From positions 116,355,794 through 116,419,793 of the forward strand of contig NC_055991.1 of assembly GCF_018446385.1 (NCBI RefSeq): a DNA stretch of 64,000 bases, in the 5' to 3' direction. This stretch comes from Zingiber officinale (taxonomy: Eukaryota; Streptophyta; Magnoliopsida; Zingiberales; Zingiberaceae). The notes under the pieces were generated by a model. That model was not told where the DNA came from. It searched no databases and saw only the letters and a list, made by a program, of their open reading frames with translations. Each line of letters starts with the position of its first letter. Within the stretch, counting starts at the first letter, position 1. A program made the position numbers and the translations under genes. Of this stretch, positions 1 through 64,000 are shown one piece after another.

Positions 1-175
1 TAGACTTTGCCGCTTAGCATCGGATCAGCTCACTAGGACTTCCTCTCGATTTTCGGTCCTCCAAGCCTATAGAGTTTTCTTGCCAAGTGTTGAGTCCTCT
101 CGGTCTACTTGAGCTTCTTGCCTGGCTTCCATGATCTGCTAAGATTTTCCTGATTGAGTAAACATCCTGCACACT
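1..175. mobile_element. Possible LTR remnant at window edge
   Basis: The segment has the mixed-composition, repeated 'ggacttcct' and 'gcacactta' style seen in the LTRs further right in this window, and it ends where AT-rich fold-back repeats begin. No terminus, target duplication or coding part is visible because the window starts inside it. The assignment is a guess from style. Confidence 0.25.
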
Positions 176-204
176 TAGTTAATTAAACAAATATATCAAA
201 TCAG

Positions 205-800
205 CAATAACATTGTTGCTGGTCTTCGTGTTGTTGATATTAAACTTTAAAAGACTAACTTTTTACTCGGATTGAATCATGAGACACACAATATATCAAA
301 TCGAACATCTCATAACGAGCTTCAATTTGATATATTCTATATGCATTCCATGGTTCAATCTCAATCAAATTTATGATCTCTCAAAATTTAAGTCAGCAAT
401 AATGTGTTGCTGATCTTGAGAAACCAACAACAACGTGTTGCTAATCTTAAGAAATCAACAATATATTTTATAACTTTAATATCATAACTTTTGATTCGGG
501 TTGATCTATGGGATGCACAATATATCAAATCAAAGTTCGTTCAAAAATATTTGATTTGATATATTATGCGTTTTCAATCCGAGTAAAAAGTTATAATCTT
601 TTAAAGTTTAAGTTAGCAACACGTTGTAGATGGTTTCTTAATATCAGTAATACAAGACCAACAACAATGTTGTTACTAATTTAAACTTTGAGAGATCATA
701 ACTTTTGGTTCAGATTGAATCATGGGACACATAATATATCAAATCGGAAAAACTCTAAACGAGTTTTGATTTGATATATTGCGTATCTCATGATTTACCT
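205..800. repeat. Three tandem imperfect fold-back units
   Basis: Three successive units, at about 225-395, 473-611 and 683-800, each read as an imperfect palindrome. Each left arm runs 'aaactttaa...cataactttt...gattgaatcatg' and 'atatatcaaat'; the right arm is roughly its reverse complement around a short centre near 'cgagct' or 'gttcgttc'. Stretches with 'caacaatgttgttgct' separate the units. No coding capacity is seen. They could be MITE-like fold-back elements or repeats of an old LTR. Confidence 0.6.
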
Positions 801-1936
801 CTAATAATAAGACCAAATGTTAAAAAATAAAAACAAAAAATACAATGCAACGGTGTGAAAATCATGAAAAGAAAGTGAATAATATTGAGATGGAATGATG
901 AGAAAATATCACCCATGATGTTTCTTTTAAAATTGACAGAATTGATCATCATTGCTGAATCACCTTGTCTCTTTGTGCCTCTAGGTGGAGGCAAAGGAAC
1001 GACGATGGATAACTACCATCAGTGCTCTGACAATAAAGGAAACGGAGATAAAAGAGGAGGCGTGAAGGATTATATTTTTTAAAATAAAAAATAAAAATAA
1101 AAAAGAAGAGAGATATTATAGAAAAGAAAATGGGACCAGCTATGTAATTTGGTCCATTCCAAAAGAGGTACGTTTTTTGGGCAATATACAAAACCAACTA
1201 CGTGGTAAATCGCTGAAACATTCTTATACGATAAAGTTGTACAATGATGGGTTCATGTGCATGACCAAATAAATTTAATTATTTGGCATAATCAATTTCA
1301 TGTCTGAAAATATATAGATTTCTTAACGAAGATATGATACCACATGTTAATTTATACGATCGTTATATTTATTTTATAAAATATATCTTGAAATCTATAT
1401 ATTTTACATATCTATGCTTGATGATGAAAAAATCAGTATAAAGCAATTATTTTATATATATTGATTTATATATATATATATCATGCATTGATTATTATAA
1501 TGATTATTATTTACATTTGTTACAAATAATAATTATTAGATGAATTAGATTTAATTAGTAATCTCAATTACATGAGGTTGCATAAGTTTTAATTTCATAT
1601 TACCTTTATTTATTTTCTTTTAAGGCTAGTTAGTTAGTCATAATAATAATTATTTAACAAAATTATTTGGCCCAATAAGAGGACTACTTGAAGCTGAATA
1701 TATTGAACAATTTGTTAAACCCCCCATATTGCGATTACTAACTCCCTCAACTAGTAGCACACCTACGTATAAGATGTCACAACAATCGAGCAAACCCATG
1801 TTGATTCGACCGATTCTGTATCTATCATTCAACAAATAGAGATGAATACACAAGCCTCCAAGAAAATAGTAAATCCTAACATTCAATACACAGAGCTCCT
1901 CGTCTAGCAATTAACATCTCAAATTTTTCATTTCAC
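801..1936. other. AT-rich intergenic DNA
   Basis: No convincing coding region is present. Short open frames on both strands lack codon structure or motifs. A TA dinucleotide tract lies near 1467-1483. Confidence 0.6.
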
Positions 1937-1939
1937 TAA

Positions 1940-2324
1940 CAGCCTGTTTGGAATGATATGGAATTCAATTCCTTTTAGAATTGGAATTGAATTTCATGCT
2001 TTGGAATGATTTTTTAACTAAGAATTGATATGGAATTCAATTCCAATTCCATCAAATAAGACAAAAGTAAATCACATCTCTTTATGTGTGATTTAGATAG
2101 GGAATTCAATTCTCCATATTATGTCCATTGTGCCCTCATTCTCTCTTCTTTGTAAAAAAAAAAAAAGAAAAAAGAGAGAAGGATAAAATGGTAAAACATA
2201 AGAATTTCATAACTTAAGTTGCAATTCATTCCAAACATGATAATTGAATTCAATTCCTTATGAAATTCAATTCACAATGGAATTCAATTCAATTCCATGA
2301 CTTAAATTATTTTCAAACAGGGTG
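1940..2324. mobile_element. Tourist-like MITE (TAA target duplication)
   Basis: A 385-bp non-coding element flanked by TAA at 1937-1939 and 2325-2327. Its ends are inverted: CAGCCTGTTTGGAAT at the left and the reverse complement of CACCCTGTTTGAAAA at the right. The interior is rich in 'ggaattcaattcc', which is itself palindromic. A 3-bp TAA duplication with a (G)CCTGTTTGG end is typical of the PIF/Harbinger-derived Tourist group. No transposase is present. Confidence 0.75.
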
Positions 2325-2327
2325 TAA

Positions 2328-3040
2328 AAGAATCGAATTGTGGATGCTTGAAAAACTACTTGAGTGTCTTACCATAACACCATGACCCAGGGACATCCTT
2401 GAACCACATTTGAACTCTTAAAAGTGGTCTAAGTAAATCTAACTTCCCCTCTAATTATAAAAGGTGTTTAGTTCATATAGAGATGAGTCTATATAAGGAT
2501 AAAATATGATGTGATGTTCTTCCTGTAGGAGTAGCCCATGTCATCTTTGTTGTGTTCAGTACAATAATTAAACAATAAAACAACAAAAAAAGGAATTTGT
2601 CAGAGATGCAGACGAATTAGATCTAATTAGATTAATCCATGATTTTTTTAATATAGAACTTTTGATTATATTTCTAACCATCTTTGGTTGGCCTTGACTT
2701 TACAACCTCTTTGTTAACCAATATTGAGGATGAGAAAACACCTACTTTTTAAAACATAATGGTTAAAACATCTTATTTACAGACCTACTGAACCAAAGCC
2801 TAAATTTAAACCAACTAAATCGGCCCAATTCTCAAAATAATCCTTCACTTTCTTATAAACCCCAATTTGAAGATGTAGGGAAAAAGTTGGGAATCATGAT
2901 AGCATTAGTAACTTTCAAAATCATAATTGACTAGCTATTCAATAAAATACCTTTCCCTAAGGACATTCTCATGATAAACCTAAAAAATAGATTTATTTTT
3001 ATCACATCACCTCCTGTAACATCAAAAGTTATAAATTCAC
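2328..3040. other. Intergenic DNA between two MITEs
   Basis: AT-rich sequence without a supported gene, RNA or repeat array. Confidence 0.55.
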
Positions 3041-3043
3041 TAA

Positions 3044-3541
3044 GAGCCTGTTTGGAAAGACTAAGAATTGAATTCTTAGTAGAATTGAAATTCAATTCCA
3101 TTATTTGGTATAAAATTTTGATATGGAATCGCTCAAGAATTGAATTCTAATTTCATGAAATAGTGCAAAAGTAAATCAGACAAAAACCCATCTGATTTGG
3201 ATAGGGAATTTACCCTGAAGAACTAGAATTACTTAAATATCCCTTTTAAAATTCCCTTTTTTTTCATCTGCCGACTGCTTGCTCCCGTGCGCCGTGTGCC
3301 AACTTCTTCCCGTGCGCTGGATTGATCAAGAGTGGTATGCTAACACTCTCTTTGTTATTAAATGGTTAGTCATGAGGATAAAATGATAAATGTATAAGAA
3401 TGGAATTCAATTCAAATAGATTCCAAATTAAGGAATTCAATTCAATTATGTTATTCACTAATCCATTCTAAACATAGGAATTGAAAATTCCTAATGGAAT
3501 TCAATTCAATTCCTTCACTTAAGTTGTTTCCAAATAAGGTG
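3044..3541. mobile_element. Tourist-like MITE, related to the one at 1940
   Basis: A 498-bp non-coding element flanked by TAA at 3041-3043 and 3542-3544. Its termini are GAGCCTGTTTGGAAA and the reverse complement of CACCTTATTTGGAAA. The body shares the repeated 'gaattcaattc' motif with the copy at 1940-2324. A GC-richer centre near 3265-3330 is absent from the other copy and may be a later insertion or a subfamily feature. Confidence 0.75.
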
Positions 3542-3544
3542 TAA

Positions 3545-5385
3545 AGGTATCCCCAATGATAAATAAATTTATTTTTATCATATCACCCGCCACATCAACA
3601 AAAGTTATAAACTCGGTAATTCATTTCATATATTATAAATTTCATTATATAATATATACATATATATATATTTTAAATTTTAGTAATTAAATATTTTTTA
3701 TAATTTAAATATAGTATTTTCAAAAAAAATATTAAATTTATTTCAAATATCTTTTTTTTCTACCTTCACTTCATATATCTTTTTTTATAAATTTCATTTT
3801 ATATTTTTTTGTCAATAAATAATATTTATAATTTAAATATAGTATTTCAGACTTAAATATATATAGAACTTATTTAAATCTCGAAAATAGAGTACAACAA
3901 TTAAAAAAAAAATATTACAATCGATAAATAAAATATAAAGATAATTAATTAATTGACATAGTGATCCCATGCATACTCAGTCGTTGCCAAAAAAAAATGT
4001 AAATATATAAAAAAATAAAAAAATTGTGTGTTATTTTAGCCGTTACAATTGTATATATATATAGTCAAACTTGATGGCCAGATATTAATGGGCTAAACCC
4101 AAGCCATCCAATGATATAATAGGTTTAAAAAAAAAGATTTGTTTTCTAAACCCAATAATTTAGTCTCTATTAGGATGCCCTACAGCCAAAGAGATTCTAG
4201 ACTATGTTCCAAAACATAACTAGTAAAGAATTATCCAATGAGCTCTCCACCGAGTGTGGATCCTTTGATCCGTGTTTTACAGATCAGAGGATCTGAGTTG
4301 CTCCCCACTTATGCACACAATTCAACATTATTTATCTAGCCCCAATATTACAATGAACTTTGGCCTATGCGTACTTGAATAATAAAAAAAAAAATAAACT
4401 ACAGAATGTTTGATTTGCTTATTTTTTTTATAATTAGTATTTTTTTATTTAGATAATAAATAGAAAATTAATTATAATTCCTACTAATTTATCATATTTT
4501 ATTTAAATTTTTTATTTTTATATTTGTTATTGAGCCCATAAAAAGAGTTATCTAGTTTAACCCCCTTTAATTAATTGAATTTTTTTATTTTTCTTCTTTA
4601 CTTTTTTTTATGTAAAAGTTTATTTTGCAGGTGAGGATTGCATTTTGTTCATTCGTTGTATAATTCTTGAGTGCAAGTGAGATAATAACATAATATTATC
4701 GTATAATAAATTTACTAATATATCGTCAAATAAATTTTACGATGCTTTAATTAGTTATATTAATTAATTAATTAATTAAATTAATATAGTAAACTAAGCT
4801 AAGTCAAATTTTAAGTTATTAAAACCTTTTTAGTGGTAACTAAGTCAATCTAGATGTTACAAGTAATCAAAAATGAATCTAAGATGTTCAACTTATTAAA
4901 ATTGAATCTAAAATGAGCTTAGCAAAATTCTTGTTCAAATTTAGCTTAGTTTTTTTTATCACCTTAAACGTATTTAACTTGGCTTCGAGTTCACTTGATT
5001 TAGATGTTATTTGATGGTTTAAAATTAATTTGAGTAATTAGTGAATTTTATGTTATAATTTTATTTATTTATTTTGATTTTTTTAAATCTATTTATAAGT
5101 TTGAAGAAAAATCTATTGATGATTATAATTAATAAATTTTATTTATGAATACATGTGATTTAATTTAATAAATTATTTAAATTTATTTATTTATTTGAAA
5201 TTCATTAAGATGTGTTTGATTACTTGCACTTAAAATTTAAACTTCCAATTCTGATATTAAATTATTAATTTTAATTTAGGAAATATTACTACTACTACTG
5301 CTTACCTTGGCTTTTCGTTACTTACCCAGCTTCATAGCCAATGGTGACCTTCCCAGAAGTGGGACCCACTCCACTCCCCCAACCC
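3545..5385. other. AT-rich intergenic DNA upstream of the ASB gene
   Basis: Very AT-rich sequence with TA tracts (for example 3657-3672) and no supported coding region. The last hundred bases become GC-richer toward the promoter. Confidence 0.6.
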
Positions 5386-5388
5386 TGC

Positions 5389-5397
5389 TATTTATAC
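5389..5397 (+). promoter_or_regulatory. TATA box of the ASB gene
   Basis: The motif 'tatttatac' lies about 60 bp upstream of the start codon at 5452, in a local CT-rich context that continues into a short CT-rich leader. This is a normal layout for a plant core promoter with transcription starting near 5420. Confidence 0.55.
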
Positions 5398-5451
5398 CCT
5401 CCGGCCTCCTCTTCTTTCTCACCTCAAAACTTGTCCCTTTCCTTCCTTCTC

Positions 5452-5847
5452 ATGGCGTCCTCTCTGCTCTCCCTCGCCCCGAAACCCTACGCCGCTCCCC
5501 AAACCCCACGCAACGGAGGCCCACGCCGGCTCTCTGCCGTCGGCGCTACCGCCGTCTTCCTCCCTTCTCGATCTCCGGGTGAGTCAATGGTTGGTCTTTG
5601 TTTATGGTTCGTGTTGCGCGCTTGTTTGGGGTCTCATTTTTTTGGATCGTGTTGCACGCTTGTTTGACCTCAGCTGCTTGCTTTAGGTCTCAGTCGTGGA
5701 CGTCTTTCCCTTGGGAGGAGCACCCTGCCTACAACGCTTAGAGTTTCCGTTGTCGGGAATGGCGCTGCAGTTTCAGTGAGTTCAAAGGATGAAAGGCCTA
5801 TCGTTGTAATCGACAATTATGACAGCTTTACCTATAATCTCTGCCAG
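5452..5847 (+). CDS. ASB: Anthranilate synthase beta subunit, plastid; exons 1-2 only
   Basis: This is the 5' part of the gene for the glutamine amidotransferase subunit of anthranilate synthase, which supplies ammonia for the first committed step of tryptophan synthesis in plastids. Exon 1 (5452-5578) encodes a Ser/Pro/Arg-rich transit peptide starting MASSLLSLAPKP. The donor follows at 5579 and the acceptor ends at 5686. Exon 2 (5687-5847) continues in frame and ends with PIVVIDNYDSFTYNLCQ, the strongly conserved first strand of the class-I amidotransferase domain in the TrpG family. A GT donor follows at 5848. The two exons total 96 codons, against about 270 in full-length plant proteins. 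The Gly-rich loop, catalytic Cys and His-Glu parts are not found before the assembly gap at 6282 or after it. Family identity is secure; whether the gene is whole in the genome cannot be told here. Confidence 0.9.
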
Positions 5848-6224
5848 GTAGTTTTAGTTGGAAAGACGCCGTATAATAAGTTCGGGTACTCGCATACTTT
5901 TTGCCATTGCTTTCAGCGATGTTGGTTATTTGAATGGTTATGATTATTGGTATCTTGTAGATACTTGATATCATTTCTGGAATTTGCATTGAATTTGTTT
6001 CTTAATTGTCAGTAAACAGATGATATGAAATTCAAAGCTCGAAATTTTTAGATCTCTGCTATTTACTTGTTGGACTCCGATGTATATGCATGACATAGTA
6101 CTGCTGTAATGAAATTATCGGAGATTGTCATTAAGGGGCATTTTTTTTAGTATCATAGATAATATATGATTTTTTCCACCAAATTGATCTCTTGTATTTA
6201 GGATTATGTTGTTTGATACTTCGC
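5848..6224 (+). other. Intron 2 of the ASB gene, incomplete
   Basis: It starts with a GT donor after '...CTCTGCCAG' and is T-rich throughout, as expected of a plant intron. The next ASB exon, normally starting with a YMGEL-like segment, is not visible before the gap. Confidence 0.6.
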
Positions 6225-6281
6225 TCGCCTATCCCACCTAGTGGGATAAGGCTTGGTTGTTGTTGTTGTTATTGTTGCTTG
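6225..6281 (+). mobile_element. SINE 3' end with (TTG)n tail
   Basis: The segment reads 'cctatcccacctagtggg' then 'ataaggcttgg' and ends in a TTG repeat that runs into the gap. A shared core of this kind ending in TTG repeats is typical of several plant SINE families. Related degenerate cores occur at 12298 (reverse orientation) and 22940. Only the 3' end is present; a pol III promoter was not identified. Confidence 0.5.
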
Positions 6282-6381
6282 NNNNNNNNNNNNNNNNNNN
6301 NNNNNNNNNNNNNNNNNNNNNNNNNNNNNNNNNNNNNNNNNNNNNNNNNNNNNNNNNNNNNNNNNNNNNNNNNNNNNNNNN
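6282..6381. other. Assembly gap, exactly 100 N
   Basis: A run of exactly 100 N is the usual placeholder for a gap of unknown size. The 3' ends of the ASB gene and of the Ale Copia element both disappear into it. Confidence 0.95.
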
Positions 6382-6665
6382 AAAAAAAAAACAATGAACA
6401 GAACAAGAAAATAATAAAAACTCACCGGATGTTGCAGGCGGCGATGAGAGAAGACACAAGTCGGCGATGAAAGAAAGAAGACGAAGCGCCAGCCTCTCCG
6501 CAAATCTGATTTAGTGATTAAAAACGTACCTAAAATACCTAAGCCCGCCGAAGCCCGCCGAGGGCCGCCTAGGTCTTCCGCCTGGCTGGTTTCCGGCGCG
6601 GCCTGCAGCCGCACAGCGCCTAGGCGGCGCCTAGGCGGCCGCCTAGGGCGAAATTTAGAACACTG
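6382..6665. mobile_element. Non-autonomous insert next to the gap, family uncertain
   Basis: This GC-rich sequence interrupts the Copia element. It has clustered 'gcctaggcgg' palindromes at about 6565-6650 and ends 'aaatttagaacactg' at the Copia side. A CAGTG terminus with repeated 'cgcctaggcg' boxes fits a non-autonomous hAT-like element, but the other end is lost in the gap so this is unproven. Confidence 0.4.
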
Positions 6666-7646
6666 CTGTGAGCCCAGTGATGGAGCATCTTTTCCATTTT
6701 CCATGACATCCAGTGAAATTGGAGAAGGAATCACATGAGGAACCACTTGAGGTACAAAGGAAGAGGTAGTATTCTCCCCCTGAGGACGAGACTGAGGAGA
6801 ATAATAGGACTCGGACTCAAAAAAGGTAACATCCTTCAAGATATATCTTGTCCTAGTAATAGGATCAAAGCACTTGTAGCCTTTCTGACAAGTGGAATAC
6901 CCTATAAAAACACCTCGTATAGAACAAGGATCAAGTTTAGAGGACTTGGGACCAAGAACATGAATAAAACAAAGAGAACCAAAAACCCGAGGAGTAAGGG
7001 AGAACAACTCTACGCCAGGATGAAGAATAGTGAGAGGACACCGGTTCCCGAGACCTCTAGATGGCAATCGATTGATGAGATAAGCAGCTGCAAGGACAGC
7101 ATCAGCCCAGAAATATTTGGGTAAGTGACGTTGAAATAATAAGGCACGGGCTGTTTCAAGGATATGACGATTCTTTCTTTCAGCCACTCCATTTTGTTAT
7201 GGTGTGTAAGGACAGGATGACTCATGAAGAATTCCGGAATCCTCAAGAAAAGTATTTAGAGACTGTGCAAAGTACTCACGGGCATTGTCAGAACGAAGAA
7301 TCTTCACCCTTGAGCCAAATTGGGTTTCAACCATTCTACAAAAATTTTGAATGAGACGAGGAACTTCTTCCCTGGTTTTCATCAAATAAAGCCATGTACA
7401 GTGGGTGTAGTCATCAATAAAAGAAATAAAATATCGATAGCCATCCAACGAAGTCACAGGAGAGGGCCCCCACACATCCGAATGAACAAGATCAAATGGA
7501 GACAAACTCTTCTTTATAGACTCAGAAAAATGTGTTCTACAATGTTTGGATAACTGACAGATTTCACATTGAAATGACTGAAGAGGAACAGAAAAGAAGA
7601 GACTAGGAAATAAAATTTTCAAAGACTGAAAAGACAAATGACCCAA
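6666..7646 (-). pseudogene. Copia integrase region (fossil)
   Basis: Recognisable parts in order are a CX2C zinc-binding remnant (CEICQLSKH), the core start LVHSDVWGPSP, the FIDDYTHCTWLY segment, RSDNAREY and the GVAERKNRHI-type end of the core. Downstream is the GKE-like tail with FIGYSTCQKGYKCFDP. This is the DDE integrase of Copia elements, which inserts the cDNA into the host genome. Confidence 0.8.
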
Positions 7647-7655
7647 CCGAGAATG

Positions 7656-8495
7656 TCATAAAAGAATTTCTTGATGCTTATTTTCCAAACACTTGGCTGC
7701 AGATTTCAGAGCAGATGTTGATTCAAGCTGATAATAATAAAGACCCCCTACTTCACGGCCAGTCCCAATCGTCTGCTTGGTCTCGAGATCCTGGAAGACA
7801 CAATGATCAGGAAAAAAAGTTACGGAGCAGTGTAGTTGTTTAGTAATGCTACTAACAGAAAGTAAATTAATAGAAACGGAAGGAACATGAAGTGCAGAGG
7901 ATAGAAAAAAATGATCTGTAAGTTTTATAGAACCTTTGCCAGCAACAGTGGCTTTGGTTCCATCTGCAATGATCACTTTCTCCTGCCCAGAGGATAAAGA
8001 GTAAGAAATAAAGGAGTTAGCAGCATTTGTCATGTGATCTGTAGCTCCTGAATCAATAACCCAGGGGCTGTAAAAGCTGGGACCAGTAACACTTAATCCC
8101 AAGCTATGAATACCTGTGTGCGCTTGAACTGGAGTAGAGACAGAAGATGAAGCCTGAAGCCGAGAGAGAAGATGCTGGAGGTTAACAATATCAGTAGAAG
8201 ACAATCCAGTGGTAGAAGGTACAGAGGAACCAATAATCTCTTCATTTTCTAACTTTTGGATAGCAATATTACCACTATTAGGAGCCTTCTTAGCATTATG
8301 CTTAAATTTTTCAGGTTTCTTTTCTGGATATTTTTCCCAACAGAAATCTGAATCATGATTAGTCCTCTTGCAGTGCCGACAAAATCTGTCTCCTCGTCCT
8401 TTAGTTCCCCCAGGTCGGAACTTGTTTGCAGAACCAATAAAGACAGAGGTCTCCCCAATCGGAGGGCTTACAGTGGAAATCCCCTTGTTGTTCAT
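7656..8495 (-). pseudogene. Copia gag C-terminus and protease (fossil)
   Basis: A zinc knuckle of the CX2CX4HX4C type (CRHCKRTNHDSDFC) lies near 8384-8325. The aspartic protease signature WVIDSGATDHMT lies near 8063-8028. The knuckle binds the element RNA and the protease cuts the polyprotein. Confidence 0.8.
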
Positions 8496-8581
8496 GGTCC
8501 TTCTTCTACCTTCTTCACTTAGAATTTTGTAGTAAACTTGTTCCAGAGAGGGAGTAGGATCAAGACCAAGGATTTGCCCTT

Positions 8582-9196
8582 TTAAATTTTCAAACTCTCA
8601 TTAAGTCCATCTAAAAATTTAATAATTCTGTCTTTTTCCAGAAGCTTTAAATATCTCTGATGATCATCAGTAGAACTCCAATTTTCCATCCGGTAGTAGT
8701 CAAACTCATCCCATAGCCCCTTCAGAGTAGCAAAATAATTGGTGACTGACATAGAACCTTGTTCAAATTTGAAAATTTGACTGCTGAGCTGATAAGTACG
8801 CAGCATATCATGTCGACATCCATACATCTGCTCCAATGTCTTCCACATGTCATACACTGTTTTGTTATGAAGAATGACTTGTTTGATTCCATAACTAATA
8901 GAGTTAAGTATCCAAGTCATTAATTGAATATTGTCACGTCGCCAAGTGCGAAAGCTAGGATCCTTTTCATCTGGTTTCACTTTAGAGCCGTGAAGAATAT
9001 CAAGTTTATCATGGCCTTCGACATAAAGTTCAATAGCAACTGCCCAAGATGCATAATTTGTCTCGGACAATTTTTCTGATACTATCTGAAGACCGGGCCC
9101 TCCTGTGCCTGCCATTGTGAAAAATGGTTGTACCTGTCCTGAAGGCGCCATAGGATTCGCAGAAATCCCCGAGGTTTCACTAGCGTTATCCGCCAT
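8582..9196 (-). pseudogene. Copia gag (fossil)
   Basis: The frame starts MADNASETSG and has the plant Copia gag core: 'LSETNYASWAVAIELYVEG', the conserved Trp/Met helix 'VYDMWKTLEQMYG', and 'YFATLKGLWDEFDYY' typical of the UBN2/Retrotran_gag group. It would form the virus-like particle shell. Confidence 0.8.
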
Positions 9197-9214
9197 TACA
9201 CTTACAAAAAAAAA

Positions 9215-9840
9215 AGAATGCTAGAGAAATCACAGCTTCGAGAAATAGCCGCCTGCGCCACACAAGGAGATCAGAAGAGGAACCGCCGCCGGCACTGCAC
9301 AAGAGATAAGGTGGCGGTGTCGGGGAAGGAAGCAGAGATCGGCACTGCACCAGCGGTGAAGGAATCACTGCACGAGATGAAGAGATTGGGCAGCGTCGCG
9401 AGATGAAGAAGGAAGAAGAAAAAAAAAATGTCGCCGCTGTGCCCTAGACGCCGCTGGAAGAAGTCGCGAGCAGCAGAAGAGACACCGCTGGAAGAAGTCG
9501 CGAGCAGGAGAAGGAGCCGCTGTGCCCTAGACGCAGCTGGAAGAAGTCGCGAGCAGCAGAAGAGACGCCGCTGGAAGAAGTCGCGAGGGCGTCGCCGCTG
9601 GAAGAAGGAGCTGCTGTTCGGTGGTGATCGAGGCCGAAGAGAAGAAAGAAGCCGGAGACGCGACGGGTTTCCCTCCTCCACGATCCAAGATCGATCCGTC
9701 TCGGCGACTCCGAGTATCCCCCGTCGGCGTTGAGTCGCTCGCAAGAGAGAATCGAGAAGGAAGAGGGGAAAAGAAGAGAGGTCGGCTTCGATCAGAGGAG
9801 AGATCGAGAAGAAGAGAAAGAGGGGTGCGGCGCCACTAGG
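9215..9840. repeat. Repetitive purine-rich leader of the Ale element
   Basis: Between the primer site and gag the leader is built from repeats of 'gctggaagaagtcgcgag' and 'cagcagaagagacgc' (clearest at 9450-9605). Open frames through it on both strands reflect composition and are not supported as genes. Confidence 0.6.
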
Positions 9841-9847
9841 GTTAGGG

Positions 9848-9861
9848 TTGCTCTGATACCA
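9848..9861 (-). promoter_or_regulatory. Primer-binding site (tRNA-iMet type)
   Basis: On the - strand the LTR end is followed directly by TGGTATCAGAGCAA, complementary to the 3' end of initiator tRNA-Met, as in most plant Copia elements. Confidence 0.8.
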
Positions 9862-10030
9862 TGTTGTAATAAAAGAGTTTAAAGATTCATCTATTTCCAG
9901 TCGAATTACATATGTTTATATAGCCATACAACCCTAAGAATCAACTTATTAACAAAAGATAAAAAGACCTATCTACCCTTGCTTCTCACAACAATGATGA
10001 TTGAATCATTTCTTATTCCTGTCCACAACA
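9862..10030 (-). repeat. 5' LTR of the Ale-like element
   Basis: The 169-bp segment begins TGTTGTAAT and ends CCACAACA, so its termini are inverted (TGTTGT...ACAACA). It abuts the primer site on one side and host intron-like DNA on the other. The partner LTR is not in the window. Confidence 0.75.
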
Positions 10031-10820
10031 CTTGTTTTCTTACTGAGATATTTAATAAACCATAGATGACTTGCAATGATTATGACAATGAGAAGAAATA
10101 TGAAGTTAGACCATCAACACGCCCTTCAAACTGAAAGATTATTTTGTTATGATGCATTTGCAACCAAAGTATAATGACTGACTAACATTTCAGTATCCCA
10201 TGACAAGAATATTTATATGCCAGGAAAGTGGAAAGAATTGTGTCATCATACATTGTCAACATCACAATCATCAAAAATTGAATAGATGAGTCTATCGTCG
10301 AAAATTTCATGTTTGGTGATGCACGTGGTTGTAAGCTCCAGATTCCTATGAAGCAAACAGAAAATTAACAGACCTACTGCTAGATCAGGATGCATCTTCA
10401 AACCAGATGCTGTTCCTGCAGTTATTGTTTCACTTCTTTGATTATCAGTCCTTCATTAAATCCTCTCCTAGCTTTTGGTTATCATTTTTGCACCACTTGT
10501 TGAAATGATTTCAGTATCTCCAAGTTTACTTACTTTTCCCTTTTATTCTCATCATAAACATTTACTAAGCCGATATGCCATTGTTTTAAAGTAAACCAAC
10601 ACCAATCGTAACAAAATAAATAACATGAAAACAAAAGCCACATAGGGTTTGCCCTAACAAAGTGGAGCTGATCTGAACTTAATGTTACCAAATGTTCTGA
10701 GATTACAGAAAAGAAAGGCCAAAGGTATGCTTAGGTGCCTGAAGTATAAATCATGTTACATAAATTTTTTAAAATAGTTCTACTAAGCATAATGCCAAAA
10801 AGAAAATAAATGGCTTACTT
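10031..10820. other. Non-coding DNA downstream of the truncated TPR gene
   Basis: The sequence resembles intron DNA. I looked on the - strand for the next exons expected in the TPR co-chaperone family (a second TPR block starting AGNEAFQ, then a J-like segment) and found none. Confidence 0.55.
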
Positions 10821-12297
10821 TAAGGCGTAACAGCTCACATACAGAGGCATACAGTGATGTGGAAGAGTCTGAGTTGCTGCTATCCCTAGGTAAATAAAAT
10901 ATTTGTAAGAACATATTTGAAGAAACAACATTATCCTGTTAAATTCTGAGAAAATATAGTGAAATTTAACAGTACTTGTCCACTATACTTTTCCCTTATT
11001 CAAGCTTCTTCTGCAATTCAAATGCTTGATCTAGTTTTCCTAAATAGAAGTTAGCCCTTGCCTTCAGGAGCCAACGCCAGCAATATAGGGGGAAAATTTG
11101 GAGATTTACAGAGTTACCTTCTTTGTTTGGCTGTAAATTGGCTCCAGAAGATAAAGCATTAACTTCGGCATGTCCCATAGTCTGCTCACTGAAGTTGATT
11201 ACTTCTTCATACCTTTGGAGCTGTAAAATTGAAGAACAATATTCAGGATACTAAAATAGATCTTCAAAACATGTATCTAAGATAATATGAATCCTCTTGC
11301 TACTTTCCAATATATATTCGAATAGAAGAGAAGAATGGTCATTATGGTACTAAGGACGCTATTCAAACCATAGACAATTAAATTTAAAATTACAAACCAT
11401 AAGAGCCTCAGCTTTCATTGCCATTAATTTTTCTGAATGTGCACTTATTACTAAGGACTCAGAGATCAGTTGTAACGCCTTTATCAGTCCATTAGATGTC
11501 CTTTTGAGTAAAAGCTCCTCAACCTGGCTCATGCGATCAGCCACTTGCTATGGCACCAAAGAAGTATTTTAGTCTACCAATTTGTGAAGGCAAAGGTAAT
11601 CGAACAAAAGTGCACACAACTAGCATAACTAAAGCAAACAGAATAATTCAACATGAAAATTTTATTTGTTGAGGATTAGCACGTATAGCAGTAGTCTAGC
11701 AATGTTAATCATCAATTAGCTGTAAGAACCAAACCATAAAAAATCAGCAGGTAACTCTTTCTTCCAAATAGGTTACAACATAGTTAATTATTATGGTTCA
11801 TATGAGGCAGGAATGAGCCAGCAGCAAAGCATAAATACAAATTTCCTTTTTCAAATTACTCAAACCCTTTTTATGTATATCTTAGACACTCAGTGGATTC
11901 TTCATATACTTGAACCCTTCAATTTGGAAAATTTAATTTCCATATAGCATTTGAATTGTACCATTAAGTAGAGAAAACATGAATGTGTATGTCCATGTCA
12001 TTAATGAAATGGGTCAAAGAACCCTTTATCAGGGAGTGCAATTAGTCATCCTACATTGGCACTCCATGATAAAGTGAGTTATTATTGAAGAAAAATGCAA
12101 ATATAATCTGCATTTACTGGTAATATGGGCCTCATGAAACACTATATGTAATTTATGTGCTACAAATTAAAGTATAAAACAATTGAAGGAGTAGCTCAGG
12201 AATTGCATCTCTACTTAAATGACAATGACATCAAAAACAAATAATACATTCCAACCATTATTAGCTGACTACATGGATTAAACACTATTGAGCTCAA

Positions 12298-12400
12298 TGC
12301 ACAACCATCATCATCAACAAGCTATATTTGTCCCAACTATTTAAGATCGGCTACATGAATTTTATCCATTGTTTGAACTTGAGCTGGTGGAAAGACTATA
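12298..12400 (-). mobile_element. Degenerate SINE core
   Basis: The + strand text 'caaccatcatcatcaacaagc' then 'tgtcccaactatttaagatcggctacatga' matches in form the reverse complement of the SINE tail at 6225-6281 and its commonly seen 'ggtcggctacatgga' continuation. It lies within an intron of the TPR-like gene. Boundaries are approximate. Confidence 0.35.
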
Positions 12401-13097
12401 TCACTATTGATATACAAATTAGTTAAATTAATTTTTATAACAATAGCTAATGTTTTTTTTTGGCATTCCTTTACCTCTCACACCTTCCACTCTAAATGAA
12501 TTCAACTTTTCTAATTATAAAATATATTGTTGCTTTAGAGCATGTCCATACCATGATCATATATCTCAACTTTGAGGCTTCAGCAATCCCATGAAATTTT
12601 CTGATAAGAGAGAATATTCATAGATAAACAATTGAAAAAAAAAACCCACAAAATCCACATTCTTGAGAGCATTTAGTGGGGTTTCGTAGGCTATTGAGAG
12701 AATTTGTTGTAAAATTTCTATATACTTTTTATATATCAAAGTAAATCCTATATCATGTTGATATTCAGATTTTAGAGCATTTGAAATTGTTAATATGTAG
12801 TACCAGAGACTTCCAGATGTACAAATAAAAAGTGATGACAAACACATGCTGAGTTGTTCTCTCAATCTAGTCTTCATGTTAGCTTTAGAGAGCTTTCATA
12901 ATGCTGAATTTTTGTTCAGCAGAGTAATTGAATAACATAAGATTCATAACACGCTAAACAAATAAGATTGTACCACAAACAACAACAAACACTTGCAAAT
13001 TTCATCTATCTCCTAGACTTCAAAAATTCTGCTTCGCATATCTCTTTTGAAAATACCATGCTGCACAAAAATCAGATATCCAACCTTAGAAGGTTAA

Positions 13098-13295
13098 GGC
13101 ACATTTGGCTTGTAAATTTTCTATTTTCATTTTCTGAGAAAATAAAAAATATTGTTTGGTTGAAAATTTTCACATTTGTTTTCTAGAAAAGGAGATATCA
13201 TTTTATGGGAAAATAGAGAATGTCTAAATGTCATTTTCTAAGAAAATGAAAAATGCCCGTTTTTCATAAAATGAAAGTAGAAACCAAACGCTCTC
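13098..13295. mobile_element. Tourist-like MITE in an intron of the TPR-like gene
   Basis: 198 bp flanked by TAA at 13095-13097 and 13296-13298. Its ends are GGCACATTTGGCTTG and the reverse complement of GAGAGCGTTTGGTTT. The interior is AT-rich with inverted 'cattttctgagaaaatg' boxes and no coding sequence. Confidence 0.6.
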
Positions 13296-16214
13296 TAAGC
13301 TATCCCTTTCCAAAAGCATACTAGTCTTTATATTTTGCTACATGCATGACTTTGTAAGTACAAATTCAACTGACAAAAAATAAACTAGTAAAAAGTCATA
13401 GCTTAAGGAATTGCTTGCAGGCAAATTAGTTACCATTTTCTCAAAAGATATCACAAAATCTTTCTGATCCTGCAGGTCCTTACTGGTTTAACCGTTATTG
13501 AGGCAATCTCATAAGTCATTTTGCATGTAATAGAAACCATACATCAGCCATGTTATATCAGAAGACCAAGTAATCAGCACAAGAACTAGATCAAGTGCTA
13601 CCTGAGCTTTCTGAAGTCCATCAGAAGACTGTCAATATTTTTTCATCCAGATTCCCATCATGTTTTGAGAGCAAGCAGTCATTAAAAAATTTTATTGCTT
13701 CATCAACTTCACCCAGTGTGAGATGGCAACTATATCAAGTAACAAACTATAAGGTAATAGTTTTTAGTTGTATAAATCATAATGCAACATAAAACAAAAA
13801 AGCAACCAAACATCTGACCATCAATTAAATTAAGTTTAATAAAAAACATCTACAAAAAATAACAAAAGTGCTCTGGATATCACAACCGAAGGTAAGATAG
13901 AAGTAATCTGCAGCAAAAAAGACTATTTAAATTGTTATTTAACAACCAGTGGTAACCATTAAATCATCCCAAGGACAGGCATCTTTTATGTGATGCCAAT
14001 GAAAGCTCTTAGAATATGGAACATGAACTCATGTAAGAAGAAAAAGGAACTTGTATACCAGACTTAATGGCCTTCATTAAAAAAAACTTGCATTCCAGAC
14101 TTAATGGCTTGACATGCAGATTGTAGGCCAAAATCACTAGTCACCAAGAGGATTAAATTATAGTCATGAATAGAAGCAATGTTTCATTCCTCCACCATAT
14201 TTGCAGAAATAATTAAAATAGATGAATATTTAACTTTCACATCTTAGTCTCCGCTTTTCAGTTTCAACATTTAAGTTCAAGTAAAAGAGAATTGATCAGC
14301 GGTTGGTTTATCTCTTCCATTTTACTTTCATTGAATTATCTTTACTTTTTATGTCCATCCTCATTTGTCTTAAGTTTCAAGTGTTAATCGTGATATCTTT
14401 TTTGGAAGAAAAAAAATGTCTCCACATAAACAGAGCTTTCAAGGAACAAGTAGTTAGAAAAAGAACTTGATTCTTTTTGCACTCAGAATTTAGAAAATCC
14501 ACACTTTCCATCATGAAGACATATGATTCACTAAATTAGCAGGCTTTTCAGAAGAGTTAGAGAAACTATCCCAAGATTCACGACAATCATCAAGTATAAT
14601 GTACATGTATAAAATCTGATTGAAATCAAATACTACATGTAATGAATGAAAATATGGCATCAACCACCAAATCAATAAAGACTCACCTTGCAACCCTGAC
14701 TTGAGCCCGGAGGAAGCTGGAATCTATTGCAATAGCTAGCATACAGTCATTAAGAGCATCTCTCATTCTTCCAAGGGAAATTCGTGCAGCTGAACGATTA
14801 CTATAGCACAACATCAATGCTTGATTTCAGCTTTGATTATTTTCTTTCTAAAAGATAGAGTTCAGCCCTCGTGTATAGTACTCTTCGGCTTCAAGAAGAT
14901 GTCCTTCTGCATAAGCTTGATTACCCCTAATGAAGGTGAAATTGTCAACAATGTAAAGCCCATTTGTATTAACTGATGACATTTTGCAAACAACAAGCCC
15001 TTGTAACCTTGAATAAAGTTAATCAAAGTCACACTCAGTTACAGGTGCTGCTCCTTGTACCTTACAAAATACATGAAAGTGCACAAACTTAATAAATGAG
15101 AAAAGATATAATAAGTACCTAAGTCTCCACTTTTCACAAGCTTCCTGTTCTGCTACTCTTCCAGGGTCAGAAATAATGAACTCTTTCTTGACCTCCAGGC
15201 TGGTATTTGTGCCATCTCCAGTATTGCTCACATTTTTTTTTCCTCTTGCACGGTTTGGTTGCATTGACTTGCTGGGAATTTGAAGAATATTCATTGATGA
15301 ATCCATGGGAGCAAAATTTGAAATAGGATTTAAAATCTCATGAACAACTTTCATCTTGTTTTTCTTTCGGTGTTGATACTTTGATGCTGACAATGGACTT
15401 TGAATCAAAAGATGATGCACCAAACATAAAATTTTCACCATCAAAGTCTTCTACTGAAGAATTGAAGTAAATCATGTTCCTCCCTGACTAGCACCTAGAG
15501 GTTCAATTTCTGTTGCAGCAATGCTACTTCCACAAGCAACATCCTCAATTTCAGACTTTGGAACAAATTTTTCTGAATATTTGAGACCAAATTCTCTGTC
15601 TAAATAATCTACGGAATCATTTTGATTTAGTTCACCATGTGTTGGATTATCTCCAGTGTTATTCAAGTTTTGTGTGGTAGAAATAAGGCATTCAGTTTCA
15701 TCTAAACGGATTGATTTTTGTGTATCGATAGATGCCTAGGTTGAGGCAGCATGTTTGGATTTACCTGATGGTACTGAATCTTCTCTTAACTTGACACAGC
15801 AACTAAGTTCTCTTGATAAGGAGAATAATCCATCGATAAGCAGCAATCAACAGAATCTGGATATTTATTTTCAAACACTTCTTCAATGGAGGAAATTGTT
15901 TGAGCAAAGGTTTGATGTGGTAGAATGATATTTTTTAGTTTACTATTTCTTTTTCTCATTCTGAAATCTTTACAATCAGCCTTCCTTCCAATGAATGGCA
16001 TAGTTTGACATCGTCCAGAAAATAAACTCTCCTTCAATAGGTCTTCTGTAGTTTTTGAACTTCTAAATTCTGTGTGTGTAATTCCTGCTTGCTCGGGCAT
16101 ACCTGTGAAATTGAAGACAGTCCTGACATTATCTGATTCTAGCTCTCTCTGAATCTCCACTTTATTATCCTTCTCAGTTGATGGATTTACAGGACTACAG
16201 CCAGAGGAAGTCTA

Positions 16215-16800
16215 AGAAGACTTGTCATTAACAAACCCAAAAGAACTAGCCATCTTGTGTTTTGTACTCTCATCGGCTTGGTTTCTCATTTCGGAAGATA
16301 TATCATCACCTGAATCTTGCAAATTCATCTTCTCCATTTCATCATGAAGATTACTAGGAAAACATTCACCAAACACAAAACATCAACAGATCATGTTTGG
16401 TGTTGTCATCATCTTGGTTTCTCTTTTGAGAAGCAAAATCATCACCAGAACTTTGCAAATTCAACTTCTCCATTACATTTTGAAAGCTACTAGGAACAGA
16501 CTCATGGGACATGAAAGGATTAATAGAATTAAGTTTAGCACTCTCAACGGCTTGGTTTCCCCTTTCTGTATTAATATTATCAACAGGAGTTTGCAAATTC
16601 AGCTTCTCTAATTCAGCATGAAAGCTGCTCGGAGCAGAATTACTATTACCAAACATGAAAAAATTAGCAGAATTTAATCTAGTATCCTCTTTGCCTTGGT
16701 TAATCCTTTCAAAAAGAATAGCATCATCAGAATTTTGCAAATTCAGCTTCTCCATTTGATCATGAAGACTAGAGAATGAAGGACTATCAGAAGCTTTAAA
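16215..16800 (-). repeat. Four tandem 46-48-residue modules in the TPR-like gene
   Basis: The motif MEKLNLQ (variants LEKLNLQ, MEKMNLQ) recurs at about 16750, 16607, 16470 and 16334. Repeat spacing is 144, 138 and 136 bp. Each module continues with an acidic 'S.DD' and an 'R.NQ' segment, then a Ser/Asn-rich stretch with FMFG-like text. Repeated LNL-type modules in front of the TPRs are a feature of this plant protein group as I know it. Here they probably grew by unequal exchange. Confidence 0.7.
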
Positions 16801-18128
16801 AGAACTATCAACTGAATTAGAACAAATCCACACCCTCCTATTAAATATGGAAGAAAAATCATCACAAATTTCACTTTTTACAGGTTGTCTAATGCTCTTA
16901 GCAACACTATCTTTTGAATCTGAATTGCTTGCTGAATTTGTCCCAAAAACAAAGGTGTTTTTAAGCTTTCTAGGTACAAAACTATTTACAAATGGAACCC
17001 CAGGATTCAGTAGCTTGCCACAATTCAAGGTCTCACCTGTGCTCAGACCTATTGAATCAGAATGCATGGGCGTTCTATCCACAAAGGAAGATGTTTCACT
17101 TGATTGTTTATTAGGTCTTTCACTTTAAAACTATTAATTACCTCTCCGGCAAATGGAACACTTTTATACTTCCCTAACTGACAACTACCAAAATCTAGAT
17201 TGCCAAAACTCTCAGTAGTCAAATTAGGTTTCAAACTTTTCTCCTTGCTGTCAACTAATGAAAACGTATCCAAAGTGCCCTTCTTACTCAGCTCCCCAGT
17301 ATTATCCCAATTGAAATTTGCTGACGATCCAGCACCAAAATCAAATCCAGAACTTTCAGATTTAGTTGATGCAAAATTACCAAAATTTGGATCGACCACT
17401 GGCATAGTTTGAATGGAACTAGTGTCTTCCTTCAATTCCCTCCCAAGCAGGAATATATCAGCAGCAGAATCACAACCACTTCTGTCATGGCTAAATGCAG
17501 TATTCTCAGCTCCTAAATTTCTGGATGTTGGATTAGACTCAAAATCACCATGCTCCAACTCCGAAGCACAATATTCGGTGCTCTGCTCCAACCTGGAGCT
17601 TGTCTTCGTGCCATTCCAAAAGACAAAACCACCAGCATCAACTCCATGCTTCAAAGACTCAAACTCACCTGATTCCGAATTCTCTGAAACTTTATCCTCC
17701 TCTTTGGCATGAAATGGCTTCCATCCAATGAACTTCTCCTGATGCCTGTGCGTTCCTCCAAACTCATTCGACCTGGGAGCATCCGATGCAGCAACTGCCG
17801 CACCGTAACGAAAGTGATTGAACCCTGTTTCATCCTCAGTGTCCGAAATCACATCCATCCTCACACGGGAGGATGCGCGCTTCTTCCTCGCATTAGCAAG
17901 ACGGGGTTTTGAGAGCCCGGCGGCCGTCGACTACTCCCCGGGAGCCAGAACCGAAGGAAGGTCGAGAGCGGCGAAAGGAGGGACAGGGGAAACAAATCGA
18001 ACATCAGAAGCTCCACCGCCGGAAATGGCAGAGCCGCGGTACCCACACCCTAGGTCATTCCGACCCATGAAAACATGAGCAGAAGAATTCGGGACGCAGC
18101 TGGAAGCGGTGAAGAAAGGAGATCTCAC

Positions 18129-19300
18129 CGATGCTATAAAAATGAGGAAGGAAATACTTGTATAGAATCCGGCGAAGTCGCTGCCGGCGTCGGGAGATTC
18201 AGGCGATCAGATCGATCGGTGGGTTTCGTCGTCTCTTCCGCTACGAAGGCGGCGAGGTGCTCTTTTCAAGTATTTTTTTTTTTAAATCAAATCGGGTTTC
18301 GTGTGATATCTTAAACCGTTCAAATATGTGATATTTATGAAAAAAAATCGACGGCCCCTTAAAATTACAATATCTTTAAATTTGCCCTTGGAAATTACCC
18401 TTGAGTTGAGCTTATTCAGTGAGTACCGTATAGTGTTAAAATGTAATAAGTACTTATTAAATTAAATATTAATTTTATTTATAAATATGGCAATCACTTA
18501 AGTCGTATTTGTTATGATTCAATGAATTAGAAGTGCAATTGTTATGTTTAAAAAATTAAGAGGTAAATTAAAAAAATAGATAAACTATAAAAGAAAAATA
18601 TATCATTTTTGAAGTTAATTTAGATATATCTCATGAGTGATCTATCAGTCACTTTACGGCTAATTATAAATCGATTTTATGATTTATCTTTTTTAATATA
18701 ATTTAGAAATAAAAGATATCTAAGGCGAGTATAATTATTTTTTGTGCTATAATGAATGTGCTCGTGCTGAAGGGATAATGATTGGAAAATAGAGAGAAGA
18801 AATTAATATTCATGACCAATCATCAATAAGTCACTATCACAAAACTAAAATGGAACAGGTTCTCATCCTAATTTCATAGAAAAAACAAAATTAATTGGAA
18901 TAATATGTGTCAAGACATAGCAAAATAAGATAGAAACAATTTTCACATCTCAACATCCTCGACCTAAAGTGAAGACAAGTCGAATTTAAAGGAACAATCG
19001 ATTGATGGAGGCATACAGTCGACTATCGACTATTAGATGATTTTAAACCTCATCTAACACCTATAAAAATAGATTTTATTGGAGGATTTCGATATCATCC
19101 TTGAGGATTTTGAAGGAGAATATGTAGTTTCAAACCTTCAAACAGCAATCCAACAAAATTCCTTTCATTGTCAGTTGTCATGTGTAAACACCTCTTGTTT
19201 TATATAATTTATTTTTTTTACAATTCTGAAGAATAGTAGCTGAAGAATGAAGATTGACTGTTAGGGAAGAAAGGTAGATGAGCTTTCTCCTGCTTCATGG
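18129..19300. other. Intergenic region between divergently placed genes
   Basis: The first 150 bp beside the TPR-like gene are GC-rich and likely held its promoter and leader. The remainder is AT-rich with no supported gene. Confidence 0.5.
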
Positions 19301-19301
19301 C

Positions 19302-19309
19302 TTTATAAA
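19302..19309 (+). promoter_or_regulatory. TATA box of the small Gly/Pro/Cys-rich peptide gene
   Basis: 'tttataaa' lies about 115 bp upstream of the start codon at 19422, in a good position for a leader of about 85 bases. Confidence 0.55.
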
Positions 19310-19421
19310 CCCCCCAATCTACTCTGAAACAAAGGCACACAAACACAAGGTGTTCATTATCAGCTCCCTCCTCTCCTCTGCTTCTTTCTGTTTATTGTTT
19401 GAAGTTTTGATCTGCTTCTTC

Positions 19422-19791
19422 ATGGGGCCTGGAGGACCACCAGGTCCTGGCCCAGGGTGGGCCCCTCTTCCTGGAGGTCCAGGATGGGGGGGACCTGGTT
19501 TTGGTGGCTTCATACCTTCATGGTTAGTTCTCCTTCCTACTGCACACACATCTGCCTCTTCAAGTAAACACCTCTTTGAGTACAAGTTATGATTTGATTC
19601 CGGTTGGACCGATAAGGAAAAACCGGGTCACTCGGCGATCCAATCAGTAAAATTATCATTTGCAATTAATAAATTAATTAATTTTGCTGGATTGCAGTTT
19701 TTACTTCTTGTGCTGCTGCTGCTTGCTTCAGGAATGCTGTGGCCCCTTTTTTGGAGGACCTCCAGGGCCTCATGGTCCTCCTCCCTTTTGA
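19422..19791 (+). CDS. Small Gly/Pro-rich, Cys-rich C-terminus peptide, two exons
   Basis: Exon 1 (19422-19522) encodes MGPGGPPGPGPGWAPLPG and a further Gly/Trp/Phe-rich stretch. A GTTAGT donor follows, and the acceptor 'gattgcag' ends at 19697. Exon 2 (19698-19791) joins in phase and encodes CFYFLCCCCLLQECCGPF then GGPPGPHGPPPF and a TGA stop, giving 64 residues. The layout is a Gly/Pro-rich head, a short hydrophobic Cys cluster with a conserved-looking LLQ.CCG, and a Gly/Pro tail. It resembles the small plant Cys-rich membrane-anchored peptides (CYSTM-like), where the Cys cluster is thought to sit in or at a membrane. Function is unknown. Both splice sites, the frame match and the upstream TATA support a real gene; a polyadenylation-like 'aataaa' lies near 19951. 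The neighbouring frames through this DNA are longer but lack this structure. Confidence 0.7.
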
Positions 19792-22700
19792 AGCAAACAA
19801 GGTTGAGTCATGAAATATCAAGACTCAAAACTATTCAGCAAGTTACTTTTCCAATAAAAAGGGGCTCTTGTCTACCTTAACCTCTGTATTGAGCTGTTTG
19901 TTCTAAGAAGTGTGTGCATAGTATGTTGAACTTTTGATCAAAATCGCAATAATAAACAAACTCTAAGAAAGTCACAAAGGTTGTTTCAAACTTTGATATT
20001 TGAAGCAATGAATGTCATTCAATTAGTTGATCATCGCAAGGGTTGAGCCACATATATGTCTACTGGGGCTTTAGCACCGGAGGTGCGTGGAGTGAGTGAC
20101 AGTGGGAAGTGTGTGTATATATATATATATGATGAAATATTTGTTAATGTAATCAAATTTGATTACAGTCCGAGTGTGTTTTTTTTTGCAATAAAAGTTG
20201 TTTAGCCCTGAACCATTGAATCCCGAGGATGGAAACACTTTTTCATGAATTGAGATAAGAGTTGATATATATAAACTTCTCTTCTATTTACAAAGGTAAA
20301 AGTTCATATAGAAGGGATTGTAACTCAAGTTGCTTTAAATCAAAATTATGTAAAAGAAACCAACTTTCAAAGAGGGGGAAAAAAAATATATACCCATTTT
20401 GCCCTAATTGAGGATCATCCTTAGTCTTTTTACTTAGGATTCCATTGCTCGATCATTCACCGCCTTGTTATAATTCTGTAGAACATAAGTGTATCATTTT
20501 TTTTGGGACGATGTGATGATTAAAATATGGGATGTTATTATATGAGATTTTAAGGTCGAAATTCAACATATCCAAGTATACTTTTTTCTATACCTTGACC
20601 ATCTGTACTAATGACTAATAGTTATCTATAATTTACCTCCTTTGTATTAGCCTAGGGACGAATTGACGAGAACAGGTTCTTTTTTAATATATAGTAGATA
20701 GATGATTTTCTTATATTCAACTATCGTCTCAATTAATCTAAAATATAATTTATATGCATTTAAAGGTCTACCTTAAAATATTCCTCCCATTCAAATTCTA
20801 ATTTTTTATTATTTTTTAATTATTTTTCTACTGCAACATACGAGGGAAGAAAGATTTTTTTTTTTTTTTCAAATCTCATTGTGAGGGCAATTTATATGAT
20901 TAGATTAAAAGTGATATCTCATCCATTGGATAGATTCAAGTGAGATTAAGGAAAAATTATCTTCTATATAATGGTACGCTCGACTTCTTGATTTATTTCT
21001 TTATAAATAATTATTTTATATAAAAAATTAAATAAAAACTTTTAGGATAATGGTGTAATAGTTAGACTCTCTAAATGATTAATATGTAGTCCCAAAAGGA
21101 TAATTTGTAGTCTCTAAATATTTATCTGGATAATTTATAGTCCCTAAACACTTATCTAATCTAGTTGTGCGTTATCCAAACTACAGAAATACTACTTAAC
21201 ATTTTCTGAATCAGCCATATATGTTGGCTGCACAAAGGATTTAAATAATATGGACAAAAAAATATGATATCATCAGTAGTAGAGTATATCCTTTGAACCG
21301 TACTGTACAATTTAAAGAATGGATCATTATATTTATTGGTTGATTTGAATAAATCTCACCTGTAAGATTCATTTAAATTAATCAAACAATCTCTATGATC
21401 CATTCTCCGATCCGCAAAATGTGGACCAGATAACTTCACTTGCATCATTAGTAATCATGACAGCTACAATAAGGAGAAAAACATCAGAAAATCTAAAAGT
21501 TATATTACTACTTTACATCAAAATAAAAAATCACCTAGGATCTTTTACCAATAAAGACTGACTACTGCTCTGTGTATAGGATTAAGCTCCGATAAAGGAC
21601 GGTATGGATCGCTACAGGAGACGATCATTCAACAGAAGTTGGGTTAGAGAACTTAACATGGTGTAAGAAAGAGAAATAAACGATACGTTAATGTAATTTC
21701 CACCCTAAAATTATTTTTTGATTGCACCTCTTTTTCATATGCATTACCAATACTCAATTACAAATGTTTTTACCATGAGAAATTATGTTAAAATAAATCA
21801 ACAAAAATATAAAACTCAGAGTGAAAAAAACTTAGGGCACAACTAACATGCAAGAGCACTCACGTGATGATATTCTATTTAAAAATTTTATCTTAGATTT
21901 TAGATAGAATAATTAAAAAAATTGTATATTAATTATTTTATTTATTTTTTAAATTATATATTTATAAATTAATTATCATATTTATTCTCTAAATTATATA
22001 TTTATAAATAATACTTCTCTAAATTTAGAGAATGAATTCTATTCCCTAAACATTATAGAAGAGAGAAGAAATAGGGATATTGATATATGATGTATTGAAA
22101 AATAAATATCTAAATTTAATAAAATAATTTTTTTATTTTAAATTATGTATTTTAGATAGAAAAACTGATATAGATATTTAACATTACACAGGTCATATGC
22201 TATTAGCAGAGGAATAATTTTAATTTAAAAATTTGAAGTTGCAGTACCATTAAAGTTGGGAAATCAACTCTATAAAATGAGAAAAATTACTTGAATGTTT
22301 GTTAGTACATTCAATTAATGAGTCCTGTATGATAAAAGATGATTCATTCATCTTAATATCTCCGTCAATTAGTCTCTAGATTAATACGGATAAGATAAAT
22401 AATAAGTGACTATTAACTATTAATATAGATGACCAAAGTATAAAAAAAATATAACTATCACACCATCCCAAAGAGACACATTAGTGAGCCCTATGACACT
22501 ACCTGTTAGTTGATCATCTATTTGATAGAAAGTTCTCATAACTGACTAAACTTAACCAGTTATCTTTCTCAACTATAAGCATAACTTTAAATCACAATAG
22601 TTTATAGGTGGTACAATAAAACATTAATCTTGTTGATACCAGAATAATATTGAAGGCCAAAATGTTCAATTTGTACCAAGTCATTAGACATTGCTTCAAA

Positions 22701-22935
22701 AACTAGTCAAGCTAGATAGACCCGACCTCAGTCAGGTTCGAATCAAATCCGGCTCAAGTACATAATCGGGTCAATGAGCCGAATACCCCTAGTTACCGAG
22801 TTAGAATCATAACTGGCCCGATAAAAGACTAGATCGGTTACGATTCCAGCCAATAAAAACCCCTAATTCAGGGGTTATATTAAAAATATATATTTATAAT
22901 ATTTAAATTGTATTAATGGTGTGGTCCAATTGACC
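19792..22935. other. AT-rich intergenic DNA
   Basis: It contains the 3' flank of the small peptide gene, a GT/TA microsatellite at 20109-20130 and otherwise no supported gene. A short perfect hairpin 'aacccc-taattc-aggggtt' lies near 22859-22877. The GC-richer stretch 22700-22870 may be old transposon DNA. Confidence 0.55.
20109..20130. repeat. GT/TA microsatellite
   Basis: A short GT run passes into an uninterrupted TA run downstream of the small peptide gene. Confidence 0.8.
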
Positions 22936-22939
22936 CATT

Positions 22940-23012
22940 CTATCTTTTTATTTAGGGAAGACATAATCAATACTATTTACCTCATTCAGTGAGATAAGAT
23001 TTAATTGTTGTT
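22940..23012 (+). mobile_element. Degenerate SINE 3' end
   Basis: 'tacctcattcagtgagataa' then 'gatttaattgttgtta' parallels the 'cccacctagtgggataaggcttggttgttgttg' tail at 6225-6281, with many substitutions. It is an old fragment. Confidence 0.3.
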
Positions 23013-23550
23013 ATACATTTCTATTTAAATTAATTTTTTAATATATTTACCTTGAATATTTGATGTGGGACTATTCTACTATCCATTTAAACTAATCTCT
23101 TAACTTATTTATCTTAAAATTTTTAATGTGAACTATTCTACCTATTGTATTAAAGCTAATTCACAACTTATTTCTCTTAATTATTCTATCTTAAACTTAT
23201 TAAATTTATCAATCTTATTTATCACTCTTAATTACTCCATGGTTTTATTTTATTTATTTAATATTGAATTTATAACTTTTCCAATAAAAATTATTTAACT
23301 TAAATAATAAATTTATATTATTTATCACTCTTAATCACTAAACATATAAATTTATATTTTCAAAAAAGATATTACGGTGCGCCCCCCTATCTCAAGGCAC
23401 GTCACGCCGCTCTTACCTCAGTCGAGTAAGCCCCGTTGAAATAGGTGGTGCACCATAATAAACTTATATATATAGCTCCCAGTATGAAAGAACTCTCAGT
23501 CGTCGAAAGGGTTCTAGAGAGAAGCTCTGGCATCTCTCTAGAATTCTGGC
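23013..23550. other. Left flank of the retrotransposon nest
   Basis: AT-rich host-like DNA to about 23375, then GC-richer sequence with a 'tatatatag' TATA-like motif at 23467 that may be the start of an older LTR-type repeat. The Tat element entered it at 23551. Confidence 0.4.
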
Positions 23551-24020
23551 TGATCCGGGGATGATTCAGGGACGACTCGGGAGGGCCCACCCCTGAGGAA
23601 GTTTAGGGCTTTGGTAGGCGCCAAGATCAAGGTGGTCAACTAAGTGACCAACCGACCGGAAAGCTCTCCATCCCCGATCGACCGATAGAGAGCCGCGAGA
23701 GACAGCCGAGCTTACAGTGCACAAAGGCAGAGGATACTTTAGCAGATCGGCCGCGTCACACCGATCGAACCAATCAAGGAGAGCCAGTCAGACTAGTAGC
23801 CGACAAACAGGAACAGTAGCGACACGTGCCTACATCCTTTTGGGAGTTAGTGCCGCCGACGAGCGGCGTGGATGGATAGAAAATCGAACGGCAAGACAGA
23901 GAATCGTACGAGAGAAGCTTCCGCCACCTCGGCAGAGATATGCTCGCCCCATTATGGCAAGATGTTAGGGACACCTTCTCGATGCTGGCTTTTGGGGAAA
24001 TCTTGGGGAAGCATGTAATC
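23551..24020 (+). repeat. 5' LTR of the Tat element, first part
   Basis: This matches 45080-45550 of the 3' LTR. The LTR is interrupted at 24020 by the SIRE-like element and resumes at 34734. Confidence 0.9.
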
Positions 24021-25258
24021 TGTTGGATCGTGACGCACGTGAGAGGGGGGGTGAATCACGTGGTTTTGAAAAACACTTCTTTTTTATTTTTAAAACACGA
24101 GTGTACGCAGCGGAAAGTAAATACGAAAAGCAACACCAAAAATAACACAGGCGGTTTTTACTTAGTTCGGAACCTTCGGCGACTCCTACTCCAAGGCCCA
24201 GGTCCCGCGGACCTATCGATGGGCAATCCACTAAAAACCTCTTCCGGTACCCCGGAAGAGAGAATAGAGTACAATAAGAATGAAGCCAAATGCAACACAC
24301 TGCACTTGCCTTTTATAATAATTAAGTACAATAAAGGAAGTTTTACCAACACTTTTAAGGATCAAAAGATGAAGCACTTCATGTTGATGTCTATCTGCCG
24401 GGCGTGATCGGAACTCCTCGGAGCAGTCGTCAAGCGCAGCAGCTTCGTAGCAGGAGCCCAGAGCAGTTGGAAAGTCGTTTGGATACGTTGAAGCACGTAT
24501 GAGGGTTCTATATTTGAAGCTTGCTCAACCCCTCCTTTTATAGCCCTTTGGAGGAGTCTCCAGAGCTTATCAGATCCTAAAAATTCGGATCAGATGAGGA
24601 GAGTTCGAATCTGGCTGATTCCGGGCGCGCCCAACTATTTGTTTGACACAGTAATCTTCCGAATGTCATAACTTTTGACTCCGAACTCAGAATCAAGCTC
24701 TGTCAGTTGCTACGCATGCAGAATTCGAAGCTCTACATTTGTATCTACAACATAGAGTTACAAAAATATATGCATAAACAGTTTATATAGATTTATGATT
24801 TAGGTCATGTCTTCCCGAGACCAGAACATAGTCAGGGTCTCAATTTAGGGATCCAAAATGGACCTAAGCTGGACCGACGCCTACTGTCCCTTAATTGGGG
24901 CGCGCCCTCACAGTCACTCTCCTCCAGTGACTTACCTTTACTTACCTCTTGCCAGACATCCGGTCAACCCGTCGACCTATTTGGACTTCATGCCAGCTAT
25001 CCAGTCGGCCCGTCGACCTAGCTGGACTTTGTGCCAAATGTTCGGTCAGCCTGTCGACCCATTTGGACTTCGTACCAGCTATTCGGTCAGCCCGTTGACC
25101 TAGCTGGGCTTCGTGCGAGACATCTGGTCAACCCGTCGATCTGTCTGGACTTCTCCTGCACACTCGATCAGAGTGTTAGATCAACAACTCAACTACCTTA
25201 ACTTAATTTGTCATTCATCAAAACCTGAGTTAGACCGTTAGTGCTAACCGCACCAACA
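24021..25258 (-). repeat. 3' LTR of the SIRE-like non-autonomous element
   Basis: 1238 bp. On the - strand it starts TGTTGGTGCGGTTAGC. It contains a five-unit, about 40-bp hairpin array at 24951-25150. It pairs with 31055-34733 (minus the solo LTR inside that copy). Confidence 0.9.
24951..25150. repeat. 40-bp hairpin array in the LTR
   Basis: Five units of about 40 bp share the centre 'ggtcagcccgtcgacc'. Units are bounded by complementary 7-mers: CCAGCTA/TAGCTGG (24993, 25019), CCAAATG/CATTTGG (25034, 25060), CCAGCTA/TAGCTGG (25075, 25101). The first and last units pair less well. Confidence 0.85.
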
Positions 25259-25272
25259 ATCTCCCCCTTTTT
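25259..25272 (-). promoter_or_regulatory. Polypurine tract of the SIRE-like element
   Basis: On the - strand AAAAAGGGGGAGAT directly precedes the LTR start TGTTGG, the expected plus-strand primer. Confidence 0.75.
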
Positions 25273-28200
25273 GATGGAATGATAACCTGGTTAAGTTAGT
25301 GAAAAATATGCAAGTAAAAACAAGCATTTAAAGGGTTTTTAAGTTAGTTTGTATTTTCAATTTTGGTTTAGCTAACTTAACCACCTAACTCTCCCCCTTT
25401 GACATTCATCAAATACAATCATAGATCAAGTAATCATAAATACAAAAGAAATTAAAAGATACAAGCATGAGTCAGATTAACTTGGGGGAGTTTGAATGAT
25501 TAAAGGTTTTTGCTTTAAAAATATCTCTGAACCTTTTCAAAATAGCTAAGTTATGAAAAAAATAGCTAATTTTGTAAAATAGCTAAGTTTTGAAACTTAC
25601 TTTTCAAACATAAGTGTTACAAAGATAATTTTATAAAAATAAGATTTTCAAAACCAGGTTGATAGTAATTTACAAAACTCATTTTGCAAAAATCCTGATT
25701 GATAGTAAAGTTAAGTAAAACTTTACAAATTAGATTTGCAAAAATAAGTTAGTAAAAACTTATTTTGCAAAATTCTGATTTTCAAAACTAAGTAAAGTCT
25801 AATTTATAACATCACAAGTGAAGTCAACTTGTAAGCTAGATTCAATTCTCAAAATTAAGGAAAACGATTTTGAAAAACTTAGATTGTGAACCTAAACTTA
25901 AGTTTTGAAAAAATTAATTTTCAATAACAAAGCAATTTTCAAAACTAATTTTTGTAAAATTTAACATTCAAATCAAATTTGTCAAAATTAAGTAAAATCG
26001 AATTTTCATAACTAGATTTTCAAATTTCATTTTCAAAACTAAGTTTCTATTTGCTTAACTTAATTTTCAACATTAAGTTTGAAAAATTATAATTTCAAAA
26101 TTAAGTAAAGTCCAACTTTTAAGAGTAAGTTTGAAAAATCTAATTTTGAAAGCTAAGTTTGTAAAATTTGATTTTCAAATTCAATTTTTTTTTAAAAAAA
26201 ACTAAGTTAAAAAACACTTTTTAAGATCTAAATCTTTTAAAAATAACTTAGTTTTTATAGGAGTTAGTTTTCAAAAAGGAATTTTTAAGAAAAATATTTT
26301 TCAAACACAAATTTTAAAATATTTTTAATAAAGGGAAAATATTTAACTAATTCCTCCCTTGAACCTGATATTATTTTAAAGTAAAGCTTTTGAAAATAAG
26401 TGCTAAAAATATTTAAAGTAAGATATTTTTTTTTTGAGGTAGGATTTTCTAAAGAAATTTTAAAGAGAATTTTTTTAAAAAAAAATCTAAGAAGTTAAAA
26501 AAACTTAGGGAAATAATTTTTTAAGTAAATGTAAAAAGATGTGAACCTCCCCTGAATTTGATTTTTTTTTAATTACTTTCCCTTAATTTATTTCTCCCCT
26601 TGAATTTGAGGGGGTGTTTGGTTGATGGATTTGGGAATGAGGGAATGGAATGATAGTAAAAGATAGTGTTTGGATTGTGGGTTTGGGAATAATATTTTAG
26701 GAATGATTACTAGATTTATGAGAATCAACCAAACATATATAACTTGATGGGTTTCATTTCCATTCCTATTTCCATTCCACCCTACTATCAAATCCATACT
26801 CATAGTCATTCCCATCGTTTAACCAAACGTCCCCTGATACTCCCTCTGAATTTATTAGGATTAGCTAAGTTTAGAATTAATATTAAAGTTATTAAACAAT
26901 GTTAAGGTTTAATTTTGAATCAATCGTTAACAGTGATGAATTATGATTTAATTATAGTGAAATTAAGATTTTTATTAATGTTAAAATTAATATTTATTGA
27001 GTTAAATTAAGGTTAAGTATTAATTAACTGTTTAATGTGAGGTCAAATTTAATTTAGATTACAGTTAATTTTTGAAGTTCTTACTTCAATTATTGACTTA
27101 TTAAGTATTTAATTAAGTTTATAACCTTAAGTTAATCAAATTTTAATTATTTGTTAATAATATAATTAAGGTTTAGATTTTGTTTAACATATTTTATTGT
27201 AATTTGTTTTTTTTTATTTTAACTTTAAGTTTACTTGAAGTGCTTTTTAAATTAAAATAACTTTTAAAACTAATTTTTAAGAAAAAATTAATTTTTGAGT
27301 TAAAAGATTTTAATTTTTTTTTTAAGTTAAAAAAAATTAATATAATTTTTAAAGCGATTTAAGTGTAATTGTAGATTTTAAATTAACGTAAAATTTTAAG
27401 TTTTAAATTTAGATTAAGTTTAACATTAAAATTTTAATGTTAAGTTTTAATTTAAGTTTAATTTAATTTAACATTACATTTTAACTTTAATTTTAAAGTT
27501 TTAATTTGTGTTTTAAATTTAATTTTAAAATTTTTACTCAACTTAACTGTCATAGCTTTTTTTTTAAAAAAAATTAGGTAAATTAAATAACTTGTTAATT
27601 TCACGTTGTTAAATTACATTTAAGTAACATAAATTAAGAATTAATTTTAATTTAACTTTAAGTTTACCATAATTTAATTAGTTTAATTTAACTTAATTTA
27701 GTAAATTTTCAACTTAATTTAATTTTAGTTTTAGTTTTGATTAGTTTAACATAATTTTTTAAGATAGTTTTTAAGTTAAACAAAAAATAAAATTTAAAGT
27801 TAATTTTCATAAGGGAATTTTAAGTTAAAAATAAAATTTTAAGTTTAAATAAGATTTTAATTTAATTAAAGAGACTAAAATAATTTTTAAAAGGATTTTT
27901 AAAAGTTTTTTTAAAATAATTTTTAACATGATTTAAAAGTTTTATTAAAATAATTTTTAAAAGAGTTTTTTTAAATGATTTTTAAAAGTTTTTAAAATAA
28001 ATTTTTAAAAGAATTTTTTAAAATGATTTTTAAAAGTATTTAAAATGATTTTAAAATAATTTTTATAATGATTTTTAAAATAATTTTAAAATGATTTTTA
28101 AAGTTTTTAAAATGATTTTTAAAATAATTTTTAAAAGTTTTCAAAATTATTTTTAAAATAATTTTTAAAAGAATATTTAAAGTTTTAAAAGTAATTTAAA

Positions 28201-29150
28201 AGAATTTAAAATAATTTTTAAAGTTTTTTTAAATGATTTTTTAAAGAATTTTTAAAATGATTTTTTAAAGAATTTTTAAAATGATTTTAAAATGAATTTT
28301 TAAAAGAATTTTAAAAATTATTTTTAATGTTTTAAAATGATTTTTTAAATAATTTTTAAATGATTTTTTAAATAATTTTTAAATGATTTTTAAAATAATT
28401 TTTTAAATGATTTTTAAAAGTTTTTAAAATAATTTTTTTAAAAGAATTTTTAAAATGATTTTTCAAAGTTTTTTTTCAAAAAATAATTTTTAAAAGATTT
28501 TTAAAATGATTTTTAAAAGAATTTTTAAATGATTTTTAAAAGATTTTTTTAAATGATTTTTGAATGTTTTTTAAATGATTTTTAAAATAATTTTTAAAAT
28601 AAAAGTTTTTAAAAGAATTTTTTTTAAAAGTTTTTAAAAGAATTTTTTTAAAAGAATTTTTAAAATGATTTTTCAATGCTTTTAAAATAAATTTTAAAAT
28701 GATTTTTAAAAGGAATTTTTAAAATGATTTTAAAATGAATTTTTAAAAGAATTTTTAAAATGATTTTTAAAAGTTTTTTAAAATAATTTTTCAATGTTTT
28801 AAAATAATTTTTAAAAGAAAATTTTAAAAGAATTTTTAAATATTTTAAGTTTTTTTTACGATAATATTTAAGTTAAAATAATTTTTAAAATGATCTTTAA
28901 GTTAAGATAATTTTTAAGTTAAAATAGTTTTTAAGATAATGTTTAAGTTAAAATATTTTTAAAATATTTTTTAAGTTAAGATAATTTTTAAGTTAAAATA
29001 ATTTTTAAGTTAAGATATTTTTTTAAAATAATTTTAAGTTAAAAAGATTTTTTTAAATAATTTTTAGTTAAAAAGATTTTTAAAATAATTTTTAATTTTG
29101 TTTAGTTTAATTTTAATTTAATTTAATCTTAATCCTTAGTCATCTCACCC
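25273..29150. repeat. Long AT-rich low-complexity tract of the SIRE-like element
   Basis: Nearly 4 kb of degenerate A/T repeats. At 27900-28850 the units approximate 'aatgatttttaaaa', and at 25500-26300 they approximate 'cttattttgcaaaa'. There is no coding potential. A shorter tract of the same kind lies in the SIRE-like element at 56250-57460. Confidence 0.8.
26610..26834. mobile_element. MITE inside the AT-rich tract
   Basis: 225 bp flanked by TGA at 26607-26609 and 26835-26837. The ends are GGGGGTGTTTGGTT and the reverse complement of GGGGACGTTTGGTT; the interior has 'gggaatgagggaatgga' and its inverted partner. The GTTTGG end and 3-bp duplication fit the Tourist group, although TGA is not the usual TAA/TTA target. 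Confidence 0.65.
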
Positions 29151-29159
29151 GATCTAAGT

Positions 29160-29660
29160 TTTCAATCAAGGGATCTTATAATTTTGTGAGATGAATTTGA
29201 TTCAATTTTAGGGTTTGGTTTAACTTTGTGTTAGATTCAGGTTTAGCTTTGGGCTCAACAAATAAGCATTCTTCGGATAAACTTCTAGGCTATGGTGAGT
29301 CACTTGGACATCATTAGAGTAACCAAGCCTTCAAGGTTTTCCAAATAGTCCTATCCACGGAACTTAATACAAAGCCTTGCTCTAACTGGTTAGGATCTGT
29401 AAGGGGTAGCTTCGGCTAGTTCCACTTAGCCAAATGCACCAGGTCGAAGTCATATCTTCCTAGACATGCATAGACTAAGCTTCTCTAACGTACTATCATC
29501 CAAAACGTCACCAGTACTATTGGTCAAATTAAACCTTATCTTTTATTCTAGTCTTAATTACCCTGCCGGGTAGGTTGGTTTCGGTTACCCTTGTCGGGTA
29601 TATTAGTTTTGATTACCCTGCCGGGTAGATTATTTTGGAGGTGTTAGCTATTCTGGAGCC
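29160..29660 (-). repeat. Conserved non-coding spacer block, copy 1
   Basis: On the - strand this block runs from three TACCC-GGCA-GGGTA-like boxes through 'gcatgtctaggaagatatga' to 'gggtgagatgactaagg'. It aligns along its whole length with 56560-57050 of the SIRE-like element on the + strand. Stops occur at matching places in the most open frame of both copies, so it looks non-coding. Confidence 0.75.
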
Positions 29661-29819
29661 TCCCCCTAAATTATTGATTTTCCTTTTAAGATTTTTTTAG
29701 TTTTAGTTAAGATTTAATGTTTAATTTATAATTTAGATTTAAGTTTTTAATTTTGAATTAATTAAATTGGTCAAATTATCCTTCTTTAAGAGGGTGTATT
29801 TATTATTTGAATTTTCTTT

Positions 29820-30719
29820 CTATTTTAATTTTATTAAGTTAATTGAGTTATCTTTATTTAATGGATTATCGTTAATGATTGAGTTTTTATTAATTTTTAA
29901 ATTTGAATTAATTAAATTATATTTCTTTAAAGGTTTATCTTTTAATCTTTTAGTAACGGTTAATTTTAAATTTTCCAGATTATCTTGAGTTTGGATAAGA
30001 CTTTCTAGATTAATATTGTCTAGATTAAATAAGTTATTAATTTTATCTAGATCAATATTGACCTTGTCATCTTTTTTGTTTGAATTTTCAAATTTGTTTA
30101 GGTTTAAATTCGAATTTTTAGATTTATTAATTATTTTTAGATTTTCTGTATTTTCTAAATTAATTATATTTGTTTTATCAGAAAATATCCTAGGGATATT
30201 TTCTGAATTAATTATGTTTGTTTTATCAGAAAATATTCTAGGAGTATTTTTGCAAGTATTGTCATGTACACTATTTTCACATATACTTTCAGACATATCC
30301 AAATTAACATGCACATATTTTAAACTACTACTAACAAGGGTGTTTTGGTAAGTATTACTAACCTTGAGCGTAACCCCTAATTCAGCAGGCTTCTCCGTTG
30401 GATCTGACTCGAGTTCGGATTCGATTTTTACTTGATCGTCTGAGTCCAACGGCTTCTCGTGAAGCTTGATCAACCGGGTCCAAAGCTCACACGCATTCTT
30501 GCACTTTTCTAGTCTATATAAAACATTGTTAGGTAAAACACTACAAATAATTTTACTTACATTTTTGTTCAGTTCCGGGTCATGAGAGGGTTTTCTCAAT
30601 ATTAGCACATAATCGAAATCTAAGCTTCCTAAGAAGCATTCCATTAATTGCTTCCAGTAGTTGAAATCTTGATCATATGGTGGTGGTTCGTGGGGGTTCT
30701 GTCCTTCTAGAAGAGTCAT
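29820..30719 (-). pseudogene. SIRE-like gag-type frame (fossil)
   Basis: It starts MTLLEGQNPHEPPPYDQDF; 'FNYWKQLMECFLGSLDFDYV' and 'ACELWTRLIKLHEKP' correspond to the 'FGYWKGQMETFLKTQFDTW' and 'AKELWEKLIELHKG' segments of the gag at 54591. The C-terminal half is a Lys/Asn-rich region with an 'RIFSDKTNIIN' duplication. It looks like the N-terminal half of a Copia gag followed by low-complexity sequence. Confidence 0.65.
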
Positions 30720-31040
30720 TGAATGCTGAAGATTAAAAACTAAAAAGTGGTGTCAAGACTTGGTCTTGGATTAGCAGTGTGGGGGAAAAAATATAGTATT
30801 GCACTAATTTCGAAAAAAATAATAAAATATTAAAAAAAATATTATTTCAAAATTTTGGAAATGTAATATTTTGTCAATACTAAACAATGGTGAAAGATGA
30901 TGATGTATTTTTCAAAAACAGTTTTGGAGGGAAAAACGAAAGGCGTAAGGTTTTATTTTAAAGACAAACAATATCTAATTTTCTTTTAAAAAGAACCCCC
31001 CTTGCTCGATTGGTGGTTGCACTAATTCAGAGCGGTATCC

Positions 31041-31054
31041 ACTCTGATACCACT
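31041..31054 (-). promoter_or_regulatory. Primer-binding site of the SIRE-like element
   Basis: On the - strand the LTR end CCAACA is followed by AGTGGTATCAGAGT, matching the initiator tRNA-Met type site. This fixes the element on the - strand. Confidence 0.75.
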
Positions 31055-34000
31055 TGTTGGATCGTGACGCACGTGAGAAGGGGGGGGGGGTGAATCACGT
31101 GGTTTTGAAAAACACTTCTTTTCGATTTTTAAAACACGAGTGTACGCAGCGGAAAGTAAATACGAAAAGCAACATCAAAAATAACACAGGCGGTTTTTAC
31201 TTGGTTCGGAACCTTCGGCGACTCCTACTCCAAGGCCCAGGTCCCGCGGACCTATCGATGGGCAATCCACTAAAAACCTCTTCCGGTACCCCCGGAAGAG
31301 AGAATCGAGTACAATAAGAATGAAGCCAAATGCAACACACTGCACTTGCCTTTTATAATAATTAAGTACAATAAAGGAAATTTTACCAACACTTTTAAGG
31401 ATCAAAAGATGAAGCACTTCATGTTGATGTCTATCTGTCGGGCGCGATCGGAACTCCTCGGAGCAGTCGTTGAGCGCAGCAGCTTCGTAGCAGGAGCCCA
31501 GAGCAGTCGGAAAGTTGTTTGGATACGTTGAAGCATGTATGAGGGTTCTATATTTGAAGATTGCTCAACCCCTCCTTTTATAGCCCTTTGGAGGAGTCTC
31601 CAGAGCTTATCAAATCCCAAAAATTCGGATCAGATGAGGAGAGTTCGAATCTGGCTGATCCCAAGCGCGTCCAACTACTTGTTTGACACGGTAATCTTCC
31701 GAGGGCCATAACTTTTGACTCCGAACTCAGAATCAAGCTCTGTCAGTTGCTACGCATGTAGAATTCGAAGCTCTACATTTGTATCTAGCTACAACATAGA
31801 GTTATAAAAAAAATATATGCATAAACAGTTTATATAGATTTATGATTTAGGTAATGTCTTCCCGAGACCAGAACCTAGTCAGGGTCTCAATTTAGGGATC
31901 CAAAATGGACCTAAACTGGACCGACGCCTACTGTCCCTTAACTGGGACGCGTCCTCACAGTCACTCTCCTCCAGTGACTTACCTTTACTTACCTCTTGCC
32001 AGACATCCGGCCAGCCCGTCGACCTGTCTAGACTTCATGCCAACTATCTAGTCGGGTCGTCGACCTAGCTGGACTTCGTGCCAAATGTCCGGTCAGCCCG
32101 TCGACCCATTTGGACTTCGTGCCAGCTATCCGGTTAGCCCGTCGACCTAGCTGAGTTTCGTGCTAGACATCCAGTCAGCCCATCTGTTGGTTAAACCTAG
32201 GAAAACGTACCGGTTCCACTGTACAAAAATTTTTGTACAAGTGTCGAACCTTTCCTTAAATAACCTATTGTGTTCTTTAGAAGTTAAATAAGGAATCGCA
32301 GGCGGAACTTAACATCATTGATTCCAAATTTAACTTATCTGTTCTTAATGGTTTAGATTTGAATCGCAAGCGGAACTTAACACTATTGATTCAAATCTAC
32401 CTAGGTTATTAATTCCATAAATATTAATTTCCAAAATTGACTTTCAGGACTGCATGGCGAGGCACATGACCTTCTTGGATATGGGAGCAACCACCACCGC
32501 TTAGACAAAGCCTTTTAAGGAAAGCTAATATTTATTTCCTTAAATAACTCTAGGTTAACCAAAAGGAACAATCGAATCACAAGTTCGAAAAAGAAGAAAA
32601 CACAAACTCGAAAAACTATTTCAAAAAACTAGATCTAATTACCTCTTGTATTTAGAATTCTTACAAAGAGAAAAACTAGCATGATGTGGAAAATAATTGT
32701 TAATTATACCTTCTCTTTGTATGCTAATGACCTCGAGATCTTCTGCCGTATTCCTCGCCTCGCCTTGGACGTCGTGTGGGCGACGATCCTCCAAGATGAA
32801 CACCACCCAAAAGCTTCCTCCTTCTTCTTCTAAAATCCGGCCACCACCACCACCAAGGAGAAGAGAGCAAAGGGAGAGGAAGAAGGGAGAGGGCCGGCCA
32901 CACCAAGAGATCACCCAAGCAAAAGAATAAGAGTTGTGTCTCATGAAGCCCCCTCACCCCTTCTTTTATATTACTTGCCCAAGGCAAATAAGGAAAAACC
33001 TTTTACAAAAAATAAAATCATCCAAGAGTTTTTCCTTTTCCTTTTTATTTTTCCTTTTCTTTCCTCTTGATTGAATTAATCATCAATCAATGGTTGAGAT
33101 CAATCCTATTTGATTTAGGATTAAGCTTGGTCGGCCCCTTGCTTGGGCACCAAGCAAGGTGGCCGGCCACCATGTTTTAGGAAAGGAATAATAATTTTTT
33201 TAAAAAAAATTTACAAGAGAAAAACTCTTATAAAATTTTACAAGCTCTCTTTCCTAAAGTAGGAGTTAAAAAAAAGGAAAGTTTCTAAAAATTAAAATCA
33301 TGTTTTAAATTTAAAAACTCTCTTATAAAATTTCCTTTTTTAACATGATGATAGAAAATTTTAATTTTAAAACTTATCTCCCTTTTTTTTCTAAACCATG
33401 AGGATGGTTAAAAAGGAAGGTTTTAAAACTTTTAAAACTCTCTATTAAAACATGTGGCCTAATTCAAATAAGGAAAGTTTTAAAAAATTAAAAACTCTCT
33501 TTTAAAACTTATAGTTTTCTACAAAGAGAAGATTTTAAAAATTCAAAACACTCCTCCTATTTGAATTAATCTTGGCCGACCCCTATAAGCTTGGTCACCA
33601 AGCTATAGGGCCGACCCCTATAAGAGGATGTGGCTGGCCATTGCCCCTTCTTGGACACCAAGAAGAGCCTTACATTTGGATGGACTTGAGGCTATAATGA
33701 GGCTACGACAGTGACCTAGAGGAGAAATTGGTTTTGGCCTTCCGATGAGCTTGAGTATCCCGTGCTCGCCCTGAACACACAACTCAAGTTCATCGATAAC
33801 AACTCATTCCACTAGAGAGTTATTACCGCACTACCGCACCAATCCCAAATTACATTATAGGCTCCTTCTTATCATGAGTGTGTTAGTCTCCCTGTGTTTA
33901 AGATTACGAATGTCCACTAATTAAGTAAGTTACTGACAACTCACTTAATTAATATCTATCTCCAAGAGTAGTACCACTCAACTTTATTGTCATGTCGGAC

Positions 34001-34733
34001 TAGGTCCACCTGTAGGGTTTAACATGGCAATCCTTATGAGCTCCTCTTGGGGGCATTCTCAACCTAGATAACTAGGACACATATTCCTTTTATAATCAAC
34101 AACACATACTATAAGTAATATCATTTCCCAACTTATCGGGCATATTGATTTATCGAGCTAAACCTCACCCTTTGATAAGTCAAAGAAATAAATATTAAAT
34201 ATATGTGCTTGTTATTATATTAGGATTAAGAGCACACACTTCCATAATAACTAAGGTCTAGTTTTTTTATTAAGTCAGTACAAAAAGAACTTACCTAAAT
34301 GATCCTACTCAATACACTTAAAGTGTATCAATGTAATTTATTAGTCAAGATAAACTAATACTTAATTACACTACGACTATTCTGATGGTTTGTTCCTTTC
34401 CATTTTAGTCGTGAGCAACTTGTTTATAATTTATAGAGAACCGACAACATGATCTTCTGAGTGTGACACCACATTCCATGTTGTCTACTATATAAATTAA
34501 TTGAACAATTACATTTAACAAATAAATGCAGATATTGACTAATGTGATTCTTTTATTTCAACAAATAAATGTTTACAAAAGCTAGGCTTTTAGTATACAC
34601 TCTAACACCATCGACCTGTCTGGACTTCTCCTGCACACTCGATTAGAGTCTTAGATCAACAACACAACTACCTTAACCTAATTTGTCATTCATCAAAACC
34701 TGAGTTAGACCGTTAGTGCTAACCGCACCAACA
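31055..34733 (-). repeat. 5' LTR of the SIRE-like element, split by a solo LTR
   Basis: The LTR sequence occupies 31055-32184 and 34613-34733 (about 1250 bp in total) and matches 24021-25258. The solo LTR at 32185-34607 and its target duplication lie between, inside the fifth unit of the hairpin array (31998-32184). Confidence 0.9.
32185..34607. mobile_element. Solo LTR, 2.4 kb
   Basis: Starts TGTTGGTTAAACC and ends CTCTAACA, flanked by identical 5-bp duplications CCATC (32180-32184 and 34608-34612). No internal coding domains, primer site or polypurine tract are seen, which fits a solo LTR left by recombination between two LTRs. It is the youngest layer of the nest by position. The lineage is not identified. 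It contains a perfect 20-bp palindrome at 32220-32239. Confidence 0.8.
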
Positions 34734-35009
34734 CAATCTACTCGTCAAGGCTCTATATAAGAAGGGAGATTGCCCTCCGCGGAGGTATGCAGGATACATC
34801 TCTTGAAGCTACTATTCATCACTTTCTTCTTATTCCTATCTCTACTTGTCGTTGTGTGACTTGGGCGTCGGAGGGCCATCGCCGGGAACCCCCTCCCGGC
34901 TTGGCACTAACGACTTGTGGTTGCAGGAGCATAGGATCATCCGCGAAGACGAAGAGCCACCTCAGCATTACTTCTCGACTGCCATCTCCTTAACATCATG
35001 GCAAGATCA
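34734..35009 (+). repeat. 5' LTR of the Tat element, second part
   Basis: This matches 45551-45825 of the 3' LTR. 'ctctatataagaaggg' is the TATA region and transcription probably starts shortly after. The LTR ends in GGCAAGATCA. Confidence 0.9.
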
Positions 35010-35030
35010 AATTGGCGTCGTCTGTGGGAA
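35010..35030 (+). promoter_or_regulatory. Primer-binding site of the Tat element
   Basis: 'aattggcgtcgtctgtggg' directly follows the LTR. TTGGCGnCGTnTGTGGG is the common form of this site in Tat elements as I recall; the matching tRNA was not checked. Confidence 0.55.
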
Positions 35031-35056
35031 CTTCAACCTGAACCCGAAAGCAGAAG

Positions 35057-36300
35057 ATGGAAGAAGTCGGACAACCTACGATCGTAATGCTGACGACAGA
35101 AGAATTGGAAAAGCTGATCCAGGCCGGAGTGGCAAGGGCGATAGAGCAGCAGCAACGAGTTTTGGCCGAACGCCTGGCACAAGAGCCAGCCGTCTCAGGA
35201 TCCCGCCAACCTAGAGATCAGGGTCGCGAGACTAAACCCATGGCCGACTAGGAAATCCGCAAAAAGTCGGACACGTTCGGACCAGCGCCCAACGCGTCGA
35301 TCCCCTTTCACCGAGCGTTGTTCCGACGCCCTCGGAGGAAGGAGGTCGAGCCCGTCGAGACCGGGGCTCCTCGTCAGATGAGGTGCCTGAAAGGGATGCT
35401 AGGAAGGGGAAAGCGCCACAAGATGATGATTCACCCGAACATGTTAACAATCAATTATCGCGAGGAATTATGGAGGATCCCTTACCTCGCCATTACACCC
35501 CATTGGTGATCGGGGAGTACAATGGGAGTGTTGACCTGGACGATCACTTGGCCAAGTTCGACAACGCGGTCATACTGCACCAATACATCGATGGGGTGAA
35601 GTGCAGGGTCTTCTTGATAACCCTATCGGGGCCTGCTCAGCGATGGTTCACCAGGTTGCCGATCGGGTCCATCCGTAGCTTCAAGGATTTCTGGGCTGCC
35701 TTCCTGCACCATTTTACGAGCAGCCGCCGACATCAGAAGACAAGCGTCAACTTGTTCTCGCTGAAGCAAGGTCCTCGAGAAACGCTCAGGACCTATATCC
35801 AGCGCTTTAACCAGGTAGCGATGGATATACCAGCAATCTCCCCGGATGTACTAGTGAACGGTTTCACCCAGGGACTCGTAGAAGGCGAATTCTTTTGGTC
35901 ACTCATCTGCAGGCCACTACGAGATTTTGCCCATCTGCAGAAGAAGGCCACAGAATATATCAACGTAGAGGAGGCACAGGCGGCCCGCAGAAAAGAAGCA
36001 CCAGCCGAGCCCCACGCGCCATCCGAACGAAGGGTACCCGACAACCACCAACCCCCACGTGGACTCCGGGCCACGGGAGCACAACAGTATCCCGAGCCAA
36101 GGACGCATGCAGTGCATGTGGAGGCCAATCTGCAGAAGAAGAGCAAAAAATGGACCTTAATGTTCTGTAAATTCCACCAGTCAAGAATGCACAACACCTG
36201 GGAGTGTCGTGGTGATCCTAATGTGCACCGACCAAAGTTGAGGGAATACCGACACCGGTCACCCACCCCAGAGCAACATCCCGAACGTAGAACCGAGTAA
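35057..36300 (+). pseudogene. Tat gag (fossil)
   Basis: An N-terminal helix region (MEEVGQPTIVMLTTEELEKL) is followed by the Retrotrans_gag core. That core includes 'YNGSVDLDDHLAKFDNAV', 'GPAQRWFTRLPIGSIRSF' and 'SLKQGPRETLRTYIQRFN', and the frame ends near a Cys/His remnant 'CKFHQSRMHNTWEC'. This is the capsid protein of Gypsy elements of the Tat/Athila branch. Confidence 0.8.
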
Positions 36301-36539
36301 AGGACCGACGATGGTCGGAAGGCGTGCGACCAACAAGGGCATCATCGGTGAGACCGTAGCCCTACTCGTGTTTCCACCGATCAGAATATGCATCCTACAC
36401 GAGAGGAAGAAAACAGGAGAAACGCCTCTAGCGGAGAAATCGGAATGATTTCAGGTGGCCCGACCGGAGGAGACTCCAACCAAGCTCGAAAGAGCCACAC
36501 TCGACAATTATCAATTTACCCGGTGGGTTGCAGCAAGGA

Positions 36540-36900
36540 GAAGGCGGAAGGGCCAGAAATCAATTTCGGCCCCAAGGACTTGGAGGTCCCTCATGATGAC
36601 ACGCTGATCATCAAGGCGGTAATCGCCAACTACACCATTCGCCGGACTTTCGTCGACACGGGAAGTTCAGTAAATATTATTTTTAAGCAAGCATTTAATT
36701 TACTACAAATTGATCGGGCCGAGTTCCTGCCCATGGCAACTCCGCTATACGGTTTCACCGGCAACGAAGTCTTGCCGATCGGGTAAGCGAGGCTAGCCAT
36801 CTCGCTCGGAGAAGAGCCACTGGTTAGGACGCGCACCACGAATTTCATTGTGGTGGATGCGCCCTCAGCGTACAACGTGATATTAGGTCGACCAGCTCTC
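36540..36900 (+). pseudogene. Tat aspartic protease region (fossil)
   Basis: 'FVDTGSSVNIIF' is the retropepsin active-site segment, followed by 'LYGFTGNEVLPIG' and 'YNVILGRPALNEF', the typical layout of Gypsy proteases. Confidence 0.75.
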
Positions 36901-37266
36901 AATGAGTTTCAGGCAGTAGTGTCGACCTACTGCTAAAAAATTAAATTCCCTGTCAGGAAGTTGGTGGGTGAAGTCCGAGGGGACCAGGTGGCGGCCCGAC
37001 GTTGCTACGTTGAAATGGTCAAGGAAGAAGCTAAAGTCGCCAGGAAATGCCCATGGATGGAAGTGAACGTCATCAAGGAAAAGCCTCCCGCATTGGTGTA
37101 CGACGACAAGGAGGAGATATAGATACACCCGAGTCGATCAGAAGCTACTACTTTTATAGTCTCCGATCTGCCAGACCAACAAAAGGAGGAGCTAATCGTC
37201 TGCCTGCAAAGGAACCACGACGTATTCGCCTGGTCGACGCACGAGCTGCCTGGAGTCGACCCAAGA

Positions 37267-38520
37267 GTGGCACAGCATGAACTGCACGTTCGGCCAGACG
37301 CTCGACCAGTCAAGCAAAGGAAGCGCGACTTCAGTACCGAGCAGGATTTGATCATCCCGGCCGAGGTTGACAAGCTGCTAGAGGTCGGACACATCAGGGA
37401 GATTCAATTTCCGACCTGGCTCGCCAATGTAGTGTTGGTCTCCAAGCCAAGTAATAAATGGTGAGTATGCATTGACTTCGGAGACTTAAACAAGGCATGC
37501 CCCAAGGATTCCTACCCCTTGCCACGGATCGACCAGATGATGGACTCGATGGCCGGATGCGAGTTGATCTGCATGCTTAATGCCTATCAAGGCTACCACC
37601 AGGTGTCAATTGCGCGCGAAGATCAGGAGAAGGTCAGCTTTGTCACTGCTGATGGGACGTTCTGTTACAAGGTCATGTCGTTCGGGCTAAAGAATGCTGG
37701 CGCCACCTATCAGAGGATGATGAACAAAGTGTTCCGAAAGCAGATCGGGCGAAATTTGGAGGTATATGTCGACGACATCCTCATTAAATCTCTCCGATCG
37801 GCCGACCTCTGTGCAGACGTAGAAGAAACCTGCCAGACGCTGAGGACCTACGGGATCAAGCTCAACCCGACCAAGTGTCTGTTCGGCGCTAAGAGCAGGC
37901 GTTTTTTGGGCTACATCGTCACCGAGCGAGGAATCGAGGCGAACCCCGGCAAAGTAAAGGCGATCCAGGACATGCCACCGCCCCGTAATTTGAAAGAAGT
38001 ACAGAGGCTGACCGGCAGAATCACGACCCTATCGAGGTTCATCTCCAGGTCATCCGACCGGAGTCTATCGTTCTTTAAGATATTACGAAGAGCGACCAAG
38101 TTCCAATGGGACAGTGAGTGTGATCAGGCCTTCGAGGAGCTCAAACAATATCTTAGCTCCCTGCCCATCCTGGCCAAGCCAACTTTCGAGGAGCCGCTTT
38201 GGATTTATTTATCATCCACTGAGTATGCGATTGGATCGGCGTTAGTCAAGCAAGAGGGGGGAGAACAACAACTGGTGTATTTTTTGAGTCACATATTGAA
38301 AGATACTGAGTCTCGGTACACTGGTCTTGAAAAGCTCGCTTATGCGTTGATCCTCGCCGCTCGAAGGCTCCGACCTTATTTCCTGGCCCACACCATAATC
38401 GTGATGACCAACATCGCCTTTGGTCGAGTTATGCTCAACCCCGAAGCCTCCAGCCGGCTAATCAAATGGATCACTGAGCTCAGTGAATTTGACATCCAGT
38501 ATCAACCTCGGTCTGCCATA
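37267..38520 (+). pseudogene. Tat reverse transcriptase and first RNase H (fossil)
   Basis: Characteristic segments in order are QRKRDFSTEQ, the fingers 'DSYPLPRIDQMMDSMAG', 'VMSFGLKNAGATYQRMMN', the catalytic YVDDIL, and 'FLGYIVTERGIEANPGKV'. The connection and RNase H follow with 'YFLSHILKDTESRYTGLEK'. YVDD rather than a Copia-like motif and the domain order place it in Gypsy. Confidence 0.85.
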
Positions 38521-38574
38521 AAAGCACAAGCCCTGGTGGACTTCGTCGCGGAAGTACAAAATCCGGAACCTGAG

Positions 38575-38890
38575 TCCTTATGGAAGGTGTACGTGGATGG
38601 TTCGTCCGCTCGCCAAGGAAGTGGGATTGGTATCTTACTCATCTCTCCTAGAGAGGACCGGGTGCAATTATCCATTCGGCTGGATCACTGGACCACCAAC
38701 AACGAAGCCGAGTACGAAGCGCTCATAGCCGGTCTGCAAGCTGCTCGACACGTCGGAGCCACCAAAGTACTCATACATTCAGATTCGAAGTTGGTCGTGC
38801 AACAGCTGAGCGGGATGTTCGAGATCAATAGCGCTTGACTCAGGTTATATGCGAAGGCCTTTGAGAGGCTCAAGGCCAACTTCCAAGAGG
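38575..38890 (+). pseudogene. Second, archaeal-type RNase H of the Tat element (fossil)
   Basis: 'WKVYVDGSSARQGSGIGI', 'NNEAEYEALIAGLQAA' and 'IHSDSKLVVQQLSGMFE' are the D-E-D blocks of an additional RNase H located between the first RNase H and integrase. Dual RNase H is diagnostic for the Tat lineage. Confidence 0.8.
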
Positions 38891-39144
38891 TCACTGTACG
38901 CAAGATTCCCCGATCGGAGAACCAAATAGCAAATGAACTGGCAAAGTTGGCTAGTGCACTAACGCCGATCGTCACCAATTGTCCAATTGAGCAGGTCTCC
39001 CTAGTGGCGCACGTGGACCGAGCGGGAGGAATACCATTTCTGGAGGATTGGAGGACACCCATCGTGAAGTTCCTCCAATCAAGAGCTCTGACTGGAAATC
39101 ACGACGCCGATCGGAGTTTAAGGAGGTGAGCCGCCCGGTTCACA

Positions 39145-40272
39145 ATGATAGGCAAGCAGCTATACAAAAAGGCATTCTCCCGCCCTCTGCTCAAATGTGT
39201 GGGCCCGGAGGACGCCGAATACATCCTCCAAGAGGTACATCAAGGCTTCTGCGGGGGACATCCGGGCGGGCGGTCATTGGTCAGGAAAGTCATCCTAGCA
39301 GGATATTTCTGGCCCACGCTCCAAGAAGATGCAAACCGAGCAGTGGCCACCTGCTTGTCATGCCAAAGGTATCACAGTTTGACACACCGACCGACCACGG
39401 AGATGAAGGCATCCACTGTGGCATGCCCGTTCGACCAATGGGGTATGGACATAGTCGACCCTTTTCCTATGGCAACTGGTCAAAGAAAGTTCTTGCTGGT
39501 AGCTGTGGATTACTTCTCTAAGTGGGTGGAAGCCGAGCCGCTAGCAAGGATAACAGAGAGTATGGTCAAGAAGTTCATATAGCAAACATCATATATCGGT
39601 TCGGCATTCCACACCGGCTCGTTTTGGACAATGGGAGGCAGTTCACTGGCCAAGAGCTGAAAGAATGGTGCGAGGGATATGGTGTACAGCAAGCCTTCAC
39701 CTCCGTGGTCTACCTCCAAAGCAATGGACAAGCGGAGGTCATCAACCGAGAGATTCTCATAATACTGCACGTCCGGCTCGATCACATGGGAGGTAGTTGG
39801 GTGGATGAGATGCCCAGTGAATTATGGGCGCTGCGTACGACACCCAAAGAGGGAACTGGTGTCACTCCGTTCCATCTGGTATACGACGGAGAAGCGGTAG
39901 TCCCAGTAGAAATCGGAGTCGAGTCTGATCGGGTGTTGCATTACGACGAAGGAAATGAGGAGTGGAGGATGATGGAACTTGACATGGTCGATGAGGTTCG
40001 TGACAAGACAGCCGCCCGGCTGACAGCGTACAGGCAAAGGATGCGGTAAAACTACAATCGACGGGTAATCCCTAGATCTTTTCAGCCGGACGATCTCGTG
40101 TGGAAGAAGGTCAAGCCGGTCAGCGATGTCAAGAAGTTGGAAGCTCCATGGGCAGGTCCGTTCAAGGTGTTGGAAAAGCTACGCTCAGGCACCTACTATT
40201 TGGAAGATGCTGAGGGAAGAAAGCTGGATCGACCGTGGAGTGCGAACCACCTCCAACCCTATAGAGCTAGGT
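39145..40272 (+). pseudogene. Tat integrase (fossil)
   Basis: The HHCC region is represented by 'VHQGFCGGHPGGRSL' and 'ATCLSCQRYH'. The core follows with 'WGMDIVDPFP', 'LVAVDYFSKWVEAEPL', 'LDNGRQF' and 'SNGQAEVINREI', and a C-terminal GPF-like 'APWAGPFKVLEK'. It ends shortly before a solo LTR. Confidence 0.8.
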
Positions 40273-40792
40273 GAAGAGGTGCACGAATGAGTTCATGTTG
40301 TAAGACCGTTAGATTCGATAGAGGGGGGGGTGAATATCGATTCGAAAATCTCGAGTTAAAACGCAGCGGAAAAGTAAGGAAGTAAAGAGATGAACACGGT
40401 TGATTTTTACTTCGTTCGGAGCCTGTGACGACTCCTACTCGAAGGCCCGTACTCCTTGAGCACTTTCGTTGGGCAATTCACTAGCAATTCGGATAATTAC
40501 AATTTACGTACAAATATTGCTAATGAAAAAAACAAAGCTATACCGACAACTAATGAATTAAAAGAAAACCGGAGTGAGTCGTCGGAGCTTTGTGAACGTC
40601 GTTGGAGCGCAGAGTAGCAGAGTGATTGAACTCAGAGTTCTCAGAACACAGATATATTGAAGCTCCTGCCTGGGGCTTCTTTTATATGCTGCTCCGGGCG
40701 CCTGGATCCCTTCCGGGCGACTGGAATGTGACGTAACACTCCCAACCAGCATGCTCCAAGTGTCAACGTCGCCCTGGGGATAAAACTTGCCT

Positions 40793-40860
40793 CCGGGCGC
40801 CTGGATACCTTCCAGGCGCCCGGACTTCCGGGCGCCCAGAACCATCCCGGGCGCCCGGAC
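40793..40860. repeat. GGGCGCCC hairpin array in a solo LTR
   Basis: CCGGGCGCCTGG and its exact reverse complement CCAGGCGCCCGG are separated by 7 bases at 40793-40823. Two further 'ccgggcgccc' boxes follow. Similar boxes occur from 40690. Confidence 0.8.
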
Positions 40861-41130
40861 CCTCACTGTTTCCTACCTGCAAAACAGTGTTAGTCTGAGG
40901 CAAATAAAAACTCTGCAGCACAGATTGTAAGCACATTTTTATAGATACGCTAAGTAATAAAAATTAACAACAAGAGTATGACTTAGATTCCGTCTTTCCG
41001 AGACCGGAATCTAGTCACGATCTCGACTTAGATATCCGAAATGGATCTAAGCCGGATCGACGCCTAATGTTCCCTTCCCGGGAACGCGTCCTCGCAGTCA
41101 CTCCCCTCCAGTGACTTACCTCACTTACCT

Positions 41131-41312
41131 GCCAGACGTCCGGTCAGCCCTTCGACCCGTCTGGACTTCTCGCCAGCTATCCGGTCAGCCCGTCGACCTA
41201 GCTGGACTTCTCGCCAAGCGTCCGGTCAGCCCGTCGACCCGCTATCCGGTCAGCCCGTCGACCTAGCTGGACTTCGTGCCAGACATCTGGTCGGCCCGTC
41301 GACCTGTCTGGA
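41131..41312. repeat. 40-bp hairpin array in a solo LTR
   Basis: Units with complementary 7-mers: CCAGACG/CGTCTGG (41132, 41158), CCAGCTA/TAGCTGG (41173, 41199), and CCAGACA/TGTCTGG (41279, 41305). One central unit is shortened. They share the 'ggtcagcccgtcgacc' centre with the arrays at 24951 and 31998. Confidence 0.85.
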
Positions 41313-41500
41313 CTTCTCCTGCACACTTTATCAAAGTGTCAGACAACAACAGACTAACTTAACCTGATTTGTCATTCATCAAAACCTGGGTTAAATCGTT
41401 AGTGCTAACCGCACCAACACATGTATTCCTTCGTTTGTATACCCTTGTTGAATGCAGGAAGAAAACAACTCAAAGTTTCCTCAAGTCCCCGTCTAACCAA

Positions 41501-41788
41501 CGCGTCATCGGCGGTCGAGCGACGACCTTAAACCCTCGTATCATCGGCGGTCGAGCAGCGACCTTAAACCCTCGCGTCATTGGCGGTCGAACGGCGACCT
41601 TAAACCCTCGCTTCATCGGCAGTACAGCGGCGACCTTAAACCCTCGCGTCATCGGTGGTCGAGCGGTGACCTTAAAGTCTCGCATCATCGGCGGTCGAGC
41701 GGCGACCTTAAACCCTCACTTCATCGGCGGTCGAGCGGCGACCTTAAACCCTCGCGTCATCGGCGGTCGAGCGGCGACCTTAAACCCA
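41501..41788. repeat. Eight tandem copies of a 36-bp unit
   Basis: The unit contains 'atcggcggtcgagcggcgac' and 'cttaaaccctcgcgtc'. Eight full copies differ by a few substitutions and a partial copy follows. Because 36 is divisible by three the array stays open as a repeated IGGRAATLNPRV in one frame, but nothing else supports translation. Tandem arrays in the 3' region are common in Tat elements. Confidence 0.9.
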
Positions 41789-42010
41789 TGCGCCATCAAA
41801 ATTGCACCTAAGTCGTCGGTCGGATAAGTATGGGTCTAGACGATTGCCTTGTCATATTCGAAAGCCACCGGAAAAACGGAGAAAGGCGTCAAATATGAAG
41901 TACACCCGAGTTGTGTCTTAAAGTTTCTGACCCGGTACTTACGGGGGCAAACAAAAGTATAGTTCGAAGATTACATAGTAAGGCTAGCAAAAGGAAAGGT
42001 TTTTAAGGGT

Positions 42011-44319
42011 TCATTCCAAATAAGCCAGAGCATCGTCAGGGATGGAGTCGTTGAGCTGATCATGGTCAATGATAGTGTCGGGTAGATCTGTCGCCAGGTG
42101 CCCCTTCTTCTTGAGTTGATCAAAGATATTGTCCACGACGCAGCCGAAGAGTCGAAGAACCCGGGCAACAAACTTGTCAACGAAGGTGTCAGATCGGATG
42201 TAGGCCACCTTCATCTCCTCAAAGCGGCTAGGCTCGCTTTCTTTATGCGCCTCTAAGGCCGATCGGGCGCTCTCCAGGTCCGCCTTCACTACCGCGAGAT
42301 CGGCATCCTTGTCAGATAGCTAGCTCCTTAAAGAGGCTTCTTCGGACTCGCGGGTTTGCCGTTCAGACACCAGGAGGTCCTGCGCCTTCTTCAGCCTATC
42401 TTCCGTCTGTTTCAGCTTCTGCTCGAGAGCCCGGGCCTCCACGTTCTTCTTCTCCAGATCATCAACGACCCTTTGCTTGCGGGGTGGTGGCGAGAGTGAT
42501 TTTGCTCTCAAAAGTAGTGATCTCTTTTTTGAGTCGGTCAATGTACCCGGCCTGCTCGGTGCTCTTACCCCGCTCGGCGGTTAGCAGCTCTTCACTCTTG
42601 GCCAAGTCGGCCTGCAGTTGGGCTACCTAGGTGTCATTCATACCGTGAGTGGTCCCCGACTGGCCAGGAGCTTCCTTCAACCATCTCATCTCATCCTCCA
42701 CAAAAGCGAGCCTCTGACATATCGCCAGACCGTCCACCCAAAACTGCAGAAATAAGAACCCGGAGTAGATCAGAGACGAGGCCAGACAAGTTGGTGCAAG
42801 AGATGAAAGAAAAACTCACACCGGTGAGTTGCCTAGTGTGGTTGTTCGCCATCACACCCGGGGGGGGGGAGGGGGGGGGGGGGGCGCCGCTCGGGCACGT
42901 GCATCCTCCCACACCTCGGCCAGATGACCTCGAATGATGATCCGGTGCTTGGTCTGATTCGCCAAGCCCCCCGGTTCCGAAAGCTCTTCGGTAGGAAGAT
43001 GGAGGGTAGCAGTGACGCGTCTCTGTCCGGTCGAGGCTGAGTGAGAGGAAGCCGACCAGCCAGGGCGAGAAGACGAGGGCGCGAGGCAAATGCTTAACCT
43101 TAAAAGACGACCCTGACCCGACTGTGGCGGCAAGCTGGTGAATGGAGGGTCAACAAGAGGGTCGGAGGGTGTCCAGTCGGAGGAGACGTCTGCGGCCTCT
43201 GGCACAGTAGGTTCGGAAGTGCTAGTCCGATCGACGATCATTACCGCTGAGGAAGCGGATCGGGTAGCTTTCTCTGATCGGCGCCTCTTGCGCGTATTCT
43301 CGAGCGACATCTCCGATAGCGAGCCCTCTTCTGGAGTTGACTGAGTGGTCGGAAGTTCTGCGATCGGCGCACCAATCGCCGCTCCTTCGATCGGCACCTG
43401 ACCCAACTCCCCACCGTCCTCTTGAACAAGCCCGCGCTCGGTGGGTGTCTGCTCTGGAAGATCGTCCGGCTGGAATCCCCACTCGGCCAAAACCTCGACC
43501 ACTACTTTGTCAACGTCGACATTTGTAAGCTTCGATTGCCCGACCAAGCGTGCCCTCATCATGATGTCGGCTGCAAAATAAAGAAAGAAATCAGTTAGAC
43601 AAAAGGAAAAGAAGTGGGTGAACAGTTTACCTAAGTTGACCGACTCGGATGGGCTGATCGGGCTAAGACTGAAGAGTGCCAGGACCCCTTCCTCCAGCAA
43701 CTTGTGAATGTTGAACTTCTGACCGACCAGCATGTAAGTAAGCCGGAGTGCTCTTATAACGGGGCAGGGAAGGTTGGGGCCCCAACGAAAGTTGCCAAGT
43801 GATTTGGAAGGGTGGCCGTTCGGGAAAGTGAACAAAAAAGAAATACTCTCTCCAATGCTTATTAGAGGAAGACATCCTGTCAAAAAAGACCAAGCCCGGT
43901 CGGGCCTGCAAGAGGAAGGTGCCTGGCTAATCAGAAAACTTTGGGTAATAAAAGTAGTGGAAAATTGAAGGGGTCAAAGGGATGCGATGCAAGCGAAACA
44001 AAATAATTATCCCGCACAAAAGGCGAAAAGAATTTGGAAATAACTGGGAAGGGGATAAGTCAAAATATTTACAAACATCTATAATAAAGGGATGAAGGGG
44101 GATCCATAGACCGACAGCGAACTGGTCCCGGAAGAAGCAAACACAGCCTCTCGGCGGAGTGGATGGCCGATCGGTGGCCAACGGAACATGGATCTCATAA
44201 CCGGGAGGAAGTTCAAAGGTATTCGCCAGTGTCCAAGCATCGCCCTCGTCGAACCTGGACTCCATGATGTCATACCAAGGACCCGAGGCAGGGATCAAGA
44301 GCTGAGAGGTACTGGCCAT
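42011..44319 (-). pseudogene. Antisense accessory gene of the Tat element (fossil)
   Basis: This spliced gene lies on the strand opposite to gag-pol, between the 36-bp repeats and the 3' LTR. The first exon starts MASTSQLLIPASGPWYD and continues with 'LPPGYEIHVP', 'GCVCFFRDQFAVGLWIPLHP' and later 'FNIHKLLEEGVLALFSLSPI'. This is the layout of the plant domain known as 'putative gypsy-type transposon' (PF04195-like). An intron with a 'TTAG/GTAAAC' donor near 43632 and a 'tttattttgcag' acceptor near 43573 leads to an acidic, Ser/Pro-rich linker. A second intron ends near 42745 with 'tatttctgcag', followed by 'FWVDGLAICQRLAFVEDE' and a coiled-coil with 'EKKNVEARALEQKLKQTEDRLKKAQ'. Antisense extra genes of this kind are known in some Tat elements (for example Grande). 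The function is unknown. It is broken in a few places. Confidence 0.7.
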
Positions 44320-45065
44320 AGTCGAAGAAATGATAGAGAAGAGTCGGGGAGAAGCGAAGGAAAAAGGGCAAAGAGTAGAAAGAAGAGTTCACCGGAGAGG
44401 TGTCGAAGATGGCAGAATACGAAAGGGCTACAGAAGAAAGTAACGGACTCACCGGGGGCGGGAACAGCGAGAGAAGAAGGATTCGCCGAGGAACGCTGAG
44501 GAAATCGCCGGAAACAAGAACGCTGAGGAAATCACCGGAAACAAGAACATTGAGGAAATCGTCGAAAACAAGAACGCTGAGTAAAGGTGTGGGAAAGGCG
44601 GCGGCCGCAAGCTTATAAACATCAAAAGGCAAGGCTAAGCTGTCCGATCGGTAGCACGAATACCTAGAGGTAAATCTCGCCGTCAAAATTCAAAACGCCA
44701 AGGGTCACGTCCCATCCTGTCACCTCAAGCATTCGGCGGTAGGCGGTGACACGTGGTGTGTGCTTGTAGGGTGGTTGTCAGAATGATTAAGGAGGAATGC
44801 TACGCATTAACGCCTCATATTGGTGCGGGTTCCAAGAGATTTCGCTGATTGGAAAGGGGAAATGCTCAGGCAACGACTCTACGGGCCGAGCAAGCAAGAA
44901 TAGTTGACTCCTGGTCAGACGCCCTCTCATACCAACCGATCAGCCCAATGACGGTGTCACCTCGAGAACAAAGAAGCATAGCCGACCGAAACGCCGATCA
45001 GAGAGTAATATTTTCGCACCATTTTGTCCGATCAGTCGGACTTGTAGCCTCCTTCGACTAGTATT

Positions 45066-45079
45066 AAAGGGGAGGCATG
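45066..45079 (+). promoter_or_regulatory. Polypurine tract of the Tat element
   Basis: AAAGGGGAGGCATG lies immediately before the 3' LTR start TGATCC. Confidence 0.7.
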
Positions 45080-45825
45080 TGATCCAGGGATGATTCAGGG
45101 ACGACTCGGGAGGGCCCACCCCCGAGGAAGTTTAGGGCTTCGGTACACGCCAAGGTCAAGGGGGTCAACTAAGTGACCGGAAAGCTCTCCATCCCCGATC
45201 GGCCTATAGAGAGCGGCGAGAGACAGCCGAGCTTACAGTGCCCAAAGGCAGAGGATACTTTAGCCGATCGCCCGCGTCACACCGATCGAACCAATCAAGG
45301 CTAGTCAGACTAGTAGCCGACAAACAGGAACAATAGTGACACGTGCCTACAGCCTTTTGGGAGTTAGTGCTGCCGACGAGCGGCGCAGATGGACAGAAAA
45401 TCAAACGGCAAGACAGAGAATCGTACGGGAGAAGCTTCTGTCACCTCGGCAGAGATATGCTCGTCCCGTTATGATAAGATGTCAGGGACACCTTCTCGAT
45501 GCTGACTTTTGGGGTAAGTTTGGGGAAGTGTGTCCACTCGGGAAACGTGCAATCTACTCGTCAAGGCTCTATATAAGAAGGGAGATCGCCCTCTGCGAAG
45601 GTACGTAGGATATATCTTTTGAAACTACTATTCATCACTTTCTTCTTATTCCTATCTCTACTTGCCGTTATGTGACTTGAGCGTCGGAGGGTCGTCGTCG
45701 GGAATCCCCTTCCGGCTTGGCACTAACGACTTGTGGTTGTAGAAGTACAGGATCATCCGCGAAAATGAAGAGCCACCTCAACGTTACTTCCCGGCTGCCA
45801 TCTCCTCAACATCGGGGCAGGATCA
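45080..45825 (+). repeat. 3' LTR of the Tat element
   Basis: 746 uninterrupted bp, TGATCC...GGATCA. It supplies the undisturbed target sequence of the SIRE-like insertion (gcaatctactcg at about 45548) and 'ctctatataag' as TATA region. Confidence 0.95.
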
Positions 45826-47046
45826 CCGGCCATCCTCCTTGGTGAGAAGTGTGAGTGAATGTCAACCGTCGGGGACAGGTCTAGGAGCTAGGAGCAGGAC
45901 TGCAAACATACTGGAAACCTTCCGGAGGCCACTGCGACTTCATCGGAGCGCCTCCTGTCCCGTCAGATGATCGGCGCAGCCGGAGCACCTGTAGGCCACC
46001 TTCCCACAGTTGGGAAACAACTAGAAGCCATCCACGGAGAAGGCAAGGCAGCAACCAGACGTTACATAGTTGGATAAAGCAATAAGGACAACAGAGATAC
46101 ACAAAATACAAGGAATCCACTCAGGCAGGGCCGCCGGAGCCGGAGAAGACAGCTGGGGAACAAACCGGCAAAAGAGGGACCAGAACAGTTGCTGGGAGAA
46201 ACAGGTGGCCCAGAGATCAAAACAGACCACGGAGGTAACCGTGCACCGGGGCAGAGATGACGACTCTCAGCGAATCGGAGTAAACACTGCCGCCGCCGCC
46301 GCCGGAGAAGATGAGCTGTGGCGAAAGCATCTGACCGTTGTGAGAAGACGGAGAGCTGTTGGTGAGAGAACGGTTCACTGCTAAGTCAATTGGTGAACCA
46401 ATCAGATCACGAGAGAAGTTGACGTGGCAGCACTGGTCCAAGACTAACGTTGGAACGGGGATTTCAAATTCAAGTCAGTTGGATCGGGCTAACGGGCAAC
46501 GGATGCGGGCGCCATATGTGAGATCCAATAACCATTTAACTTACGATACTGTATGAACGGCTCAGATTACCTTAAATACAATCATTGGATCCAACGGCAA
46601 CACCAAGCCAGCAGCACTCGGTCAGCGAGTCAACGACTCAGATAAACCAACGGTAGAGATGGACTCAGCATAGATCGAACGGATGCATGTAACGTCAACA
46701 TGTTCATCCTCCTCCTTGTGTGCACTGGGTTCCTGTTCACCGTCTTCTTCGAATGAAATGTCGAGGAACGCGCCAATGACTGCGCGCCGGAAGCAGAAGC
46801 AAAGATGGGAACCCTCCCATACGGCACAGGCCTCTCCTTTGATACACGATCAGCTGCACTGAGAGCGGCGCATCACCAACAACACCAAGAGCTCTCGGTA
46901 GAGGATGCCGCCGTACTGGAAGAGAGAGGGAGAGATCAAACAACAGCAACAACTGAGCAGAACGGCACTAATGGACCGCGAATAAGGAGCCAAGGCTCAA
47001 GTGATCTTAGGCATTTATCCCCGCGTTGCGCCGGGTAGGAACACTT
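45826..47046. other. Repeat-type DNA of unassigned origin, left of the Tork element
   Basis: GC-mixed sequence with no supported gene; short frames on both strands are chance. With 51657-53119 it flanks the Tork insertion (duplication CACTT), so both pieces were once contiguous. The composition and the TATA-like end near 53084 suggest part of an older LTR element. Confidence 0.4.
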
Positions 47047-47280
47047 TGTAAGAGAAAATTGGGAGGAGGATAAGGGAACAAAGATGGACAAGTGAAATAC
47101 AATAATCTCTCACGTTTTTTCATTAAATCATAAAACATGTAGCATATTTATAAGCTACTTACATAACCCACTAACTCCACAATTCATCCTACTAACTCAA
47201 CTACTCAACTCCACTACTACCACTACTACCACTCATTGCCATCACTAACTCAATTGTTAATTTTGAGTCATTTATCAACT
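47047..47280 (-). repeat. 3' LTR of the Tork-like element
   Basis: Matches 51449-51651; contains 'actaccactactaccactcattgcc' microrepeats not fully shared by the other LTR. A purine tract (- strand 'aagggggag') adjoins at 47281-47289. Confidence 0.85.
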
Positions 47281-47452
47281 CCCCCTTGATTCAAAATTAT
47301 AAACACCAAGACGTGATCTAAAATAATAAACTTTTCTCTTGAAAGTGACTTTGTCAAGATATCCGCCCCTTGTTCATGTGTGCTGCAGTACTCCAACATA
47401 ATTTTTTTATTTGCAACTAAGTCTCGAATGAAATGTAAACGAATATTAATAT

Positions 47453-48463
47453 GATCAACAAGTTAAGTTAGGTCCTGTGTGTTTCTAACCTTGTGTCTAA
47501 GTGTGCAGGAGCTTAGGAGCACAGGTACTCGAGCGGAAGACGCAGCTAGCGAGAAGAATGGCACGCGGTGCGTCCGAGGGACGAGGTGCTGCGGAAGAGT
47601 ACCCCGGTGGATGAGAAGGAAGCGTGTGGTGGTTCCGAGGGACGAAAGCCGGACCGGAAGATTACTCGAGGAGCAAGAAACGCAGCTAGCGAGAAGGTCA
47701 GCACGGGGTGCGACCGAGGGACGAAGACTGCAGATGAGTACGCTGGTGGATGAGAAGGAAACACGCGGCGATTCCGAGGGACGAGAAGCCGGAGCGGAAG
47801 GCTGCTCGAGAAGACCGGAAGTTAGGTTCGGGTGAGCCCTTTTTCGGATGGCAGAGATCACCCAAGTGAGCGGATCCGGAGTAGAAGACCCGGACTGAGG
47901 CGGACCGAACCGGAGCAAAGGTCCCGATGGAGAAAAGTCAACATCTGTTGACTTGGGGGTCCATGGCGCCCGGAACAGTCCGGGGCGCCCGGAACAGTCC
48001 GGGGCGCCCGGACCATCCTGGGGCGCCCGGAACCCCTCCGGGCGCCCGGACTAGGATGTTTGACTAGAACGCGTCTAATGCGTTCTGAACATTGGGGGAT
48101 AAAGTTTTATCCCCCCAGGGCACCCGGAACCCTTCAGGGCGCCCCGGCCAAGGTTATAAATATAGCCTTGGTCCAGAAGCTTTTCAACGAACTCAAGATT
48201 TGTAATTCCAACGCTTGTATGCTTTAGAGTTGTAGTTGAGCTTCTGATTCTGCGCGTCAACGTTGTAAGAGGCTTCTCCGCCTGAAGGAGATTGATAGTG
48301 AGCTTTTTCCTTGGATTAATAACCACATCGGTTGTAACCAAGTAAATATTTGTGTCTCTTACTTTTAGTTTATTTTGTCGATCGCTTTTATATTAATGCA
48401 AGTGTTAGCTTAAGAGTTCGAGGAAGGGTTGTTTGTTTTTAACTTTTACAGGGCTATCCAACA
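47453..48463 (+). mobile_element. LTR fragment inserted in the Tork-like element
   Basis: It ends '...gggctatccaaca' at 48463, an LTR-type CCAACA end, while its 5' TGTTGG end is missing. It contains two copies of a roughly 150-bp unit ('gacgcagctagcgagaag' ... 'ggtggatgagaagga' ... 'gagggacga') at 47536-47820 and a GGGCGCCCGGA array at 47965-48055. It is related in style to the SIRE-like LTRs. The left border is approximate, and no target duplication was found. Confidence 0.55.
47965..48150. repeat. GGGCGCCCGGA palindrome array
   Basis: At least five 'gggcgcccgga' boxes at 10-20 bp spacing, each built on the palindrome GGGCGCCC, with two looser boxes near 48117-48148. They allow alternative GC-rich hairpins. 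Confidence 0.8.
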
Positions 48464-48490
48464 ACCCCCTCATAACTGACTGCAACGGTC

Positions 48491-48991
48491 CTACACAATC
48501 TTGCTATACCATGCCTGTGGGGCTTGTTTTAACCCATAAAGTGTCTTTCTCAATTTATACACCTTCGTCTCTTTGCCTTCAATTATAAAATCTTCTAGTT
48601 GATCTACATAAACTTCTTCTTTCAAATCGTCATTCAGAAATGCAGATTTAACATCAAATTGATAAACAGGCCAATGCATTTGTGCAGCTAATGCTAGGAC
48701 AATTCTCACAGTTTTAAATCTAGCAACTGGAGAAAAGGTTTCTTCGAAATCAATACCTTGTTGTTGTGAATACCCTTTTGCAACAAGTCGAGCTTTGTAG
48801 TTTTGAATGGTTCCATCGGTATGATATTTTGTTTTAAACACCCACTTAAGACCAATCACATTCTTGCCTTCGGGTAGATCTACCATCTCCCATGTTTCAT
48901 TTTTATGGATTGTAATTAACTCTTCTTTCATTGTATTCCTCCATTCCTCTTTTGTTACTGCTTCTTCAAAGGTTGTAGAATCTGTAACCAA
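48491..48991 (-). pseudogene. Tork reverse transcriptase, N-terminal half (fossil)
   Basis: '[18 protein letters not shown]', '[20 protein letters not shown]', '[19 protein letters not shown]', '[19 protein letters not shown]' and '[15 protein letters not shown]' are the classic Copia reverse transcriptase segments. The RNase H end 'HINIRLHFIRD' with 'EYCSTHEQGADILTK' is found at about 47300-47455. Confidence 0.85.
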
Positions 48992-49327
48992 AAGAGCAAA
49001 TTACCTTGACTCATATATTTCTCTTAAAGATCTAACCTTTGCTGGAGGTGCTTCATCAGAAGATTCTTGTAAGGAGGATGAACTGCTACTTCTTGAATTT
49101 GATGGTGATGGAGCTGGTGATTCCAAAGGAGATGATTCAACACCTTCTGTTGTTGGAGTTCTATCCTCTATTGGAATGTGAATTTGAGTCTCTTCTTCCT
49201 GTGTATTCCAATTTCACTTTGAATTTTCATCAAAACCTACATCTCTCCTTATAATTAATTTGCCAATAAGAGGAGTATATAATCGATATGCTTTTGATTG
49301 ATTGCAATATCCAACAAATATGTATTT

Positions 49328-49870
49328 TTAAGATTTCTTCTCAAGTTTATGACGAAACTGAGAGTTAATCAAGGCATATGCAATACAACCAAAAATTCTT
49401 AAGTGATTTACCGATGATTTTCTACCTCGCCATGCTTTATATGGTGTTTGATTTAAAATGTCCCTTATTGGAGAAATATTCAGAAAGTAAACTAATGTGG
49501 CCACTGCTTCAGCCCATAAAATATTTGGAAGTCCTCTGATATTCAACAAACTTCTAGCCATTTCTACAACGGTTCAATTTTTCCATTCGGCAACACCATT
49601 TTGCTCCGGTGTATAAGGCGTTGTTAATTCCCTGTGAATACCATGTTCTTCACAAAATTTACTAAATTCTTTAGATAAGAACTCACCTCCTCGATCTGTA
49701 CGAAGAGTCTTTATTAAAGTATCATTCTGCTTTTCCACAAGCACCTTGAATTTTCTGAAATTTTTAAAAGTCTCTGACTTGCCTGCTAGAAAATATACCC
49801 AACTCATCCGACTAAAATCATCAGTAAACATTAAAAAATATTTACTCCCACCAAATGATGTAGTTCTCAT
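49328..49870 (-). pseudogene. Tork integrase core (fossil)
   Basis: 'FLMFTDDFSRMSWVYFL', 'LRTDRGGEFLSKEF' and 'TPYTPEQNGVAEWKN' mark the integrase core. The next segment, 'ARSLLNIRGLPNILWAEAV' and 'HLRIFGCIAYAL', is the region between the core and reverse transcriptase. Confidence 0.8.
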
Positions 49871-50005
49871 AGGACCACATAAATTAGCGTGAATTAGCTC
49901 AAGGCATTCTGAAGCTCTCCATGATTGCCCACTTGGAAAAGACTTCCTTGTTTGTTTTCCATAAATACATCCTTCACATAAACCAAGAGAACTAATTTGA
50001 GGTAA

Positions 50006-50551
50006 TCAAAAAACCCTACCTTTCTGATTTAAAAGTTGCATGCCTTTGATGTTGAGATGCCCATATCTCAAGTGCCACATCTTGGATTCATTATCTTCGC
50101 TAGCAATAAAAGCTTGGTTTCCCACATTAGAGATCTTCAGTGGAAATATCTTATTTTCTGTCATTTGCACGCTAACAATAGACTTTCCAGAATCTTTATA
50201 AGAAATAACACAAGCTCCGTTATCAAATACAATAGCATAGCCACCCATCATCAATTGTCCAAGACTTAACAAACTATGTACCAAACTAGGAACAAAATAG
50301 ACATTGTAAAGCAATTTTACTTTACCATCGCTAGTCTCCACGGTAATTGTGCCTTTGCCTTTGACTTGTATCCGCTTATTATCTCCAAGTCTTACTAGCA
50401 TCTTCTGTGATTCATCAAGCTCTTTAAATAATGACTTATTTCCAGTCATGTGATTTGAACATCCACTATCCAAAAACCAAATATCAGTTTGAACTTTGTT
50501 AGAATGAGAATGAATCATAAATAACTTACTTTCCTCATTTTCTTCTTTCAC
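50006..50551 (-). pseudogene. Tork protease and integrase N-terminus (fossil)
   Basis: 'WFLDSGCSNHMTGNKSLF' is the Copia protease active site; 'MWHLRYGHLNIKGMQLL' is the GAG-pre-integrase segment. A zinc-knuckle remnant (CYGCKRFGHIKA) lies just upstream near 50560-50625. Confidence 0.8.
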
Positions 50552-50927
50552 ATAGTTTGCTTGTGAGTCATTTATGCCATTTGCCTTTATATGCCCAAAT
50601 CTTTTGCAGCCATAACACTGAATGGAATTTTTATTCCATTTTTGATCACCGTTAAATTGCTTCTCTTGTCCATTAAAATGGTTTCTTCCTCTACCATGCC
50701 CTCTACCACGAAAACCTCCTCTTCCACGGCCTCTGCCAGTGAAGTCTTCCTTTTTTTCTATCTCCCCTTCACATGAGAAGCTTGAAATGCCTTTTCTTCA
50801 TCCTTCTCAACGGATCTATTTCACCTTGCCTTATGAGCTTACAAAGAACTCATTAGTTCATCAAAAGATAAAATCAAGAGATCTTTTGCCTCCTCGATCG
50901 CAGTTACTGTGTAATCATATTTAGGAG

Positions 50928-51404
50928 TCAAACTTCGCAAAACTTCGAAACAATAATTGCATCAGTGATCTTTTCTCCATAAGATCTCATTTGACTGATA
51001 ATCGAAATTACTCTAGATAAAAAGTCTTGTAAAGTTTCATTACCTTTCATAAGCAAAGCCTCAAACTCACTTCTGAGAGTTTGGAGTTTCACTGCTATCA
51101 CCTTGGAGGAGCCTTGGAATTCTTTTTGCAATATTTCCCATGCTTCTTTGGAAAATGAGGCAATTGCAATTCTTGAGAAAATCGTCTCATGTACTGGTTG
51201 TTGAAGAATGAACAGTGCCTTCGAATCTTTCTTTCTGTTCTCCTTCAATAGACCTTTATCGGCATCCTCGTCGTCAAAGTCTTTCTCTACTAAATCCCAA
51301 AGATCTTGAGATCTAAATAGAGTCTTCATTTTGATACTCCAAAATTCGTAGCACTCTCCTTTGAAAATGGGGATGAGGAGTTGAGAAACTCCGTTGATTG
51401 CCAT
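50928..51404 (-). pseudogene. Tork gag (fossil)
   Basis: Starts MAINGVSQLLIPIFKGECY; 'FWSIKMKTLFRSQDLWDLVE' and 'LQTLRSEFEALLMKGNETL' then 'DFLSRVISIISQMRSYGE' are the DUF4219/Retrotran_gag_2 core. Confidence 0.8.
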
Positions 51405-51435
51405 TGCGAGAAAACTAGGACACGTCAAACTCGGC

Positions 51436-51448
51436 GCTCTGATACCAC
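51436..51448 (-). promoter_or_regulatory. Primer-binding site of the Tork-like element
   Basis: On the - strand GTGGTATCAGAGC follows the LTR end directly, the initiator tRNA-Met type. Confidence 0.8.
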
Positions 51449-51651
51449 TGTTATAAAAATTGGGAGGAGGATAAGGGGACAAAGATGGACAAGTGAAACA
51501 CAATAATCTCTCATGCTTTTTCATTAAATTATAAAACATGTAGCCTATTTATAAGCTACCTACATAACCCACTAACTCAATTACTCTACCCCACTACTAC
51601 CACTCATTGCCACCACTAACTCAATTGTTAATTTTGAGTCATTTATCAACA
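51449..51651 (-). repeat. 5' LTR of the Tork-like element
   Basis: 203 bp matching 47047-47280, next to the primer site and ending at the CACTT duplication. 'ctatttataagc' supplies a TATA region on one strand. Confidence 0.85.
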
Positions 51652-51963
51652 CACTTTTCGTGGCGCCGGATAAAGGAAAACAAATTTATGAAGAGAACAA
51701 CCAAATCCAGGCACCGTAGGAACTGATCGGGAAGGATGCTCGCCAAAGGGAATCACATGTGAAGCAAGGGCAGTCAGCAGAGGAGAAGGGGGCGGGAAGA
51801 CCACCACAAGCCGCAAAATAGCGCCGCTGGGTTGACCTATTCACCCGGAACAGAGCATGCTCGGAGGACACAACACTGAGAAGAATAGAACAGCTCGAAT
51901 GCGACACTACACTCACAATGGATAATGATACGGTGCATGATAGTAGGGTCGGATAGCTGACGT

Positions 51964-52107
51964 GGTCGGAAGTCAAGCTCACGGGGTGGTCAGAAGTCAA
52001 GCCCACGAGGCAGTCAAAAGTCAAGTTCACGTGGTGGTCAGCAGTCAAGCCTACATGGTGGTTAAAAGTCTAGCCTACGTGGAGGTCAAAAGTCTGACCT
52101 ACGTAAG
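51964..52107. repeat. Six tandem copies of a 24-bp unit
   Basis: Degenerate unit 'ggtcaaaagtcaagcctacgtggt'-like; six copies keep exact 24-bp spacing. It is open in one frame as an 8-residue repeat, but without other support for coding. Confidence 0.8.
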
Positions 52108-52206
52108 GGTCAAAGGTTCAGGTTATAGGGTGGTCCTGGTCGGGCACAAGTGGCATTCCGGAGTTAGGCCTACATATCGAGTAGGAACTTGGAAGGTAGG
52201 ACATAC

Positions 52207-52558
52207 AGGTCAGGACTTATAGACTTGCGGAATAGGATACACGGACCAAGGTGTACAGGTCGGGATATGCAAACTAAGGATTATAGGTCAGGACTTATAG
52301 ACTTGCGAAATAGGATACATGAATCAAGGCGTACAGGTCGGGATATGCAAACCAAGGATTACAGGTCAGAACTTATAGACTTATGGAACATGATACACGG
52401 ACCAAGGCGTACAGGTCGGGATATGCAAACCAAGGATTACAGGTTAAGACTTATAGATTTGTGGAACAGGATACACGGACCAAGGCATACAGGTCAGGAC
52501 TTATAGACTTGTGGAACAGGATACACGGACCAAGGTGTACAGGTCGGGATATGTTGAA
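52207..52558. repeat. 78-bp tandem repeat
   Basis: Unit starts recur at 52207, 52285, 52363 and 52441 (exact 78-bp steps); a 50-bp shortened unit leads to another start at 52491. The unit holds 'caggacttatagacttg', 'aggatacacggaccaagg' and 'gtacaggtcgggatatg'. Open frames here are a by-product of a unit length divisible by three. Confidence 0.9.
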
Positions 52559-52786
52559 TAAGGCTCACAGGTTAGGATTTACGGGACGAGACTTAAGGAA
52601 CGACAAGCGAAGGCCTAGATTGGTAGGGCGGTAGGTGCAGGTCTGGATATTTCGGGATAGACCAGGTAGCAAATGAAGGGCTGAGCATACAGATCTGAAT
52701 TTACAGGGCGACAAACACAAGCTAGGGAATGTACCAGGAAATGCGCCGGGGAATGCAGGTCTGTGTCCACAAGTCCAGATGTGTAG

Positions 52787-52874
52787 GTACGAGGATCCAG
52801 TTCAGGGTTAACAGATTGGGGCCAGTGCACGTACGAGGATCCAGTTCAGGGTTAACAGACCGGGGCCGGTGCAC
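52787..52874. repeat. 44-bp direct duplication
   Basis: Two copies start at 52787 and 52831, each 'gtacgaggatccagttcagg' followed by 'gttaacaga' and 'ggggcc'. Only four positions differ by eye. Confidence 0.9.
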
Positions 52875-53259
52875 ACTATACGACAACCGAGCCAGAGAAT
52901 CGTAATAGCTTGTCGGAGAATAATTGCTGCATGTCAGGGAATATGCTAACGGTCTAGGGCTCATTGCACATTGATCCCTCCCTAAACCTATAAGAAGAGG
53001 CCACGTGTCATTCACCGCCAGACAAATCTTGACACCAAACATTTCCTGACACCCGTCAGACTCCAGAAGTGCCCACCGCCATATAAAAAGAGAGGCTTTG
53101 TCTCTATGCAGGTATGCTCTGTTGGTGCAGGAAGCATCCGACGATCGAACCTAAGTTTTGATAATGGCAAAAGATTCAAAGTTAAGGTTATGTTGTGATC
53201 TAACAAGTCTGTTTAAGTGTTTCAGGAAAAGTCCTAGCTGTGGTTAGGCAAGTGAAAAC

Positions 53260-53425
53260 CCTAGGGGGTAGTAACCCTAGGTCATAGGGGGTGGTAACCC
53301 TATGCGGAAAATCTTGGTGGGTCGAGTGCTTCAGGCAAAAGTCCTAGGGGGGGTAACCCTAGGTGGAAAGTCCTGGTGTCGCGAACCAGGTGAAAGACTG
53401 GACCAGCCGGGAAGCGGACGTCCAG
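53260..53425. repeat. Series of short hairpins with differing stems in the SIRE-like LTR
   Basis: CCTAGGG/CCCTAGG (53260, 53275), CATAGGG/CCCTATG (53283, 53298), CCTAGGG/CCCTAGG (53343, 53357), CCTGGT/ACCAGG (53372, 53385) and CTGGAC/GTCCAG (53398, 53420). The first three share a 'ggtrgtaa'-like loop. Confidence 0.8.
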
Positions 53426-53712
53426 CAGAAAGTCTGGAAGCATCGAGCACCGAGTAAAAGTCCAGTCAATCTGGAGGATCGCACTGGCAACAGGTAAATC
53501 TCCTGAGTGGAGTAGGTGAGGACGCGTTCCCCGTAGAGGGAACAGTAGGCGTCGGGTTGACCTAGGGTTTTCGGTCGGAAATCTGAAAATCGGGAGACTG
53601 TCAAACTTTAATTCATTATTATTATTGTGCACTAACTCGGTGTTGCAGGTACTTTGGACTAACGCATCTTGCAGGTACCAAAAAACACAAGCTAAGCTCG
53701 GATGTATAGTGT

Positions 53713-53930
53713 CCGAGGCGCCTCCATGGGGCGTGGAGGCGCCTCGGGTGCGAGCCAGCTTCTGCCAGCGCAGCTCAGTGGAGGCGCCTTGGACCGGGCT
53801 TTGAAGGCGCCTTGGAGAGCACAGAAGGTGCCTTGAAGGGATAAGTCACAACCAGTTCAGGCTTGATCCACGCGGGCGACTCGGCCATCCTAGAGGCGCC
53901 TTGGATAGCTTTCAAGGCGCCTTGAACACC
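53713..53930. repeat. GGCGCC hairpins in the SIRE-like LTR
   Basis: CCGAGGCGCCTCCA and its exact reverse complement TGGAGGCGCCTCGG lie at 53713 and 53734 with a 7-base loop. Further 'aaggcgccttgga' boxes follow to about 53930. Confidence 0.85.
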
Positions 53931-54338
53931 CTTTATAAGCAGCACTCGACCAGCAGCTCTGTACAACTGCTCCTAAGCGATTCTCTTATGACAAGCTGCA
54001 AACTCAATGACCCCGAAGTGTTGTAGCAACATCCCGACGACCCGGAGCTCCAAATTCACTATTTTTTAAGTGTTGTCAGTATACTTTAACTTCTGTTTAT
54101 TGTACTTAATTTGTAGTATTTTCGAACTTATAGTTGTTGCCCACCGAAAGTGATCAACGACCGCGGGCCTTCGAGTAGGAGTCAAGAGAGGCTCCGAACG
54201 AAGTAACCTCTCGTGTCTTCTGTGTGTTTGTGCATTTTACTATTTCCGCTGCTTTATAACTCGATAGTTTTACGAATCCGTGAACGAAATAGCCACGAGC
54301 GCTATTCACCCCCCCTCTAGCGTATCTCGATCCAACAA

Positions 54339-54352
54339 TTGGTATCAGAGCG
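54339..54352 (+). promoter_or_regulatory. Primer-binding site of the SIRE-like element
   Basis: TTGGTATCAGAGCG lies one base after the LTR end CCAACA, the initiator tRNA-Met type. Confidence 0.8.
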
Positions 54353-54590
54353 GGGCCGTTTTGAATCAGTGCAACCATTATTCAAAATATTTTTTTCGTG
54401 GTATTTTCAGATTTTTCGAAGTCAAATTAGAATTAGCTTAATAGCTACATTCTAATTGTTTTATCGAATCAGTTTTGCTCGAGGTTGGTACAATACCACT
54501 CAAACTCGTTTTCCCTTCTTTCTCTCGCACTACTAATCCAAGACCCAGTCTTGGAACCAGTTTTATTGTTTTTGTCATTCAGGATATTAA

Positions 54591-55697
54591 ATGGCCCAAC
54601 AAGAAGGTTTCAGCACCGTTCGCCCCCCACTTTTTTCCAGAGAAGACTTCGGATATTGGAAGGGGCAAATGGAAACCTTCCTCAAGACACAATTCGACAC
54701 GTGGATGATAATCAAGACCGAACTATAACTGCCATCCGACGAAGACGGCAAGCCAACACCCTGCGAAAAATGGGAACCGTCCCTAATCAAGAAGGTGGAA
54801 GCTGATGCCAGAGCAACCTACACCCTCCAATGCGGACTGACCAAGGAGGAACTCAACAGAGTTGGACCATTCTCCAGCGCAAAAGAGCTTTGGGAGAAGC
54901 TGATCGAACTCCACAAGGGAACCTCCAACACAAAAGTAAGTAAACGTGATTTGTTGCTTAATAAATTGTATAACCTAAAAATGCAGGAAGATGAGACGGC
55001 CTGTCAACTCCACACACGTATACAAGACATCCTCAACTCCCTCCACGCAATTGGTCAAAAGGTCGAGAATAGGGACATCATAAAGTATGCACTCAACTCT
55101 TTTCCTAGGAGTACATTGTGGGCATCAATGGTAGATGCCTACAAAGTCTCCAAAGATTTATCTTCAATTAGATTAGACGAGCTATTTTCAGAATTCGAAC
55201 TTCATGAGCAGACTAATACACAGCCTTCCGAGAAAGGAACTGCTTTGCTTGCAGGTACCGGTGGAGCTCGCAAATCAAGATCACGACGAAGAACCGAATA
55301 GGAGTCGGAAGCAGAAACCGACTCAGAAGAACAAGACAATGAACTAACCATTGAACTCATGAATCTTGTGAAAAGACTCTACAAGAAGAAGAAAGGCTTC
55401 AACAAGAGGGACCTAAAGAAGGCAGTCCAATCCAAGGAGGCCCAACCGAATTCTAAGGTAAAATTTAAGGTGATCTGCTACGGATGCAACCAGAAGGGGC
55501 ACATCAAGGCCAACTGCCCTAACCAAAAGGAAGCCAAGAAGCAGAGAAGGAAGAAGGCCCTGAAGGCAACATGGGATGAATCTTCCTCAGAAGACGACGA
55601 TGACGAACTCGATCAGACGAGTTTACTAGCGCTGATGGCCCGGGACCAAATCAACCTGTCCGAGAGTGAAAGCAAGTCGGAGGCCGAGTCCGAGTGA
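54591..55697 (+). pseudogene. SIRE-like gag with zinc knuckle (fossil)
   Basis: Starts MAQQEGFSTVRPPLFSRED. 'FGYWKGQMETFLKTQFDTW', 'AKELWEKLIELHKGTSN' and 'LKMQEDETACQLHTRIQDIL' form the gag core, and CYGCNQKGHIKANC near 55473-55515 is the CX2CX4HX4C knuckle. An acidic Ser/Glu tail follows. Confidence 0.8.
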
Positions 55698-55775
55698 AGC
55701 CACGGATCCGTATCCGTTTCCGAAGGGTCCGATCCCTCTGTAAGTATCTCTCGACTCAATAATTTAGTTAATTAT

Positions 55776-56171
55776 TTGTTACGAAAATTAGCTAAATCAA
55801 ACCTTAGAGTCAAGTCACTTCTAAAGGAAGTAGAAGTCCTTAAAGAAATGACTAACTCTGAATCTTTGACTGAACCGGTTCAGACTGGAAACTCAACTCA
55901 AGTCCAAAAACTTGTAGAAGAGAATTCCAGCCAGAAAATTCAAGTCAAGGATTTGGAGAAAACACTAGAACGGTTTTCTTTAGGTTCCAAGAATCTTGAC
56001 CTAATTCTTAAGACACAAAGAGCCGTTTACAATAGAATTGGTCTAGGATTTAAACCAAAGAAAAAATATAAATCTTATTTATCTCTTGTACAAAGAGCAA
56101 ATAGAAAAATAGTCCAAGCATGGGTCCCTAAGTCCAAATTGATTAATCAAGTTGGACTTGGTCAATATTGA
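55776..56171 (+). pseudogene. SIRE-like linker with coiled coil (fossil)
   Basis: 'LLKEVEVLKEMTNSESL' and 'QKLVEENSSQKIQVKDLEK' are heptad-like. 'LGSKNLDLILKTQRAVYNRIGLGF' is the 'L.....R...GLG' segment common to SIRE polyproteins between gag and protease. Confidence 0.7.
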
Positions 56172-56249
56172 ATCCCGAAGGATCAAATACACTACCTCGA
56201 TAGACCATATCGAGGTTATGATCCAGGGGGAGCAAAAAGAAAGACGATA

Positions 56250-57460
56250 TTAATAAAATGAACATAATTAAAAAATTTAAAATTCAAAATTCAATTAAAA
56301 ATTTAAAATTAAATTAAAAAAAATTCAAAATTCAAAATTTCAATTAAAAATTCGAAATTAAATTAAAAATTAAAAATTTGATATTAAATTAAAAAAAATC
56401 AAAATTCAAAATTAAATTCAAAATTCAAAATTCAATTAACAATTCAAAATTAAATTAAAAACTTAAAATTCGAAACTCAATTCGAAATTAATTCAAAATT
56501 AATTCAAAATTAAAAGTAAAATTCAACTTAAATCAAATAAAAATAGAAGGAGGATCCAGAATAGCTGGCATCCCCAACTAAATCTACCCGACAGGGTAAT
56601 CGAACTTTACCTATTCGACAGGGTAAATAGGGTTAGATTAAAATGGGCTAGGTTTAACTTGACCCACGGTACTGGTGAAGTATTGGATGATAGTACGTTG
56701 GGGAAACTTAGTCATCGCATGTCTAGGAAGATATGACTTCGATCTGGTGCATTTGGCTAAGTGAAACTGACTGAAGCTACCCTTTATGGATCCTAACCAG
56801 TTAGACCAAGGTTTTGTACTAAGTTCAATGGGTAGGACTATTTGGAAAACCTTAAAGGCATGGTTACTTTAATGATGTCCTTATGACTCACCATAGCCCA
56901 GAAGTTTATCCAAAGAACGTCTATTTGTTGAACTCAAAGCTAAACCTGAATCTAATACAAAGTTAAACTAAACCTTTAAATTGAAACTAATTCATCTCAC
57001 AAAAATTTTAGGATCTCCTGATTAAAAATTTAGATTGGGTGAGATGACTAAGGATTATAAAAAATTAATTCAAAATTAAATTCAAAATTAATTCAAATTA
57101 TTTTTTTAATCAATTTAATTAACTTAAAATTATTTTTCAAAATTAATTAACTTAAAATTATTTTTCAAAATTAATTAACTTAAAATTATTTTTCAAAATT
57201 AATTAACTTAAAATTATTTTTTAAAATCTTAAAATTATTTTTCAAAATTAATTAACTTAAAATCATTTTTTCAAAAATTAATTAACTTAAAATTATTTTT
57301 TCAAAATTAATTAACTTAAAATTATTTTTCAAAATTAATTAACTTAAAATCATTTTTTCAAAAATTAATTAACTTAAAATTATTTTTTCAAAATTAATTA
57401 ACTTAAATTATTTTTTGAAATTAATTAACTTAAAATAAATTTTCAAAATAAGTTAACCTA
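56250..57460 (+). repeat. Non-coding spacer: AT arrays around a conserved block (copy 2)
   Basis: 56270-56540 is an array of 'aaaattcaaaattaaatt' variants. 56560-57050 is the block shared with 29160-29660. 57115-57440 is a tandem array of about 27 bp ('aattaacttaaaattatttttcaaa') with about a dozen copies. The spacer separates the gag linker from protease. Confidence 0.8.
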
Positions 57461-57573
57461 AAGTTAAACCTTTGTTTCATCGAATACAAACTCAAACTTA
57501 ATCACTTCACTTTCTTTTCATCAAATAGAGTCCAATTCAAACAATTTATGTGTAGGAACATAAAGAATTGGAT

Positions 57574-58739
57574 TAGTGGATGTTAGATAGTGGATGCTCC
57601 AGACACATGACTGGAGATAAACTAAAGTTCACAAAGCTCAAACTAAAGAATTTAGGGTCTGTTGCATTCGGCAATGACGACAAACTTAAGGTAATCGGAA
57701 GAGGTAACATCGAACTTAGTTCCGATTTTATTATTCGAAAAGTTCTATTAGTTGAAAACTTCAATTTTAATCTTCTAAGTATAAGCCAATTGTGTGATAG
57801 TGGATACTTAGTCACCTTTGACAAATCTAGTTGTTTAGTTAAAAATATTGAAAACCCTGAAATCACACTTAAGGGGCTTAGGAAAAATAATATGTACTCA
57901 ATTGATCTACCCACTTCCTCAATAAAGTGTTTTCTAACACAAGAAGAGGAAACTGAGTTGTGGCACAGAAGATTGGGTCACACTCACACCAGACTCATTT
58001 TAAAAATGAGTCAAAATGGTCTAGTTAAAGGTTTGCCCAAATTAAAATTTATTGAAAACTCAATCTGTAATGCTTGTCAACAAGGAAAACAAACCAAGTC
58101 AACCCACAAATCAACTAATCTAGAAAGAACTAACTCGTTACTTGAGCTCCTTCACCTTGACCTATTTGATTCACATGGAGCCAAGTCACTAAGCAAGAAC
58201 CAGTATTGCTTAGTTATAATTGATGACTACTCTAGGTTCACCTGGGTAAAATTCCTAAAAACAAAAGATGAAACTTTTGAAGAATTTAGTAATTTTTGCA
58301 AGTTAACAGAAAATGAAAAAGATACTAAAATTAAAAGAATAAGAAGTGATCATGGGGGGGGGGGGGGGGTTTGAAAATCATAGGTTTACTCAATTTTGTA
58401 AAATCAATGGATATCAACATGAATTTTCATGTCCTAGAACCCCCCCCCCCCCAACAAAACGGTCTAGTGGAACGTAAAAATAGAACCCTACAAGAAGCCG
58501 CTAGAACCATGCTAAATGAATATAACTTAAATTATCAATTTTGGGTCGAAGCCATAAATACAGCAAATTATATTCAAAATAGAATTCTAATTAACAAACT
58601 TCACAATAAAACTCCTTATGAAATGTATTATAATAAAATTCTCAACCTAAACTATTTAAAAGTTTTTGGATGTAAAGTTCATATTTTAAATACTAAAGAT
58701 TACTTAGGAAAATTTACACCTAAATCAAACCAAGGAATC
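57574..58739 (+). pseudogene. SIRE-like protease and integrase (fossil)
   Basis: 'LDSGCSRHMTGDKLKF' is the SIRE-type protease signature. 'ELWHRRLGHTHTRLI', 'CNACQQGKQTKSTH', 'LDLFDSHGAKSLSKNQYCLV', 'IDDYSRFTWVKFLKTK' and 'NGLVERKNRTLQEAART' mark the HHCC region and core of integrase. The Tekay-like LTR starts in the segment 'YLKVFGCKVHIL' and following. Confidence 0.8.
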
Positions 58740-59026
58740 TGTAACGACCCGCCTTCTACTGGCTAGGCTGTAAGGTCGGACCGTCACATTATGCTGTGCT
58801 AAGCTATATCCATGACCATTAGTAAGTCTAGGTGCGGAAAACTGTATCAATTTAAAACCTTGCTAAGCTAATACAAGTTCTTGGTCCTACATGTGCTAAG
58901 GGATGCAATCTAAGGTATACATGGCATATCCTACATCCCCTATGGTCACGAAGCTGAATTACAAGGTAGAGTGGTCGAAACCCAACTTCCCAATCGATCC
59001 AGACTGAACTTGATCAATTGCAAGCT

Positions 59027-59330
59027 GTTGGATCGATCCATGGATCGATTCAGATCGCTACTGTGCTCGGGTAATACTCTGGATCGATCGACTGATCGAT
59101 CCAGATTGGCCAATCGATCCAGTGATCGATTCCAGTGCTCTCTATTCGCGGGAGCGATTTCCTGATCGATCGAACGATCGATCCCTAAACTCTCTGTTTG
59201 AGACAGAATGCGACTGGATCGATCGGCTGATGGATCCAGAAGCTTACTGTTCGCGGAACCAGGCTCCCAATTGATCCGCTGATCGATTGAGGGCCCCCAA
59301 TCGATCCACTGATTGATTGGGGTTTCTGAT
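59027..59330. repeat. GATCGATCCA repeat cluster in the Tekay-like LTR
   Basis: About a dozen 'gatcgatc' or 'aatcgatcca' boxes. CTGGATCGATC and its reverse complement GATCGATCCAG stand at 59079 and 59094 around a 4-base loop. Confidence 0.85.
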
Positions 59331-60824
59331 TTCGCAGCAAAACTCTGATTTCAGCACTGTTTCGTGCCAAACTCAACTACAAGAGTTCTATAATAGCTGG
59401 AAACATACCAGTAACACGTAACCAGGATTATGTGCATAAGTACTAACAATCTAAGCAAGTCTTTCATGATTCCAGGCATTAAAATAACTAGAAATGTGGG
59501 AAATAACATTATATAAAAACTAAAGTCTTATTTTGCTAATTTCTCCAAGATCTTTATTCCAGGTTCCTTCCACACACATCTTTATCGCATTAACCTCCAG
59601 CCTCCGCTAATCCATCTTTCCTTTACCTTTATCTGCAGTATAAGGAAAAGAAGTATCTGTAAACTTTCGCTTAGTAAGAAACCATCTACCTCACAAAAAT
59701 ATGCATACGATGAAATCATGCTTTTAAAACATGCTATTTGAAATATATACTGGACATGTAAAAGCATAGCAGGGCATACAAGTAAACTAGTCATGGCAAA
59801 AAGTGCTAACATAAGCTATCATATTGTATCAATAGGAAACTAAACTGATACAAAAACTGAGTTGAGCTAATTCTAAGCTAATGCTAAAGCTGTACTGATT
59901 CCACATAACTATTTGTGAAGTTTTAAAAACTATATTCATAGATAGATGAAAATATATAATAATGCTGCTGATGGACCCGACAACTGTACGTGCTATGCGC
60001 GCATCCCTAACTAGACCCGGGTTTGCAAGTCTCGAATTTAGTAGGGTTTACTAGGTTATCTAAACCTAGGGACGACTATGGGAGCCCAACCCAATGGATA
60101 TCTAATCCAGTACAGTGCCACTGCTGAAAATAAAATACTGATTATAGCTAAATTTTCTTATCTTGTTATTTCTAGGTTATCTGAACCTAGAGCTAGGTTG
60201 TCTGAACCTAGAGGCGACTGTGGGAGCCCACCCATTGGACCGTAGTCCTATAAAAGCTGTAATAAAACTGAACATATACTAACTAAATGCTTCTATTGCA
60301 TTCAGCTAGGCTATTAAAATGCCTAGGTTGCATTTTACCTGTGTTGAACCCATTGTCGAACACTTGGTGTGCGCTATTGCATAGCCTAAGTGTCAAAATT
60401 CATATGCTACTAAACTAAAGAAGGAAATCACACGAGAACTACTTATACTGCAGGTGAGGGGTTTCTTACCTCCTGCGCTAGTTTTCTTACGAATCTAGTC
60501 GCTAGTTTTCCGGTGGAGACGATCTTCTCGACGATTCTCTTGCGTCTACGCGTTCTTCTCGTGGAGAGAAGCGTCCTCGTGTCGGAGTCGTCGCCGGAAA
60601 GAGCCCTTATGTCCCTAGGGGTGAAACCCTAGGTTTGCTTGTGGTTGGCGCCGAGAGATGAGGGAGAAAGAGAGAGGGCGGCGTGACTAGGGTGAGGGAG
60701 GAGAGAGTTACATTAAAATAAAATAACTCTTCACTTAATTCCCTATTTATATTAAGTGGTTAATTTGGCCCAACTCAAATTTAAATAAAACTGATTCCCT
60801 TTCTTTTCAGCACGGCCCTGCTGG

Positions 60825-60898
60825 GTTCACTTGGTTACTAAAGCTATCTATAAGACATAGGGCCTCATAAGTCTCGGGTTCAATTCCCGCGTAGGCTA
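60825..60898 (+). ncRNA. tRNA-like relic in the Tekay-like LTR
   Basis: A perfect T-arm (CGGG-TTCAATT-CCCG, 60875-60889) with a B-box-like 'ggttcaattcc' follows a loop CTCATAA, which is the form of a Met anticodon loop, closed by a weak four-pair stem. Upstream 'ggttactaaagc' is only a poor D-arm/A box, and no acceptor stem forms. It is at most a degenerate tRNA or SINE head. Confidence 0.3.
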
Positions 60899-61019
60899 TT
60901 TTCTCTTCTATTTGTTTTTGCTACTTCCGCTACTCTAAAAATTCCACAAAAATATTCTAAAATTCCAGAAAATTCATAGAATATTTCTAAAATAATTTTG
61001 AGAATTTTTGGGCGTTACA

Positions 61020-61031
61020 ATCCCCCATACC
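61020..61031 (-). promoter_or_regulatory. Polypurine tract of the Tekay-like element
   Basis: On the - strand 'tatgggggatt' lies directly in front of the LTR start TGTAACG. Confidence 0.6.
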
Positions 61032-61059
61032 TTATAAAAAGTTTGTCCTCGAAGTTAGA

Positions 61060-61240
61060 ATAACTCTGGGTACTTCTGTCTCATACTAGCTTCTGTCTCC
61101 CACATTGCCTCTTCTGTGGTGTGATTTTGCCAAATAACTTTTACTAATGGTACCTCCTTGTTCCGCAATTTCTTAACTGCTCGGTCTATTATCTGAATAG
61201 GTCGACTGTCATAGCTGAGGTCTTCGCGGACTGGTACCGA
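61060..61240 (-). pseudogene. Chromodomain-like C-terminus of the Tekay-like pol (fossil)
   Basis: 'DLSYDSRPIQIIDRAVKKLR' then 'EVPLVKVIWQNHTTEEAMWE' and 'MRQKYPELF' is the chromodomain-like tail of Tekay/Del elements, thought to guide integration to heterochromatin. Confidence 0.75.
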
Positions 61241-62220
61241 CTAGGGCTCAATCACCTGGGTGGCATCTGAGATATGCTTCTTCAGCATAGAGACATGAAA
61301 TACATTATGGATGACTGACATCTCCTGTGGTAGCTCTAGCTCATATGCTACCTTGCCAACTCTTCTAGTGATAAGGTATGGTCCCACATATCTGGGACTT
61401 AGTTTGCCCTTTTTCCCAAAACGCATTACTCCCTTAATGGGAGCCACTCGGAGAAATACTGTATCTCCAACTGAAAACTCTAAGGGTCTGCGCCGTGTAT
61501 CAGCATAGCTTTTCTGGCAGCTCTGCGCTGTCTCTATCCTCTGGCGGATCTGCTGTATAGCTGCTGTGGTATCTGCTACTAGATCTGTCTGAAGTTCTAG
61601 TTCTTTCTGTTTATCACTTTCATACCAACAGATTGGAGATCTACACCTCTGCCCATAGAGAGCCTCGTAAGGTGTCATACCAATAGTGGCCTGATAGCTA
61701 TTGTTGTATGCAAATTCTGCTAAGCTCAGATATTTGCACCAACTTCCCTTAAAGTCTAGTGCACATGCGCGGAGCATATCTTCAAGTGCCTGGTTTACTC
61801 GCTCCGTCTGACCATCTGTCTGAGGATGGAAAGCTGTGCTGAATTTTAACTTAGTGCCCAATGCTGACTGTACACACTCCCAGAAGTGTGATGTGAATCT
61901 ACTGTCCCTGTCTGAAATGATGGTTCATGGGACTCCATGCAGTCTGACAATCTCCTTAAGATACAACTGAGCTAGCTGCTCCATGGAGTAGGATATCCTG
62001 ATAGGTAAGAAGTGGGCTAATTTAGTCAACCTGTCGACTATTACCCAGATGGTATCAAAACCATTCGTGGTTCTGGGTAGCCCCACTATGAAATCCATAG
62101 ATATATCTTCCCACTTCCATTCTGGAATCTGAATAGGCTGTAGAACTCCTCCTGGTCTATGATGTTCTGCCTTGACCCTCTGACAGGTCAGACAGGTGCT
62201 AACATATCTAGCGATGTCTC
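61241..62220 (-). pseudogene. Tekay integrase (fossil)
   Basis: '[20 protein letters not shown]' (zinc region end), '[20 protein letters not shown]', '[17 protein letters not shown]', 'FSTAFHPQTDGQTERVNQAL' and 'CRSPICWYE' are the standard chromovirus integrase segments, followed by the 'VGPYLITRRVGKVAYELELP' GPY/F module. Confidence 0.85.
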
Positions 62221-64000
62221 TTTTCATCCCGGGCCACCAAAAATGCTTCTTTAGATCTTGGTACATCTTGGTGGAACCTGGATGCATCGCATAAGGAGTC
62301 CTGTAGGCCTCATTTAAAATCTTCCTCTTTATTTCCTCTTGATCTGGAACACAGAGTCTGTCACCGAAGTATAATACCCCACTATCGGACACTCTGAATT
62401 CTCTACTTTCTAATTCTGCTAACCCTTGCTTGATTTTCTGAATTTCAGGATCCTGTTCCTGAGCTGTCTGAATGTCACCAAGCAGGTTAGATGCTAATGT
62501 CATAGTAGAGAGCTGTCCTACTATAAGTTCGAGACCAAAATCTGTGATCTCTTTTTGTAGGAGCGGTGACATGACTGCTAGGGATAGTAAGGTAGCACTG
62601 GACTTTCTGCTAAGTGCGTCTGTCACCTTATTGGCCTTTCTTGGGTGGTAGAGGATGTCTATGTCATAATCTTTGACCAGCTCAAGCCATCTACGCTGTC
62701 GCATATTCAGATCCTTCTGAGTGAAGAAGTACTTCAGACTCTGATGATCTGTATATACTCTGCACTGAGCTCCATACAAGTAATGTCTCCAAATTTTGAG
62801 GGCGAACACTACTGCTGTAAGCTCAAGGTCATGAGTAGGGTAATTCTTCTCATATTCCTTGAGTTGTCTGGAGGCATAGGCGATCACCTTGCCATTTTGC
62901 ATCAGTACTGCTCCTAGTCCCAACTTAGAGGCATCACTATAAATATCAAAGTTGTTTGTGTTTTCTGGTAGAGTCAAAATGGGAGCACTGATCAATCTCC
63001 TCTTTAACTCGCTGAAGCTGTTCTCGCAGTCCTCTGTCCACTGAAATTTTCTGTTCTTTCTGGTAAGAGTTGTCAGTGGGGAGGCTATTCTGGAGAAATC
63101 CTCTACAAACTTTCTGTAATAACCTGCTAATCCCAAAAAGCTCCTGATCTCACTGGCGTTTTTAGGTCTTTTCCAGTTACTCACAGCTTCTATTTTACTA
63201 GGGTCTACCATGATACCATCCTTTGAGATGATGTGACCCAGGAAGGACACCTGATCTAACCAGAATTCACATTTCATGAACTTGGCGTACAGCTGGTTCT
63301 GCTGAAGAGTCTGCAATACTATTCTCAGGTGCTCTGCGTGTTCTTCCTGAGTTCCTGAATAGATAAGAATGTCATCGATAAACACAATAACAAATCTATC
63401 TAGGTAGTCCCTGAATACTCTGTTCATGAGGTCCATGAAAGTAGCTGGAGCATTTGTCAAACCAAAAGGCATGACTATGAACTTATAATGTCCGTATATA
63501 GTCCTGAACGCTGTCTTGGGTATATCCCCTTCTTTAACTTTCACCTGATGATAACCTGATCTGAGGTCTATCTTAGAGAACACTGCGGCTCCCTTTAGCT
63601 GATCAAACAGGTCATCTATTCTGGGAAGAGGATACCTGTTCGTGACTCGGTAATCTATATACAGGCGCATGCTCCCGTCCTTCTTCTTCACGAACAATAC
63701 AGGCGCTCCCCATTGTGAGTGACTAGGACGGATGAAGCCCTTGTCAAGTAGCTCCTGTAGTTGCTCATGAAGTTCGTTCAGTTCTGCTGGAGCCATGCGG
63801 TAAGGCGCTTTGGAGATAGGATTTGTACCGGGAATAAGTTCTATCTCGAATTCAATCTCCCTGTCTGGTGCTAGGCCTGGTAACTCTTCAAGGAAAACTG
63901 CTGGGTAGTCACATACGACTCGGACCTCTGCTAGCTGTTGGTCCTTGTCCTGACTGGCATTGACTACATGCGCTAAAAATCCCGTGCATCCTGAATCTAA
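62221..64000 (-). pseudogene. Tekay reverse transcriptase and RNase H (fossil), N-terminus beyond the window
   Basis: The frame continues through the right window edge with '[20 protein letters not shown]', then '[20 protein letters not shown]', '[18 protein letters not shown]', '[18 protein letters not shown]', the catalytic FIDDIL and '[20 protein letters not shown]'. RNase H follows with '[18 protein letters not shown]', '[18 protein letters not shown]' and '[17 protein letters not shown]'. Confidence 0.9.

Follow-up and report, generated by a model that had tools for sequence, protein, structure and literature searches.

Paired arm changes in tandem hairpins of Sirevirus-type LTRs

The DNA analyzed here, called the window below, is the whole stretch of 64,000 nucleotides. 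It is plant-like DNA crowded with nested retrotransposons, among which the following were considered:

24021-34733, minus strand: array-bearing Sirevirus-type element, 5' LTR on the right and 3' LTR on the left, recognized by its LTR pair, TSD and a related empty target
24021-25258, minus strand: LTR1, the 3' LTR, 1238 bp, with TGTTGG...CCAACA ends; the PPT adjoins at 25259
31055-34733, minus strand: LTR2, the 5' LTR, interrupted by a nested element at 32185-34607
40299-41419, minus strand: LTR3, a solo LTR lying between two copies of CATGT (ACATG in the sense of the element)
53120-54337, plus strand: LTR of a related Sirevirus-type element, followed by gag-like, zinc-knuckle, Pol beta-barrel and gag-pre-integrase ORFs

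The TSD of the array-bearing element reads TAATC (24016-24020) and CAATC (34734-34738), with one mismatch, and a related, uninterrupted copy of its target lies near 45550 of the window. An earlier note on this DNA had spoken of three related LTRs; three copies are present, but they are not independent, as LTR1 and LTR2 are the 3' and 5' LTRs of one element and were presumably identical at insertion. The nested element in LTR2 (TGTTGG...TAACA) splits unit 5 of the array described below, and CCATC is found at 32180-32184 and at 34608-34612. In the related element, copia-type gag, zinc-knuckle, Pol beta-barrel and gag-pre-integrase domains scored above the Pfam cut-offs, a retroviral SH3 match lay at the cut-off and an integrase-core match below it. 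No pol was recognized in the internal domain of the array-bearing element when its 17 open stretches of at least 40 aa were compared with the other elements of the window. The one weak match was to a stretch directly upstream of, and in frame with, the gag ORF of the related element (43 aligned residues, E of 8e-5 in a small custom set), and the similarity to that gag ORF itself was weaker (39 residues, E of 0.005). The 310-aa ORF at 29820-30752 had no Pfam match up to an E of 10. The array-bearing element is probably a non-autonomous derivative. It also contains, at 27876-28840, about 82 copies of a 12-bp repeat, TAAAATGATTTT, which is a near-palindrome (AAAAT-G-ATTTT). An internal part of it (28763-29608) has an inverted 79% match to 56576-57449, between the gag and Pol ORFs of the related element, and AGGGGGAG octamers occur near both partners (29660 and 56225).

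The assignment to the Sireviruses was examined against the published hallmarks of this group (PMC2829016). The signals concerned are the following:

25261-25268, minus strand: terminal PPT octamer AGGGGGAG, followed by AT and then by the TG of the LTR
25391-25398, minus strand: second copy of the PPT octamer
31042-31052, minus strand: primer binding site, TGGTATCAGAG

The element matches most of these hallmarks, namely the non-coding ones. The terminal PPT starts ten bases before the 3' LTR and is followed by the AT/TG junction (25257-25268, minus strand), a 12-mer that occurs only once in the window. Exact octamers near the 3' LTR number two, the terminal one included (25261 and 25391), with another far upstream at 29660; three to five PPT copies have been published for the linkers upstream of Sirevirus 3' LTRs (PMC2829016). 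The PPT is enclosed by an inverted repeat, TTTTGATGGAATGA / TTTTGATGAATGA, whose right arm lies 35 bp inside the LTR, compared with an average of 28 bp in the published set (PMC2829016). The 5' junction is CA/AGTGG TATCAGAGT, also given as CA/AGTGG-TATCAGAG, with a primer binding site matching at eight of nine positions; the Sirevirus consensus is CA/ATTGG (or AGTGG) and then TATCAGAGC (PMC2829016), and the related LTR at 53120-54337 has it exactly. A poly-C integrase signal, reported at about 21 bp from the end of Sirevirus LTRs (PMC2829016), is represented by CACCCCCCCTCT near the end of LTR1 and by similar sequences in the related and solo LTRs.

Each of the three LTRs of the first family carries an array of hairpin units, which in LTR1 lies upstream, in the sense of the element, of TATA-like sequences:

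24951-25155, minus strand: hairpin array 1, five 41-bp units with stem types A-B-C-B-A
31998-32184, minus strand: hairpin array 2, units 1-4 and the first 22 nt of the unit-5 hairpin; the remainder is at 34613-34623
41131-41311, minus strand: hairpin array 3, units 1, 2, fused 3/4 and 5
24537-24542, minus strand: TATA-like box CTATAAAAGG, which follows array 1 after about 410 bp in the sense direction (pattern match only)
24784-24789 and 24312-24317, minus strand: further TATA-like matches in LTR1 (pattern matches only)

We compared 15 units from the three LTR copies, two of them partial, with N for the missing bases. Read in the plus orientation, a unit consists of a 7-nt arm, a 3-nt bulge, GGTC, an 8-nt loop, GACC, a second 7-nt arm and an 8-nt spacer, so that the 41 bp hold a 33-nt bulged hairpin and the spacer. 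The units of roughly 40 bp with complementary 7-mers and an inner GGTC/GACC pair were thus found where they had been reported, as were all four outer stems that had been listed (CCAGCTA/TAGCTGG, CCAAATG/CATTTGG, CCAGACA/TGTCTGG and CCAGACG/CGTCTGG). A fifth stem, CCAAGCG/CGCT..., is cut by a deletion (41214-41243). Units 1 to 5 are of types A, B, C, B and A in all three LTRs, which indicates that the array was inherited as a block. In array 3, a short deletion has joined unit 3 to unit 4, and units 1, 2 and 5 are whole; all its scorable stem pairs are Watson-Crick. The bulge reads TCC in 10 of the 15 units and keeps its length in all 15, and the loop departs from AGCCCGTC by scattered changes in nine. 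None of the core differences tracks the stem type, whereas pairs 4-7 of the outer stem do differ between types; the outermost CCA/TGG of the arms is nearly constant. No further copy of the unit core was found in the window with up to four mismatches.

Array 1 occupies sense positions 104-308 of LTR1, and the TATA-like matches are at 470, 717 and 942 of its 1238 positions. Lying upstream of all three, the array should belong to U3. If these matches are used, it would be regulatory DNA in the 5' LTR and would be present in the genomic RNA only near the 3' end. A role in RNA packaging or dimerization, one of those that had been considered for the array, becomes less likely with this placement, the TATA-like matches being recognized by pattern only. 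The G+C content of the arrays is 0.56-0.65 and their CpG observed/expected ratio 0.91-1.08, in arrays of only about 200 bp; the corresponding figures are 0.39 and 0.79 for the window and 0.9 and 0.81 for LTR1 outside the array. By eye, a splice-donor-like GGTAAGT follows directly after the array in the sense direction, at 41114-41131 of the solo LTR (CAGGTAAGT) and at the matching place in LTR1, and the solo LTR has a branch-point-like and a TTGCAG-acceptor-like sequence about 250 bp beyond it; together they might represent the relic of an intron-like sequence in U3. Next to the solo LTR, a 36-bp repeat is present in eight copies (41501-41787), and its consensus contains a GGTCG/CGACC dyad, making another tandem hairpin-like array.

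Across the 15 units, 94.3% of 159 pair cells are paired, G-U included, against 12.4-45.5% in controls with slid partners. Cells changed on both sides numbered 20, compared with a mean of 7.4 after shuffling, and the covariation score was 0.363, compared with 0.178; neither value was reached in any of 500 shuffles. Pairs in which both sides had changed (four; 269 of 500 shuffles as high) and further pair types (nine; 481 of 500) were no more numerous than in the shuffles. The double changes are confined to pairs 4-7 of the outer 7-bp stem, and the inner 4-bp stem has none in the 15 units. One alignment column holds both A-U and C-G, a transversion pair with no single G-U step between its two forms.

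These shuffles disregard the relatedness of the units. A tree null was therefore built from parsimony changes on two topologies, a tree with the types as clades, which favors inheritance, and a star of five positions. The two outer-stem arms were simulated independently with the same changes per column and with branch weights taken from the data. The Watson-Crick pairing of the outer stem was 0.929, compared with null means of 0.701 and 0.706, and none of 20,000 simulations reached the observed value on either topology, in a test whose branch weights come from the same data, whose root states were chosen to be complementary and which covers few independent events. The co-variation, which the earlier note had made dependent on such a correction, persists for the outer stem once the shared ancestry of the units is modeled.

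The changes can also be ordered relative to insertion. On the types-as-clades tree, each arm has seven outer-stem changes on internal or solo-LTR branches, and all seven are complementary double changes. Two of them were placed on solo-LTR branches, which may span time after the solo copy's own insertion; a placement on the LTR1/2 branch is possible as well. Outer-stem changes private to LTR1 or LTR2, which must have arisen after insertion, also number seven, at six sites, and all are one-sided: five break a pair and two leave G-U. The contrast between the older and the private branches has a Fisher p of 0.0006, with the reservation that the times before and after insertion are unmatched and young private changes may simply await compensation. 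A comparison that needs less tree-building gives a similar picture. The fixed outer-stem differences between LTR1/2 and the solo LTR are six and make up three complementary pairs; six differences placed randomly on the 58 stem sites would form complete pairs with a probability of 9e-5. Fixed differences without a partner were found at four core and five spacer sites; at one of the core sites, in unit 2, LTR1/2 have lost an inner pair. The suggestion that the stem changes go beyond plain duplication and point to selection for the fold, or to a process maintaining it, is a fair reading of the shuffles, the tree null and these fixed paired differences.

Between LTR1 and LTR2, the array differs at 24 of 202 sites and the rest of the LTR at 37 of 1036 (p of 8e-6), that is, 3.3 times as often. 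With the solo LTR as reference, 22 of the 24 array sites can be polarized, and the direction is C>T or G>A at 19 of them. The array also has more transitions per CG or CHG site (15/62) than the remainder of the LTR (13/174; p of 0.001). The imperfect pairing that had been noticed in a few units is, in LTR1 and LTR2, best read as decay after insertion. Only about seven independent events lie behind the co-variation, and they derive from three stem types within a single stretch of a single genome.

Arrays 1, 2 and 3 contain three, two and four perfect stems of at least 6 bp. At least as many occurred in 5, 18 and 0 of 200 shuffles, respectively, so that array 2 by itself gives weak evidence for an excess, and one of the four stems of array 3 is a GTCGAC pair across units rather than the proposed stem. 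The rest of the LTRs is enriched as well, with eight perfect stems in LTR1 (4.0 shuffled; 7/200), ten in the solo LTR (3.43; 0/200) and six in the related LTR at 53120-54337 (3.19; 17/200 by count and 0/200 by paired bases), so that stem-richness belongs to the whole LTRs. What distinguishes the array is the repeated unit with changing arms. The RNA folding z was −2.38 for array 1 and −2.46 for array 3, and for 9 of the 13 whole units, folded singly, the same bulged hairpin is predicted. Owing to the A-B-C-B-A order, array 1 is predicted to fold with all its units nested. As a single long hairpin, this order was found not to be special, with 36 of 120 orders at least as stable. The arrays had no Rfam match at the gathering thresholds.

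The related LTR offers a comparison from a second family. The palindromic regions involved are as follows:

53225-53490, plus strand: hairpin array at the corresponding position with other stems, five of them perfect and of 6-7 bp
53713-53922, plus strand: GGCGCC-centered palindromes, three of them perfect, upstream of the TATA-like sequence of the related LTR
40792-40859, minus strand: CGG-CCG-type palindromes of the solo LTR, with a TATA-like sequence about 100 bp downstream

The five perfect stems of the array at 53225-53490 compare with 0.72 in shuffles (0/200), and its fold z is −3.55 (0/200). None of the five is among the stems of the first family, and the correspondence of the arrays in the two families is positional, not sequence-based. 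Two of its hairpins have similar loops and the stems CCTAGGG/CCCTAGG and CATAGGG/CCCTATG, a paired difference of the transversion type. Both the solo LTR and the related LTR have a second type of palindrome (CGG-CCG or GGCGCC) that lies nearer to the TATA-like sequence than the array does. Further palindromes occur elsewhere in the window. A tandem CGG-CCG-like palindromic repeat (GGCGCCCGGAACAGTCCGG) is found at 47965-48050, near a copia element whose short LTR-like repeats lie at 47055-47279 and 51456-51650; a AGGGGGAG octamer is situated at the repeat edge. The stretch 59000-59320 is dense in GATCGATC-type dyads, reminiscent of the Tnd-1 motif ACAATCGATTGT listed in PMC2829016.

The earlier note knew of no described LTR feature of this kind. 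However, palindromic repeated motifs (RMs) in the upper half of Sirevirus LTRs, before the TATA box, have been published (Bousios et al. 2010, PMC2829016), and the arrays resemble them, since they too consist of palindromic units repeated in the LTR ahead of a TATA box, which is here identified by pattern. The inner GGTC/GACC stem is close to the CGGTC/GACCG half-sites of the RMs of rice Osr8 and Osr10 and of a Vitis element (PMC2829016). Of the CGG-CCG core signature, the right half, GACCGG, is common in the sense direction, and the left CGG is present in some units only, such as unit 1 of the solo LTR. RM clusters have a CpG island as a published feature, and regulatory roles have been suggested and stress-factor sites reported for the RMs (PMC2829016). 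The published boxes are 10-20 bp long and mostly start 200-400 bp into the LTR; an element has at least eight of them altogether, with 3-14 in its 3' LTR (PMC2829016). Here, in contrast, each LTR has five units of 33-nt bulged hairpins, starting at LTR position 104, 104 bp in, and the stems differ between units.

In maize, Sirevirus palindromes are described as targeted by small RNAs (PMC5311732 and PMC10760457, citing Bousios et al. 2016), and their region shows high sequence variability and rapid evolution (PMC5311732). The arrays are like this cis-region in consisting of LTR palindromes and in diverging 3.3-fold over the rest of the LTR, although the most abundant maize Sirevirus motif, CACCGGACNNNGTCCGGTG, was not found as such in them. 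It has also been proposed that template switching creates and repairs stems, giving compensatory changes of several bases (PMC8794818). The complementary change of both stem arms is like this process, which was described for RNA genes and DNA replication; in the inserted chromosomal copy studied here, however, the private changes are one-sided. Co-variation of the arms of Sirevirus RMs was not found in the literature searched, including the results and the RM discussion of PMC2829016, and Bousios et al. 2016 may report it. The array is a variant of a described Sirevirus feature, and the new part is the evolutionary signal of paired versus one-sided change. In viral contigs, the 18-base core matched 13 stretches once each, with no second copy within 150 bp and a flank complementarity of 0-5 of 7, and these matches were attributed to chance. 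A 265-aa query from the integrase region of the relative found three stretches in viral contigs by pattern and none by tblastn, and the 19-base pattern of the LTR start had no match there.

We suggest, with a probability of roughly 0.55, that the capacity to fold is maintained by selection in the replicating lineage, the array being a structured cis-region, and that it decays in fixed copies. The array would be the palindromic repeat region of a Sirevirus-type LTR, made up here of longer bulged hairpins and placed in U3, before the TATA box. As the lineage replicates, the array would keep its ability to fold back while the sequence of the outer stem drifts, and changes of the arms would become fixed as complementary pairs. 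Each genomic copy would then decay, and the prevalence of C-to-T change is what methylated, silenced DNA should show; the link of the arrays to methylation and silencing is likewise our interpretation. Its probable role is that of regulatory DNA upstream of the promoter which the genomic RNA also carries, in U3 close to the 3' end, as a row of hairpins able to feed small-RNA silencing. Position and the maize literature suggest that its function may be promoter control, RNA handling or that of an unavoidable small-RNA template. Pairs 4-7 turn over, complementarity and bulge length stay and the core is not linked to the type, which is the pattern expected of a folded nucleic acid; RNA or single-stranded DNA would then be the form that matters. 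Counting against this explanation are the inner stem without co-variation, the frequency of scattered core changes and the stem-richness of the whole LTRs.

The pairing is in our view kept by selection, but mutation might keep it instead. A polymerase, most likely the reverse transcriptase of the element, might switch template within the hairpin and copy the other arm. A single event would then yield a complementary change, stem creation and repair of this kind have been proposed (PMC8794818), and type B is separated from the inferred root by a single branch on which two neighboring pairs changed. However, copying of a whole arm would tend to remove the 3-nt bulge, which lies beside the variable pairs and is retained in every one of the 15 units, and the seven private changes of LTR1 and LTR2 all lack a counterpart in the opposite arm. 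Ordinary chromosomal replication therefore does not seem responsible, while reverse transcription could still be. Mutation without selection is in our view an unlikely cause, yet one to be reckoned with. That the structure is kept in the replicating lineage at all, by selection and template switching taken together, we regard as rather probable.

A different role would be that of palindromic sites bound by host transcription factors as duplex DNA, as in other retrotransposon activators of this kind, with folding irrelevant. The position upstream of TATA-like boxes, the regulatory roles and stress-factor sites put forward in PMC2829016, a 19-bp centre that has no consistent difference between stem types and could be bound, and the nearly constant CCA/TGG would suit such sites; a dimer site should, however, keep its half-site sequence, and the change of pairs 4-7 with retained complementarity makes this quite improbable. 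Independent C-to-T decay at matching sites of both arms deserves mention: with the solo LTR taken as the ancestral state, all six of the fixed outer-stem differences that separate it from LTR1/2 are consistent with C>T or G>A. Such decay may have produced these six differences, but as the sole cause it is disfavored and very improbable, for the core CpGs of units 1 and 3 are still found in LTR1 and/or LTR2 and were hence intact at insertion (unit 2 lost one), and the A-U versus C-G difference in column 5 is a transversion pair. Finally, a few unit types might have been palindromes by chance and then been copied, which would fit the existence of only three to four types and the origin of two of the three LTRs in one element. 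This is scarcely credible in view of the tree null (0/20,000) and of the different perfect-stem array in the related LTR.

We propose tentatively, and with somewhat less than even confidence, that Sirevirus LTR palindromes may be kept as folded structures, in U3 RNA or in single-stranded cDNA during reverse transcription, and not as duplex sites. The arms would then co-evolve in the moving lineage, fixed copies would lose the fold, and the sequence could turn over completely from one related family to another with the array of hairpins still at its position. A structural role might be told apart from duplex binding sites by the contrast described here, in which older branches carry double changes and the period after insertion one-sided ones. 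A large plant genome offers many copies for such a test, and the two LTRs of each copy provide a built-in clock. The contrast would bear on a question posed as open in PMC10760457, namely why retrotransposons such as the Sireviruses keep structured regions although these may invite small-RNA silencing.
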